Below, in pieces: positions 1 through 43,994 of a DNA stretch of 43,994 bases (its first letter is position 1; each line of letters opens with the position of its first letter). The notes beneath the pieces are model-generated. The model was not told the DNA's origin and ran no database searches. It worked only from the letters and a program-made list of their open reading frames with translations. The position numbers were made by a program, and so were the translations under genes. The stretch comes from a virus. The stretch is taken from the IMG/VR virus record IMGVR_UViG_3300010396_000062, positions 1 through 43,994 of that record, one strand, 5' to 3'.

Positions 1-262
1 CACGGCAATGTCAAAGAGCGAGAGGATGCAAAGGCAGGAGGCACAATCCCGGTGCGGTTGGATTCGGCTTCGGCTGTTCTTTTAATTGTACGGCGGGTGT
101 CAAGCTGTTGCGGTGCGAGCGAATGTCGGTGCAGAAGATATTTGGCAGTAGCGGGATTTGAGGGGAAATCGCGGAAAACGGCGGCAAAGCGGGCGCAAAT
201 GCGCGGGTTTGAGGTCGAAATCAAGGGAGGACATTTACAGCCGCTTCGTGTCAGTGGGGCGA
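1..262. other. Non-coding left flank
   Basis: No convincing gene is seen here. The only plus-strand reading frame (52-276) has arginine- and serine-rich composition typical of chance frames in GC-rich DNA. A leftward TTGACA lies at 93-98, but no well-spaced -10 follows it, and another leftward TTGACA lies close to the window edge (9-14). These may belong to a host gene to the left. The stretch is probably host DNA outside the element or its outermost non-coding edge. Confidence 0.4.
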
Positions 263-352
263 AATGTCCCCCCTAGAACAACAGCTAAGTGTTTGATGCT
301 GCGTAGGGCTAAGGGGGGACATTAGGGAGGACATGATTTTAGGGGGGACATT
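224..352. repeat. Five copies of a 12-bp motif, candidate transposase-binding end sites
   Basis: The consensus is AGGG(G/A)GGACAT(T/G). Direct copies lie at 224-235, 312-323, 324-335 and 341-352, and one perfect inverted copy lies at 263-274 (AATGTCCCCCCT on the + strand). Copies at 312 and 324 abut head to tail; the last begins 17 bp after the third. They sit just beyond the last gene of the leftward operon. Mu-type and IS21-type elements carry several transposase sites near each end, with mixed orientation at one end in Mu. The role here is inferred from position and repetition. Confidence 0.6.
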
Positions 353-360
353 GCCTCCAA

Positions 361-1089
361 TCAGGGACGGCAAACATAGTTGAAAGAGACGGTGACGCCG
401 GCGACGGTATTGGCGACGGTGACGTTCATCCCGGTGGTGGTTGCGACCGAGTTTCCGAAGCCGAAATTGGACGTTCCGCCGTTCTGCGTGACCGAGCAAA
501 CGTAGGCGGTCCCGGTGGCCGGCCAGACCAGAGTCAGCAGCGTTCCCGTGGTGAAGGTTCCACCGGCGACGGAGTAGCTTCCGCGCGTGTTGGTGCAGGT
601 CGCGCTGAGGCATGTGACCGTGCCGGTGCCGCTTCCGCCGGCGGCCGAAGTGATAGCGTTGCTGCCGACATTGCCAGGCGTGTTCGCCGATGGGTTGTAG
701 GTGTCGAGCGACCACGAGCTGCCGCCGATCCCATAGACGGGTCCGAGGTCCGTGGTGATCTGGCTGGTGCTGTCGTAGATCGTGATGTCATAGGCGTGCA
801 GAGATGCCGAGTCTGTGACTGGATTCGGAACTGTGAGCGATCCGGCCAACGATCCGGCGGTGAGCGTCTGGCAGAACGAGCGACCCGCGAGATAGAAGCC
901 GCCGCCGGATTTTGAGATCGAGATCGGGTTGTTATTGATGTCCACCGGTTTGAGACAGAGGGTGCCGGTGACGGCGCCAGCGCCCGCATTGACGGCCGTC
1001 GCAGTGATGGTGGTGGTGGCCTGAGAGAAGGCCAGGCCATGAACGCCGAGCGCGATCATCGCAAGGACCGCGATGCGTATTGTCTTCAT
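361..1089 (-). CDS. Exported protein sharing the N-terminal domain of the 1838-5260 fibre-like protein
   Basis: A 242-residue protein with a clear signal peptide (KTIRIAVLAMIALG, cleavage near AFSQA). Residues about 25-130 match the N-terminal domain of the collagen-like protein encoded at 1838-5260: both contain NGTLCL/TGTLCL, the exact block FCQTLTAGSLAGSL, and a GPVYGIGGS-SWSLD motif. The remainder (about 130-242) is Ser/Thr/Gly-rich and beta-prone, with paired cysteines, and differs from the longer paralogue. It is the last gene of the leftward operon, 31 bp beyond its neighbour. It could be a short fibre, an adhesin or a surface-exclusion factor; no family was recognised beyond the paralogy. 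Confidence 0.7.
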   Translation of the reverse strand: MKTIRIAVLAMIALGVHGLAFSQATTTITATAVNAGAGAVTGTLCLKPVDINNNPISISKSGGGFYLAGRSFCQTLTAGSLAGSLTVPNPVTDSASLHAYDITIYDSTSQITTDLGPVYGIGGSSWSLDTYNPSANTPGNVGSNAITSAAGGSGTGTVTCLSATCTNTRGSYSVAGGTFTTGTLLTLVWPATGTAYVCSVTQNGGTSNFGFGNSVATTTGMNVTVANTVAGVTVSFNYVCRP

Positions 1090-1120
1090 GGGTGAAGCTC
1101 CTTTCGAAAACGACGAAAAA

Positions 1121-1825
1121 TCAAGGTGTGGAAGTCGAAGATGTTGCCGGCGGCGGAGTGGCGGCCGGGACGGTGCAGCTGAAAGTGAACTTGTTCGACT
1201 TGTCGGTCGATGGCTGGAAGGTGCAGGTCATCGCCTGGCCGTCGATGGTGAAGGTGAAAACGGAGCTTTCCCACTCGCTCGATCCGGCGTAGGTTGCGGT
1301 GACATTCCCTGCTCCAAACCATGCCGCGGTCTGATCGCCGGGAGGCGGATAGGTTGCGCTGAGCACGACGGTGTGCGGACCGCTCGACAGCGGGGGCGCT
1401 GCGGGCGCAGGGAGCGCCGGCACGACGACGGGGGAGCCGTTCACTATGACTGTCTGCGTCGAGCTCGTCTCAAGGGCATCCAGCTCTTTCACGTAGCACC
1501 ACGCGGGATCAGAGACGCCCAGATCTGCCGACGTCACCACCGCGCCCAGCGTCACCGGCGTCACCCATGCATCCGCCTTGAGAGCGTTATCGGGTGTGGG
1601 CGTTCCGCAGCCGTACGGAGTCCCAGCGGGCGCGCCGTATCGCAGCGTCATTCCAGCGGGAATGGAGGTGGAATCGATGGATTCGCCGTCGTGCGCGATT
1701 GTTGACCAGACCGGAGCCGGTGCGGCGGTCTGCGCACAAATCGGGGTTGTAAAGATGCAGAACGCGAGCACATATATTGCGAGCGACGCGAGAGCGCAGG
1801 CTACCCGTCTTGATTTAGCATTCAT
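1121..1825 (-). CDS. Exported hypothetical protein
   Basis: A 234-residue protein with a hydrophobic signal peptide (about residues 9-30, ending PICAQ). The mature part is Thr/Pro/Ala-rich and probably all-beta. It has three or more cysteines and ends in a Pro/Thr/Ser-rich tail. A segment near residues 140-185 (SGPHTVVLSATYPPPGDQ) resembles an immunoglobulin-like fold, but I cannot name the family. An AAGGA ribosome site precedes the ATG, and the gene begins 12 bp after the stop of the collagen-like gene, so the three exported proteins are co-transcribed. Function unknown; a partner of the neighbouring surface or fibre proteins is the simplest guess. Confidence 0.65.
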   Translation of the reverse strand: MNAKSRRVACALASLAIYVLAFCIFTTPICAQTAAPAPVWSTIAHDGESIDSTSIPAGMTLRYGAPAGTPYGCGTPTPDNALKADAWVTPVTLGAVVTSADLGVSDPAWCYVKELDALETSSTQTVIVNGSPVVVPALPAPAAPPLSSGPHTVVLSATYPPPGDQTAAWFGAGNVTATYAGSSEWESSVFTFTIDGQAMTCTFQPSTDKSNKFTFSCTVPAATPPPATSSTSTP

Positions 1826-1837
1826 CGCTTATTCCTT

Positions 1838-4800
1838 TCAGTTCACTACCAGGCTCAGCACGTCGGTATAGAAAGTCGCTGAGCCTCCCATCGCCATGAA
1901 ATAACCACCCTTCGAGATCGTGCCGATTCCTGCCTGGGTGAAGATCGTAAGGAACGTCTGGCCGCCGTCCAGAGACTGCTGAAAAAGGAGCGACGTCCCC
2001 GACTTCAGCAGCCGGTAGTGAACATATTCACCAAAGCCGTAGAGCTGAGTTCCGTTGAATTGAATATCGGAGCCGAAGGTTGGACTGCCGGAGCCGCTGT
2101 AGTTCCAAATCTGCGGGGTTATTTGGGCGGATAGAGCTCCCGTCGTTGCCAGCGACGATAGCCAACTACCTAACGCATAGATCTTTCCGTTGGTCGAATC
2201 GTAGACCCATACGCCAGCCTCGGAAGCCTGGCTATTCGTCGAGAGCTGCAACGACATGGAGCGCATCACTGCCTCTACGCTGGTAGTAGCTGTGGACGAT
2301 GCCCAATACACAGAGTTCGCGGTCGAGGTCAGCGCGATATTCCCGTTCGTTCCTACAGCCACGGTTGAGGGCGCAACGCTGTTCAGCCACGTCGGGGATG
2401 CAGGCGGAAGGGTCACTTGATACCCGTCGCTCGGAATATATTTATTTGTCCCGTCGTATAGATATGGAGGGAGGAACGTGAGGCTTCCGGTCGAACTTGC
2501 GGTTACCGTGTTGCATCCCAACACATGCGTCGAGTGCGTATAAATCAGAGCGTTCGATGCGCCATGACAGTCCGGGATAACAAACGGAGTCGGCGGCGCG
2601 GCAGTTGCGCTCTGATTGATCAGAGTTGAATCGGCAGCCTGCGGTGGCAGCCCATTTGCGGGAGCGACAATGTAGGGTGCACTGGAACCAAAGCGCCACG
2701 TTCCTTTCACTGGATTCGCCGCCACCACCGTACCCGTTCCAAGCGCGTTGATCGCATACCCGGTCTCATTCACGCCCGAGTTGAAGGTGTTTCCAGTGAT
2801 CGAATTGTTCGATGACCCGGCAGTCTCGTGCACGGCGTCGGCGGAAGTGGGCAGCTTTCCGTTCGTGTTGAATCCGACTGCAATATCGCTGGTGTAGTCG
2901 ATCGTGTTGCCGGCGAAGCTGATCCCGCTCACTCCATCGATATATGCGGCACTGCCGACGATTCCGGCGAAAGTATTAGCAGCAGCGGAGGCATTGCTTA
3001 CATAAAAATGAATGCCGTCGCCGTTGGTGTCTCCCATCTTGCTGTTCACATAGCTGCCACCCGAAGAGCAGGCGATCATCTGCGTGCCGTCGTTGTCGTA
3101 CAACAATTCGTCGCTGACTCGCGCATAAACGCCGCAGACCATCTCTGCGGGACCATTGTTGTCCTGGATGGAATTCCCTTTGACGATCGGTGCGTCGAGC
3201 GAAACCCCGATCCCGAGGTTCATCCGCTGGATCACATTGTCGGATATCTCGACGTTGTCATCGATGCATCCTGTGATCGTTTTTCCGCCATAGGTGTAGC
3301 TGGTGTTGCAGGTAGTTCCGTTGCCGACGGTCTCGATGCCCTGATTGAGATAGTTGTCGCCGACCAGGTAGAGCTGCGAAATCTTGATGCCGCGGTGCCG
3401 AGACGTGTCCGTTCCCGTTCCGGCCTGATTGCTGTGGGCGATCTCGATCAGCGGAAATCCTGTCGCCGTAGCCTTGAGCTGAGCGCAGCCAGTGCCCAGC
3501 GCTCCGTTCGGCGTACTCGTGTTTGTCCATGTGGTGTTGTAGCCGCCCCACATGCAGTGACCCTCGCCGATCAGGGTCACATTGTCTGTGTCGATCACGA
3601 CAGCGGCGCCATCGTTATAGACGCCCGACTGCAACACCACCGTGCACTGCGCTGGTCCCGCCGATGCGGGCAGTGTCGCAGGGCATGCATTGATCGCGGC
3701 CTGGATCGTCGACTCATCTCCAGTTCCAGTTGCGACGAATCTCGCGGAAGCCTTGTTGATGCTATTGCTCGCGGCCACCACGATCTGCACGGTCTGCGGC
3801 GCCGCCGTGCTCAGTATCTGGGTCTGCGGATTTTGAAGCTCGAATCCGGTTCCGTCATAGACAAGCGTCGCGACCGCTGTCGTAGTCAGATCGCCTGCTG
3901 CGAGTGCCGAAGTTCCATTCTTTGTGATGGTGACGGTGCCGAGCCCGTTTACGTTGACTGTGGGATTCGTCGAGGTATTCGCGAGATTCGGAAGAACGCG
4001 GACCGTCAGTCCAGCACTGAGAGAAGTTACGGCAGGCGAGAAGGTCGCGATCAGCGCGTTGACTGATCCGGTCGCTGCGACGTATGGAGCGGTTCCGGCC
4101 GGGCCTGTCGGACCCGTCGCCCCCGTCGCTCCGGTTATGCTCGCGCCGGCTGGTCCCGCGGGACCTGTTGGTCCGGCTGGTCCCGTCGCACCCTGCAGTG
4201 CGAGAGGCGTCCAGACGAGAGGATTGGTGTCCGGCTCCTGATTGAGCGAACTCGCGGTGGTGTTGACGTAGGAGCTGCCGTTGTAGCCGACCGCCTGGTT
4301 GAGGGTGTACGTCGTGCCGGAGAGCCAGTCTCCCTGCCAGGAGAAGCCCGCGCCCGCGGCACCCGCGGCACCGGTGGCACCCGTCGCGCCTGTGGCACCC
4401 GTCGCGCCGGCCGGGCCGACCAGGCTCGTCCCAGATCCTGGCCATGCGCCTGCGGACTTAGGACCGTAGACAACCCATGCGGTGGTGTCGATGTAGAAGT
4501 CGCCGTTGTTGCCGGCGCCCGAGCTGGGCGCGCCACTACCGCTGATGATGGTATTGCCGCTTGGACCTTGCGGTCCCGTCGCACCGGTCGCACCCGTTGC
4601 GCCGGCTGGGCCTGTTGCCCCACTCCCACTGGTTGCGAGGTGGAACGTGTTGTCCGTGCCGCAGACGTAGAAGGTGAGAGTGCCGGTGTTGAGGCGCGCA
4701 TCCTGCGACGGCGGCGCGCACGAGCTCGGCGGCGATCCGCTGCCATAGGTGAAGGTGAACGCAGCGGCTGTGGGCGCAGTGCTGGGCGGTGTGTAGCTAT

Positions 4801-5260
4801 CCAGCGACCAGGTCGAGCCGCCGATGCCATAGACCGGTCCGCGGCCGAAGTCGACGCCAACCTCGGAGCTTGTCGTTCCCGCCGGCGAGATCGAGCCAAT
4901 GCCGCTGGGACCAGGCGTCGCGGGTCCGACGTAAACAAAGATGTCGTATCCGTGGCCAGGGATGGAATCTGTCGAGGAGTTGGGAACGTTCAGCGATCCG
5001 GCCAGTGAGCCTGCGGTGAGCGTCTGGCAGAACGGATACTTCGCGAGATAGATGGTTCCCGAGGAGTTGGTGACGGTGATCGGGTTGTTGTAGCGATCGA
5101 CCGCGGTGAGGCAGAGCGTTCCATTGACGGGCGATCCGGCGACGGTGACGCTGGTCGCTGTGACCGACGTCATGGCCTGCGGAAAGGCCGGCAGCGCGCA
5201 GAGCATCGGCAGGAGAGACAAGACAGCTCTGCGCACCAATCGCATGATCGCAGTGTGCAA
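1838..5260 (-). CDS. Large exported fibre-like protein: collagen-like repeats, CBM-like segment, beta-helix
   Basis: A 1140-residue protein. Residues 1-29 form a signal peptide ending ALPAFPQA. Residues 30-160 are a domain shared with the 361-1089 protein. Gly-X-Y collagen-like blocks lie at about 214-236, 281-305 and 357-390. Between the last two, residues 306-352 (W-GDW-SGTTY-G-V-YNGSSYV-W) resemble a type 5/12 carbohydrate-binding module. From about residue 500 a right-handed beta-helix of the pectate-lyase type begins (ESTIQAAINAC, then N-x-T-L-I-G-E-G rungs) and runs to about 860. The C-terminal 180 residues look lectin-like. These parts are typical of tail fibres and depolymerases, yet the signal peptide predicts export. 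It may be a receptor-binding fibre, or a surface adhesin carried as cargo. Confidence 0.75.
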   Translation of the reverse strand: MHTAIMRLVRRAVLSLLPMLCALPAFPQAMTSVTATSVTVAGSPVNGTLCLTAVDRYNNPITVTNSSGTIYLAKYPFCQTLTAGSLAGSLNVPNSSTDSIPGHGYDIFVYVGPATPGPSGIGSISPAGTTSSEVGVDFGRGPVYGIGGSTWSLDSYTPPSTAPTAAAFTFTYGSGSPPSSCAPPSQDARLNTGTLTFYVCGTDNTFHLATSGSGATGPAGATGATGATGPQGPSGNTIISGSGAPSSGAGNNGDFYIDTTAWVVYGPKSAGAWPGSGTSLVGPAGATGATGATGATGAAGAAGAGFSWQGDWLSGTTYTLNQAVGYNGSSYVNTTASSLNQEPDTNPLVWTPLALQGATGPAGPTGPAGPAGASITGATGATGPTGPAGTAPYVAATGSVNALIATFSPAVTSLSAGLTVRVLPNLANTSTNPTVNVNGLGTVTITKNGTSALAAGDLTTTAVATLVYDGTGFELQNPQTQILSTAAPQTVQIVVAASNSINKASARFVATGTGDESTIQAAINACPATLPASAGPAQCTVVLQSGVYNDGAAVVIDTDNVTLIGEGHCMWGGYNTTWTNTSTPNGALGTGCAQLKATATGFPLIEIAHSNQAGTGTDTSRHRGIKISQLYLVGDNYLNQGIETVGNGTTCNTSYTYGGKTITGCIDDNVEISDNVIQRMNLGIGVSLDAPIVKGNSIQDNNGPAEMVCGVYARVSDELLYDNDGTQMIACSSGGSYVNSKMGDTNGDGIHFYVSNASAAANTFAGIVGSAAYIDGVSGISFAGNTIDYTSDIAVGFNTNGKLPTSADAVHETAGSSNNSITGNTFNSGVNETGYAINALGTGTVVAANPVKGTWRFGSSAPYIVAPANGLPPQAADSTLINQSATAAPPTPFVIPDCHGASNALIYTHSTHVLGCNTVTASSTGSLTFLPPYLYDGTNKYIPSDGYQVTLPPASPTWLNSVAPSTVAVGTNGNIALTSTANSVYWASSTATTSVEAVMRSMSLQLSTNSQASEAGVWVYDSTNGKIYALGSWLSSLATTGALSAQITPQIWNYSGSGSPTFGSDIQFNGTQLYGFGEYVHYRLLKSGTSLLFQQSLDGGQTFLTIFTQAGIGTISKGGYFMAMGGSATFYTDVLSLVVN

Positions 5261-5272
5261 TGCGAAGGCGCC

Positions 5273-5851
5273 CTAGACCGTCGTGGATGCGGAATGGCGC
5301 GAAGATGCGGAGGCGGCTATTTTCCGGCGCAGATTGTCAAGCGCGCGTTCGAGCGAAGGCCGCCAAATGCGCCAACGGGAGCGGTTCGTGTTCGGGAGCA
5401 ACTGGTAGCCGACCAGGACGCCTTCATCGAGCATGTGGAAGATCGCCCGTTGTGAGCAGTCGAGGACATTGATCGCGTCGGCGAAGGTGATTGTTTCATC
5501 CAGCGGAAACGGCAAAAGATCGCGATCCTTCAGCCTGCCGCGGTGAGGCCGCTTGATCGCGGTGTCCGAGATTCGATAGTGCAAGCGCAGCAGGTCGCAG
5601 TGCTCAACGACGGAGTTATAGGGGATACGCCAGCGCGTCGATCCTGGGATCTGGTAGGCGCCTCGCAGTATGCCGGCCAGCAGCATGCGCCGGACCGTCT
5701 CGCGATCGCAGCCGTAGATATTCATTGCGCGGGCGAGATCGATCTCCTGCGAGCGCTGGATGGGCAACTCCAGGCGCGGCGTCGCGTCGGCGCGCGGAAG
5801 CTCGCCCTCGAAGAGCTCAAATTGCGAATCGCGTTTGCAGTGCGGCATCAT
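5273..5851 (-). CDS. Tandem excisionase/MerR-type HTH protein, possible late-gene activator
   Basis: A 192-residue protein with two similar DNA-binding units. Unit one is at about 38-95 (LARAMNIYGCDRETVRRMLL, then a wing with GSTRWRIP) and unit two at about 120-180 (FADAINVLDCSQRAIFHMLD, then a wing with RSRWRIW). Each follows the helix-turn-helix plus wing plan of excisionase-type proteins. It lies immediately downstream of the GemA-like gene. That is the place where phage Mu carries mor, the activator of middle and late transcription, so an equivalent role is possible, but no sequence similarity to Mor is visible. An AGGGAAA ribosome site precedes the ATG. Confidence 0.6.
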   Translation of the reverse strand: MMPHCKRDSQFELFEGELPRADATPRLELPIQRSQEIDLARAMNIYGCDRETVRRMLLAGILRGAYQIPGSTRWRIPYNSVVEHCDLLRLHYRISDTAIKRPHRGRLKDRDLLPFPLDETITFADAINVLDCSQRAIFHMLDEGVLVGYQLLPNTNRSRWRIWRPSLERALDNLRRKIAASASSRHSASTTV

Positions 5852-5881
5852 GGCGTTTCCCTGGCCGCAAGCGATGGGCCC

Positions 5882-6394
5882 TCAGCTCGCGAGTTGCTCC
5901 TTCCGTGGAGTGATGTGCTTCAGCGCCCAATGGATCTTGTTGGCGTCGGCGACGGTGAGGATCTTCGTGCGGCCCTGCAGCGGCCCCTTCGGACTGACGA
6001 GGAAGCGTTCGAGCGTGGCCTGGTCCCAGCCCAGGCGCGAGAGATCGCGCTGGATGAGCTTGACCTCGTCCTCGCCGGCCATGGTGACATCGGCGTGCTT
6101 CTGGTCATGGCGGCCGGCGGTGCCGGCGTTCTCGGCCGCGCGGCGGCTCATCTTGCGCCGCGGCGTTTTGCTGGCCGCCTTCACGCCCAGGATGCCCTGC
6201 AGCTTGTCGATCAGGCTCCTGGCCTCGTCGAGCGTGAGGTCGCTGAAGCTGGCGATCGCGCGGCCGCAGTTCTCGGACGCCCAGGCAATCCGCGCTTCGC
6301 GTCCGCGGTCGACGTCCAGGGTGTGGCGCTCGAACTGCGAGTAGAGCGTCTGCAGGCGGCGGAGCTGGGCGGCGTTGATGTTTATGGCGATCAT
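5882..6394 (-). CDS. GemA/Gp16-like regulatory protein
   Basis: A 170-residue protein matching the plan of Mu Gp16/GemA-type proteins (DUF1018). An N-terminal helical region (LRRLQTLYSQFE, then the LT-EAR-LIDKL-GILG pattern near residues 52-72) is followed by a basic linker, then a second helical unit (LIQRDLSRLGWD, near 110-125) and a short C-terminal basic segment. In Mu, GemA is an early protein reported to affect host DNA gyrase and gene expression. The start codon overlaps the stop of the upstream gene by 4 bp (ATGA), indicating translational coupling. Assignment rests on pattern and position rather than alignment. Confidence 0.6.
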   Translation of the reverse strand: MIAININAAQLRRLQTLYSQFERHTLDVDRGREARIAWASENCGRAIASFSDLTLDEARSLIDKLQGILGVKAASKTPRRKMSRRAAENAGTAGRHDQKHADVTMAGEDEVKLIQRDLSRLGWDQATLERFLVSPKGPLQGRTKILTVADANKIHWALKHITPRKEQLAS

Positions 6395-7026
6395 GCGCGT
6401 CTCCTGACGAGAACGTAATCGCGTTCCATGTCGAGTTCACCTACAGGTTGGAAGACGACGTGGCCGGTTCCTGCGCAAGGATGCTGCTCATCGCATAGAG
6501 CGCACCTGTTTGGGTTTTCGTCCGCGCTTGCGCTTGCAGCTTCCATCGCAGTTGCGGCAGGAGCAGACTCCAGCTCGTTCGAGCAGCCGTCTGGCTGCGG
6601 CGATGGCGCGGATGCGGCCGGCGCGCTTGCGGGCGTTGTAGTCGGCGCGCTTGCACTCTCCGCCCTGGCAGAACCGTGCTGTTCCCTTGACGAGTTTCCC
6701 GCACTCAGGTCGCTGGCAGATTCGCGCGTCGTCTTGCATGGTCCCGTCTCTTCTTTCGTTTGGTGCAGATGCACGCCGAGGATTCCGTAGCCGACCTTGT
6801 CCGCCCAGGGATTCTCTCCCAGCGCATCGCGGTCCGTTGCGATGCGCATGGACTTGTCGAAGTCGCGGACCAGCAGCAGCGCGTCGGTGTACTGTTCGGG
6901 CGCGATGCCGTCCGGGTAAAGCAGGCGCAGATAGTCGCCCGCCTTCGCGAAGCTCGATCCGTAGGCCGCGTTCTTCACCTCGACCAGCTCGCCGATCTCC
7001 GTTCCGATCTGCTCAAAGTTCTTCAT
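6391..7026 (-). CDS. DUF1599/Nmad1-like phage protein with unusual Ala/Ser-rich C-terminal extension
   Basis: Residues 1-85 form a helical domain with the motif series EIGELV--K--AYG-SF, LYPDGI, DALLLVRDFDKSMRIAT and ENPWADKVGYGILG. This resembles the nucleotide-modification-associated DUF1599 family common in phages. Residues 96-170 are Ala/Ser/Thr/Pro-rich, and the C-terminus has a CALCDEQHPC pair. The extension overlaps, out of frame, an 83-residue zinc-finger-like gene (6488-6739) that begins exactly where the conserved domain ends. The extension could therefore be an accident of an open frame in GC-rich DNA. Start and stop overlap both neighbours by 4 bp (ATGA). Role unknown; nucleotide metabolism or DNA modification is the family-based guess. 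Confidence 0.55.
   Translation of the reverse strand: MKNFEQIGTEIGELVEVKNAAYGSSFAKAGDYLRLLYPDGIAPEQYTDALLLVRDFDKSMRIATDRDALGENPWADKVGYGILGVHLHQTKEETGPCKTTRESASDLSAGNSSREQHGSARAESASAPTTTPASAPAASAPSPQPDGCSNELESAPAATAMEAASASADENPNRCALCDEQHPCAGTGHVVFQPVGELDMERDYVLVRRRA
6488..6739 (-). CDS. Small zinc-finger-like protein overlapping the previous gene out of frame
   Basis: An 83-residue basic protein. The pattern C-x4-C-G-x-L-x2-G-x2-R-F-C-x4-C-K-x4-N-A-R-K-R at residues 8-40 is the treble-clef type often seen in small phage and host proteins. A second cluster, CSCRNCDGSC, lies near residues 58-68. The ATG follows a GGGACC that could serve as a weak ribosome site. The whole gene lies inside the C-terminal part of 6391-7026 in another frame. 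The ordered cysteine spacing makes chance unlikely, so I favour this frame as coding; both could be expressed. Confidence 0.5.
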   Translation of the reverse strand: MQDDARICQRPECGKLVKGTARFCQGGECKRADYNARKRAGRIRAIAAARRLLERAGVCSCRNCDGSCKRKRGRKPKQVRSMR

Positions 7027-7244
7027 GCCTTACGCTTCTCCTTTGCGACGGCTACCGCGTAGCCGAGCTTTCGCAGCTGCGTTGCGTGGCGCGCACATCG
7101 ATACTGATCGCTGAAAGTTCTTCCATGCTTCGAGATCGCGTAGCGCCTCGCGACGTAGCCGCATTTGACTGTCGCGCGATCGCGGCGCACGTCGACCGGG
7201 CAAAGAAGCGTTGGTGTCTCGATTGCAGGGGGGGGGGGTATCAT
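7023..7244 (-). CDS. Small hypothetical protein with poly-C tract after its start
   Basis: A 73-residue basic protein with three cysteines (C15, C28, C50), including a YRCARHA motif that may bind metal. The ATG at 7244 has a GGAGC ribosome site, and its stop overlaps the next gene's start (ATGA). Codons 3-6 fall in an 11-base C run (7228-7238 on the opposite strand). A second start at 7260 overlaps the upstream gene's stop by ATGA, as elsewhere in this operon, but is out of frame with this protein. Loss of one C would put 7260 in frame. Either the tract is phase-variable or the base count is a sequencing error. Confidence 0.5.
   Translation of the reverse strand: MIPPPPAIETPTLLCPVDVRRDRATVKCGYVARRYAISKHGRTFSDQYRCARHATQLRKLGYAVAVAKEKRKA
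7228..7238. repeat. 11-bp homopolymer G/C tract inside a coding start
   Basis: Eleven consecutive G on the + strand (C on the coding strand), 5 bases past the ATG at 7244. Tracts of this length are prone to slipped-strand mutation and to base-count errors in sequencing. Its length decides which of two upstream starts (7244 or 7260) reads the downstream frame. Confidence 0.85.
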
Positions 7245-7256
7245 GGTCGCTCCTTT

Positions 7257-7673
7257 TCATGCTGCCCTCCGCGCTGGGATTGAGGCCGGCCGCACGGACT
7301 GCACGGGCTTCTTCTTGCGGCCGGCGCGTGTGAACAGTTGGCTGTAGCGCAGCACGTCGTTGATCAGCGTGCGCCGCGCGCGCTCCGTCATGTATGGGTT
7401 GTCGAGATCGTTGCGGCGGATCATGGCCGTGGTGAGCGACGTCCGGAACTCCATATAGAACCTGCGAACCTTCGCGGTGACCTGCTGGTCCGTCAGACCG
7501 GAGCGCCGCTTTAGGTCCGACTGCGCGAGCCAATGCACTGTGCGCCTGCGAGTGCAGTGCGGGAGTTTGGACTGGCTGCGCCCGGCGAAAGCCCTTGCCG
7601 AGCACAGCACGCAGCAGCTATCGAATCCGCCGCGGCGGAGCGCTCGGCATCGTGGGCAGGTGATCTTAGCCAC
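7257..7673 (-). CDS. Small zinc-ribbon-like hypothetical protein
   Basis: Starting at a GTG at 7673 (VAKITCPRC), this gives 138 residues. The GTG overlaps the upstream gene's stop by 8 bp and is preferred over the much longer open frame to 7817, whose N-terminus is the out-of-frame shadow of the upstream gene. An N-terminal CPRC--CCVLC pair suggests a zinc ribbon, and a helical basic region (LTDQQVTAKVRRFYMEFRTS) follows. Function unknown. Confidence 0.5.
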   Translation of the reverse strand: MAKITCPRCRALRRGGFDSCCVLCSARAFAGRSQSKLPHCTRRRTVHWLAQSDLKRRSGLTDQQVTAKVRRFYMEFRTSLTTAMIRRNDLDNPYMTERARRTLINDVLRYSQLFTRAGRKKKPVQSVRPASIPARRAA

Positions 7674-8109
7674 GCTTGGTCTCCTGTTTGGCGTTGACTT
7701 CGTTGCGCACAAAGTTGGCGGCGGAGATGAGGTCCTGGCGAAGTTCCTCGCCGGGAATGCCATCCGTCCAGGCAGCTTCAGCGCCATCGGCGGTGATGAC
7801 GACGACGACCCGCGCATTGAAGATCTGGCGCAAGCGGCGGACCTCTTTGCGGATGTCCGGCGGCGCGACCTGCTTCGGTACGGGCGAGCTGGCCGGCTTC
7901 GCGCTGCTCTTGAAGTCCTCCGACTTCGGGCAGGTGGCGAAGTGTGGCGTCATGACGGCGTGGTCGCTGGCGATGGCATTGAATGGCAGATTCCTGCCGT
8001 TGGTGGTCTTCCACCACTCGATCTTCGCGTTGCATCCCTTGCACACGGAGTTGCTTTTGAACGTGTAGCCGGCGCGCAGCATCTCCTGCTTCGTCTCGGG
8101 CATGCTCAT
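7666..8109 (-). CDS. Hypothetical protein with zinc-like Cys cluster
   Basis: A 147-residue protein. An N-terminal CKGC near residues 23-26, followed by a WWKT-NGRNLPFNA segment and HFATCP near 56-61, suggests one metal-binding fold of a type common in small phage proteins. The middle is Pro/Ser/Lys-rich. A C-terminal alpha/beta part (VRRLRQIFNARVVVVITADG) follows. It is coupled to both neighbours: ATGA overlap upstream, 8-bp overlap downstream. No function can be named. Confidence 0.55.
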   Translation of the reverse strand: MSMPETKQEMLRAGYTFKSNSVCKGCNAKIEWWKTTNGRNLPFNAIASDHAVMTPHFATCPKSEDFKSSAKPASSPVPKQVAPPDIRKEVRRLRQIFNARVVVVITADGAEAAWTDGIPGEELRQDLISAANFVRNEVNAKQETKRG

Positions 8110-8477
8110 GCGGAGACTCCTTCCCGCGCCAGCTTTTCGCGAACGCGCTCGGCCAGCGCTTCACCCTCGGCGCTGGGCCGCGGGCCGTGGAAGTACTGCG
8201 TCGGTCCGGGAACGTGCGGCAGGTCCCACGAGCTGTGGATCAGCAGGCGGCGCTGCAGGCTGTTGGTCGCAGCGCGCAGTATCGCGCCGGTCGAGCTGTA
8301 GGCGAGAGCGAGGCGGTCATCGCTCTTCGCGTCGCCGATGCCCATCGCGCGCAGCGCAGCGCCGAGTTCCGCCGCCGTCTTGCCGCCGCCGGCGACCGCG
8401 AGGATGATCGCGGCGTCGATCTCATCGCGGCGCTCGAAGTAGCCTTTGTCGTCGGTGAGGGAGAAGTTCATACTCAT
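8106..8477 (-). CDS. Hypothetical protein, winged-helix-like pattern
   Basis: A 123-residue protein from the ATG at 8477, chosen because it forms ATGA with the upstream stop. The helices IDAAIILAVAGG, KTAAELGAALRAMG and LQRRLLIHSSW follow the order of a small winged-helix domain. The C-terminal third (PTQYFHGPRPSAEGEALAER) is charged. It sits in a run of uncharacterised early genes between the transposition genes and GemA. DNA binding is an inference. Confidence 0.5.
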   Translation of the reverse strand: MSMNFSLTDDKGYFERRDEIDAAIILAVAGGGKTAAELGAALRAMGIGDAKSDDRLALAYSSTGAILRAATNSLQRRLLIHSSWDLPHVPGPTQYFHGPRPSAEGEALAERVREKLAREGVSA

Positions 8478-9037
8478 GCCGCGGTCCTCCGCGCAACATC
8501 GACAAGCCACTCCGCGAGCGGACGAACTGTGACCGTGCGTTCGCTTTTCTTCATCTCGCGGCTGTTACCGCTGGCAGTCGTCGAAACGATGACTTCCGGC
8601 TTTCCGAGCCGCAGCGGTACGGGCGGCAGATTCGATGGTCTGCAACCGACGATGTAAAACCACGTCGCCTTCATCGCGGGAAAGCCGAACCAGAATTGCG
8701 GCATGGCGACCGTGTACCCGTCCCATTGATCGAATTCGCCCGGAACCGGAAGTTTGAGATCGTCGAGCTTCCAAAGTGTCGATAAGTAGGGATGCTCGAG
8801 CACGCCGCCAAATTTACGGACCTGTTCGACGGCCCAGATGGCGTGGCTGTCGCGTTCGGCATCTTCGTTAGCGAAGGCGCGAAGTCTGCAATATCCGGCG
8901 CATGGAGGATGCGCAACCACCGGAGTTCCGCCCGGCCAGTTCCGCGCATCGCGATCCTCGTCCCAAACGTCGACGGACGGAAGCTGCTTATAGATGCTGT
9001 CGCGCCGCGCGAAGAGAACCGAGACTGGAATGCTCAT
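8474..9037 (-). CDS. DNA-methylase-like phage protein (PPC motif)
   Basis: A 187-residue protein of a type I recognise from many phages: VSVLFARRDSIYKQLPSVDV, then RDARNWPGGTPVVAHPPC (Pro-Pro-Cys as in motif IV of cytosine-5 methylases), then GGVLEHPYLSTLW (resembling the ENV region), then a WFYIVGCRP strand. It is about half the usual length of an active C5 methylase, and I do not see the SAM-binding FxGxG loop. It could be a degenerate methylase or a protein reusing that fold for protection or modification of phage DNA. Start and stop overlap neighbours by ATGA. Confidence 0.6.
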   Translation of the reverse strand: MSIPVSVLFARRDSIYKQLPSVDVWDEDRDARNWPGGTPVVAHPPCAGYCRLRAFANEDAERDSHAIWAVEQVRKFGGVLEHPYLSTLWKLDDLKLPVPGEFDQWDGYTVAMPQFWFGFPAMKATWFYIVGCRPSNLPPVPLRLGKPEVIVSTTASGNSREMKKSERTVTVRPLAEWLVDVARRTAA

Positions 9038-9516
9038 GCGCCCTCCAGTTCGAGCTCGACTTGGCGGGTGAGCTCGGCGGCGGTTTGGCGGCCGCGGCGC
9101 ATCTTGTGCACCACACGCAGCATGGTGACGGCCTGCGAATACATCAGCTGCACGGTCTCTTCGCTCTCGGCCTCGGTGGCGACGATGTAGTAGCCGCCTC
9201 CGCTCGCGTCGCGCGACGCGCCGATCTGCACGCCGAAGCTCTGGCGCAGGTCCTGCACCAGCTCCTTGACCATGCGCGCGTTCATGCTGAGCGACCGCAT
9301 GAGGATGTGCAGCGGCACCGCGCGGCGCTTGCCTTGGTGCGGGCGCAGCTGCTGTAGCAGGCGGACCTGCGTGACGCGCGGCGCCCAGGCGCAGTCGCGG
9401 CCCGCGATCACGTCGTCCACACGGCGCAGGACCTGGTCGGCGAAGGTGTCAAAGAGACTCCCCGCCGGCAAGGCCTGCGACTGCGTGCTGTAGACGGATT
9501 CGGGATCGTGGGTCAT
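9034..9516 (-). CDS. Winged-helix DNA-binding protein
   Basis: A 160-residue protein. Residues about 70-112 (VPLHILMRSLSMNARMVKEL, then a wing with GGGYYIVAT) show the classic helix-turn-helix plus beta-wing series used by phage replication and regulatory proteins. A helical C-terminus (VTMLRVVHKMRRGRQ) follows. The stop overlaps the methylase-like gene's start. Likely regulates or assists replication; the exact target is unknown. Confidence 0.55.
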   Translation of the reverse strand: MTHDPESVYSTQSQALPAGSLFDTFADQVLRRVDDVIAGRDCAWAPRVTQVRLLQQLRPHQGKRRAVPLHILMRSLSMNARMVKELVQDLRQSFGVQIGASRDASGGGYYIVATEAESEETVQLMYSQAVTMLRVVHKMRRGRQTAAELTRQVELELEGA

Positions 9517-9522
9517 GGCGGC

Positions 9523-9876
9523 TTAGTAGTGCTCTTCCTCGTCGTCCTGCTCTTCCTCGTCGATCGCTTCGCCGGGCAGGCCGGCTTCGAGCGTCCGCTC
9601 CGGCTTGAGCATCCGGCGCGCGTCCCACGCCGCGATCGGCGCGACCTGGAATTGTTTGGCAAGTGCGAGCGCGGTCTCTTCGGTGACCGGCGTGATGCCA
9701 TAGATGGCAGCCGGTCCATAGAAGCGCGTTACCGCCTGCAGCTCGCCGATCGCCGGAACGTCGACACGGATGAACTTGCCGCCACCGATCTCGGCCTCGG
9801 TGACCTTGCCTGCGATGCGCTGATGGCCGAACAGCTCGACCAGAGCGAAATGCTCGAATGGTGTCTTCTCCTGCAT
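9523..9876 (-). CDS. Conserved phage hypothetical protein, acidic C-terminus
   Basis: A 117-residue protein. The N-terminal half (FEHFALVELFGHQRIAGKVT, then FYGPAAIYGITP) is a small beta-rich module I recall from many prophages without a known function. The C-terminus is a run of Glu and Asp (EEEQDDEEE), a possible nucleic-acid mimic or protein-docking tail. The stop lies 6 bp before the next gene. Confidence 0.55.
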   Translation of the reverse strand: MQEKTPFEHFALVELFGHQRIAGKVTEAEIGGGKFIRVDVPAIGELQAVTRFYGPAAIYGITPVTEETALALAKQFQVAPIAAWDARRMLKPERTLEAGLPGEAIDEEEQDDEEEHY

Positions 9877-10107
9877 CTATTCCTCCTCGATCCCTCTTCG
9901 GTTGGCCTGCAGCTCGTGCGCGCAATCGCGAAGCTGCTGCAGGATGCGTGGATTCTTGCGACGGCGCTTGCGCAGGCCGCGCTGATAGATGGCCCAAACG
10001 GTTTGCTTATTCGCACCGATCACGCGGCCGATCTCCTCGAAGGTCATCGCGAAGTGATGAACCTGAAGGCCGGCGTCTACTGCGCGCTCTTTGTGACCGG
10101 TCGGCAA
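9877..10107 (-). CDS. Small sigma-region-4-like HTH protein
   Basis: A 76-residue protein from a TTG start at 10107, placed 6 bp after an AGGGAGGG ribosome site. The longer open frame to 10257 is an arginine-rich shadow of the upstream gene. The core MTFEEIGRVIGANKQTVWAI is a helix-turn-helix of the kind found in region 4 of sigma factors and in small regulators. A strongly basic segment (RGLRKRRRKN) follows. Its stop abuts the next ATG. It probably binds DNA; target unknown. Confidence 0.5.
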   Translation of the reverse strand: MPTGHKERAVDAGLQVHHFAMTFEEIGRVIGANKQTVWAIYQRGLRKRRRKNPRILQQLRDCAHELQANRRGIEEE

Positions 10108-10109
10108 AG

Positions 10110-10310
10110 CTAGACCCTCCCTGGCTGCGCGCGGCGGCGATCGAGCAGTTCCTGAAACAGGTCTGCCCAGCCGTTCTGCGTGTCGCGGTAGAGCTGGACG
10201 TTGGCCGGGCGCTCGATGTGGCGCTCGGCTGCGCCGGCGAGATCGCGGTGCTTGCAAACGAGCTGCTCAAGCTGCGCGTCGGTGATGTTGGCTTCGACAA
10301 TGCGCGCCAT
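10110..10310 (-). CDS. Small hypothetical helical protein
   Basis: A 66-residue protein from the ATG at 10310, which shares one base with the upstream stop (TGATG). It is mostly helical and charged (ITDAQLEQLVCKHRDLAGAA). No family was recognised. Earlier starts in the frame would read through the upstream gene's coding region. Confidence 0.45.
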   Translation of the reverse strand: MARIVEANITDAQLEQLVCKHRDLAGAAERHIERPANVQLYRDTQNGWADLFQELLDRRRAQPGRV

Positions 10311-10738
10311 CACTTCACCTCCGGAACGATGAGGATGTCGGCGGGAGCTTTGACGCGAACCCACGAGGCGCACTCAGGGTGGCGCTCGATCAGGTTGCAG
10401 AGGTTGAGATAGAAGACGGCATTGTCGACTTCCTCGCGGGCGTCGATATCGTTCTTTCCTTCCAACTCACCGATGTCGAACCACGGCTCCTCGTCTTCGC
10501 CGATCGCGACTACATCGCAGAGCGTCTCGATAGTGGCTGTGGTGTGGTGGTACGCATGCATCCACGCGAGCATCGCGATCTGGTCGGCGTGCCGGCGTTC
10601 GAGCAGCTCCTGCAGCGCGCTGGCGAGTTGCGCGCAACGTACGCGTGTCTCCGGACCGATACCGAGTCCGGCGGCGAGCTTGCGGTCATACTCGATCGCG
10701 GCCAGCAGCTGCTCGTTGGTGAGTTCGCATTTATGCAC
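10310..10738 (-). CDS. Hypothetical helical protein
   Basis: A 142-residue protein from a GTG at 10738 that overlaps the upstream stop by 8 bp. This start avoids an Arg/Ser-rich shadow N-terminus. It is acidic overall and predicted all-helical (LTNEQLLAAIEYDRKLAAGL, then LQELLERRHADQIAMLAWMH), with a C-terminal ECASWVRVKAPADILIVPE. Nothing identifies a function. Confidence 0.45.
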   Translation of the reverse strand: MHKCELTNEQLLAAIEYDRKLAAGLGIGPETRVRCAQLASALQELLERRHADQIAMLAWMHAYHHTTATIETLCDVVAIGEDEEPWFDIGELEGKNDIDAREEVDNAVFYLNLCNLIERHPECASWVRVKAPADILIVPEVK

Positions 10739-11057
10739 GCGCGACCTCCCGCATCTGTGCCATCGTCTGGCGCGCGGACTCAACGCAACTGTCGACAATG
10801 ACCGAGGCCATAAACTGCGCGCGCGCGGATGGCGCATCCGCTTCGGCTGGTTCCTCGTCCAGGATGCCGTCGAGGTGCAGCTCGTAAAGCGCCCCCTTCT
10901 CCTCGGGCGGCAGCGCGTCCCACCACACGTCGAGGTGCGCCTCGGTGAGGCAGTGGACGTTGTGATCGTCGGAGACGACGGCATAGATGGAATCTTTCGA
11001 GCGGCGGCGGCCCTCGGCTTCCATGCGTTTCGTCATGCGCTGGGCGAGTGTCTTCAT
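10731..11057 (-). CDS. Hypothetical protein
   Basis: A 108-residue protein from the ATG at 11057 (MKTLAQRMTKRME), which forms ATGA with the upstream stop. A basic N-terminus is followed by an SIYAVVSDDHNVHCLTEAHL segment and an acidic helical C-terminus. No family was recognised. Confidence 0.45.
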   Translation of the reverse strand: MKTLAQRMTKRMEAEGRRRSKDSIYAVVSDDHNVHCLTEAHLDVWWDALPPEEKGALYELHLDGILDEEPAEADAPSARAQFMASVIVDSCVESARQTMAQMREVARA

Positions 11058-11398
11058 CGGATGGCCTCCATGCGCGAGCAGCGCGTGTTGAGAGAGGTCC
11101 ACAGAGCCTTCGCGCTATCGATCCTCTCGTTATCCTGGGCGGTGGCGATGCGCAGCTTGATCCAGCGCGCGTCCTTGGTCTGTTCGAGAATCCAGGTCTC
11201 GACCGTCTGTACGTTGCGGCGGCGAGTCTGACTCCATTGCGTCACGCGGATATCGATGCGGCCGAGCCACTTCCATTCGCGCGCGCAGAAGAACAGCTCG
11301 GCCGGTTCGGCGAAGCCGTCCTTCGATGCCGGCAGCAGCTTCGGGATGCCGCGCTGGTCCATGCGCTCGGCGATCTCGGGAAAGGTGAGGACTTCCAT
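11054..11398 (-). CDS. Hypothetical protein
   Basis: A 114-residue basic protein beginning LTFPEIAERMDQRGIPKLLP. A helix-turn-helix is possible there, but the rest (EWKWLGRIDIRVTQWSQTRR) is beta-like. It overlaps the downstream gene by ATGA and starts one base inside the upstream stop. Function unknown. Confidence 0.45.
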   Translation of the reverse strand: MEVLTFPEIAERMDQRGIPKLLPASKDGFAEPAELFFCAREWKWLGRIDIRVTQWSQTRRRNVQTVETWILEQTKDARWIKLRIATAQDNERIDSAKALWTSLNTRCSRMEAIR

Positions 11399-11637
11399 CA
11401 GGCAGCCGTCTTTCTGGACTCACGCGTCAGGCGACGGCGGAGCTGGCCGTTTGCCGTATTCAAGATTGCGACGAGCCGGTCTTCGATGGCCTTGGCGTTG
11501 TCGCTGGCGCGAACGGCTTCACGCGCGATCGCATTCGGGTTGCGTGCGCCATCGAGCGATTCGATCTGAGAGAGATGGCCCTCCAGATACTGAATCCGAA
11601 CACGGATGGCCTTGAGGTTTGCTTTGGTACTTGCCAT
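11398..11637 (-). CDS. Small coiled-coil hypothetical protein
   Basis: A 79-residue protein from the ATG at 11637, sharing one base with the upstream stop (TGATG). It is helical throughout, with a leucine/isoleucine heptad pattern (IRVRIQYLEGHLSQIESLDG) and a basic end. No family was recognised. Confidence 0.45.
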   Translation of the reverse strand: MASTKANLKAIRVRIQYLEGHLSQIESLDGARNPNAIAREAVRASDNAKAIEDRLVAILNTANGQLRRRLTRESRKTAA

Positions 11638-12194
11638 CAGGCAGCCGCCTTTCTGCTGGCGCGCGGCTTGCGCGCCGGCTTCTCGGGCTGGATGACCTCG
11701 ATCTTGACGGTGGGCGCCTTGGTCTTCAGATCGACGCATTTACCGAACAGGGAGAGGACCTTCTCCTCGGTGCGGCGCGACAGGCTGAGCGTCTTGAGCA
11801 GCTCGCGGGCGCCCTCGACCAGGCGATGCGTGATCTGCCGCGCGAAGAGGCGCTCGAAGATTCCTTCCGCGACCTGCTCGCAGAGATAATTCTCCAGTTC
11901 CTCGACGGCCGGCTCATGCACGGTGACGGTGGTGCCGCGCGTGACGGTGACGGCGTTGCGGCGGCCGGCGAGGCGGATGGACTGCTCGGCGTGCGGCGGG
12001 CGCGTGCCGTGCAGATCGACGACGAGGACCAGCTTCTTCTGCGCGGCCTCCATCGTTTCCTTCGCGGCGCGATAGCAGGCCTGCGCGTTTTGGAAGAAAA
12101 GGATCTCTGCGTCGATCTCTTCGGGTGTTGGCTTCGGCGCTGGCTCGGGTGGCGCGGGATGCAGTTGCGGATCGAATTCGAGGGCGGCGGTCAT
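11637..12194 (-). CDS. Hypothetical helical protein with basic C-terminus
   Basis: A 185-residue protein. A Pro-rich N-terminus is followed by helices (ACYRAAKETMEAAQKKLVLV), a short beta segment (NAVTVTRGTTVTVHEP) and a helical region with LENYLCEQVAEGIFERLFAR. The tail is basic and Ala/Pro/Lys/Arg-rich, resembling a DNA-binding or host-factor-docking tail. Function is not recognisable. It begins 15 bp after the zinc-ribbon gene. Confidence 0.5.
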   Translation of the reverse strand: MTAALEFDPQLHPAPPEPAPKPTPEEIDAEILFFQNAQACYRAAKETMEAAQKKLVLVVDLHGTRPPHAEQSIRLAGRRNAVTVTRGTTVTVHEPAVEELENYLCEQVAEGIFERLFARQITHRLVEGARELLKTLSLSRRTEEKVLSLFGKCVDLKTKAPTVKIEVIQPEKPARKPRASRKAAA

Positions 12195-12209
12195 GCGGCG
12201 GTTCTCCTT

Positions 12210-12401
12210 TTAGGTCAGTTCCTGGTAAGCGTCGGTGCCGAGCACGGTGATGGTGAGGTTGCGGCCTCCGCAGCGCGTGCAGACCTGCGGCTCGGTTTGC
12301 GTGACGCGATGCAGGCCGCAGTCGCACATCACGTCGTAGGTGCGGACGGTCTGCGCGGTGAGGTCCTGCAGCTTGGGCGTCATCTGCGGCTCGGAGTGCA
12401 T
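12210..12401 (-). CDS. Small zinc-ribbon protein
   Basis: A 63-residue protein from the ATG at 12401. CDC (26-28) and CTRC (41-44) form a four-cysteine ribbon (C26-x-C28-x12-C41-x2-C44). The start shares its first base with the stop of the 40-residue membrane gene upstream. Zinc ribbons in small phage proteins often contact host RNA polymerase or nucleic acid; that role is inference. Confidence 0.55.
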   Translation of the reverse strand: MHSEPQMTPKLQDLTAQTVRTYDVMCDCGLHRVTQTEPQVCTRCGGRNLTITVLGTDAYQELT

Positions 12402-12523
12402 CAGCGCGGCCCTCCGTGCGAGTTGACGACCAGGCGAATCAGCGGCCAGTAGAGATACACCAGCAGCGCGAGGTAGGCGACGAATGCGACGCAGAGCGCG
12501 ACGAGGATGCGGACGTTGATCAT
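12401..12523 (-). CDS. 40-residue single-pass membrane protein
   Basis: ATG at 12523 forms ATGA with the upstream stop and lies 8 bp after GGAG; an ATG two codons earlier (12529) is too close to that site. Residues about 5-30 are one hydrophobic helix (ILVALCVAFVAYLALLVYLY) ending in WPL, followed by a short polar tail. The tight overlaps with both neighbours and the clean membrane helix support it as a real gene. Candidate roles are a membrane-acting inhibitor or a small exclusion protein. Confidence 0.55.
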   Translation of the reverse strand: MINVRILVALCVAFVAYLALLVYLYWPLIRLVVNSHGGPR

Positions 12524-12684
12524 CGGCATGGCTCCGGATTGAAGGTGGCGGCGATCCGCGCGTCGATGGCGCGCAGCGATCTGGAGATTTCGAGCGCCGT
12601 GCGCGCCGAGACGCCGAGCGAAAACGTTGCGACCAGGATGAGGGCGAAGGCAATGCCGCGCGCGATGTCGAGATGCTTTGCCAT
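12520..12684 (-). CDS. 54-residue membrane-anchored protein
   Basis: ATG at 12684 overlaps the upstream stop (TGATG); the stop at 12520-12522 overlaps the next start (ATGA). Residues 10-27 are hydrophobic (GIAFALILVATFSLGVSA), then an amphipathic helix (LEISRSLRAIDARIAATF) follows. The plan is a single-pass anchor with a short soluble tail. No family was recognised. Confidence 0.55.
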   Translation of the reverse strand: MAKHLDIARGIAFALILVATFSLGVSARTALEISRSLRAIDARIAATFNPEPCR

Positions 12685-13073
12685 CACTGGCCTCCGAGGT
12701 TGAAGGCGCCGCGCATCCAGGCGTCGAGCAGAACGTAGGCGAGCCAGAGGATTACGCCGGTGACGGTGACGGCGCAGATGTTGCTGAAGAGCCGGTCCAG
12801 GGCGCGCCAGTTGAACGCGGCCAGAAGATCCTCGGCGCGCTCGTTCCAGCGGATGGCCCAGGCGCGGAAGCGCGACTTGCGGCTGATCTCTCCGAGAGCC
12901 TTATCAAAAAGCTCTGGACAGTCGCGTTGGATTCTCGCCAGATATTCCGGATCGCTAGGTTTTAATTCTCCCTCGAAACGACGCGCTTTTAGGAGCGCGT
13001 CGAACTCGGGTTTACTCTGCGGCGGCCAGAATGGGTTGAGATGAGTCTCTTTGTCTCTGCGTGCGGTCATCAT
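12684..13073 (-). CDS. Hypothetical protein with C-terminal membrane helix
   Basis: 129 residues from the ATG at 13073, which forms ATGA with the stop of the ATPase gene. The long upstream open frame to 13367 is a shadow of that ATPase. The N-terminal two thirds are soluble and charged (DPEYLARIQRDCPELFDKAL), and one membrane helix lies near residues 98-116 (TVTGVILWLAYVLLDAW). It is the first of three consecutive small membrane-associated genes directly after the transposition genes. Confidence 0.55.
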   Translation of the reverse strand: MMTARRDKETHLNPFWPPQSKPEFDALLKARRFEGELKPSDPEYLARIQRDCPELFDKALGEISRKSRFRAWAIRWNERAEDLLAAFNWRALDRLFSNICAVTVTGVILWLAYVLLDAWMRGAFNLGGQ

Positions 13074-14104
13074 GCGTCGGTCTCTTTCCGCGGCGAGGCT
13101 TCGGCCCCTGCCTTCCGCTGTGCGATTTGCTGCTGAATGCCGTGGATCGTGAAGAACAGATCGCGGGCGGAGATGTACTCGAACTTGCGGACGGCGATCT
13201 TGCCGCTCTCCGAGTGCTGCGTGCGCGATGCCTTGGCGCGGCAGCCGGCGAGCAGCGAGTCGCACTGCGCTTCGGTGTGCGGGCCGAGCGCGGCGCGGAT
13301 GATCTCGCGCGATTCGGCAACGGACGGACCGTTGAGCGTGAGCGTCTTGCGCACGCGCGAGCGCCACTGCTCCATCTGCCAGTGCGAGAGCCGCTGCGTG
13401 AGGTCATGCGAGCCGGCCAGCACGACGCCGAAGTACGGCGGCAGGTCGAGCAGCTGGCGCAGGATTTCGAGGCCGGCGTGCGCGAGGTGCTGCGCTTCGT
13501 CGACGATGAGCAGGATGCGGCCCTGGCCGAGGAACGTGCGCAGCTTGCGCACGAGGTGATCGATGAAGCCGCGGTTGGGGATGCCGGCGGTGTTGCAGAT
13601 CTCACGCAGCAGGCTCATGGGCGCGTGGTCCTGGCGGGCATAGACATAGATGGCACGGGCGCCGTCGCCGCGCGCGTTGATGGCGCGCTCGGCCGCGCGC
13701 AGCGAGAATGTCTTCTGCGTGCCGGGAGGTCCGTCGATCACATACGCCGAGCCGTGTTCGAGCGCCTTGGTGCAGGAGTCGACGATGCGGCGATAGTCCG
13801 CGGTGGCGTGCGCGAACTCGATGACCTCGGCCTGCTCGCCCTCCCAGCGGTCCATGAAGCTCTTGAGCGCGGCGCGGATGTTGCGCGTGTTGCGCGTGGG
13901 ATCATGCTCATCGGTGAGCGGATTATTGAAATGCCCGTTGAGGTAGACATGCAGCGACGATGGCGCATAGCCGATGGCCTGCGAGAACTCGGACGAGGTG
14001 AGGCCGGTGCGCTGCTGGAACACAGTGGCCCGGGCCACCATGTCGGCGTCCGAGGGCAGGTCCATGGCGGCGAGTTCGGCCTTGCGCTGGGTGGTGAGTG
14101 CCAT
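13070..14104 (-). CDS. MuB-type AAA+ ATPase, transposition target-selection protein
   Basis: A 344-residue protein. Walker A is GPPGTQKT (125-132), Walker B is ILLIVDEAQ (197-205), and a sensor-like LAGSHDL lies near 229-235. An N-terminal Cro-like HTH (about 33-62: LTSSEFSQAIGYAPSSLHVY) precedes the ATPase, as in Mu B. The family binds DNA as ATP-dependent filaments, delivers target DNA to the transposase and gives target immunity. Its stop overlaps the next gene by ATGA, and its ATG directly abuts the transposase stop, so A and B are co-expressed as in Mu. Confidence 0.9.
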   Translation of the reverse strand: MALTTQRKAELAAMDLPSDADMVARATVFQQRTGLTSSEFSQAIGYAPSSLHVYLNGHFNNPLTDEHDPTRNTRNIRAALKSFMDRWEGEQAEVIEFAHATADYRRIVDSCTKALEHGSAYVIDGPPGTQKTFSLRAAERAINARGDGARAIYVYARQDHAPMSLLREICNTAGIPNRGFIDHLVRKLRTFLGQGRILLIVDEAQHLAHAGLEILRQLLDLPPYFGVVLAGSHDLTQRLSHWQMEQWRSRVRKTLTLNGPSVAESREIIRAALGPHTEAQCDSLLAGCRAKASRTQHSESGKIAVRKFEYISARDLFFTIHGIQQQIAQRKAGAEASPRKETDA

Positions 14105-16174
14105 CTAGCGGCCCTCCATCTGCTGGAAGTAGCGGTCCACGTTGTCCTCCGAATGAACGTGCTTGAATGAGGAATCCTGAACGGGCGGCTTCGCCTGCTG
14201 GATCACCACGTCGCCGACGGCCATGGGAAGCTGCAGGCGCTCTTCGTGCTGCTCGACCAGCGTGGTGTAGCCGTCCTGGCGAACGCGGCGGTTGAGATCC
14301 GCGATGGAGCTGGTGACGGCCTTGGCGAGGCCTTTGCGCACGGCGATGGCGGCGCCGACCTTGTCGCGCGTCTCCTGATCGTTCGAGAAGCGCATCAGAT
14401 CCTTGCGTTCGAGCTTGCAGATGAAGTTGCCGTCCGCGTCGAGGACTGCGGCGAACATCGGCTCCATCGGGTCGTAGGCGATGGTGACGCGCCGGCCGCT
14501 CAGCTCGTGCATGTGGTAGTGCGCGGCCTGGTCCATGGGAGCCGGAACGAAGTAGTCGCCGGCGATCTCGATCTGGCAGTTCATCACCTTGCGCGTGGCG
14601 CGCTCGGCGAGCAGCATGGCGAGCACGGAATCTTCCGGGCATGGGCGGTTCGTGCCGCGCTCCTGCTGCATCACCTGGGCGGGCGTGCGGCCATCCATGC
14701 CACGGCCCGAGTGCGGGCGCTGGTGATACCACTGCTCCACCCAGGCCAGGCCGGCCGCGATGTAGTAGCTGGCGAGCGGCAGCTGCGAGTCCTGCGTGCG
14801 GCCCATGCGCAAAAGTTTTCCGTGCTGCATGGTGGCGGCGGTGGTGTTCTCCGGCCGCAGATGCGTCTCGCCGGCGGTATAGGTGGGCCAGCTGCGGTCG
14901 AAGCGGCCGTGCCATGTGCCGTGGAAGCGCTCCTCGCCCTTCGACTGGCCGTGGTAGATCTCGCAGAAGGTGACCGGGATGCCGAGGCGCTTGAGGAAGC
15001 CGGTCTCAAGATCGTGGGCTTCGTCCTGGAAGGCGCGGTGCGCGCGCAGGCGCATCTCGCGATCGCTGGCTCCGCGGGCAACGGACAGAAAATCTTTGCC
15101 ATTGTCGCAATAGAAGCGGTCCGGCAAGCCGAAGCGGCGGATGGCGATCATCAGCGCGCGCTTGATGGAGTGGCTGGAACCGTAGACGGAGAAGGCGAGG
15201 GCCAGCACCATGCGCGAGCGGTAGTCGAAGATGCAGGTTGCGTGCAGGCGCATGTGCTTCAGGTCGCGCGTGCCGAAGAGATCGTTCTGCACAAGCACGT
15301 CGCAGATGAAGTGGTCCGCCATCCAGATGGAGTTGGCCGGCTCGGTGTAGCCGCGCGTCATGAATGGCGAGAACTGCGCCTCGTAGGCGCGGCGGCCTTT
15401 GCGTCCGTAAATCATCAGCGACGGCGATACGTGGCGGAGCGCGGCGCGGACCGTCTCATAGCTGGGCGCCGGAACCTTGAGCAGCTTCGCGCGCTCACAG
15501 ACTGCCTCCCAGGCGACGCGCACGGATTGCGCTGGCTGCTCGCCGTTGCCCATGTGGATGAGCGCCGCGAGTTCGAGCAGGCGGGGATTCTGTTTCGCCC
15601 ATTGCGACTGGTTCTTGTCGGCGCGCGGCTTGCGCGCCAGGCCGAAGCGGCCGTCTTTATCGAAGCGGGACTTCCAGCGCCAGATGGTGGTGGGCGAGAC
15701 GCCGTGTTGTGCGGCGATGGAGGCGACGAGCGCTTCGGAATTGGGAAATGCCGCGGCCCGCGCTTTTGGATCGCGGAGATAGTCGAGGACAGGTTTCAGA
15801 ATCGCCAGCTTGCGCAGCGCTTCCTTCTCGGCATCCGGCGTCAGGTGGATGCGAACGGGTTTGATCTGGACGGCCGGGACCGGGGCGGTATCCTCGCCGG
15901 CGACGAGCCGCGCAGGAGCCAGGGAAAGAGGGGAGGGCGGAGCGCATTCAGGGTGCTCCTCGTGCGACGAGGCCCGTTTCTGGCCGTCCAGATATCGTTG
16001 GCGTGCCTCAGCGGGCAGTGACGATAGCGCGTATTCCGTCATCGGCTGGCTGCGATATGCGCGAGCGCTTTCGCGGCTTTTGACTTCACCGCAAGCGGCG
16101 AGCCTGCGAAGGTGCCGCGGCGACCATCCCGTCAGATCGCAGACTTCATCGCGGAACAGCCAGAGGGCGCTCAT
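14105..16174 (-). CDS. MuA-type DDE transposase
   Basis: A 689-residue protein, close to Mu A in size (663). The N-terminus has a winged-HTH region (VCDLTGWSPRHLRRLAACGE, residues 11-30), and another HTH lies near 146-172 (IAAQHGVSPTTIWRWKSRF). The catalytic core is the retroviral-integrase fold. D287 (SIWMADHF) and D357 (FYCDNGKDF) are present, with E415 (GQSKGEERFHG) 58 residues after the second Asp, matching the wide D-E spacing of Mu A. A basic C-terminal region (about 590-689) would contact the ATPase. It performs strand cleavage and transfer for integration and replicative transposition. IS21 IstA is a related alternative, but the phage context favours the MuA type. Confidence 0.92.
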   Translation of the reverse strand: MSALWLFRDEVCDLTGWSPRHLRRLAACGEVKSRESARAYRSQPMTEYALSSLPAEARQRYLDGQKRASSHEEHPECAPPSPLSLAPARLVAGEDTAPVPAVQIKPVRIHLTPDAEKEALRKLAILKPVLDYLRDPKARAAAFPNSEALVASIAAQHGVSPTTIWRWKSRFDKDGRFGLARKPRADKNQSQWAKQNPRLLELAALIHMGNGEQPAQSVRVAWEAVCERAKLLKVPAPSYETVRAALRHVSPSLMIYGRKGRRAYEAQFSPFMTRGYTEPANSIWMADHFICDVLVQNDLFGTRDLKHMRLHATCIFDYRSRMVLALAFSVYGSSHSIKRALMIAIRRFGLPDRFYCDNGKDFLSVARGASDREMRLRAHRAFQDEAHDLETGFLKRLGIPVTFCEIYHGQSKGEERFHGTWHGRFDRSWPTYTAGETHLRPENTTAATMQHGKLLRMGRTQDSQLPLASYYIAAGLAWVEQWYHQRPHSGRGMDGRTPAQVMQQERGTNRPCPEDSVLAMLLAERATRKVMNCQIEIAGDYFVPAPMDQAAHYHMHELSGRRVTIAYDPMEPMFAAVLDADGNFICKLERKDLMRFSNDQETRDKVGAAIAVRKGLAKAVTSSIADLNRRVRQDGYTTLVEQHEERLQLPMAVGDVVIQQAKPPVQDSSFKHVHSEDNVDRYFQQMEGR

Positions 16175-16377
16175 GCTGCTGCCTCCGAATCGGGACGCTT
16201 CTTTTTCCAGTTGCGCGGAGAATTCTTGGCGTCGTCCTTTGCGATCAGCAGAGCTACTTCGGCTAGCTGTGCTTCCCTGTTGAGGAGATCAGCCCTTTTC
16301 CGGGCGGCTATGGCCCGCTTCTGCGCAACGAGGAAGAGTTTTTCGAGGTATTCGAGATATGTGGTTGGCTCACTCAT
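16171..16377 (-). CDS. Small hypothetical helical protein
   Basis: A 68-residue, mostly helical basic protein (YLEYLEKLFLVAQKRAIAAR). The stop overlaps the transposase start by ATGA, and the start overlaps the upstream stop in the same way. No family was recognised. The position between regulators and transposase suggests an early accessory role. Confidence 0.5.
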   Translation of the reverse strand: MSEPTTYLEYLEKLFLVAQKRAIAARKRADLLNREAQLAEVALLIAKDDAKNSPRNWKKKRPDSEAAA

Positions 16378-16874
16378 CTCGCCCTCCCATGCATGGACCG
16401 CTTGAGAATTTCGATCTGCTCTTCGGCCTCGCCGCGGATGATGAGCTGGCGGCCGAGATCGAACATCAGCTTCTCTTCGGCGGTGATCACGAAGCAGCCG
16501 GTCAGTTCCACCAGGTGGCGGAGCAGCTCGTCGCTACCGGCCGCAGCGCAGAAGGCGCGGGTGAATTCCAGCGGCCAGCGGCGGTCCCCGCGCGACTCAG
16601 CGGTAAATGCGTTGAGCATTTTTTCCGTAACCGGCCGCGCGAGCAGGACGGACATCTCATCCGCAATGGCGGCGCGGGTTTTGCCGCTTTCATCAATGGA
16701 GCGAACGAGGATGCCGCGGATAGCGGATGAGTCGTCGAAGCTGCCTGGCGCGGCGGATTCTGCACCAAACGGGATGCCGGACTGTTGCGTATAGGCAATT
16801 TTTTCGCGCGAGATTGCCGATGACTTTCGGGGTACGGAGGTAACAAGATTCGGGAGTGACTTGCTTACTCTCAA
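16374..16874 (-). CDS. Early phage protein, probable DNA-binding regulator
   Basis: A 166-residue protein. Residues 1-45 are basic and probably flexible. Residues about 50-125 (IRGILVRSIDESGKTRAAIA, then VTEKMLNAFTAES, then LEFTRAFCAAAG) form a helical domain I associate with prophage early genes, with an HTH-like helix pair. The remainder is an amphipathic helix (EEKLMFDLGRQL). It is the second gene of the leftward operon, coupled by ATGA on both sides. The exact role is unknown. Confidence 0.5.
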   Translation of the reverse strand: MRVSKSLPNLVTSVPRKSSAISREKIAYTQQSGIPFGAESAAPGSFDDSSAIRGILVRSIDESGKTRAAIADEMSVLLARPVTEKMLNAFTAESRGDRRWPLEFTRAFCAAAGSDELLRHLVELTGCFVITAEEKLMFDLGRQLIIRGEAEEQIEILKRSMHGRAR

Positions 16875-17059
16875 GCGGCTTTCTCGATCCTGCGCATCTC
16901 GGCCTGCAGCGCCTTCATTACCCGTTCAGAGCGCCGATTGCCGACCGCAACCTCCCGAACATGGTTTGCGGAAAGGCCCAGGTCGTCTGCGATACGCCGG
17001 AACATCCCGTGCATAGCGGTCGCCTTCTTGCATTCCCGGATGACAGCGGTAGAATTCAC
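16871..17059 (-). CDS. Ner/Cro-like small HTH regulator
   Basis: 62 residues from a GTG at 17059. The core (FRRIADDLGLSANHVREVAV) is a helix-turn-helix with a basic C-terminal helix (RRSERVMKALQAEMRRIE). As the first gene of the early operon, facing the repressor gene, it holds the position of Mu ner, which turns early and repressor transcription down. The GTG lies about 22 bp downstream of the predicted start of the leftward transcript, with AGAGGG about 10 bp before it. An internal ATG (MFRRIADD) is an alternative start. Confidence 0.65.
   Translation of the reverse strand: MNSTAVIRECKKATAMHGMFRRIADDLGLSANHVREVAVGNRRSERVMKALQAEMRRIEKAA
17028..17055 (+). promoter_or_regulatory. Candidate rightward repressor promoter
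   Basis: TTGCAT at 17028-17033, a 16-bp spacer and TAGAAT at 17050-17055 would start transcription near 17062, inside the 5' end of the Ner-like gene's region. It faces the leftward promoter, so the two transcripts would overlap, as PcM and Pe do in phage Mu. The match is moderate. Confidence 0.45.
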
Positions 17060-17075
17060 GGTGAAGTGGCCCTCT

Positions 17076-17109
17076 GTTATGAAAGCGAGAATAGTCGCGA
17101 ATTCATAAC
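17076..17109. promoter_or_regulatory. Operator-like dyad
   Basis: GTTATGAA (17076-17083) and TTCATAAC (17102-17109) form a perfect 8-bp inverted repeat with an 18-bp spacer. A second, nearly concentric repeat GCGA/TCGC lies at 17085-17088 and 17095-17098. The dyad covers the -10 and most of the spacer of the leftward promoter. It is a likely binding site for the S24-type repressor or the Ner-like protein. Confidence 0.6.
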
Positions 17110-17117
17110 CGAGTCAA
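17088..17117 (-). promoter_or_regulatory. Leftward early promoter
   Basis: Read on the minus strand: TTGACT at 17117-17112, an 18-bp spacer, and TATTCT at 17093-17088, a good sigma-70 match. Transcription would start near 17081 and run into the Ner-like gene and the 17-kb early operon. It overlaps the dyad at 17076-17109, so a bound repressor would block it. Confidence 0.7.
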
Positions 17118-17149
17118 GGAAAATTTCTGCGGGGACGCCGACGACCAAA

Positions 17150-17920
17150 ATGACCAGGCCGAAAATGGGACATCCGCCGCGCTGGGCGCAGAAAATCACC
17201 GAAGTACGTAAGAAGCTGGGCCTTAGCCAAACCGCGTTTGCTCAGGCACTTGGTGTCGGACAGGGCAACGTCTCCAAATGGGAGCGTGGCGATAATCGGC
17301 CTGTTCCGGACGTGTTTGTTAGGATTGCCGCGTTAGTTCAAGGCCAGGATCGCTTCTTCTTCTGGGAAGAAGCTGGCCTCCCTAGCGAATTCTTCATGGG
17401 AACCGCAGAGAATACCATGCCATCAGAGATTGTCCGGGCCACGAAACGAGTGATCGCCGAGAGCTTTGCCCCCGCAAACGATCGAGCTACTAAAACTGGA
17501 GACGCGGCGCTGGTCCCACTGATGACCGGAAGTGCTGCCGCCGGTAATCCGCGCGCGATCGAATCGAGAGATATTGAGGAATACCTTGCGTTGCCGAAGC
17601 GGATGCTTCCGCAATCGGGAACGATCGTGGCGGTGCGGGTGAAGGGCGACTCCATGGCGCCGCTGGTGAATGACGGCAATACCGTCCTGATTGATCTTTC
17701 GGTGCGCGACCCGAAGCAGCTCGTCGGGCGCATGGTGGTGGCACACAATAGTGATGGCGTGACGGTGAAGTTCCTGCGCAAAGACAAGCAGGACTTCCTC
17801 CTGGTCCCCTACAACATTTCGCCGCGGCATGACGTGATGGTGTTCCGACCAAAGGACGGTTGGAGCATCGTGGGTGCCGTGGTGATGTGGATCGGCGCGC
17901 CCGGCAGTTCCAAACGGTAG
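17150..17920 (+). CDS. CI/LexA-type repressor (HTH plus S24 peptidase)
   Basis: 256 residues from the ATG at 17150. An XRE helix-turn-helix spans about 15-50 (LGLSQTAFAQALGVGQGNVS). A hinge carries the Ala-Gly pair A131-G132 in SAAAGNP, the usual self-cleavage site. The S24 peptidase domain has Ser168 in VKGDSMAP and Lys207 in GVTVKFL, the expected catalytic pair. The family represses lytic promoters and self-cleaves when stimulated by RecA filaments, so this prophage is probably SOS-inducible. An in-frame GTG at 17066 could give a longer form, but it falls inside the operator. No strong ribosome site is seen. Confidence 0.85.
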   Translation: MTRPKMGHPPRWAQKITEVRKKLGLSQTAFAQALGVGQGNVSKWERGDNRPVPDVFVRIAALVQGQDRFFFWEEAGLPSEFFMGTAENTMPSEIVRATKRVIAESFAPANDRATKTGDAALVPLMTGSAAAGNPRAIESRDIEEYLALPKRMLPQSGTIVAVRVKGDSMAPLVNDGNTVLIDLSVRDPKQLVGRMVVAHNSDGVTVKFLRKDKQDFLLVPYNISPRHDVMVFRPKDGWSIVGAVVMWIGAPGSSKR

Positions 17921-17984
17921 GAAACGTAGTAAAGTGGATCGGTCAGCCTCCTTCCCCCACATCCGAAGAGAAAGTGAGAAACGC

Positions 17985-18629
17985 ATGAAGCCGCAAATTG
18001 CTTCTTGTTTTCTGATGTTGGCCGTCCTACCTGCAGTGAGCTGTCGGGCGCAGACATATCAAGAGATGGGTGCGGGTATCGTCGGACTCGACTCGACCAG
18101 CGACGAGATCGCCAATTATTATGGGTATCCCATCGGCTACCTATGGCGCGGCAAGCTGCTCGATCAGGAGCCGGCAGCGCCTGCAAATGAACCGGCGGCT
18201 ACGGTTTATGGCTTCGTCGATCACGGGGTCGAGTATCAGCTGCGAGTTGTGTATTACCTCGACAACACTACATCCAATTTTCATGCGACTCTTCGGGTAC
18301 AGTCTCTTGCATTAGTCGCCGATCACGCGGTTCCAATTTCGGACGGCCTACGCTTGCTCCCTGGCGCGGCTGCGATGTGCAACAAGAGATGTTCCGTCGC
18401 GCGCGTCGTTCCAGGAACTGCGCTGTTGATCTATGTGCACCGGGTATTGCATCTTGCCACTTTCGAAAAAATGATCCAGATATACCGCAACGATTCAGAT
18501 GGGCGCGCAGTTCCCAATTCGCTCCATGATCTCAATAGCGATGCGACGATCTTCGCGCTGTCGATGATTGACTACCGGAGCTATATTTGCCTTCCGGTCA
18601 AAGGCGGATGGCTACCGCCTACGCCGTAG
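17985..18629 (+). CDS. Secreted cargo protein of unknown function
   Basis: 214 residues from the ATG at 17985. A signal peptide (IASCFLMLAVLPAVSC) is followed by an AQTY-type cleavage site; the VSC could be a poor lipobox. The mature protein has a DEIANYYGYPIGYLWRGK segment and two cysteines close together (MCNKRC) that could pair. No family was recognised. It lies 64 bp after the repressor, in the same orientation, so it may be expressed in the lysogen and alter the host envelope. AGAAAGTGAG upstream is a weak ribosome site. Confidence 0.6.
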   Translation: MKPQIASCFLMLAVLPAVSCRAQTYQEMGAGIVGLDSTSDEIANYYGYPIGYLWRGKLLDQEPAAPANEPAATVYGFVDHGVEYQLRVVYYLDNTTSNFHATLRVQSLALVADHAVPISDGLRLLPGAAAMCNKRCSVARVVPGTALLIYVHRVLHLATFEKMIQIYRNDSDGRAVPNSLHDLNSDATIFALSMIDYRSYICLPVKGGWLPPTP

Positions 18630-18908
18630 CCGCGCTTGCGCACAGCATATCTTTCGCGGGCGGCCCGGAATCGACTCAAACTGGCGGCCTAAATTCCTAG
18701 TTTCTCCGCAGCTTCGTTCAATCGCGCATGCAGAGCATGCGTGATTTTGCTTGCACCGTAGAGTCGCCTTACATCCCCGAAGGGGACGGGACCCGCTTGA
18801 ACTAATCCCAGAGAAAGGTTCTTCGCGGGCTGACCCAGAGCGGCAGGGAACGGTCGTGTGGCCTCATGGGCTGCACGACCGCGGCCCCGCAAGGCGGCGA
18901 GAGAACGA
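18630..18908 (+). other. Non-coding stretch before the lysis genes
   Basis: No convincing gene lies on the + strand. A minus-strand frame ending at 18689 looks protein-like near its end (FGDVRRLYGASKITHALHAR) but has no usable start close to it; it may be a remnant. A short inverted repeat GCATGC-AGA-GCATGC lies at 18726-18740. The stretch probably carries the lysis-region promoter, though I could not identify one with confidence. Confidence 0.35.
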
Positions 18909-19436
18909 GTGGCGAGCGCAGAACAACTGGCACGGCTTCACGCGGCGGTCCCGGCAGCGCAGGCGGCGATGCGGCGGTGGGGCGTGCCGGCGTCGGTGAC
19001 GCTGGCGCAGTGGACGCTGGAGAGCGGATGGGGTACGTCGCGGCTCTCGACCGAGGCCAACAATTATTTCGGTGTGAAGGCTGAGCATCTGGATAATCCC
19101 GCGACCTACGTCGAGTTTGTGACGAAGGAGTTTCGCGGCGGCATCGAGCGCGACGAGGTCGCGGACTTTGAGAAGTATGCGGACGCGGCGGGAAGCTTTG
19201 ACGATCACGGCCGGCTGCTGGCGACTGCGCCGCGCTATCGCGTGGCGATGATGCACCGCGCCGATCCGGACGTGTTTGCGTTGTGGCTGCAGAGGGCCGG
19301 CTATAGCACGATGCTGCGCGCGAACGGAGCGAAGCAGGATTACTTCGAATATGTGATCGAGTTGATGCGCGAGCACGATCTTTATCAGTACGACAAGCTG
19401 CCGCCGGCCCAGGCTGCGCAGGAGGTCGCCGCGTGA
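18909..19436 (+). CDS. Endolysin, N-acetylglucosaminidase (FlgJ-type) domain
   Basis: 175 residues from a GTG at 18909; an ATG at 18858 would add 17 Arg/Ala-rich residues with no better ribosome site. The domain follows the glucosaminidase family: helices leading to LAQWTLESGWGTS (catalytic Glu in ESGWG), then NNYFGVKA, FRKFADAAGSFDDH-type spacing (here FEKYADAAGSFDDHGRLL), and RYRVAMMH. It cuts the glycan strands of peptidoglycan. No signal peptide is seen, so it needs a holin for release. It is coupled to the next gene by a GTGA overlap. Confidence 0.85.
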   Translation: MASAEQLARLHAAVPAAQAAMRRWGVPASVTLAQWTLESGWGTSRLSTEANNYFGVKAEHLDNPATYVEFVTKEFRGGIERDEVADFEKYADAAGSFDDHGRLLATAPRYRVAMMHRADPDVFALWLQRAGYSTMLRANGAKQDYFEYVIELMREHDLYQYDKLPPAQAAQEVAA

Positions 19437-19693
19437 CGCCCATCATGCAAATTCAGTTGACGCAGGCGCAGTTCGATGCGGCCGCCGTGAGGGTAAAGGC
19501 CGCGACCGGCGTCGAGATGAAAGGCGACGGCGGCCAGATTCAGCACGACGGCGAGCTGCTGCAGTGGCGATATGACGGCACGACGCTTTCCGTGACTGCG
19601 ATCCGGAAGAAGCCGTTTGAGCCGTTGGGTCATAGCGAGGCAAGAATCCGCGGATGGTTCGCGGCAGACGTGAAACAGGGAGGAAGTAAATGA
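19433..19693 (+). CDS. Small hypothetical protein of the lysis group
   Basis: 86 residues from a GTG that overlaps the endolysin stop. The alternating hydrophobic pattern (MQIQLTQAQFDAAAVRVKAA, then LLQWRYDGTTLSVTAIRKKP) suggests a small alpha-beta fold. It overlaps the lipoprotein gene by 4 bp. Function unknown. Confidence 0.5.
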   Translation: MTPIMQIQLTQAQFDAAAVRVKAATGVEMKGDGGQIQHDGELLQWRYDGTTLSVTAIRKKPFEPLGHSEARIRGWFAADVKQGGSK

Positions 19694-20382
19694 AGCGGAA
19701 AATGAGAGTTGGATTATTTGCAACGGTCGCAGCGGCGGCTGTTATCTGTATGGCGGCGTCCGGCTGCAGCGGTGTATTGCACAATGAGGCCGACGCGGCC
19801 GCGGGCATCGCGGCAACGCTGAATACCGCCGCGCAGGTCAACCACAACGACACGTTCGAAAGCCCCGAAGAGAAGGCCATGATCGCCAACATGATCATGC
19901 GCGTGGCGTATGCGAACGATAACTTCATCGGCGCGCTGAAGGCCGCGGAGGCGTCGGGCGGCAAGATCAACACGCCGGCGGTGACTGCGGCGTTCCAGGC
20001 GCTGGTCAACACGGCGAACGATCTGAATGCGAATGGCGTGCTCAAGCTCAAGAGTCCGCAGGCGCAGGCGGATTTCCAGTTGGCGATCGCATCGATCGAG
20101 GGCGCGCTGAATGGTATGCAGGCGATGGTGCAGCCGACTACGACCAGCCGCAACACTCCGCCGCTGCGAGGATCTCGACTGCCGCTACTTGGCCTGGCGC
20201 TAACTCCTGCAGAGATCGAGGAGCTGATTGCTCTGGCGATCGCTGCCGGGTCTTCGCTGGTTTCAAAGCTCGTGTCCCTGCGAGGCGAGACGGATGCACA
20301 GCTGCTGGCCAGCGCGGCAGCCGATGATGCCGCCGCTGAAAAGATCGCCGCGAGCGATGGCGCCGCGGAACCCACGACATAA
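19690..20382 (+). CDS. Lipoprotein of the lysis region
   Basis: A 230-residue protein. A lipoprotein signal ends in the lipobox AASGC (Cys26), so the mature protein would be lipid-anchored. It is all-helical and Ala-rich (ADAAAGIAATLNTAAQVNHN), with a hydrophobic helix near 180-200 (PAEIEELIALAIAAGSSLVS). A lipoprotein next to an endolysin can act as an outer spanin component, but this one is longer than usual and no inner partner is obvious here. GGAGG precedes the ATG. Confidence 0.55.
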   Translation: MKRKMRVGLFATVAAAAVICMAASGCSGVLHNEADAAAGIAATLNTAAQVNHNDTFESPEEKAMIANMIMRVAYANDNFIGALKAAEASGGKINTPAVTAAFQALVNTANDLNANGVLKLKSPQAQADFQLAIASIEGALNGMQAMVQPTTTSRNTPPLRGSRLPLLGLALTPAEIEELIALAIAAGSSLVSKLVSLRGETDAQLLASAAADDAAAEKIAASDGAAEPTT

Positions 20383-20399
20383 CCCCAACGCGAGCAAGG

Positions 20400-20448
20400 C
20401 CGCCGGCAGATGAACGGAGGACGGTTCCTCCGGTCTGCCGGCGGGTTT
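20400..20448 (+). terminator. Strong hairpin terminator after the lysis genes
   Basis: CCGCCGGCAGA (20400-20410) pairs perfectly with TCTGCCGGCGG (20434-20444). Inside it, CGGAGGA (20415-20421) pairs with TCCTCCG (20426-20432), giving an extended two-part stem with a 4-base loop. GGGTTTC follows, so the U-tract is short. It begins 17 bp after the lipoprotein stop and should end most lysis-group transcription. Confidence 0.7.
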
Positions 20449-20466
20449 CACCCGAAGGGCAGCACG

Positions 20467-20673
20467 ATGGCGTGGCGGAGAAGCGCAGGGCCGAGAGGGC
20501 GGATTGAGGGTAGCGGATTTGAACGGGCGTGCGAGGGCAAAACGGCGTATCCCAGCGAGTCAACGGCCACGGCCGCGCTCCGATTTTTCCAGCGGGACGG
20601 AGTCGTCCGGACCAATGATGGGATGCACGTCTACGAATGCCAATACTGCCGAAACTGGCATTTTGGCCACTGA
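20467..20673 (+). CDS. Small basic zinc-finger-like protein
   Basis: 68 residues from the ATG at 20467. The N-terminus is Arg/Gly-rich. The C-terminus has a CQYCRNWHFGH motif, together with an upstream Cys (ERACEGKTAYPS), consistent with one small zinc site. The pattern with K-x-Y-x-S-x3-A-x4-F and YECQYC resembles the tiny phage zinc finger that reads as C-x2-C-x2-W-H-x2-H. Nothing more can be said of its role. Confidence 0.5.
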   Translation: MAWRRSAGPRGRIEGSGFERACEGKTAYPSESTATAALRFFQRDGVVRTNDGMHVYECQYCRNWHFGH

Positions 20674-20721
20674 GGCCGGAAATGGCCCTAGGGCGATTTG
20701 AGGGGTATCTAGGTACCCGGT

Positions 20722-20747
20722 AATTCGTGCCACGCGTGGGACGAATT
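20722..20747. promoter_or_regulatory. 26-bp imperfect palindrome upstream of the late operon
   Basis: AATTCGT at 20722-20728 pairs with ACGAATT at 20741-20747, and CCACG at 20730-20734 with CGTGG at 20735-20739; only the 20729/20740 pair is mismatched. TTTTG follows at 20749. A smaller inverted repeat GGGTA/TACCC lies at 20703-20718. As DNA it could be an activator or repressor site for the late operon starting at 20787. As RNA it could terminate upstream transcripts. Confidence 0.55.
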
Positions 20748-20786
20748 GTTTTGAGCGATTGGCGGCAGGTTTAGGGGAGGGTCGGA

Positions 20787-21128
20787 ATGGCGTTTTGGGC
20801 TTGGCTGAGACAACGGGGAACCTGGCTGAAAGGGAAGCGGACCTACATCTTGGCGTTCGTGGTCCTGGCGGTGGTTGGGACGGCCGTGTTTCGGGGCGAT
20901 CTGACGCCGGATGTCGCGAGCGGGATCTTGCTGGCGGCGCTGGCGGGTTTCGCGGTCACTTTCCGGGCGGCTATCGCGGATCACCAGGCCGAGATGATGG
21001 AAGCTCTCCAGGACATTGCCGCCGCCGGCGTCGCGGTCCGTGCACACGACAAAGCGGCCGAGGCTGCGCTGGCGCAGACGGTGGTCGCGCAGATCAAGAA
21101 AGACATTGCAACCGGAGCCAATAACTGA
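20787..21128 (+). CDS. Holin-like membrane protein
   Basis: A 113-residue protein. A short basic N-terminus (RQRGTWLKGKR) precedes two hydrophobic segments, about 21-37 (YILAFVVLAVVGTAVF) and 44-60 (ASGILLAALAGFAVTF), then a helical charged tail. The plan suits a two-pass holin or membrane-anchored phage protein. It is the first gene of the late operon, with a GGGGAGGG ribosome site. Its stop overlaps the next ATG (TGATG). Confidence 0.6.
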   Translation: MAFWAWLRQRGTWLKGKRTYILAFVVLAVVGTAVFRGDLTPDVASGILLAALAGFAVTFRAAIADHQAEMMEALQDIAAAGVAVRAHDKAAEAALAQTVVAQIKKDIATGANN

Positions 21129-21340
21129 TGACAGCCGAGCAGATCGACAACTGGTTTTCGTATCACCGTCCGACGCCCGAGCAACAGGCGGCGTATGAGC
21201 ATCTACGGGCGAAGGCGAAGGAGTTTGCGCACGCCCTGAATGATGTCGCGCCGGAGAGCGCCGACAAAACTGCCGCCATGCGCAAGCTGCGCGAATGTGT
21301 CATGACGGCCAATGCGGCGATCGCCTGCGGGGGAAGATGA
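21128..21340 (+). CDS. Acb2/Tad1-hairpin-like protein, candidate cyclic-nucleotide sponge
   Basis: 70 residues. The layout, from memory of the family, is the one known as the Acb2/Tad1 hairpin domain (DUF7681): IDNWFSYHRPTPEQQAAYEH, then LRAKAKEFAHALND--PES--KTAAM-KL-E-VM-ANAAIA. The motif set F-x-Y-H near residue 12, P-x2-Q, L-R-x2-A-K, S-x2-K-x-A and a final M-x-A-N-A-x-I-A is complete. Family members bind signalling cyclic nucleotides made by CBASS or Thoeris and so block abortive immunity. Tyr12 with Arg27 or Lys31 could correspond to ligand-contacting residues. It is coupled to both neighbours (TGATG, ATGA). Nucleotide specificity cannot be read from sequence. Confidence 0.65.
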   Translation: MTAEQIDNWFSYHRPTPEQQAAYEHLRAKAKEFAHALNDVAPESADKTAAMRKLRECVMTANAAIACGGR

Positions 21341-21864
21341 TGGCTGATACCACCATCAACCAGACGATCACGCCGGCGCCGGACGGAGTTCCGCGCTTCA
21401 CTACTTCGACTGTGGCGATGCTTGGCGCCTCATTATTCGGCGGCGGCGGAGTCGCCTACTTAGCCTTCGAGCTTCTCCGTGATCAACCGGACAAAGCATT
21501 CCGGCTGCTAGAGGTTTGGGGTCCCGGTTATCTGCTGGCCTTCTTCGTCGGCCTGCTGCTGTATCGGCTGCTGAACCGTGCCGTCGACGTGACGATGCAT
21601 TCCAGCCAAACGAACGCCGCGGCCGTGCAAGAGGTTGCGGTGCAAATGAGATCGGTGGCGGAAGCGATGAGCGCCCAGGCTATCGCACTGCAGAAGGCCG
21701 CAGATAAGGACGATAACGAAAAGCGCGAGATGCAGATTTTGATTGGCGTGCTGCATGACAAGGTGGAAGACATCCGCACCGAACAAAAGGGCGGAAGCCG
21801 TGCACTGCAGCGCATTGAAAATGCCTTGAAGATCAACCAGCCCGAAGGAAGTGACGCCAAATGA
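21337..21864 (+). CDS. Membrane protein with long cytoplasmic coiled coil
   Basis: 175 residues from the ATG at 21337, which forms ATGA with the previous stop. Two hydrophobic segments lie near 21-44 (TVAMLGASLFGGGGVAYLAF) and 60-80 (YLLAFFVGLLLYRLLN). A long charged helical region follows (about 90-170), ending near RTEQKGG and LQRIENAL. It could be a second holin, an antiholin, or an anchor for the packaging machinery; I cannot tell which. Confidence 0.55.
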   Translation: MMADTTINQTITPAPDGVPRFTTSTVAMLGASLFGGGGVAYLAFELLRDQPDKAFRLLEVWGPGYLLAFFVGLLLYRLLNRAVDVTMHSSQTNAAAVQEVAVQMRSVAEAMSAQAIALQKAADKDDNEKREMQILIGVLHDKVEDIRTEQKGGSRALQRIENALKINQPEGSDAK

Positions 21865-22178
21865 TGCAGGAGTGGCATCCCGACAAGAAGAGACGACTCC
21901 GCGGGGAAGTGCTTCGCATCCTGGCGAAGGGACATGCGCAGCAGCAGTCGCGGCTCGACGATGTTGAGCTGTGCCTCCTGCTGCGGCGGTTCGCGTGGGA
22001 GGTCGATCTCAACGACGTGATCACGATCCTGCAGGAGATGTATGGCCGCAAGTGGGTGACGTACCGCGAACTGCGGAACGTCTACATGCGTCGCGTGCAG
22101 CTGCTGGAGTTGGAGATCCTTCCGGACGGCCAGGACCTGGTCGACCAAACGATAAAAAATCCCGCCGTGGAGTTCTGA
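21861..22178 (+). CDS. Small winged-helix-like phage protein
   Basis: A 105-residue protein. Helices (LRGEVLRILAKGH, then DDVELCLLLRRFAWEVDLND) and a strand-like tail (LLELEILPDGQDLVD) fit a winged-helix domain. In Mu-like phages a gene of this size sits just before the Gp27-type small terminase, as here (3-bp gap). It probably helps packaging or its regulation. Confidence 0.5.
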   Translation: MMQEWHPDKKRRLRGEVLRILAKGHAQQQSRLDDVELCLLLRRFAWEVDLNDVITILQEMYGRKWVTYRELRNVYMRRVQLLELEILPDGQDLVDQTIKNPAVEF

Positions 22179-22181
22179 CCG

Positions 22182-22931
22182 ATGGCCAAGGCGAGACCTA
22201 AAACCGGCGAAGCTCGGAAGACGCATCAGCCGCTCAAGATTGACTTGCTGCCGCAGGATGTCCGCGATGCAATTCAGTTCCTGCGCAACCAACGCTTCGA
22301 GACATGGGAATCGATCGCGGCGCGCAGCGCGTTGCCGTTCAGTAAGGATTGGGCGAAGGACGGCGGCGGCTTTATCGATTGGCCGAAATTAGAGCCGCAG
22401 GTCCTGGACGAATTCCCTGGACTGAAGTTGCCGCTGACGACGCTGCATCGCTGGTATGACATGCGCGTCGACCAGGTGCAGGACCAGATACTCAAAGAGT
22501 CGGAGGTCGCGCGCCGCTTTGCAGGTAAATTTATGGGCGCCGACATTGACGATCCGAACGGCGCAGTCATCAATGCCATGCGCGATGAAGTGTTTGCGCT
22601 CGCCGGCAAGATGGACACCGAAAGCCGCGGTCTCTACATGAAGTCGCTCAACCAGCTCACGCTGGCCATGACGCGCATCCAGCGCACGCAGATGCAGCAG
22701 CTGAAGGTGAAGGCCGACATCGCGAAGAGCGAGACGGAACGCGCGAGGATTGCAGCGCAGTCCGGAGATCCGCGCGAGGTCTACCTGCGCGCGGTGAGTG
22801 ATCTGCTGAAGAAACTGCGCACGCGCGATGCAGTGCGCGCGGCGCTCGATCCCATCAAGGACGAGATCGTCCAGGAGATGTCGTATGCCGCCGAGGCCTT
22901 CGCAAAACAAGTCCAAGCGACAGCGGCTTGA
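22182..22931 (+). CDS. Small terminase subunit, Mu Gp27-type (DUF3486)
   Basis: A 249-residue protein. The N-terminus has LPQDVRDAIQFLRNQRFETW, the Gp27-type HTH start, and KLPLTTLHRWYDMRV follows. The central region is a long coiled coil (LNQLTLAMTRIQRTQMQQLK). It recognises phage DNA and recruits the large terminase for packaging. It overlaps the large-subunit gene by 47 bp in another frame, suggesting coupled translation. Confidence 0.8.
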   Translation: MAKARPKTGEARKTHQPLKIDLLPQDVRDAIQFLRNQRFETWESIAARSALPFSKDWAKDGGGFIDWPKLEPQVLDEFPGLKLPLTTLHRWYDMRVDQVQDQILKESEVARRFAGKFMGADIDDPNGAVINAMRDEVFALAGKMDTESRGLYMKSLNQLTLAMTRIQRTQMQQLKVKADIAKSETERARIAAQSGDPREVYLRAVSDLLKKLRTRDAVRAALDPIKDEIVQEMSYAAEAFAKQVQATAA

Positions 22932-24549
22932 TGAAGCCGCGGCAGTCGTCCGCGACGCGCTAGGCATCAATCCGGAGATCGTTCAGATCCAAAAGGCCGA
23001 TCCCGGCGAGCTGCTCGCCCAGGCCTGGTCGATGGCTGAGGAGATCACCGCCTTTGCGGTGAAATATCTTCGCCACTTCATGATCGATCCGAAGACTGGT
23101 GAGTTCACTCCGCCAGCGGACTTTCACCAGGAGCTCTACCGGATGCTGCTCTCTGAGCAGTTCATCGCGGTCGCCGCGCCGCGCGAACATGCGAAGTCGA
23201 CCGTGGTCTCGGTAATCTTCCCGCTCTATTGCATCTGCTATAAGAAGCGCCGCTTCATCGTCCTCATCAGCGACACACAGCCGCAGGCGGCGCTGCAGCT
23301 CGCGGCCGTCAAGGAAGAGATCGAAAACAACGACGAGCTGCGCAAGGATTTTGGAGACCTGGCCGGCGACAAGAAGTGGGATGTGAACGACTGCCGCACG
23401 TCGACGGGTATCACCATCGTCGCGCGCGGCGCCGGGCAAAGCCTTCGCGGCTTGCGCTATCGCATGTGGCGCCCGGACCTGGTGATCTGCGATGACCTCG
23501 AAAACGAAGAGGCCGTCGAAAACCCGGAGACGCGCGAGAAGCTGATTCGCTGGTTCAAAGGCACCGTGATGAATCTGGGCAAATACTGCCAGATCTGCGT
23601 CGTCGGCACGATCCTGCATTACGACTCTTTCCTTTCCGAACTGCTCGACGACACCAAGTTCAAGCGCTTCGTGAAGCGGCGATATATGGCCGTCGACATG
23701 GAGTGGACGCCGGCGTCGGTGTTGTGGCCGGCCAAGTGGGACCTCGCGTCGCTGAAGCTGAAGGAAGAGGACCTCGGCTCGGTCTTCTTCAACCAAGAAT
23801 TTCGCAACCTTCCGATCTCGTCCGAGACACAGGTCTTCCAGGAGAATTGGATCAAACAGCATCAGTATCTCCGCGAAGAGCTGCTGAACCTGACACTGCT
23901 GAAAATCGCGTATCACGATCCCGCGATCAGCATGAAGCGCAAGGCCGACTTCTTTGGCAGCATCACCGTGGGTGTGCGCGAGAACGGAAAGATTCTCGTG
24001 CTGCGTGCTGAGCAGAAGAAGATGCCGTTCACGCAGCAGGTTGAATACATCGTCCGGCTGTGGGATGCGGAGCATCCTGAAGTTGTCGGCATTGAGGACC
24101 AGGCATACCAGGAAGCGCTGAAGCAGGCGGTCGACGAGGTGAGCACGGCGACCGGCCGCTACATGAACGTCGTCGGCGTGCCACACCTGACAGACAAGTT
24201 CACGCGCATCGCGAAGATCTCTGGCCTGGTCGAGAACGGAACCATCCAGTTCTTGCTCGACGGAACGCAGACTGCGCTCATCAACCAGCTGCTCTACCTG
24301 GGCAAGATCAAAGACGACTTGGCTGATGCTCTCGAAAGCGCGGTCGCCCTGGCGCGGGAGATGAACTTCCGGCCGGTGATTATTGCGCTGCCGGCCTCCG
24401 CCGGCGTTGGCGAACGGTCGCCCGATGCAGGGCGCGGCCGCGGAATGCTCTCGCGGGTCCTGGTGGAGCAGATCGACCGCGAACGGCCTGACTTGATCGA
24501 AAGCCCGCAAGAGTTTTTACAGAGAGGAAGGAAGAGCGTATGGCGATGA
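22885..24549 (+). CDS. Terminase large subunit
   Basis: 554 residues from the ATG at 22885. Walker A is APREHAKST (98-106) and Walker B LVICDDLEN (199-207), followed by a helicase-like coupling segment with VVGTIL. The C-terminal half carries the nuclease, with AYHDPAIS as the first acidic cluster and VGIEDQAYQEAL and DDLADAL near its end, the pattern of the RNase H-like fold. It packages DNA at the portal; Mu-type phages cut headfuls including host flank. It overlaps the portal gene by 10 bp. Confidence 0.9.
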   Translation: MPPRPSQNKSKRQRLDEAAAVVRDALGINPEIVQIQKADPGELLAQAWSMAEEITAFAVKYLRHFMIDPKTGEFTPPADFHQELYRMLLSEQFIAVAAPREHAKSTVVSVIFPLYCICYKKRRFIVLISDTQPQAALQLAAVKEEIENNDELRKDFGDLAGDKKWDVNDCRTSTGITIVARGAGQSLRGLRYRMWRPDLVICDDLENEEAVENPETREKLIRWFKGTVMNLGKYCQICVVGTILHYDSFLSELLDDTKFKRFVKRRYMAVDMEWTPASVLWPAKWDLASLKLKEEDLGSVFFNQEFRNLPISSETQVFQENWIKQHQYLREELLNLTLLKIAYHDPAISMKRKADFFGSITVGVRENGKILVLRAEQKKMPFTQQVEYIVRLWDAEHPEVVGIEDQAYQEALKQAVDEVSTATGRYMNVVGVPHLTDKFTRIAKISGLVENGTIQFLLDGTQTALINQLLYLGKIKDDLADALESAVALAREMNFRPVIIALPASAGVGERSPDAGRGRGMLSRVLVEQIDRERPDLIESPQEFLQRGRKSVWR

Positions 24550-26126
24550 CATTGCTGGGATTGAATCGGAGCAATAAGACGGTTGAGGACCGCGCTGGGT
24601 TAGTGCTGCTCGACCTGAGCGAGGCGCGTGCTGCGCAGGCGGAACGGGCGGCAGGCGATGCGGAGGCGGCGCGTTTGCGCGAGATGCAGGTGAAGGAGGC
24701 GATCGGCCCGGCGATCTTCTCGCTGACCTCGGGCGATGGCGAGGATGCGAAGTTCCGGCGCATCACTTCGCCAGAGACGCTGCGCGACCTGAATCCGCTG
24801 ATGCATGACCGCATGCAGCAGGTGTGCTTCTTCCTCGCGGTGACGACACCTTTCGGCAAGCGCATCGTCGAGATCATCACCAGCTATGTCGTCGGCGAGC
24901 GGCTCAAGGTGATCTGCGAAGACGCGGCGGCGCAGGCGGTCGTCGATCGCTTTTGGAGCGACGAAATCAACAATATGGAAACGCGTTGCCAGAAGATCTG
25001 CGACGGCGAGACCACCTTTGGCGAGGAGTGCATTCCCGTTGCCGTCAATCCTGTCGATGGGTTCGTGCGCCTTGGTTATATCGATCCCATGCAGATCGAT
25101 GCGGTCGAGTACGGGAAGATGGTTACGGCCGGCGGCGATCAGGAGGTCGCGTTTCCCGTCACAGTACGGCTGCGCAAAGAGGTCGGCGTTCCGGATCAGA
25201 AGCGACTCTCCATCATCCGCACCGATGAGGATGTGACGTCGCCGACGTTCGGTCAGCTCACAGGAGATACGTTTTACTTCGCGATCAACAAAGCGCAGAG
25301 TGCGAGCCGCGGCATCTCGGAGCTGTTCTCGCTGGCCGACTGGATTGACGTGTTCGACCAGATGATCTTCGACTTCGCGGACAAGGTGCGCTTCCTGAAC
25401 TCCTTCGTCTGGCATTACACGCTGACCGGCGCCGACGAGAAGCAGACCGACGCCTATGCGAAGAAGGTGACCAAGAACCCACCGCGCCAGGGCGGCGTCT
25501 TTGTATCAAACGAAAAGGTTGTCGTCGAGGCGAAGACGCCGGACTTCAAGGGCGCGGACATGTCGTCTGGCGCTGACATGGTGAAGAAGTACGGACTCGG
25601 CGGTGCTGGCCTGCCGGACTGGTTTTTCGGCGACTCGGGCAGCGGCAACCGCTCGACGGCCGCGGAGATGCAAGGACCCACAGGAAAGAAGTTGACGCTA
25701 CGCCAGGCTGATCTCGTCAACAACATCAAGCGCGTTATCACTTTCGTGTTGGAGCAGGCGAAGGCGCATGGCGTGCTTTCAAAGAGTGTCAACACGGCGC
25801 ACACCATCGAGGTGCCGGAGCTGATCGTGCGCGACCTTGCCGGTGCGGCAACGGTGCTCTCGGGCGCAACGACTGCACTGGAGGCGGCGGAGGACCGCGG
25901 CTGGATTCGCGGAGAAACCGCGGCGCGCAGCTTCCACATGCTGATCGGACAGATCGGCACGGTGGTTGAGGACTCGAAGGACGAGTATGAGGCGGCGCAA
26001 AAGGAGATGGAGGACAGGACCGCGAAGCAGCAGAACTCTCTGTTCCCGCAGAACGCGCTGGCGGCGGCACTTCAGAACGTTCCAGATCCCGAGGCTGACG
26101 CTGAAGCCGGCGGCATGGTGCAGTAA
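24540..26126 (+). CDS. Portal protein
   Basis: A 528-residue protein. Position directly after the terminase, and motifs such as FFLAVTTPFGKRIVEIITSY, FLNSFVWHYTL and GLPDWFFGDSGSGNRSTAAE, are typical of phage portals. A long helix (TLRQADLVNNIKRVITFVLE) fits the stem and wing. A GAGGAAGG ribosome site precedes the ATG. It forms the ring at one capsid vertex for DNA passage and as a nucleus for assembly. The C-terminal stretch is acidic and Gln-rich. It shares one base with the next start (TAATG). Confidence 0.85.
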   Translation: MAMTLLGLNRSNKTVEDRAGLVLLDLSEARAAQAERAAGDAEAARLREMQVKEAIGPAIFSLTSGDGEDAKFRRITSPETLRDLNPLMHDRMQQVCFFLAVTTPFGKRIVEIITSYVVGERLKVICEDAAAQAVVDRFWSDEINNMETRCQKICDGETTFGEECIPVAVNPVDGFVRLGYIDPMQIDAVEYGKMVTAGGDQEVAFPVTVRLRKEVGVPDQKRLSIIRTDEDVTSPTFGQLTGDTFYFAINKAQSASRGISELFSLADWIDVFDQMIFDFADKVRFLNSFVWHYTLTGADEKQTDAYAKKVTKNPPRQGGVFVSNEKVVVEAKTPDFKGADMSSGADMVKKYGLGGAGLPDWFFGDSGSGNRSTAAEMQGPTGKKLTLRQADLVNNIKRVITFVLEQAKAHGVLSKSVNTAHTIEVPELIVRDLAGAATVLSGATTALEAAEDRGWIRGETAARSFHMLIGQIGTVVEDSKDEYEAAQKEMEDRTAKQQNSLFPQNALAAALQNVPDPEADAEAGGMVQ

Positions 26127-27019
26127 TGGACAGCCGCGCGCGGCTCTATGCTGCGCAAGTCACGAAGCTGATCGACGGCGCGAAGTCGCTCACACCGGAG
26201 GCGCGCGCAGCGATCGAGGGCGCCCTGGCGCAGGCGGACCGGGAGATCCTCGGCCGCATCGCACAGCTCGATCCGAAGAGCTTCACCGTGCAGCAGCTGG
26301 CCGCCCTTCGCTCTGCGATCGACCAGGAGCTCGTGAAGTTTCGTGTGACGGCCACCGCCAAGGTGAATGCGCTGCAGGAGCGCGCAGCGACGATGGCGAC
26401 GCAGCAGACCAGTAACGTGGTCAGTGCGGCCCTGGGCATCGGGCAGCCGATCGGCACGGTCAATATGGCGACGGTGCGCATCGCGCAGGGCTACGCGGCG
26501 GATCTGATCTCCGGCTTGTCGGCCGACGCGGCCGCAAAGATCAAAGGCGCGGTTCAGCGCGCATTCCTCGGCGGCCAGTCCATGAGCGAGATCATCGACC
26601 AGGTGGGCCGCGCGCTCGAAGGCGGAAAGTTCAGCGGCATCTTCACTGACGTGGGCGATCGCGCGATGCGCATCGCGTTCAACGAGATACTGCGCGTGCA
26701 TTCGATTGCCGGCCAGGCACGGCTGCAGGATCTCGCCAGCCGCAACAAAGCCATCAAGAAGCGCTGGATGCATATTCCAGCCGCGCGTGTGCCGCGCCTC
26801 GGCCACATCCTGGCGAACGGCCAGACGGTCGCGGTCGACCAGTCGTTCAAGGTGGAGGGCGAGGACTTGATGTTCCCGCGCGATCCGAGCGGATCTCCGG
26901 AGAACACGATCTTCTGCCACTGCGTCTCCGTTCCGTTTATCGACGATTCCGATCTCTATGCGACGGCCGCCGATCGCAAAACGCTTGCCGCAGCCGGCAT
27001 CAGTATCGCTGCCGCGTAA
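26126..27019 (+). CDS. MuF-type minor head protein
   Basis: A 297-residue protein. The C-terminal region (ALEGGKFSGIFTDVGDRAMR, IAFNEILRVHSIAG, then KKRWMHIPAARVPRLGH, and finally NTIFCHCVSVPF) follows the head-morphogenesis domain named after Mu F. Instead of the usual CRC motif it ends with a CHC pair. These proteins sit inside or near the portal and can enter the host. The N-terminal third is helical and Gln-rich. It is coupled to the portal gene. Confidence 0.8.
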   Translation: MDSRARLYAAQVTKLIDGAKSLTPEARAAIEGALAQADREILGRIAQLDPKSFTVQQLAALRSAIDQELVKFRVTATAKVNALQERAATMATQQTSNVVSAALGIGQPIGTVNMATVRIAQGYAADLISGLSADAAAKIKGAVQRAFLGGQSMSEIIDQVGRALEGGKFSGIFTDVGDRAMRIAFNEILRVHSIAGQARLQDLASRNKAIKKRWMHIPAARVPRLGHILANGQTVAVDQSFKVEGEDLMFPRDPSGSPENTIFCHCVSVPFIDDSDLYATAADRKTLAAAGISIAAA

Positions 27020-27127
27020 AAGGTTTTCTCCGCATCTTGCGGCAATCGCGCATCCTCAACCGCGCAGATAGAAGTGCTCGATAGATTCGATGCAATCGAA
27101 GTTGCGCCTCAACCTGCAAGGAGCTCT

Positions 27128-27523
27128 ATGCCCACCGATAACCTGCCTCAGCCCCCCGAACATCTCCCCGAGTCGCTTCAGAAGAAGTGGCAAGCAACCT
27201 ACGCCGCCGCGCTGAAGCAGGCGCAAGTTGACATCCCCGGCCAGGAAGCGCTGCAGAAAGCCGCCGCACGCAAAGAGGCCAACAAGCTGCAGAAGGTCGC
27301 AATGCCCGAGGATCACGCCGGCGCCGCAAAGCTGGTCGACGCCTTGAAGAAGGGCGGAGAGGATGCGTGGAAGCTGATCGCGCACGGCGTTCGCAAGATC
27401 AAGGGCGTCGATCATCTGAGCATCGTCACGTCGGACGGGCAGAAGGGATTGTTCCCGATCCCCGCCGCCGTCGCATCGAAGCCCGCACCTTCCACGCCTC
27501 CCACACCTCCCGTCAATTCCTAA
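27128..27523 (+). CDS. ChaB-like small protein before the capsid gene
   Basis: 131 residues from the ATG at 27128, which has an AAGGAG ribosome site 5 bp upstream. LPESLQKKWQATYAAALKQA matches the opening of the ChaB domain; the central part is Lys/Ala-rich, and the end is Pro-rich. ChaB-like proteins often precede head protease or scaffold genes in phages. The 108 bp upstream hold no gene; a weak TTGCGG near 27038 was not convincing as a promoter. Confidence 0.6.
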   Translation: MPTDNLPQPPEHLPESLQKKWQATYAAALKQAQVDIPGQEALQKAAARKEANKLQKVAMPEDHAGAAKLVDALKKGGEDAWKLIAHGVRKIKGVDHLSIVTSDGQKGLFPIPAAVASKPAPSTPPTPPVNS

Positions 27524-27535
27524 GACCAAACACCG

Positions 27536-29950
27536 ATGACCGAACGCAACATGCAACTCGTCTGGTTGGCCGTGGCAGAAGCTGCCGCGGCCGACCTGTC
27601 GTTGTACGACCGCTCCGCGCTGCTGGATGGCGCGCTGCTGGCGCAGTTTGGCCGCGACGAGCAGGGGTATCAGCGCTTCTACATCCAGGACATCTTCAAC
27701 GACTATGTGATCGCGCGCAACGAGAGCGGCGCGCTCTATCGCATCGGCTACACGCTCAGCGGCGACGATGTGACGCTGACCGATGCGCAGGAAGTCGAGA
27801 CCGCGTACGTGCCGGTGGCTGAAGCCGGCCATTTTGTTTCGGAGGCCGCGGCCGGAGATCTCGACGATTGCACTTATCCGGTGACCGTGATGAAAGCGGG
27901 ATGGGGACTTGGCACCGTCAACGGCGCCGGTTCGCTTCCGCATTATTACCCGCCCGAGTTTGTTGCGCAGATCGCAGAAGCCGCCAGCAATGCGAAGTTC
28001 GGCCGTAATCATCCACAGGGCGACAGCTTCGGCGAGAACGATCCGGAACGCATCGCGGGCTGGTTCAGCGATGGACACGTTGTCGCCGGCGTCCAGGAAG
28101 CGCGCGCCAAGCTGAATCTTCTGAAGAGTGAGACGGCGCTGCGCTCGAAGTTCGCTGCAGCTCGTGAGGCCGGCAAGCTCGATATGTTCGGTCTCTCGAT
28201 CCTTGCGACGGTCGGATTCGCGCCGGCGGTGATCGAGGGTAAGAAGTGCCTCGAAGCGAGGAAGATCGGCAAGTTGTTTTCCGTAGACCTGGTCGGCGAA
28301 GCCGGCGCAGGCGGACGTTTTCTGCAAGAAATGCGGGTGGCCGCCTCGGCCGACGCAAGCGGTGAGATCGCCGCGGCTCAACTGGCCGCGGTCAAACAAG
28401 GATCGTCTGCCCACCTGGTCAGACATAAAACGAGCGATGCAATCCGTCGCGAGGGAGACCAGATGAAGATCAAAGAAATGATCCTGCGCGTGATTGAAGC
28501 GCTGCGCACGAAGGATGAGACCACCGCCAATAAGTTTCACACTGAGCTGAACGCCGCGACCGAGGAGTCCGCCTACGAAGGCATCCTGGTGCGCGTGACC
28601 GAGGCGCTCTCCACCGCGGGCGCGGCCGCAACCGCCGCTGCACAGCAGGCCGCGAACGAGACGCTCGCTCAGGCGAAGAAGCTGCAGTTTGCGAATGTGA
28701 TGGAGTCGAAGCTGACCGAGTCCAAGCTGCCGGCGCCTGGCATGAAGCTGGTGCGCGATCACTTCGCGAAGATCGCGGAGCCGACCGAGGCTGATATCGA
28801 CGCGCAGATCGTGGGCGTGCGCGAGGCGCTGGCCGCAATGAGCAACAACGGCCGCGTGACTCCTGCTGGCGTCGTGTCGATCGATTCCGCCGACAAGACG
28901 ACGATCGCCATCGAACGCATGCTCGGCGTCAAGGGACACGAGACAAGCGGCGTGCCGGCGTTCCGCGGTGTGCGCGAAGCTTACATCCACATCACCGGCG
29001 ATCGCGATCTCACGAAGTTGAGCCAGGGCGGTGGCGCGTTCTATACGCGCGTGTCGGAAGCGGTCGCGACCAGCGACTTCCCGAACCTGCTTCTCAACTC
29101 CATGACCAAGCGCCTGCTGCAGGATTATGCGGAGCTCGGTATGGACGGCCTCGATTTGCTCTACACGAAGGCCAACATCAACGACTACAAGCTGCAGGAC
29201 CGCGTGCGTGATGGCTACTTCGACGAGCTCGCGGCGGTGGCAGAAAACGGTGCGTACACCGAGATCAGTAAGCCGACCGATGAGCGCGTGAACTACGCGG
29301 TCTCGAAATACGGCAACCTGCTCACGATCTCCGAGGAGACGATCCGCAACGATGATCTCGGTGCGATCGCGCGCTTCCCCGGCCGCCTGGCGCGCGCAGG
29401 CCGCAAGACGCTGAAGACGTTCATCACCAACTTCTTCAAAAACAATCCGAACTATGCGGCCGATTCTGTCGCGTGGTTCGCGAGTGGCCACAACAACCTT
29501 GGCTCGACGGCGTTCGGCTATGACGCCCTGGTCGCCGCCGAGATCACGCTCTTCAACCAGACCGAGAAGGACTCGGGCGAGCAGCTCGGTCTGACGCTCG
29601 ACTGGGTTATGGTCTCGGCCTCGCTCAAGGCCGCGGCGCTCGAACTCAACAACTCGAACACGGCCGGCAGCTCGGCGTTCTACAAGCGCTTCGGCGCGAA
29701 TGGCGAGCGCATCATTGTCAACGAGAAGCTGACAGACGCGAACGACTGGTATTTCGGCACCAACCAGGCGAACGCGCCCTTCCTGGAGATCGGCTTCCTC
29801 GACGGCATCGAAGAGCCGCAGATCTTCCTGGCCAACAACCCTGTGGTCGGCACGCAGTTCACCAATGATCAGCTGCAGTACAAGGTGAAGCACGTCTTCG
29901 GCGGCGCGATCGTTGACTTCCGCGGCGTGGGCAAGAACGTCGTCGCCTAA
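27536..29950 (+). CDS. Fused head protease, scaffold and major capsid protein
   Basis: An 804-residue protein that seems to join three Mu functions. Residues 1-260 resemble the Mu gpI-type protease: RFYIQDIFNDYVIARN, then GWGLGTVNG, then FGRNHPQGDSFGENDPERIA and a GWFSDGHVV strand. Residues about 260-430 are Ala/Lys-rich helices fitting a scaffold. Residues about 430-804 match the Mu gpT type capsid protein (DFPNLLLNSMTKRLLQDY, then PTDERVNYAVSKYGNLLTIS, and DVFGG-type end). A second start with a GAGGGAGA ribosome site lies at 28463 and would yield a scaffold-capsid product. The protease would release itself and the scaffold during maturation. Confidence 0.8.
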   Translation: MTERNMQLVWLAVAEAAAADLSLYDRSALLDGALLAQFGRDEQGYQRFYIQDIFNDYVIARNESGALYRIGYTLSGDDVTLTDAQEVETAYVPVAEAGHFVSEAAAGDLDDCTYPVTVMKAGWGLGTVNGAGSLPHYYPPEFVAQIAEAASNAKFGRNHPQGDSFGENDPERIAGWFSDGHVVAGVQEARAKLNLLKSETALRSKFAAAREAGKLDMFGLSILATVGFAPAVIEGKKCLEARKIGKLFSVDLVGEAGAGGRFLQEMRVAASADASGEIAAAQLAAVKQGSSAHLVRHKTSDAIRREGDQMKIKEMILRVIEALRTKDETTANKFHTELNAATEESAYEGILVRVTEALSTAGAAATAAAQQAANETLAQAKKLQFANVMESKLTESKLPAPGMKLVRDHFAKIAEPTEADIDAQIVGVREALAAMSNNGRVTPAGVVSIDSADKTTIAIERMLGVKGHETSGVPAFRGVREAYIHITGDRDLTKLSQGGGAFYTRVSEAVATSDFPNLLLNSMTKRLLQDYAELGMDGLDLLYTKANINDYKLQDRVRDGYFDELAAVAENGAYTEISKPTDERVNYAVSKYGNLLTISEETIRNDDLGAIARFPGRLARAGRKTLKTFITNFFKNNPNYAADSVAWFASGHNNLGSTAFGYDALVAAEITLFNQTEKDSGEQLGLTLDWVMVSASLKAAALELNNSNTAGSSAFYKRFGANGERIIVNEKLTDANDWYFGTNQANAPFLEIGFLDGIEEPQIFLANNPVVGTQFTNDQLQYKVKHVFGGAIVDFRGVGKNVVA

Positions 29951-29972
29951 GTTCCTAAACCGAAGCGAAGAG

Positions 29973-30008
29973 GCTTGGGCCCGGAGAAAACAAGCTCCGG
30001 GCCTAAGC
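29973..30008 (+). terminator. Long hairpin after the capsid gene
   Basis: GCTTGGGCCCGGAG (29973-29986) pairs with CTCCGGGCCTAAGC (29995-30008), allowing one G-U pair, with an 8-base loop. No U-tract follows, so it is more likely a 3'-end stabiliser or partial attenuator that raises capsid mRNA over downstream genes than a full terminator. Confidence 0.55.
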
Positions 30009-30042
30009 GCAACCAGAAGAAGAACTCGAACGAGGTCCCGCA

Positions 30043-30432
30043 ATGGAACAGTTTCGCCGCAGTCACGTCACCCTGCAGCTCCCGCCCGCGCCCGTCGTCG
30101 TCGCGAAGGCCGCTACCTTCATCGCCACGCACCCGATGCGAATCCTCGCCGCGCAGCTCGCTCTCTCCGACCCGGGCGGCACCGGCGGCGCAACCACCGT
30201 CATCCTCAAGAAGAACGGCGTGCAGTTCGCGACCGATGCCGCTCTCACCGTCGCGCAGAATGCGGCCGTCAACGCGACCAAGGCCAACGTTGTTGGCGAT
30301 ACCGCTGTGTATCCGGGCGGCGAGCGCGTGAGCCCCGGCGATGTCATCACTGTCGACGTGACAGCCGTGCCTACCGGCACAGCGCCCAAGGCCGCGTCGG
30401 TCATCTTCAGCGTTGTCCAGGTGGACGTCTAG
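30043..30432 (+). CDS. Small beta-rich protein, possible capsid decoration protein
   Basis: A 129-residue protein, Ala/Val/Thr-rich and predicted all-beta (ATTVILKKNGVQFATDAALT, then GDVITVDVTAVPTGTAP). Size and position directly after the capsid gene fit a head-decoration or stabilising protein. An alternative is a short fibre-like virion protein. Upstream spacing from the hairpin is 34 bp, with AACGAGGT as ribosome site. Confidence 0.5.
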   Translation: MEQFRRSHVTLQLPPAPVVVAKAATFIATHPMRILAAQLALSDPGGTGGATTVILKKNGVQFATDAALTVAQNAAVNATKANVVGDTAVYPGGERVSPGDVITVDVTAVPTGTAPKAASVIFSVVQVDV

Positions 30433-30438
30433 ACCTCA

Positions 30439-31164
30439 ATGCCTGGCCAGATCAATCCGCTTCAGCCATACCTCGACGCGATCGCTCCGGTGATCGCGGA
30501 CGAGGCCGGCTGGGTAACGGATGCGATCCCGCGCTTCGTGGTGCAGACGATCCTGCAGCGATATTCCAAGGACCGGCCGCTGGTCCTGGTCTCGGATGTT
30601 GAAGGCAACGGCACGGCGCTGCTCGACCTCCCCACGGCGCCGGACGGCCAGTACGGAACCTTCGATCCTCTATTCAGCCGCATCACTGGCCTGGAATATC
30701 CAGTAGGCCAGATCCCCGATGAGGAAATTCGCGACGAGGACTGGTCGCTCTATCGTTCGCCGTCAGGCTACAAGCTGATGCTGAACGCGTTCGTTCCGCA
30801 GGCAAGCGAGGTTGTACGCATCACCTGGACCGCGCAGCATGCTCCGGACGCGTCCACAATCTCGCAGTTCGACTTCTACGCGCTCTGCGACTATGCGGCC
30901 TCACTCTGCCTTGAAGCGATGGCGGCGCGGGCTTCGCAGCTCGGCGATAGCACCTTCGGAGCGGACACAGTCAACTACCGCTCGAAGGCCCAGGAATATC
31001 TCACGCTCGCTCGGACCAAGCGCAAGCTCTACTACAACCACATGGGCATCGAGGAGACGACGGAGCAGGCAGAGAATGCGCCCGCGCTCTCCGTTGGCGA
31101 TATGCGGAACATCATGGGCTCCGCCGGTGTCGATCGTCTGGTCCATGGCAAGGACACGCGATGA
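30439..31164 (+). CDS. Head completion/connector-slot protein
   Basis: A 241-residue protein. Helical N-terminus (YLDAIAPVIADEAGWVTDAI), then strands, a central RSPSGYKLMLNAFVPQASE segment, and a helical C-terminus rich in Tyr and Lys. No family can be named with certainty. Its position between capsid and tail genes is that of head-tail connector proteins. It overlaps the next gene by 4 bp. Confidence 0.5.
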   Translation: MPGQINPLQPYLDAIAPVIADEAGWVTDAIPRFVVQTILQRYSKDRPLVLVSDVEGNGTALLDLPTAPDGQYGTFDPLFSRITGLEYPVGQIPDEEIRDEDWSLYRSPSGYKLMLNAFVPQASEVVRITWTAQHAPDASTISQFDFYALCDYAASLCLEAMAARASQLGDSTFGADTVNYRSKAQEYLTLARTKRKLYYNHMGIEETTEQAENAPALSVGDMRNIMGSAGVDRLVHGKDTR

Positions 31165-31703
31165 GCTTTACGATCGCAATCCGCGGATTGGCGGAGGCCT
31201 CTGAAGAGGTCCGCGCCGCCGTGCATCGCGGCGTGCTCGGCGGCCTCGAAGCGATCGGCGTCGAAGCGGTGCGCGGTGTGACCGAGAATATTCGGTCGCC
31301 CTACAACGGCATGCCGCCCGCGGTCGCTACCGGCAATCTCGCGCAATCGCCCTTTGCAACCATCACGACTGGTGCGCTGCTGAGCCAGGTCCTGGTCCGC
31401 GCCGGCGCTCCGGCCGATGTCTATGCCGACCCGGTCAACTATGGCGCACGGCCGCACATGCCGCCGGTGAATGCGCTGTTGCCATGGGTGAAGTTGAAGT
31501 TTGGCGTAGACGATGAGAAGGCCGCGCTGCGTATCGCGTTTGCGATCGCGATCAATCAAAGCCGCAAAGGCATGAAGGGCCGGCTGATGTTCGATCGCGA
31601 GCAGACGATCATCGAGCCCAAGGCCGTCTCGATCATCGAGCGGCAGGTTGCCGAAGCGTTGCGCGCGGCCGGCCACGGCGGAGGTGGAAATGCCTCTGCT
31701 TGA
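31161..31703 (+). CDS. Tail completion protein, HK97 gp10-like
   Basis: A 180-residue protein. The layout (a helix with AVHRGVLGGLEAIGVEAVRG, then NIRSPYNGMPPAVATGNLAQ, then YGARPHMPP) follows the gp10-type completion proteins, in which a G-x-L segment and an aromatic-Gly block precede a proline. It would close the tail-facing side of the connector. It overlaps the next gene by 14 bp. Confidence 0.6.
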   Translation: MSFTIAIRGLAEASEEVRAAVHRGVLGGLEAIGVEAVRGVTENIRSPYNGMPPAVATGNLAQSPFATITTGALLSQVLVRAGAPADVYADPVNYGARPHMPPVNALLPWVKLKFGVDDEKAALRIAFAIAINQSRKGMKGRLMFDREQTIIEPKAVSIIERQVAEALRAAGHGGGGNASA

Positions 31704-32154
31704 AGTCATCGCCGCTGTGACCGCACGCGTGAAGGCCGTCGAGTCCGCCAAAAACGTCTACAGCTACGCGCGCGACGTGAAGGAGCAGAAGGACTTCGTC
31801 GCGCTCTTCCAGGACCCGCAGAACAAAAAGCTGCACACCTGGATGGTGACGCGCGAAGGAACGCCTGCGCAGGACGATGGCGTTGGCACGTATCGACGGC
31901 CGCATCGCATCGCGATCATGGGCTACTACAGCGTCGATGATGCGAACAACAGCGAAGGCACGTTCCAGCAGATCGTCGAGGATGTCTGCAATGCGTTCGA
32001 CCCGCTGCCCCTGCGGCAGTATGACGGCAAATACGATTGGAGCCGTCCCTGCCAGGTCGAAGGTCCAACCGTTCTAATGTATGGGTCCTATCTCTGTCAC
32101 GCAGTAAAGATCGTGCATGTCGTCGAGGAGCTTCTCTATGAACAACCCAGCTAA
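31690..32154 (+). CDS. Tail terminator-slot protein
   Basis: 154 residues from the ATG at 31690, preceded by GAGGTGG. An alpha-beta pattern (LLEVIAAVTARVKAVESAKN, then RRPHRIAIMGYYSVDDANNS and IVEDVCNAFDPLP) fits the small alpha/beta proteins that cap siphovirus tails. I infer this from position and fold. It overlaps the next gene by 17 bp. Confidence 0.55.
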   Translation: MPLLEVIAAVTARVKAVESAKNVYSYARDVKEQKDFVALFQDPQNKKLHTWMVTREGTPAQDDGVGTYRRPHRIAIMGYYSVDDANNSEGTFQQIVEDVCNAFDPLPLRQYDGKYDWSRPCQVEGPTVLMYGSYLCHAVKIVHVVEELLYEQPS

Positions 32155-32380
32155 CGTCTCCGTCCGCCTCTCCGCCGCCGGCATCAAGCACGCGGATGGT
32201 AAACCGCTGTCCGTGCACGGCGGCCGCGTCAACGCCACGTTCCAGGGCGACTCGCCGCAGGAGGTCCATCGCACCTTCTGGAACGAATCGCTGCGCACCA
32301 CCGCGCCATTTGGCGAGCCGTGGTTCGAGCTCGTTCCGCCTGCAGCGCCCGTCGTCGAGCACGAAGACAGTCAAGCATAA
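32138..32380 (+). CDS. Small virion-region hypothetical protein
   Basis: 80 residues from the ATG at 32138. Small, beta-prone, ending acidic (VVEHEDSQA). The opening ANVSVRLSAAGIKHADGKPL resembles short head-tail joining proteins, but no family is certain. The 57 bp to the next gene hold a GGAGAG ribosome site and nothing else seen. Confidence 0.5.
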   Translation: MNNPANVSVRLSAAGIKHADGKPLSVHGGRVNATFQGDSPQEVHRTFWNESLRTTAPFGEPWFELVPPAAPVVEHEDSQA

Positions 32381-32437
32381 AGTTCAGTTTCGCCGAATTA
32401 CCGGATTTAGAGATTTTCGCAACTAGGAGAGACCGCC

Positions 32438-33460
32438 ATGCCACCTGCAATACCGAACGGCTTTGTTGGACAGAAATCGATTTTGCGGCAGATGATCCTG
32501 GCCGCGAACACGCAGGCCACATGGGGAACTCCGTGCGCCGCCGCCCCGTTCATCGAGGCGATGCGCTATGACGTGAGCGGCTTCGTGAAGTTCGCGCAGA
32601 AGAAGGAGTCGACGTACGGCACCGCCGGCGCGACCAACAGCTTCGCGAATGACAACTGGCTGATCACGAAGGAGACCTCGCTCGATATGAGCGGGCAGCT
32701 CACTGACTGGCTCGCCGGTTGGCTGCTGGCGATGGCGCTGGGCAAGGACGTCGTTACCGGCGGCGGCGCGCCCTACACGCACACCATCAACTTCTACGAC
32801 ACCGGCAACATCGCCCAGGGCACGACGATCTATGGCAAGGACACGAACGACCTCGCCTACCAGCTCCTGGATATGGGCATCAGCCAGCTCACCATCAGCT
32901 CCGCCGGCACCGGCTCGCTGAAGTTCAAGGCGACGCTGCTCGGCTCCGGTAAGACGGTCGACGGCGTGCTTCCCGATATGCCTCTGCCGGTCGCGCGCCA
33001 GCATCTGCTCGGCAGCGACACCAATGTGTCCATCGGACCTTCTGGCGGCGCGCTGGTGAGCTTCTATCCGCGCGTCAAGAGCTGGGAGCTCGACATCGAC
33101 TGCAGCCTCACGGCCGAGCGGCCGAGCGGATCTGGCCTCTACGCCTCGCACCTCACGCAGTCGATGCCCAAGGTCAAGCTGAAGATGGTGATCGCGGCCA
33201 ACGGCACCGACGACATCTACGCCTGGAAGCGCGCGAACACGCTGCTGCAGGCCACGCTCAATACAACCAGCGGCGCAAGCTCGCTCAACCTCACGCTGCC
33301 CAACTTCACCCTCGATGAAAACTGCTCGCTCGGCGATGTCAGCGGGACCTCCTGCTGGACCATCGACCTCAGCGAGACAGACATCCTGCAGGTTGGCAAC
33401 ACGCCGCTGATCACCGCGGTGGTCATAAACGGACAGGCCAGCTACCTCACGGCCGTCTAG
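32438..33460 (+). CDS. Major tail tube protein
   Basis: A 340-residue protein. The pattern ILAANTQATWGTPCAAAPFI, followed by a conserved ASGLTD-like region (SLDMSGQLTDWLAGWLLAMA), TGGGAPYTHTINF and LTISSAGTGSLKFKATLLGS, is characteristic of tube proteins with an inserted Ig-like region. It stacks into hexamer rings to make the flexible, non-contractile tail. There is no sheath gene nearby. The hairpin after it supports high expression. Confidence 0.8.
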   Translation: MPPAIPNGFVGQKSILRQMILAANTQATWGTPCAAAPFIEAMRYDVSGFVKFAQKKESTYGTAGATNSFANDNWLITKETSLDMSGQLTDWLAGWLLAMALGKDVVTGGGAPYTHTINFYDTGNIAQGTTIYGKDTNDLAYQLLDMGISQLTISSAGTGSLKFKATLLGSGKTVDGVLPDMPLPVARQHLLGSDTNVSIGPSGGALVSFYPRVKSWELDIDCSLTAERPSGSGLYASHLTQSMPKVKLKMVIAANGTDDIYAWKRANTLLQATLNTTSGASSLNLTLPNFTLDENCSLGDVSGTSCWTIDLSETDILQVGNTPLITAVVINGQASYLTAV

Positions 33461-33471
33461 CAGTACAGGTT

Positions 33472-33501
33472 GCCGCTCCGGTGAGATTGCCCCGGAGCGG
33501 C
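33472..33501 (+). terminator. Perfect 10-bp hairpin after the tail tube gene
   Basis: GCCGCTCCGG (33472-33481) pairs exactly with CCGGAGCGGC (33492-33501) around a 10-base loop. A short pyrimidine run follows but not a full U-tract. It sits 12 bp past the tube stop, mirroring the capsid hairpin, and may stabilise or partly terminate the transcript. The rest of 33461-33586 shows only a GAAGGAGAG ribosome site. Confidence 0.6.
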
Positions 33502-33586
33502 GCCAGCTCTTCTTTCGCAGCGCGACATATTCCCAGCGCGGGCTGCCCGATACGAGAACTTCACTTCCATCCGAAGGAGAGCACCC

Positions 33587-34330
33587 GTGTCTGACAACTC
33601 GCTCAACCAGCAGCTCGAACTGAATGGCAACCGCGTCATCGCGATGCAATTCGGTGCGCACACCTACACTTGGACTTTCCGCCGCATCCTGCGCGAGGAC
33701 TGGGAGAAATTCTTCCGGAGCTTCGACACCGAGACCACCACAATCCTCGGCGAATCGACCGAGACATTCGAGATCGAGTCCGGAACCATCGACCTCGCGC
33801 GCAGCTGCGTGTCATCGGTCGACGGCTACAAGATGCCAGACGCCGGAGACTTTCGCACGATGCTCCCCCTTGGCCATCTGAAGGCGTTCGGCCTCGCGCT
33901 GCGGGATGTACGTATGTCGATCCCGGAAGACGACGCGCCGATCGCGCTCACGGAGTTGGCGGAGATCTCGCTCGACTGCACCTGGTCGAACAATCAGCAG
34001 TGGCGCGGCCTAGTCCATCGCTTCCGCACGCCGACGCTGCCTGAGCAACGCAAGTTCAACCGCGCCTGCGGTACCTATCGCATCTCCGGCAATGATCGCG
34101 GCAACCGCACCATCTATCCGCCGAAGCAGGCACTGATGATGGACTTCTACGACCAGCTCATCGTCTCGGTCGATTCCGACTACGTCGCCGATGGCGTCAC
34201 ACTCGGCGATCGCGACAAGATCATTCGCGAGATGGACTGCGGCCACAAGGTTGCCGCCATCCAGGCGCTGCTGAGCGCCGGCGGCAGCGGCCGTCCGGTC
34301 GCGCCCAAGGAGATCGATGGTGAGGCATGA
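33587..34330 (+). CDS. Tail assembly chaperone (gpG-slot) protein
   Basis: A 247-residue, acidic alpha-beta protein (IAMQFGAHTYTWTFRRILRE, then DFYDQLIVSVDSDYVADGVT). It occupies the slot between tube and tape measure where siphoviruses encode G/GT-type chaperones. It is longer than lambda gpG (140). I looked for a slippery heptamer at the overlap with the next gene and found none, so coupling is by ATGA rather than frameshift. Confidence 0.6.
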   Translation: MSDNSLNQQLELNGNRVIAMQFGAHTYTWTFRRILREDWEKFFRSFDTETTTILGESTETFEIESGTIDLARSCVSSVDGYKMPDAGDFRTMLPLGHLKAFGLALRDVRMSIPEDDAPIALTELAEISLDCTWSNNQQWRGLVHRFRTPTLPEQRKFNRACGTYRISGNDRGNRTIYPPKQALMMDFYDQLIVSVDSDYVADGVTLGDRDKIIREMDCGHKVAAIQALLSAGGSGRPVAPKEIDGEA

Positions 34331-34716
34331 TCATCGATTGCCGTCGCGACTTTCCCGCGCTGCGCATCGCGGCCGCGGAGATCTTCATCGAGGCGTTCCT
34401 GCGCAAGGACCTCGAAGAGGTGATCGAGGGCAGCTTGCGCGAGAACGCGGTCGATGCGCTGGTCCGCGCCCTGCCCAAGCGCAGCGTGGCGCACGGCTAC
34501 TATGCGTGGATCTCCTACCTGCTGTGGCTGCGCAGCGTTACGGAGCTTCCTGGCGCCGGCATCGCGCTCCTGGCGGACGAAGCCGAGGGACTGCTGGTGC
34601 TGAACCAGGCGGAGAACGAATTCAAGCGCCAGCATCCGCCGTGCTGGAAGTGCGGCGCGCTGAACGAAGAGGCGGCATTCAGCTGTAGGAAGTGCGGAGC
34701 GGAGTTCAAGAGGTAA
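34327..34716 (+). CDS. Second chaperone-slot protein with C-terminal zinc ribbon
   Basis: A 129-residue protein. An N-terminal helical part (EIFIEAFLRKDLEEVIEGSL) is followed by a C-terminal four-cysteine ribbon, CWKC (103-106) and CRKC (119-122). Zinc ribbons are unusual in tail chaperones. It overlaps the previous gene by 4 bp (ATGA) and ends 4 bp before the tape measure. It may be a chaperone for the tape measure or a regulator placed in the late operon. Confidence 0.55.
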   Translation: MIIDCRRDFPALRIAAAEIFIEAFLRKDLEEVIEGSLRENAVDALVRALPKRSVAHGYYAWISYLLWLRSVTELPGAGIALLADEAEGLLVLNQAENEFKRQHPPCWKCGALNEEAAFSCRKCGAEFKR

Positions 34717-34720
34717 AGAG

Positions 34721-37700
34721 ATGGCGACGCAAGCGGTAGTCAGTCTGGTGGTGGATGAGAGCGGGGCAGTCCCCGGTCTCACGCGCTTCCAGCAGCGCGC
34801 CATGCAGAGCTTCCAGGGACCGCGCGCCGGCGCCGTCTCGCTCGACGATGCTATCCGCAAACTGACGGCCTCGATCGATGGCCTCGCCGCATCCGGCGGC
34901 CGCGCCGGCAATTCGCTGAACAATCTCCATGGCCATGTCACCACGAACCTCGATTCGGTCCGCCTGCTTTCTCAGGAGTTCGGCCTGCGCATCCCGCGCG
35001 CGCTGGAATCGATGCTCTCGCGCGTGCCGGCTGTGACCAGCGTTCTTGGCGGCTTACTAGGCGGCATGACTGCGATCGCTGCTGTCGAGATATTCGCGCG
35101 TGCCATCGAGGGTGCAGATGAGCTCTACAAGAAATTCTTTGATGTCAACGCCGCGCTCAGTAAATACATCGAGAAGGCCGGTGAGGCGGCGCATACAAAG
35201 TTTATCGATGACCAATCACTGGAGACTGCAGTTCGCTCTCTTGAGAGTTTGAACGCCGAGATCGATCAACTCGACGAGAAGCGGCGAAGAGCTGGCGTGG
35301 ATCAGCCGCTCGGTGGCTTCACACAGAATCTGCGCGGGTTTGAGTCCTATTCGGATGCCGGCGCGATCATACCGGTTCCGGGTTCTGACGCTCCAATCTA
35401 TTCAATGGATGACGGCAAAACTCGTGCGCGGCTTGCCGATCAGGCCGCCGCCACCGAAGCAAGGCGCCATGCGCTGGCTATGCAGTACAAGGAGGAGGAA
35501 CTCAAGAGCGAAGACCGTATTCGGGAAGCTGCCCTTCACGGCGCTCCGCTTGTAGCTCAACAGCAAAAGGATGCTCACGCCGAGAATCTCGCCGCCCAAC
35601 AAACAGAGTTGGCGAACGAGTTGTATCAGCAGAAGGCGCTGCAGAAAAACAGGGATCTCCAAATCGAGATGGGAGAGAAAGATCCCAACAAGCTCGTCGA
35701 TGTTCCATTTGTTCCGGCGAACGCTGGCGAAGAGCAACGTAGGCATGCGGACCAAGCTGCAGACGCGAAAGCGTTCGAGCAAAGAAAGGAACTTGGTGAG
35801 GAATCCGCGCTCGCCATCATGAAGGCGGACGACGCGACTGCGCAGGCGCGGCTGCAGGGCGAGGCGCTCTATTTCCGCAAAATGCAGGACGACATCCGCG
35901 AGACGACTCGCGAGCTGATCGATCAGGGCCGTGCGGCCGAGATTCCGTCGCGCATCCGGGAGATCAACGAGAAGTACTTCGACGATCTTGGTGAGCGCGC
36001 CGTCAAGGCGGCCGCGGCCGGAGCAGCCGCCGCGCGCCGCGCGCAGGCTGGCGGCCTTACCGGAGCTGCCTCGATCGAGGCTGAGTTCGATGCGCAGATC
36101 AACAAGAACAACACGGAGCTGGCGGAAAATCCAGATGCGCAGCACGACGCCAATGTCGCCGCGGCAAAGGAGCGCGACCAAAAGCTGTTGGAACTGCAGA
36201 CAACCTTCTCGCAGCGCATGAGTGGAATCGGTGAAACGTGGGTGAATTCCTCGCTCGATGGTTATTCGCGCATCGAGGCCGAGGCGAAGAAGGCCTCTGA
36301 TCAGATTGAAGAGGAGTTCACCAAAACATACGGCGGACCAGGCGTCGACACCAGCTCTGACGATTACAAGAATGCGCAGCAGGCCAGGAGCGATGCTCTC
36401 GCAGGCGTGAAGGCCGGAGCGCGTGCGAAGGAACGCGAACTCGATGCTTCGAACCGCGCGGAGGATCTGCGTTATGACCAGGAAGCATCGCAGGCGGAGA
36501 TGCGCATCCGCGAGACGGGCCTTACCGGTTGGGTCGATCGCTATCGCTCGGCGGCCGCGGAGATCCGCGACCAAGAGGAGCAACGGCTTGCACAGCTCGC
36601 TCGCGATGCCCAGCGCGAGGGTTTGACAGAAGAAGAGATTGCGCAGCGGCGCACGGACATCGAGCGCCAGGCGAATGCGGAGGTCGCGTCGCAGGCGGCC
36701 GACATGCAGCGGCAGATCGCGAGCAACCTGGAAGAGGCGTTCTCCAATCCGGTCGAGTTCATCAAGCGGCGCATGGAGCAGATGTTCTTCGAGATCATCG
36801 CCAACTGGGTCATGCAGACCAAGGCCTTCCAGTCGGTCTTCGGTCAGATTGGCCCAGGTGGCTCTGCTTCCAGTTCGCAGGGCGGCTTCGCCGGCGCGAT
36901 CGGCAATGTTGTGCGCGGCACCTTCGGCGGACATCCCAGCATTGCGAACTCGCCGGAGTACTCGCCAGCGCCGAGCAGCTCGTCGACGGTTGGCATTCCG
37001 AGCGGTGCAATGTCGTTTGCCGGCGGTGGAAGCACACAGGAGGTCTCAGGCGCGGCGATAGGCGCCGGCGCAGGCTCGCGGGCATTCGGCGCGGTGGAGA
37101 GCACTGCGAGCGCGCTGGGCATCGCGCGGCCGTCATCGTCTTTCACCAGTACTGCACAGACGCTCGGCATTCCAGGCTTCACACCTTCAGGCTTCTCTCT
37201 GCAGACCGGCCTTGCGCGGCCGTCGCTGGCGCGCCCTGGTGAGATCGACACGATCTCGACGCCTGGCACTGGCGAGATCCCGAGTGTGCCGATGCCGCCC
37301 AGCCCGTATGACGATCCCTCGATCGAACCAACGAGCACGCCTGGCACCGGAACTATTCCAAGCGTGCCGATGCCGAACATTCCGAGCAACAGCGGCGGCT
37401 ACACCAACACGGTGAATTCGGCGATGGGCATCGCCGGCGCCGGCGCCGCGGGCTATGAGGGCTATCAGGACGCGACGGCCGCTTTCAAATCCGGCACGGT
37501 CGGCGGCATGTTCAAGGGCGCGCTGGGCGATGCCGGCGCCGGCGCGACGATCGGCATGCTCGTCGGCGGACCGGTGGGTGCAGCTGTCGGCGCTGGCATC
37601 GGTGCGGCGATCGGCCTTGCATCGGGCGCGGTAGGAATGATTCTCGGCGAGGGCGGCCGCCTCGCTGCGCGCGACTATTACAAGAAGTCCATCTTCCCGC

Positions 37701-38278
37701 AGATCGAGAGCATCCGGACCGGCAGCCAGGGCGGCGACTATCTCAGCGCAGTGAATCAGATCAACACCATCGCCGAGCAGGGCCGCGATTACATGCGCGC
37801 GCATTGGGGCAGCGGCGCCGAAGACTATGTCGAAAATAACTACCTGCGCAAGGAGCTGCTGCTCGCAGACGGACAACTTGAGGCGCGCGCCCGCGGCGGC
37901 GCATATGCAGTGCAGATGTCAGCGTCGCAGTTCCACAGAGGCGGAACGATCACGGACTTCGGAGATCTCGCGACCAGCTCGACCGAGGGCTTTATTCACG
38001 CGATGCTGGCCGAGAAGGTGGTAAACCCTGCTGCTTCGAGCACTCACGGTCCTGCAATCGATGCAATGAACGCCGGCGCGTCGCACGCGCAGATCGCAGC
38101 AATGTACGCGCGGCCGAGCGACACTCCTCAATCATCGAGCGGCGGCGATCTCCATGTGCATGTGCACACGCTCGACACGAAGACGATGGAAGGCTGGCTG
38201 CGCGGAGGCGGGTCGCGGCTGATTGCGCGGCACCTGAACAACTTCAATAGCCAATACGGCGGGGACGGGGTGAGCTGA
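34721..38278 (+). CDS. Tape measure protein
   Basis: A 1185-residue protein with the classic plan: long helical, Gln/Ala/Glu-rich coils (about 120-650), a hydrophobic N-terminal segment (VTSVLGGLLGGMTAIAAVEI), a Pro/Ser/Gly-rich middle with a duplicated STPGTG-IPSVPMP unit near 840-890, and a glycine zipper hydrophobic part (about 910-990: AVGAGIGAAIGLASGAVGMI). By the usual 0.15 nm per residue it predicts a tail near 175 nm. Segments at 35200-35800 are AT-richer than the rest, suggesting a mosaic join. Its stop shares one base with the next start (TGATG). Confidence 0.88.
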   Translation: MATQAVVSLVVDESGAVPGLTRFQQRAMQSFQGPRAGAVSLDDAIRKLTASIDGLAASGGRAGNSLNNLHGHVTTNLDSVRLLSQEFGLRIPRALESMLSRVPAVTSVLGGLLGGMTAIAAVEIFARAIEGADELYKKFFDVNAALSKYIEKAGEAAHTKFIDDQSLETAVRSLESLNAEIDQLDEKRRRAGVDQPLGGFTQNLRGFESYSDAGAIIPVPGSDAPIYSMDDGKTRARLADQAAATEARRHALAMQYKEEELKSEDRIREAALHGAPLVAQQQKDAHAENLAAQQTELANELYQQKALQKNRDLQIEMGEKDPNKLVDVPFVPANAGEEQRRHADQAADAKAFEQRKELGEESALAIMKADDATAQARLQGEALYFRKMQDDIRETTRELIDQGRAAEIPSRIREINEKYFDDLGERAVKAAAAGAAAARRAQAGGLTGAASIEAEFDAQINKNNTELAENPDAQHDANVAAAKERDQKLLELQTTFSQRMSGIGETWVNSSLDGYSRIEAEAKKASDQIEEEFTKTYGGPGVDTSSDDYKNAQQARSDALAGVKAGARAKERELDASNRAEDLRYDQEASQAEMRIRETGLTGWVDRYRSAAAEIRDQEEQRLAQLARDAQREGLTEEEIAQRRTDIERQANAEVASQAADMQRQIASNLEEAFSNPVEFIKRRMEQMFFEIIANWVMQTKAFQSVFGQIGPGGSASSSQGGFAGAIGNVVRGTFGGHPSIANSPEYSPAPSSSSTVGIPSGAMSFAGGGSTQEVSGAAIGAGAGSRAFGAVESTASALGIARPSSSFTSTAQTLGIPGFTPSGFSLQTGLARPSLARPGEIDTISTPGTGEIPSVPMPPSPYDDPSIEPTSTPGTGTIPSVPMPNIPSNSGGYTNTVNSAMGIAGAGAAGYEGYQDATAAFKSGTVGGMFKGALGDAGAGATIGMLVGGPVGAAVGAGIGAAIGLASGAVGMILGEGGRLAARDYYKKSIFPQIESIRTGSQGGDYLSAVNQINTIAEQGRDYMRAHWGSGAEDYVENNYLRKELLLADGQLEARARGGAYAVQMSASQFHRGGTITDFGDLATSSTEGFIHAMLAEKVVNPAASSTHGPAIDAMNAGASHAQIAAMYARPSDTPQSSSGGDLHVHVHTLDTKTMEGWLRGGGSRLIARHLNNFNSQYGGDGVS

Positions 38279-38898
38279 TGGTCGAAGTAACTCCCGAGCT
38301 CGCAGCCGATCTGTGCGGCCGATATCCTTCGAATCCTGAGCGCGTGCTTCCGCCCGCGGACCTTGTCCAGTGGCTTCCTTACGTGAGGAACATAGCGCGT
38401 GGATTTCCATCGATCGGAGGCCTCGATGTCGAGGACCATTTCGGTGCGGGATGCCTTGGTCTCGTTGTGGCACGCGCGAATTGGAAGGGCTCCGGGCCGT
38501 TTTTCCCTTATGCGCTCAAATATGTGCGCGGTTTCATCCTCAAATCTATTCGCGATTGGAATTTCGTAAATGAATGGAGCTATCGCGTGCGCGGCGATCG
38601 AGCAGTGACCGTGAGCCTCTCCGAGCCAATCCGGAATGAAGAGAACGAACAGACGACCATCGGCGACATATTGCCTGACCCGAATGGCATCGATGTTATC
38701 GAAGCGGTCCTTTTGCGTGAAGTGAAAGACGCGTTCCTACGCATTGAGACGGTGCATCAGGATCGGATCGCCGACTACTGCAGCCGCTACCCGCGCGGGA
38801 AATATACGAATGGCGAGAGGGCTCTCCGCAGGTATTACTCGGTGGAAAGCATCGCCCATCTGCGTACGAAATTAGGAGTGGCGCACGCCAATGGCTGA
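38278..38898 (+). CDS. Sigma-70-like protein inside the tail operon
   Basis: A 206-residue protein. Residues about 31-92 follow sigma region 2: LPYVRNIARGF, then GLDVEDHFGAGCLGLVVARA (core-binding and -10 recognition helices), then FFPYALKYVRGFILKSI. Residues 112-138 read VSLSEPIRNEENEQTTIGDI, the SLDEPI-x-EDE-x-x-x-LGD signature that links regions 2 and 3. No clear region 4 HTH is visible, though YYSVESIAHLRTKLGV near 188-203 is a remote candidate. It shares one base with the tape measure stop and overlaps the next gene by 8 bp. Base composition is AT-richer than its neighbours, suggesting later acquisition. Confidence 0.65.
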   Translation: MVEVTPELAADLCGRYPSNPERVLPPADLVQWLPYVRNIARGFPSIGGLDVEDHFGAGCLGLVVARANWKGSGPFFPYALKYVRGFILKSIRDWNFVNEWSYRVRGDRAVTVSLSEPIRNEENEQTTIGDILPDPNGIDVIEAVLLREVKDAFLRIETVHQDRIADYCSRYPRGKYTNGERALRRYYSVESIAHLRTKLGVAHANG

Positions 38899-40375
38899 GA
38901 CCGACATCCTCAATCCGACGCCTGATTTCTGGCCGGCGCTGAACGACAGCCCTAACCCGTCATATGGGTTCACGCGCAAGAGTTCGCAGAATTCCGCTGT
39001 CTCAAAGGTGCGCCTCGGGCCGCCGCAGTCGCGCGACACGCTCAACCAGGGCTTCGCCTTTCCGCTGCGCTATAACAACCGTCCGTGGTCGACCATCTTG
39101 CGGCTGGAGGACTTCTACAACAATTTCAAGGACGGCTTTTTCACTTACATCGACTACGACGGCGGCGGCCGCCACCACGTCGGCCGCTTCACCACGCCGA
39201 TCGAGGCGATCGAGAACGCGAATGGCTCCTATACTGCCGCGCCGATCTTTGAGGAGATGCCCGGCGCGCGAATGCTGAAGTATCCCGATGACTTTGCCAA
39301 CTGGGCGCGGCAGCTCAATGTGCTGGATGACTATCTGCGGCCCAAGGTCGCACTCTATTCGGTCAATCCGAACGCATGGTCGCTGCAGCTCAACCCGGCG
39401 ATCGCGGGCGCGTCTGCGACCGATCCCAGCGCTTACGAGTACTTCAACGTCAATCCCACACTCTCAACGGTCTCGCCTGGCAACTATGACTGGGCACAGA
39501 TCCAATATGTCGGCTTCGGCTTCCAGCTGAAGTTTCGCACCGCATCGAATCTCGGCAAGGTTGCGGTCTTCATCGATGGCGTCTATCTGAACGGCGTCTT
39601 TGACCTCAGCCTCGGCCAGCGCGTTGCCGATGGCAGCGGATTTCTCCCCGATCTCCCAGCCGGCGCGACGTTCGAGAACAACATTCTCACTGTGACGCAG
39701 ATACCGCTCGATATGCACCGCATCAAGATCGTGCCATATGCGGCGGGGTCGAACGGAGCGGTCATCAACGCGACCGGCGCGGTAGCATTCACGGACAGCC
39801 GTCCGCTGGGCACAAACTGGGAAGGTTGCGATTGGAGCGCCTTTAGTCTCATCTCGACGGCGCTGCCCAGCGATGCAGTTATCCAGGGCATTTATCCGGT
39901 CATCATTGCGAGCGGAGCCGACTCGGACGGACTGATCAGATACATGCACTATGGGGCTGCCGCGCTGGGAACAACGTCGGGCTTCCCGTTCACGACTCCG
40001 GCGTCATCAGATGGAACGGGCAGCTTCGCATCGACGTTGTTTTACGCTGCCAGTGTTGGCGCTGCCTTGCCCGCAATTTCAAGTGACCATATCGTCGCGG
40101 AATTCAATTCATCAATTTTTGCCGATGGCCTGACTGACACAATCACGGTCACAGGCGTGGGCTATGCGATCTATTACACGAGTGCGACGCCCACCACGGA
40201 CACGACGATGCCCGCTCCGTTTGCCGTGCCGGCCGGGCAAGGGCTTACCTGGGCGCTGCCGACCGCGATCACTGCCAGCGGCACCAACGCACAGGGATCG
40301 GCCAACGGCACTGTCGCATCGCGCGGCGCGTCCGGCACAGGTGCAATCTTTCCCGCGATCAAGGTGATTGTCTGA
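38891..40375 (+). CDS. Distal tail/minor tail protein
   Basis: A 494-residue protein. The N-terminal third (PDFWPALNDSPNPSYGF, then RDTLNQGFAFPLRYNNRPWS, and EDFYNNFKDGFFTYIDYDGG) resembles DUF2460-type tail-tip proteins. The middle and end are beta-rich, Ala/Gly/Ser/Thr-rich, with a fibre-like feel (TLSTVSPGNYDWAQIQYVGF). It follows the tape measure region, as the distal tail protein should, and shares one base with the next start. Confidence 0.6.
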   Translation: MAETDILNPTPDFWPALNDSPNPSYGFTRKSSQNSAVSKVRLGPPQSRDTLNQGFAFPLRYNNRPWSTILRLEDFYNNFKDGFFTYIDYDGGGRHHVGRFTTPIEAIENANGSYTAAPIFEEMPGARMLKYPDDFANWARQLNVLDDYLRPKVALYSVNPNAWSLQLNPAIAGASATDPSAYEYFNVNPTLSTVSPGNYDWAQIQYVGFGFQLKFRTASNLGKVAVFIDGVYLNGVFDLSLGQRVADGSGFLPDLPAGATFENNILTVTQIPLDMHRIKIVPYAAGSNGAVINATGAVAFTDSRPLGTNWEGCDWSAFSLISTALPSDAVIQGIYPVIIASGADSDGLIRYMHYGAAALGTTSGFPFTTPASSDGTGSFASTLFYAASVGAALPAISSDHIVAEFNSSIFADGLTDTITVTGVGYAIYYTSATPTTDTTMPAPFAVPAGQGLTWALPTAITASGTNAQGSANGTVASRGASGTGAIFPAIKVIV

Positions 40376-41025
40376 TGGGCGCGCTTGCACCGCTCGCGGC
40401 CAGCGGTGGACCTGCGTGCATCACGCTGGTCGAACTCGCGACGTTCGGCGGCAAGAACTACTTTTGGTCGGAGCATCGCGCATCGTGGCCGTCGCTGCTG
40501 CTTGGCGGAGGCAATGTCAGCTTCCTCGACTATCTCAGCGGGCAGCAAAAGTTCTCACTGTTTGGCTCGACGCAAACAGATACGGCCGCGATCACCGTGC
40601 AAAACATCAGCGGCAATACCATGCAGCGCGATGTCATGCTCGCCTTTACAACGGATGAGTTGATTGGCGCGCTCTTCGCCGCGCGCGTGTGGCACGGAGC
40701 TGCGGAGAAGGCACTCTTCACGTTCATCGGCAATGTAATCGAAGCCGAGCCGAATGAGGACCTGATGACACTGCAGGTTGAGGGCCTCGGCAATTGGAGT
40801 GCGATCAACGCGCCGGATTACGACATCGATAAGAGCTGCCCGCTCACCTTCGCATCGGTCGCGTGCGGATCGACAGCGCCGACGCCGTGCGACCAAAGCT
40901 ATGGCGGCTGCAGTCAGATCAACCGCTTCGCCGGCGCCGTATCGCAGTGGGACTTCGAAACTCCTAATATTCAGATCGCGCAGCCGCCGCCCGCTGCATT
41001 CTTCAATCGCGCGAGGGTGTTTTAG
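40375..41025 (+). CDS. Minor tail protein, DUF2163/BR0599-like with Cys motif
   Basis: A 216-residue protein. The N-terminal two thirds are beta-rich. The C-terminus carries the cysteine series C-P-L-x5-A-C-G-x6-C-x3-Y-G-G-C, ending in SYGGCSQINRFAG. It resembles the C-terminal motif of the phage BR0599-type tail-tip proteins. In related systems this position holds an L-like protein. The gene lies between the distal tail gene and the hub, without gaps. Confidence 0.65.
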   Translation: MGALAPLAASGGPACITLVELATFGGKNYFWSEHRASWPSLLLGGGNVSFLDYLSGQQKFSLFGSTQTDTAAITVQNISGNTMQRDVMLAFTTDELIGALFAARVWHGAAEKALFTFIGNVIEAEPNEDLMTLQVEGLGNWSAINAPDYDIDKSCPLTFASVACGSTAPTPCDQSYGGCSQINRFAGAVSQWDFETPNIQIAQPPPAAFFNRARVF

Positions 41026-43755
41026 ATGACAGTCTCCGCGCTCAATCCCGCGTTCGTGAGCACGAGTCCGCGCAGGCTGCCGCTGGCTTTTGGATATGTG
41101 CTTGGCTCGGGCGATCAGTTCCTCGACATCGTAACTGTCGACGGATCGCAGTTTCGTCTCTACATCCTTGGCGAAGGAGAGTGGGACGGCTATGAGATGA
41201 TCAACACCTTCGCGACAACCGGATCGACGCTGAAGAGTTCGCTGACACAGGAGGAGATTCCAGCTGTTCCGCCGCATTTGATTCGACAGACGCTTACTTT
41301 TCCGAGCGCTGACTACTTCGCGAAGACTGCTCCTGGTGTTGTTCATTTTCATTCCGGGAGATATACGCCGATCGGCACTGTGATCCCCACTATCGATCCG
41401 GTCACCGGCCTCCCGCCGATCAATTCGTCAAACGATGCCGGTCCGTCGCAGGGCTATGATCCGTGGTTCGCGCAATTTCCATCGGTGACGCCGCCGCAGT
41501 CCTTCAGCGGAATAGCTTATGCGATCTTCGGCATGTTGCCGCCGCCATCATGGCTGCGCGGTGTGTGGGTCCCAACCACCGTCTCAGGTACATGCATCTG
41601 GCGCACCACGCGCTGCAGGATATTCGACGGCTCCGGCAACGTCATCGATTATCGATTCACGCTCAACCCTGCATGGCACAAGGTGGAGGCGATCCTGCGA
41701 AAAAAGATCAAGCCCCAGCAGCCAGGCAACGCGGGACTGACCGATGCGGAGAAGGCTTGCTTCAACTGGGATTCGATCGCCGAGCTGGCCGCGCGCAATG
41801 ACTTCATTCTGCCCAACGGCAACCCGCGCTTCATCGGCAATTACATCTTCGCGGCGAACTCATCGCTCGCAAACATTCTGGAGACGATGTGTCGCGTCGA
41901 TCGCAGCTTCCAGCGCATCGACGACGGAAAGATTACGCTCAAGGGCGACGACGCGCGCGCCTCGGTATTCGTAGCTTCGGCGAAGCATCTTGTGCCTGGG
42001 ACGCTCAACCTGAACAAGAAGAACGTCTATAAAGCACCCAACCTCTTCGTGCCGAAGTATCGCGATCTCGACATCCCGGCCATCGCGCGTATCAAGTCGG
42101 CGATCTCGTATGGCGCGTTCTATATAGGCAGCAAAGGTTGGGTGCTTGGCTTCCGCGCATTCACCTGCTCGACGCCGTCGCCGTTCACCAGCTTCTCGTA
42201 TATGACTGTCGGCGGCGCCAAGCTCGGCGGCGTCGCGAAGCCGGATTGGGATGGCGACTATGAGACGTTTGTCCCGAGCGAGAGTAATGATCCATATCCG
42301 AAGGGGTCGCTGAATCCGAATGTAACTTACTGCGCGATGAACACGCCGGCCGGAACGCCTGTCGACACTCTCGACGATGGCTATATCGGCACCAACGACG
42401 CACGCTTCAGTGAGCGAGCACCGACTGGTGTGCAGCATCGCTCCGCGCAGATGATGGCGCCTGCTCAAGCGCCTGGACTTCAGAATCTGCGGCGAATGCT
42501 TCGCGTGGAATATGACTGCGGCAACTCGACCTTCGACCAGACTAATCGGCTGATGAAGTTCGAGCGCGATAAGCAGCTTGGCACCGATACCGGCGCAGGC
42601 TGGCGCGCGCCGATCAGTGGCGCGCTTTCTCTTTACATGGAGACCGTCGACGATAACGGCGTGCAGCTGCTGGAAGTGGCGAAGGTGCATGAGGTCATCA
42701 CGCTCGATGACTGGCTGTTTCCTGAAGGTCCTGGCGACTACGAGATCGAGGAAATTGAAGTAGTGCAGGCGACCAAAGATCAGCCTGGGCAGCTGAACCT
42801 GATCGTCACCGCGTACAACAGGAACGCTCCCACCGACGTGAGTGATGCGCCCAGCAATCAATATCTCGCTGTACCTGGGACGAGCCTGAAATATACGGGA
42901 TTCACTCTTCCACCTGGCGACGCCGGCGCGTGGGTGACGCACGCCACGCTCAACATTGTGAAAGTCGGCGGCACTCTCACTATTTCGGCTGCTGATCTCA
43001 AAATTCAATGGCCAGGAGTCGTGGGCGCGACGGCTTATCCAGGCTTCAGTGTTGCTGGCGTGCCGATCGGCGCGCCGGTCTGTCTTTATGTTCAGGACTT
43101 CGGTCGCGACGGCGTTGCTCCTACGTTCGGATTCGTGGCCGGCACGAAGATGATCGCTGCTGGGCTCACTGGTTCACCGTGGGACTTCGCCGCGCTCGTA
43201 GTGCAGGCCACCTTCGCCGATCCTGGCACCGGCAGCACCGGCGGCAGCAGCGGCTCGGGCGGCGGCGGAAGCGTGCTCGCACTGCCTGCATATCCATCAC
43301 ACGCGAGCGATAATGGCACGAGTCCGACAACTGATCCGAACGCCGCGATGAATCCGAGCGGAGTCTCCACGCTGAGCGGCTACAACCTCGCTGGCGGATC
43401 GAACGCGAGTGGATCGTGCACCTGGTCAGGCTTCGCTGCCGGCGTAACGACGAGCGCGCTCAACCTTTATGTGACAGCCTCATCGAGCGTCACAGGAGGA
43501 GCTTATTCAGGCACTGGCTACAACGTTCACCTGACCTGGTCCTACGTCGTCAGCCGTCTGGTGCGTGGCGTCGACGTGCCGATTGCCGGCGACTCCGCAG
43601 GTGCTCTGACCGGCGCTGCCTACTCGGTCGCGATCCCCGTCGGCACGGACCTCTCGACCATCTCGATCACGGCCTCAGTCAACCCCGTCGGCGCCGGCAT
43701 TGTGACGCCTGGCGTGGTCGATCTGCTGGTCTCAAACATCCACGTCGGACCGTAA
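41026..43755 (+). CDS. Tail tip hub/central fibre-like protein (J-like)
   Basis: A 909-residue protein. The region 240-330 (LTDAEKACFNWDSIAELAAR, then SSLANILETMCRVDRSFQRI, then DGKITLKGDD) has the pattern of the phage-tail_3 part of tail-tip attachment proteins. The N-terminus (LPLAFGYVLGSG, then YILGEGEWDGYEMIN) is also hub-like. The C-terminal third is separated by a GSTGGSSGSGGGGS linker (about 740-755), then a beta-sandwich-like end that could contact the receptor. It forms the tail tip and probably decides host adsorption. It ends 22 bp before the last gene. Confidence 0.75.
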   Translation: MTVSALNPAFVSTSPRRLPLAFGYVLGSGDQFLDIVTVDGSQFRLYILGEGEWDGYEMINTFATTGSTLKSSLTQEEIPAVPPHLIRQTLTFPSADYFAKTAPGVVHFHSGRYTPIGTVIPTIDPVTGLPPINSSNDAGPSQGYDPWFAQFPSVTPPQSFSGIAYAIFGMLPPPSWLRGVWVPTTVSGTCIWRTTRCRIFDGSGNVIDYRFTLNPAWHKVEAILRKKIKPQQPGNAGLTDAEKACFNWDSIAELAARNDFILPNGNPRFIGNYIFAANSSLANILETMCRVDRSFQRIDDGKITLKGDDARASVFVASAKHLVPGTLNLNKKNVYKAPNLFVPKYRDLDIPAIARIKSAISYGAFYIGSKGWVLGFRAFTCSTPSPFTSFSYMTVGGAKLGGVAKPDWDGDYETFVPSESNDPYPKGSLNPNVTYCAMNTPAGTPVDTLDDGYIGTNDARFSERAPTGVQHRSAQMMAPAQAPGLQNLRRMLRVEYDCGNSTFDQTNRLMKFERDKQLGTDTGAGWRAPISGALSLYMETVDDNGVQLLEVAKVHEVITLDDWLFPEGPGDYEIEEIEVVQATKDQPGQLNLIVTAYNRNAPTDVSDAPSNQYLAVPGTSLKYTGFTLPPGDAGAWVTHATLNIVKVGGTLTISAADLKIQWPGVVGATAYPGFSVAGVPIGAPVCLYVQDFGRDGVAPTFGFVAGTKMIAAGLTGSPWDFAALVVQATFADPGTGSTGGSSGSGGGGSVLALPAYPSHASDNGTSPTTDPNAAMNPSGVSTLSGYNLAGGSNASGSCTWSGFAAGVTTSALNLYVTASSSVTGGAYSGTGYNVHLTWSYVVSRLVRGVDVPIAGDSAGALTGAAYSVAIPVGTDLSTISITASVNPVGAGIVTPGVVDLLVSNIHVGP

Positions 43756-43777
43756 GAAATGGGAGGGGAAAAAGACA

Positions 43778-43994
43778 ATGGGATTTGGGGGTCCGGTAAC
43801 AGCATGGGAAGTATTTTGGGTGGACGCATTTGCCGTCCTTCTTTGGGCGCTTTTGGTGACGCCTTTCGTGGTCGGCGTAACGTTTTTTCTGTTTCGCAGT
43901 TTCAGCACGCATCGGATGGAGCTGGCAGAGCGGTGGTCGGCGCGAGGGCGCGCGGCGCTGGACGCGAAGAAGCCGGATGAGGCAATTACGGCAC
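43778..43994 (+). CDS. Membrane-anchored protein with start of a TPR (cut by window edge)
   Basis: From the ATG at 43778, preceded by GGGAGGGG. Residues about 13-40 are hydrophobic (VLLWALLVTPFVVGVTFFLF). After a short charged link, a tetratricopeptide-type helix (RWSARGRAALDAKKPDEAIT) begins. No stop is reached before the window ends. It lies only 22 bp after the tail-tip gene, too close for a transposon end between them, so it is probably phage-carried cargo. Another frame in the same place (43759) lacks such features. Confidence 0.55.
   Translation, partial: MGFGGPVTAWEVFWVDAFAVLLWALLVTPFVVGVTFFLFRSFSTHRMELAERWSARGRAALDAKKPDEAITA

Follow-up and report, generated by a model that had tools for sequence, protein, structure and literature searches.

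The closest described relatives of the gene studied here encode Acb2 and Tad1, which share the hairpin domain PF24729. Acb2, known from T4 (Vs.4; PDB 7UQ2) and from a Pseudomonas phage (PDB 8H2J), measures about 90 aa and has been described as one short helix at the N-terminus followed by two long ones (PMC12043709). In the T4 protein the exchange Y8A disrupts cyclic-dinucleotide binding and leaves Panoptes untriggered (PMC12657230; PMC12657218), Phe82 stacks on the ligand (PMC12657218), and the natural variant T68M is reported to lower binding affinity (PMC12657230). In both Acb2 and Tad1, cyclic trinucleotides are bound apart from the dinucleotide pocket, where the trimer subunits meet, and Acb2 has been reported to act in lysogenic induction rather than maintenance (review, PMC12043709). 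Tad1 of SBSphiJ7 (PDB 8KBB, 7UAV) is a protein of 142 aa with the hairpin domain at its C-terminus only and an N-terminal antiparallel β-sheet domain that helps to form the gcADPR pocket. The nearest precedent for a late-operon Acb2 in a transposable phage is the Pseudomonas phage Ps60, a Beetrevirus (B3-like) that carries a PF24729 gene among its late genes. The family as such is already known in actinophage papers (PMC13348362), and members are annotated in UniProt.

The window analysed here is an entire IMG/VR record of 43,994 bases, in which the following features were assigned:

13070–14104, minus strand: MuB-like AAA DNA-transposition protein (phrog_296, E 2.2e-30; PF13401)
14105–16174, minus strand: MuA-like transposase (phrog_310, E 2.4e-77; PF09299 Mu-transpos_C)
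18858–19436, plus strand: endolysin, a glucosaminidase (PF01832, E 1.7e-28; phrog_3513 endolysin, E 2.3e-31)
20787–21128, plus strand: small membrane protein of 113 aa upstream of the hairpin gene, holin-like by position (hydrophobic segments; relatives have homologues in the corresponding position)
21128–21340, plus strand: Acb2/Tad1-hairpin (PF24729) gene of 70 aa, predicted nucleotide-signal sponge (Pfam, AlphaFold2 model, 47 relatives)
21340–21864, plus strand: downstream membrane protein of 174 aa (ATG overlaps the hairpin stop; homologues in relatives)
22182–22931, plus strand: Mu gp27-like small terminase subunit (PF11985, E 4e-11; phrog_426)
22828–24549, plus strand: large terminase subunit, true start probably near 22900 (phrog_38, E 1.5e-88)
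24540–26126, plus strand: portal protein (phrog_10963, E 5e-26)
26126–27019, plus strand: Mu F-like head protein (PF04233, E 9e-8)
27536–29950, plus strand: capsid/protease fusion (PF25209, E 3e-36; phrog_4523)

The MuA- and MuB-like proteins, Mu gp27, MuF and the capsid families bore out the transposable-phage context proposed in a first-pass annotation of this DNA, and judged by its genes the phage is Mu-like. On the plus strand the endolysin is followed by small proteins, the two membrane genes, both terminase subunits, the portal, the Mu F-like protein and the capsid. The hairpin gene lies between the two membrane genes within this lysis–terminase region, as had been claimed, and its position suggests late expression. 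The upstream 113-aa protein had no match in Pfam or PHROG. Peptide-pattern searches with both flanking membrane proteins returned no relatives, and their homologues were recovered through terminase relatives. Elsewhere in the window, the 804-aa protein at 27536–29950 (+) apparently combines a protease-like N-terminal part with a capsid domain (phrog_4523, phrog_29592). A 1140-aa protein at the left end of the record (1838–5260, –) gave weak collagen-repeat, CBM_5_12 and pectinesterase-like matches and may serve as a tail fibre or on the surface, and a 187-aa protein (8474–9037, –) matched phrog_12600, a family of unknown function, with E 9e-56.

The 70-codon open reading frame was present as annotated, and its translation contained every motif that had been listed for it: F10-S-Y12-H13, L26-R27-x2-A30-K31, S44-x2-K47-x-A49 and M59-x-A61-N62-A63-x-I65-A66, the protein ending in ANAAIACGGR. 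The one-base overlaps described with both neighbours were found as TGATG at 21126–21130 and 21338–21342; the ATG of the hairpin gene shares one base with the upstream stop codon, and its own stop shares one with the downstream ATG. Comparison with relative L001 gave a dN of ~0.28–0.29 against a dS that was saturated or ~2.5, and the reading frame is thus under strong purifying selection.

The hairpin protein matched PF24729 over the full profile (positions 1–58 of 58) with 60 bits and an E-value of 2.5e-16, the curated cut-off being 27 bits. This score is in the range of the two characterised Acb2 proteins, T4 Vs.4 (71 bits) and Pseudomonas Acb2 (67); Ps60 Acb2 reached 60 bits and SBSphiJ7 Tad1 34. 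Relatives with 45–64% identity were found on 47 IMG/VR contigs, and an alignment of 36 sequences served for a profile and for AlphaFold2. Searched against PDB sequences, this profile found neither Acb2 nor Tad1, with negligible scores to solved chains, because the branch is too distant; it is the Pfam model that connects the protein with Acb2/Tad1. No match for the hairpin protein came from NCBIfam or PADLOC; since PADLOC also misses T4 Acb2, its negative result is uninformative. Phage proteins of the Paenibacillus, Gordonia, Myrna and Tunturiibacter types (Tunturiibacter being a member of the Acidobacteriota) share the motif F-x-Y-H-x-P and the profile span, and most of them also the length of ~70 aa. 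From these sequence comparisons, the protein is best placed as a PF24729 member in a separate F-x-Y-H-x-P branch, neither strict-sense Acb2 nor Tad1. This branch makes up a large part of PF24729, and we found no experiment on it in the open-licence literature. Some family members bear the database names 'putative phosphomannomutase' or 'NAD/FAD-utilizing enzyme' (phage hits H15–H19, H43, H56), which look like misannotations.

As the first-pass annotation had anticipated, the AlphaFold2 model (mean pLDDT 93.7) showed a helical hairpin, with a short N-terminal helix (residues 3–9) and two long antiparallel helices (17–40 and 45–66). The modelled protein thus has the Acb2 architecture, including the lack of any extra domain, and the Tad1 β-sheet is absent. 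Foldseek placed Acb2/Tad1 hairpin proteins nearest among predicted viral structures (probability 1.0, E 1e-3 to 1e-1). Against the PDB it returned nothing significant; as helical hairpins of this size make poor queries, this result is no evidence against the assignment. Common to Acb2 and the present protein are also the pocket tyrosine with a basic residue 15 positions on, and the nature of a small accessory phage gene. The present protein differs in its shorter helices, in F-x-Y-H-x-P where Acb2 has (I/A)-x-G-Y-(R/K), in the missing C-terminal R-A-[IV]-x-Q-P motif, and in Ala45/Arg52/Arg55 where Acb2 has Arg/Thr/Gln and T4 itself Asp/Thr/Lys. The second helix of Tad1 aligns with it through an A-x-T-K-L-E-E-A-L-M-W-x-N-type motif including the shared Asn62, whereas Arg/Thr of Tad1 at 45/52 are not found. 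Since the all-helical protein of 70 aa has no β-sheet domain, it cannot build the gcADPR pocket in the manner reported for Tad1. The Ps60 gene, which like ours sits among late genes of a transposable phage, differs in lying after the capsid gene, in encoding 109 aa, in being Acb2 in the strict sense and in its Pseudomonas host.

Local-pair alignment placed Tyr12 and Arg27 on known Acb2 pocket positions, as had been proposed: Tyr12 corresponds to Tyr8 in T4 and Tyr11 in the Pseudomonas protein, Arg27 to Lys23 and Lys26, respectively. We take Tyr11 and Lys26 of Pseudomonas Acb2 to be pocket residues. Both Tyr12 and Arg27 are conserved in the query alignment, in which R27, D46, R52, R55, E56, V58, M59 and N62 are invariant. 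Lys31, which had been named as a further pocket residue, is not conserved.

Taken together, we propose that the gene product is probably an Acb2/Tad1-superfamily sponge, built like Acb2, that would sequester cyclic-oligonucleotide signals and in this way counter host defence. The combined anti-CBASS or anti-Thoeris identity originally suggested is retained in its Acb2-like part, to which profile, fold and pocket residues point; its Tad1-like, anti-Thoeris part loses support through the lack of the β-domain. On our best reading, CBASS is a likelier target than Thoeris, with a possibly shifted specificity. The hairpin protomers would associate, in analogy to Acb2 probably into hexamers, and capture the cyclic-oligonucleotide alarm molecules of the host, which would keep CBASS-type effectors off; given the location of the gene in the lysis–terminase stretch, its expression would coincide with that of the late genes once a prophage is induced or a cell infected. 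In this scheme we infer the oligomer, ligand binding, the identity of the ligand, late expression and the target system. Two sequence features would argue against a sponge, namely A(P)/R/R at positions 45/52/55 of this clade, where Acb2/Tad1 members have R/T/(E,Q), and the loss of R-A-[IV]-x-Q-P together with Ala66 as the equivalent of T4 Phe82; the Pseudomonas Acb2 likewise has Ala at the latter position.

Positions 45 and 52 on the last helix split the clade of the query sharply from the rest of the family. Among 166 distinct sequences, which were collected by similarity and share common ancestry, so that the split possibly reflects one evolutionary change, 123 had Arg/Thr at 45/52, 37 Ala/Arg, 3 Pro/Arg and 3 other combinations, including Asp/Thr of T4 Acb2. 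Arg55 occurred in all 36 sequences of the query alignment, compared with Gln or Glu in Acb2 and Tad1 (Lys in T4). Among the F-x-Y-H-x-P types compared, Ala45/Arg52 was confined to the Myrna, Tunturiibacter and query types; the Paenibacillus and Gordonia types keep Arg45/Thr52. The signature marks a clade and says nothing direct on function. Position 52 is the equivalent of the T4 residue altered in T68M, and positions 45/52 may contact the ligand.

The best-surviving alternative is a sponge of the same fold that mainly captures other signals, such as cyclic trinucleotides, type III CRISPR oligoadenylates or cADPR isomers, and whose specificity A45/R52/R55 would have altered. In favour of this explanation are the clear separation of the clade (among the 166 sequences, 123 with R,T against 40 with R preceded by A or P) and the trinucleotide site that Acb2 and Tad1 have at the trimer interface. 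However, Tyr12 and Arg27 of the dinucleotide pocket are kept, and a contribution of positions 45/52 to the trimer site is something we infer; we regard this alternative as rather unlikely. Slightly less doubtful, and still tentative, is the related idea that the Ala45/Arg52/Arg55 clade of soil/Acidobacteriota phages and Myrna-type mycobacteriophages forms a separate sponge class. Here the arginine would have shifted by seven positions, roughly two helical turns, on the same face of the helix and retuned a shared cyclic-nucleotide site, e.g., for trinucleotides or a new signal, to match the alarm chemistry of an unstudied phylum. We found no prior description of the signature in the open-licence literature.

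A relative of the phage with conserved gene order was found as a prophage on a 1.69-Mb contig of genome G192, which was sampled within the phylum to which a Pyrinomonadaceae genome belongs, the Acidobacteriota; the large terminase of this prophage is 64–66% identical, and it retains the order h20410 homologue, membrane gene, h21861 homologue, small and large terminase subunits, portal and MuF. Late-gene order was also largely kept in 12 IMG/VR contigs related through the small terminase. The two membrane genes follow one another immediately, with nothing between them, in seven contigs (L064, L065, L066, L068, L069, L070, L071) as well as in the G192 prophage, and in six of these eight the junction is a 1- or 4-base overlap. 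The hairpin gene of the window occupies exactly this junction. Only two of the 12 related records, the near-identical L066 (1213–1443) and L067, contain a family member; it is 42% identical to the query, has Asn where the query has Arg27, and lies in another slot, with the endolysin on one side and the 20410 homologue on the other. Further family members neighbour portal and RNA ligase genes (Gordonia), an HNH gene and tRNAs (Myrna), sigma factor and HicAB genes (Paenibacillus) or RNase H (Tunturi_1).

Because the junction is empty in relatives and L066/L067 use a different slot, the hairpin gene is, on this comparative evidence, an optional and mobile accessory of this Mu-like phage from soil Acidobacteriota and no part of lysis or packaging. 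Such varied neighbourhoods are the behaviour of counter-defence genes and argue against a core lysis or packaging role; the synteny data strengthen the case for accessory counter-defence. They also bear on the possibility that the protein is a soluble helical regulator of lysis timing and partner of the flanking membrane genes, with the hairpin as a mere scaffold. This explanation would account for the location within the lysis–terminase region and for overlaps on both sides that suggest translational coupling, but both membrane genes are retained side by side in relatives without the hairpin gene, other family members (Gordonia, Tunturi_1, Myrna, Paenibacillus) occur in unrelated contexts, and we know of no lysis-regulator role for the PF24729 family, which makes it improbable. 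A degenerate or non-binding member retained through hitch-hiking, as the signature residues unlike those of tested sponges might suggest, is more improbable still in view of the strong purifying selection (dN ~0.28, saturated dS) and the eight residues invariant across 36 sequences.

As for possible targets, 27 of 392 sampled genomes of the host phylum encoded a SMODS cyclase above cut-off and 57 of 392 a ThsB_TIR protein, and CBASS or Thoeris targets are thus plausible in this phylum. Searches of the prophage-bearing genome G192 for SMODS and ThsB found neither. ThsB_TIR occurred in four of five above-cut-off hairpin genomes (compared with the 57/392); this co-occurrence was set aside, as n = 5 and three of the genomes are apparently close kin.

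If the protein binds such signals, signal-sponge counter-defence would reach Mu-like phages of Acidobacteriota, and a function would be assigned to the F-x-Y-H-x-P branch of PF24729. In the open-licence literature we found no earlier description of Acidobacteriota Mu-like phages as carriers or of the empty-site comparison. A reciprocal change of R45/T52 to A45/R52 would offer a handle on ligand choice by sponges, and accessory insertion between coupled genes may be a way for a phage to gain a late-operon sponge that needs no promoter of its own.

Hairpin domains were also observed in bacterial genomes. In three Acidobacteriota genomes (G139, G102 and G130; loci L082, L083 and L084) a hairpin domain starting MKPEEIRETFRYHSP lies within open frames of ~350–400 codons that run ~200 residues past the hairpin, possibly representing a bacterial protein with a fused hairpin. 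The Pyrinomonadaceae MAG G013 carries two diverged PF24729 genes on separate contigs (L079, L080).
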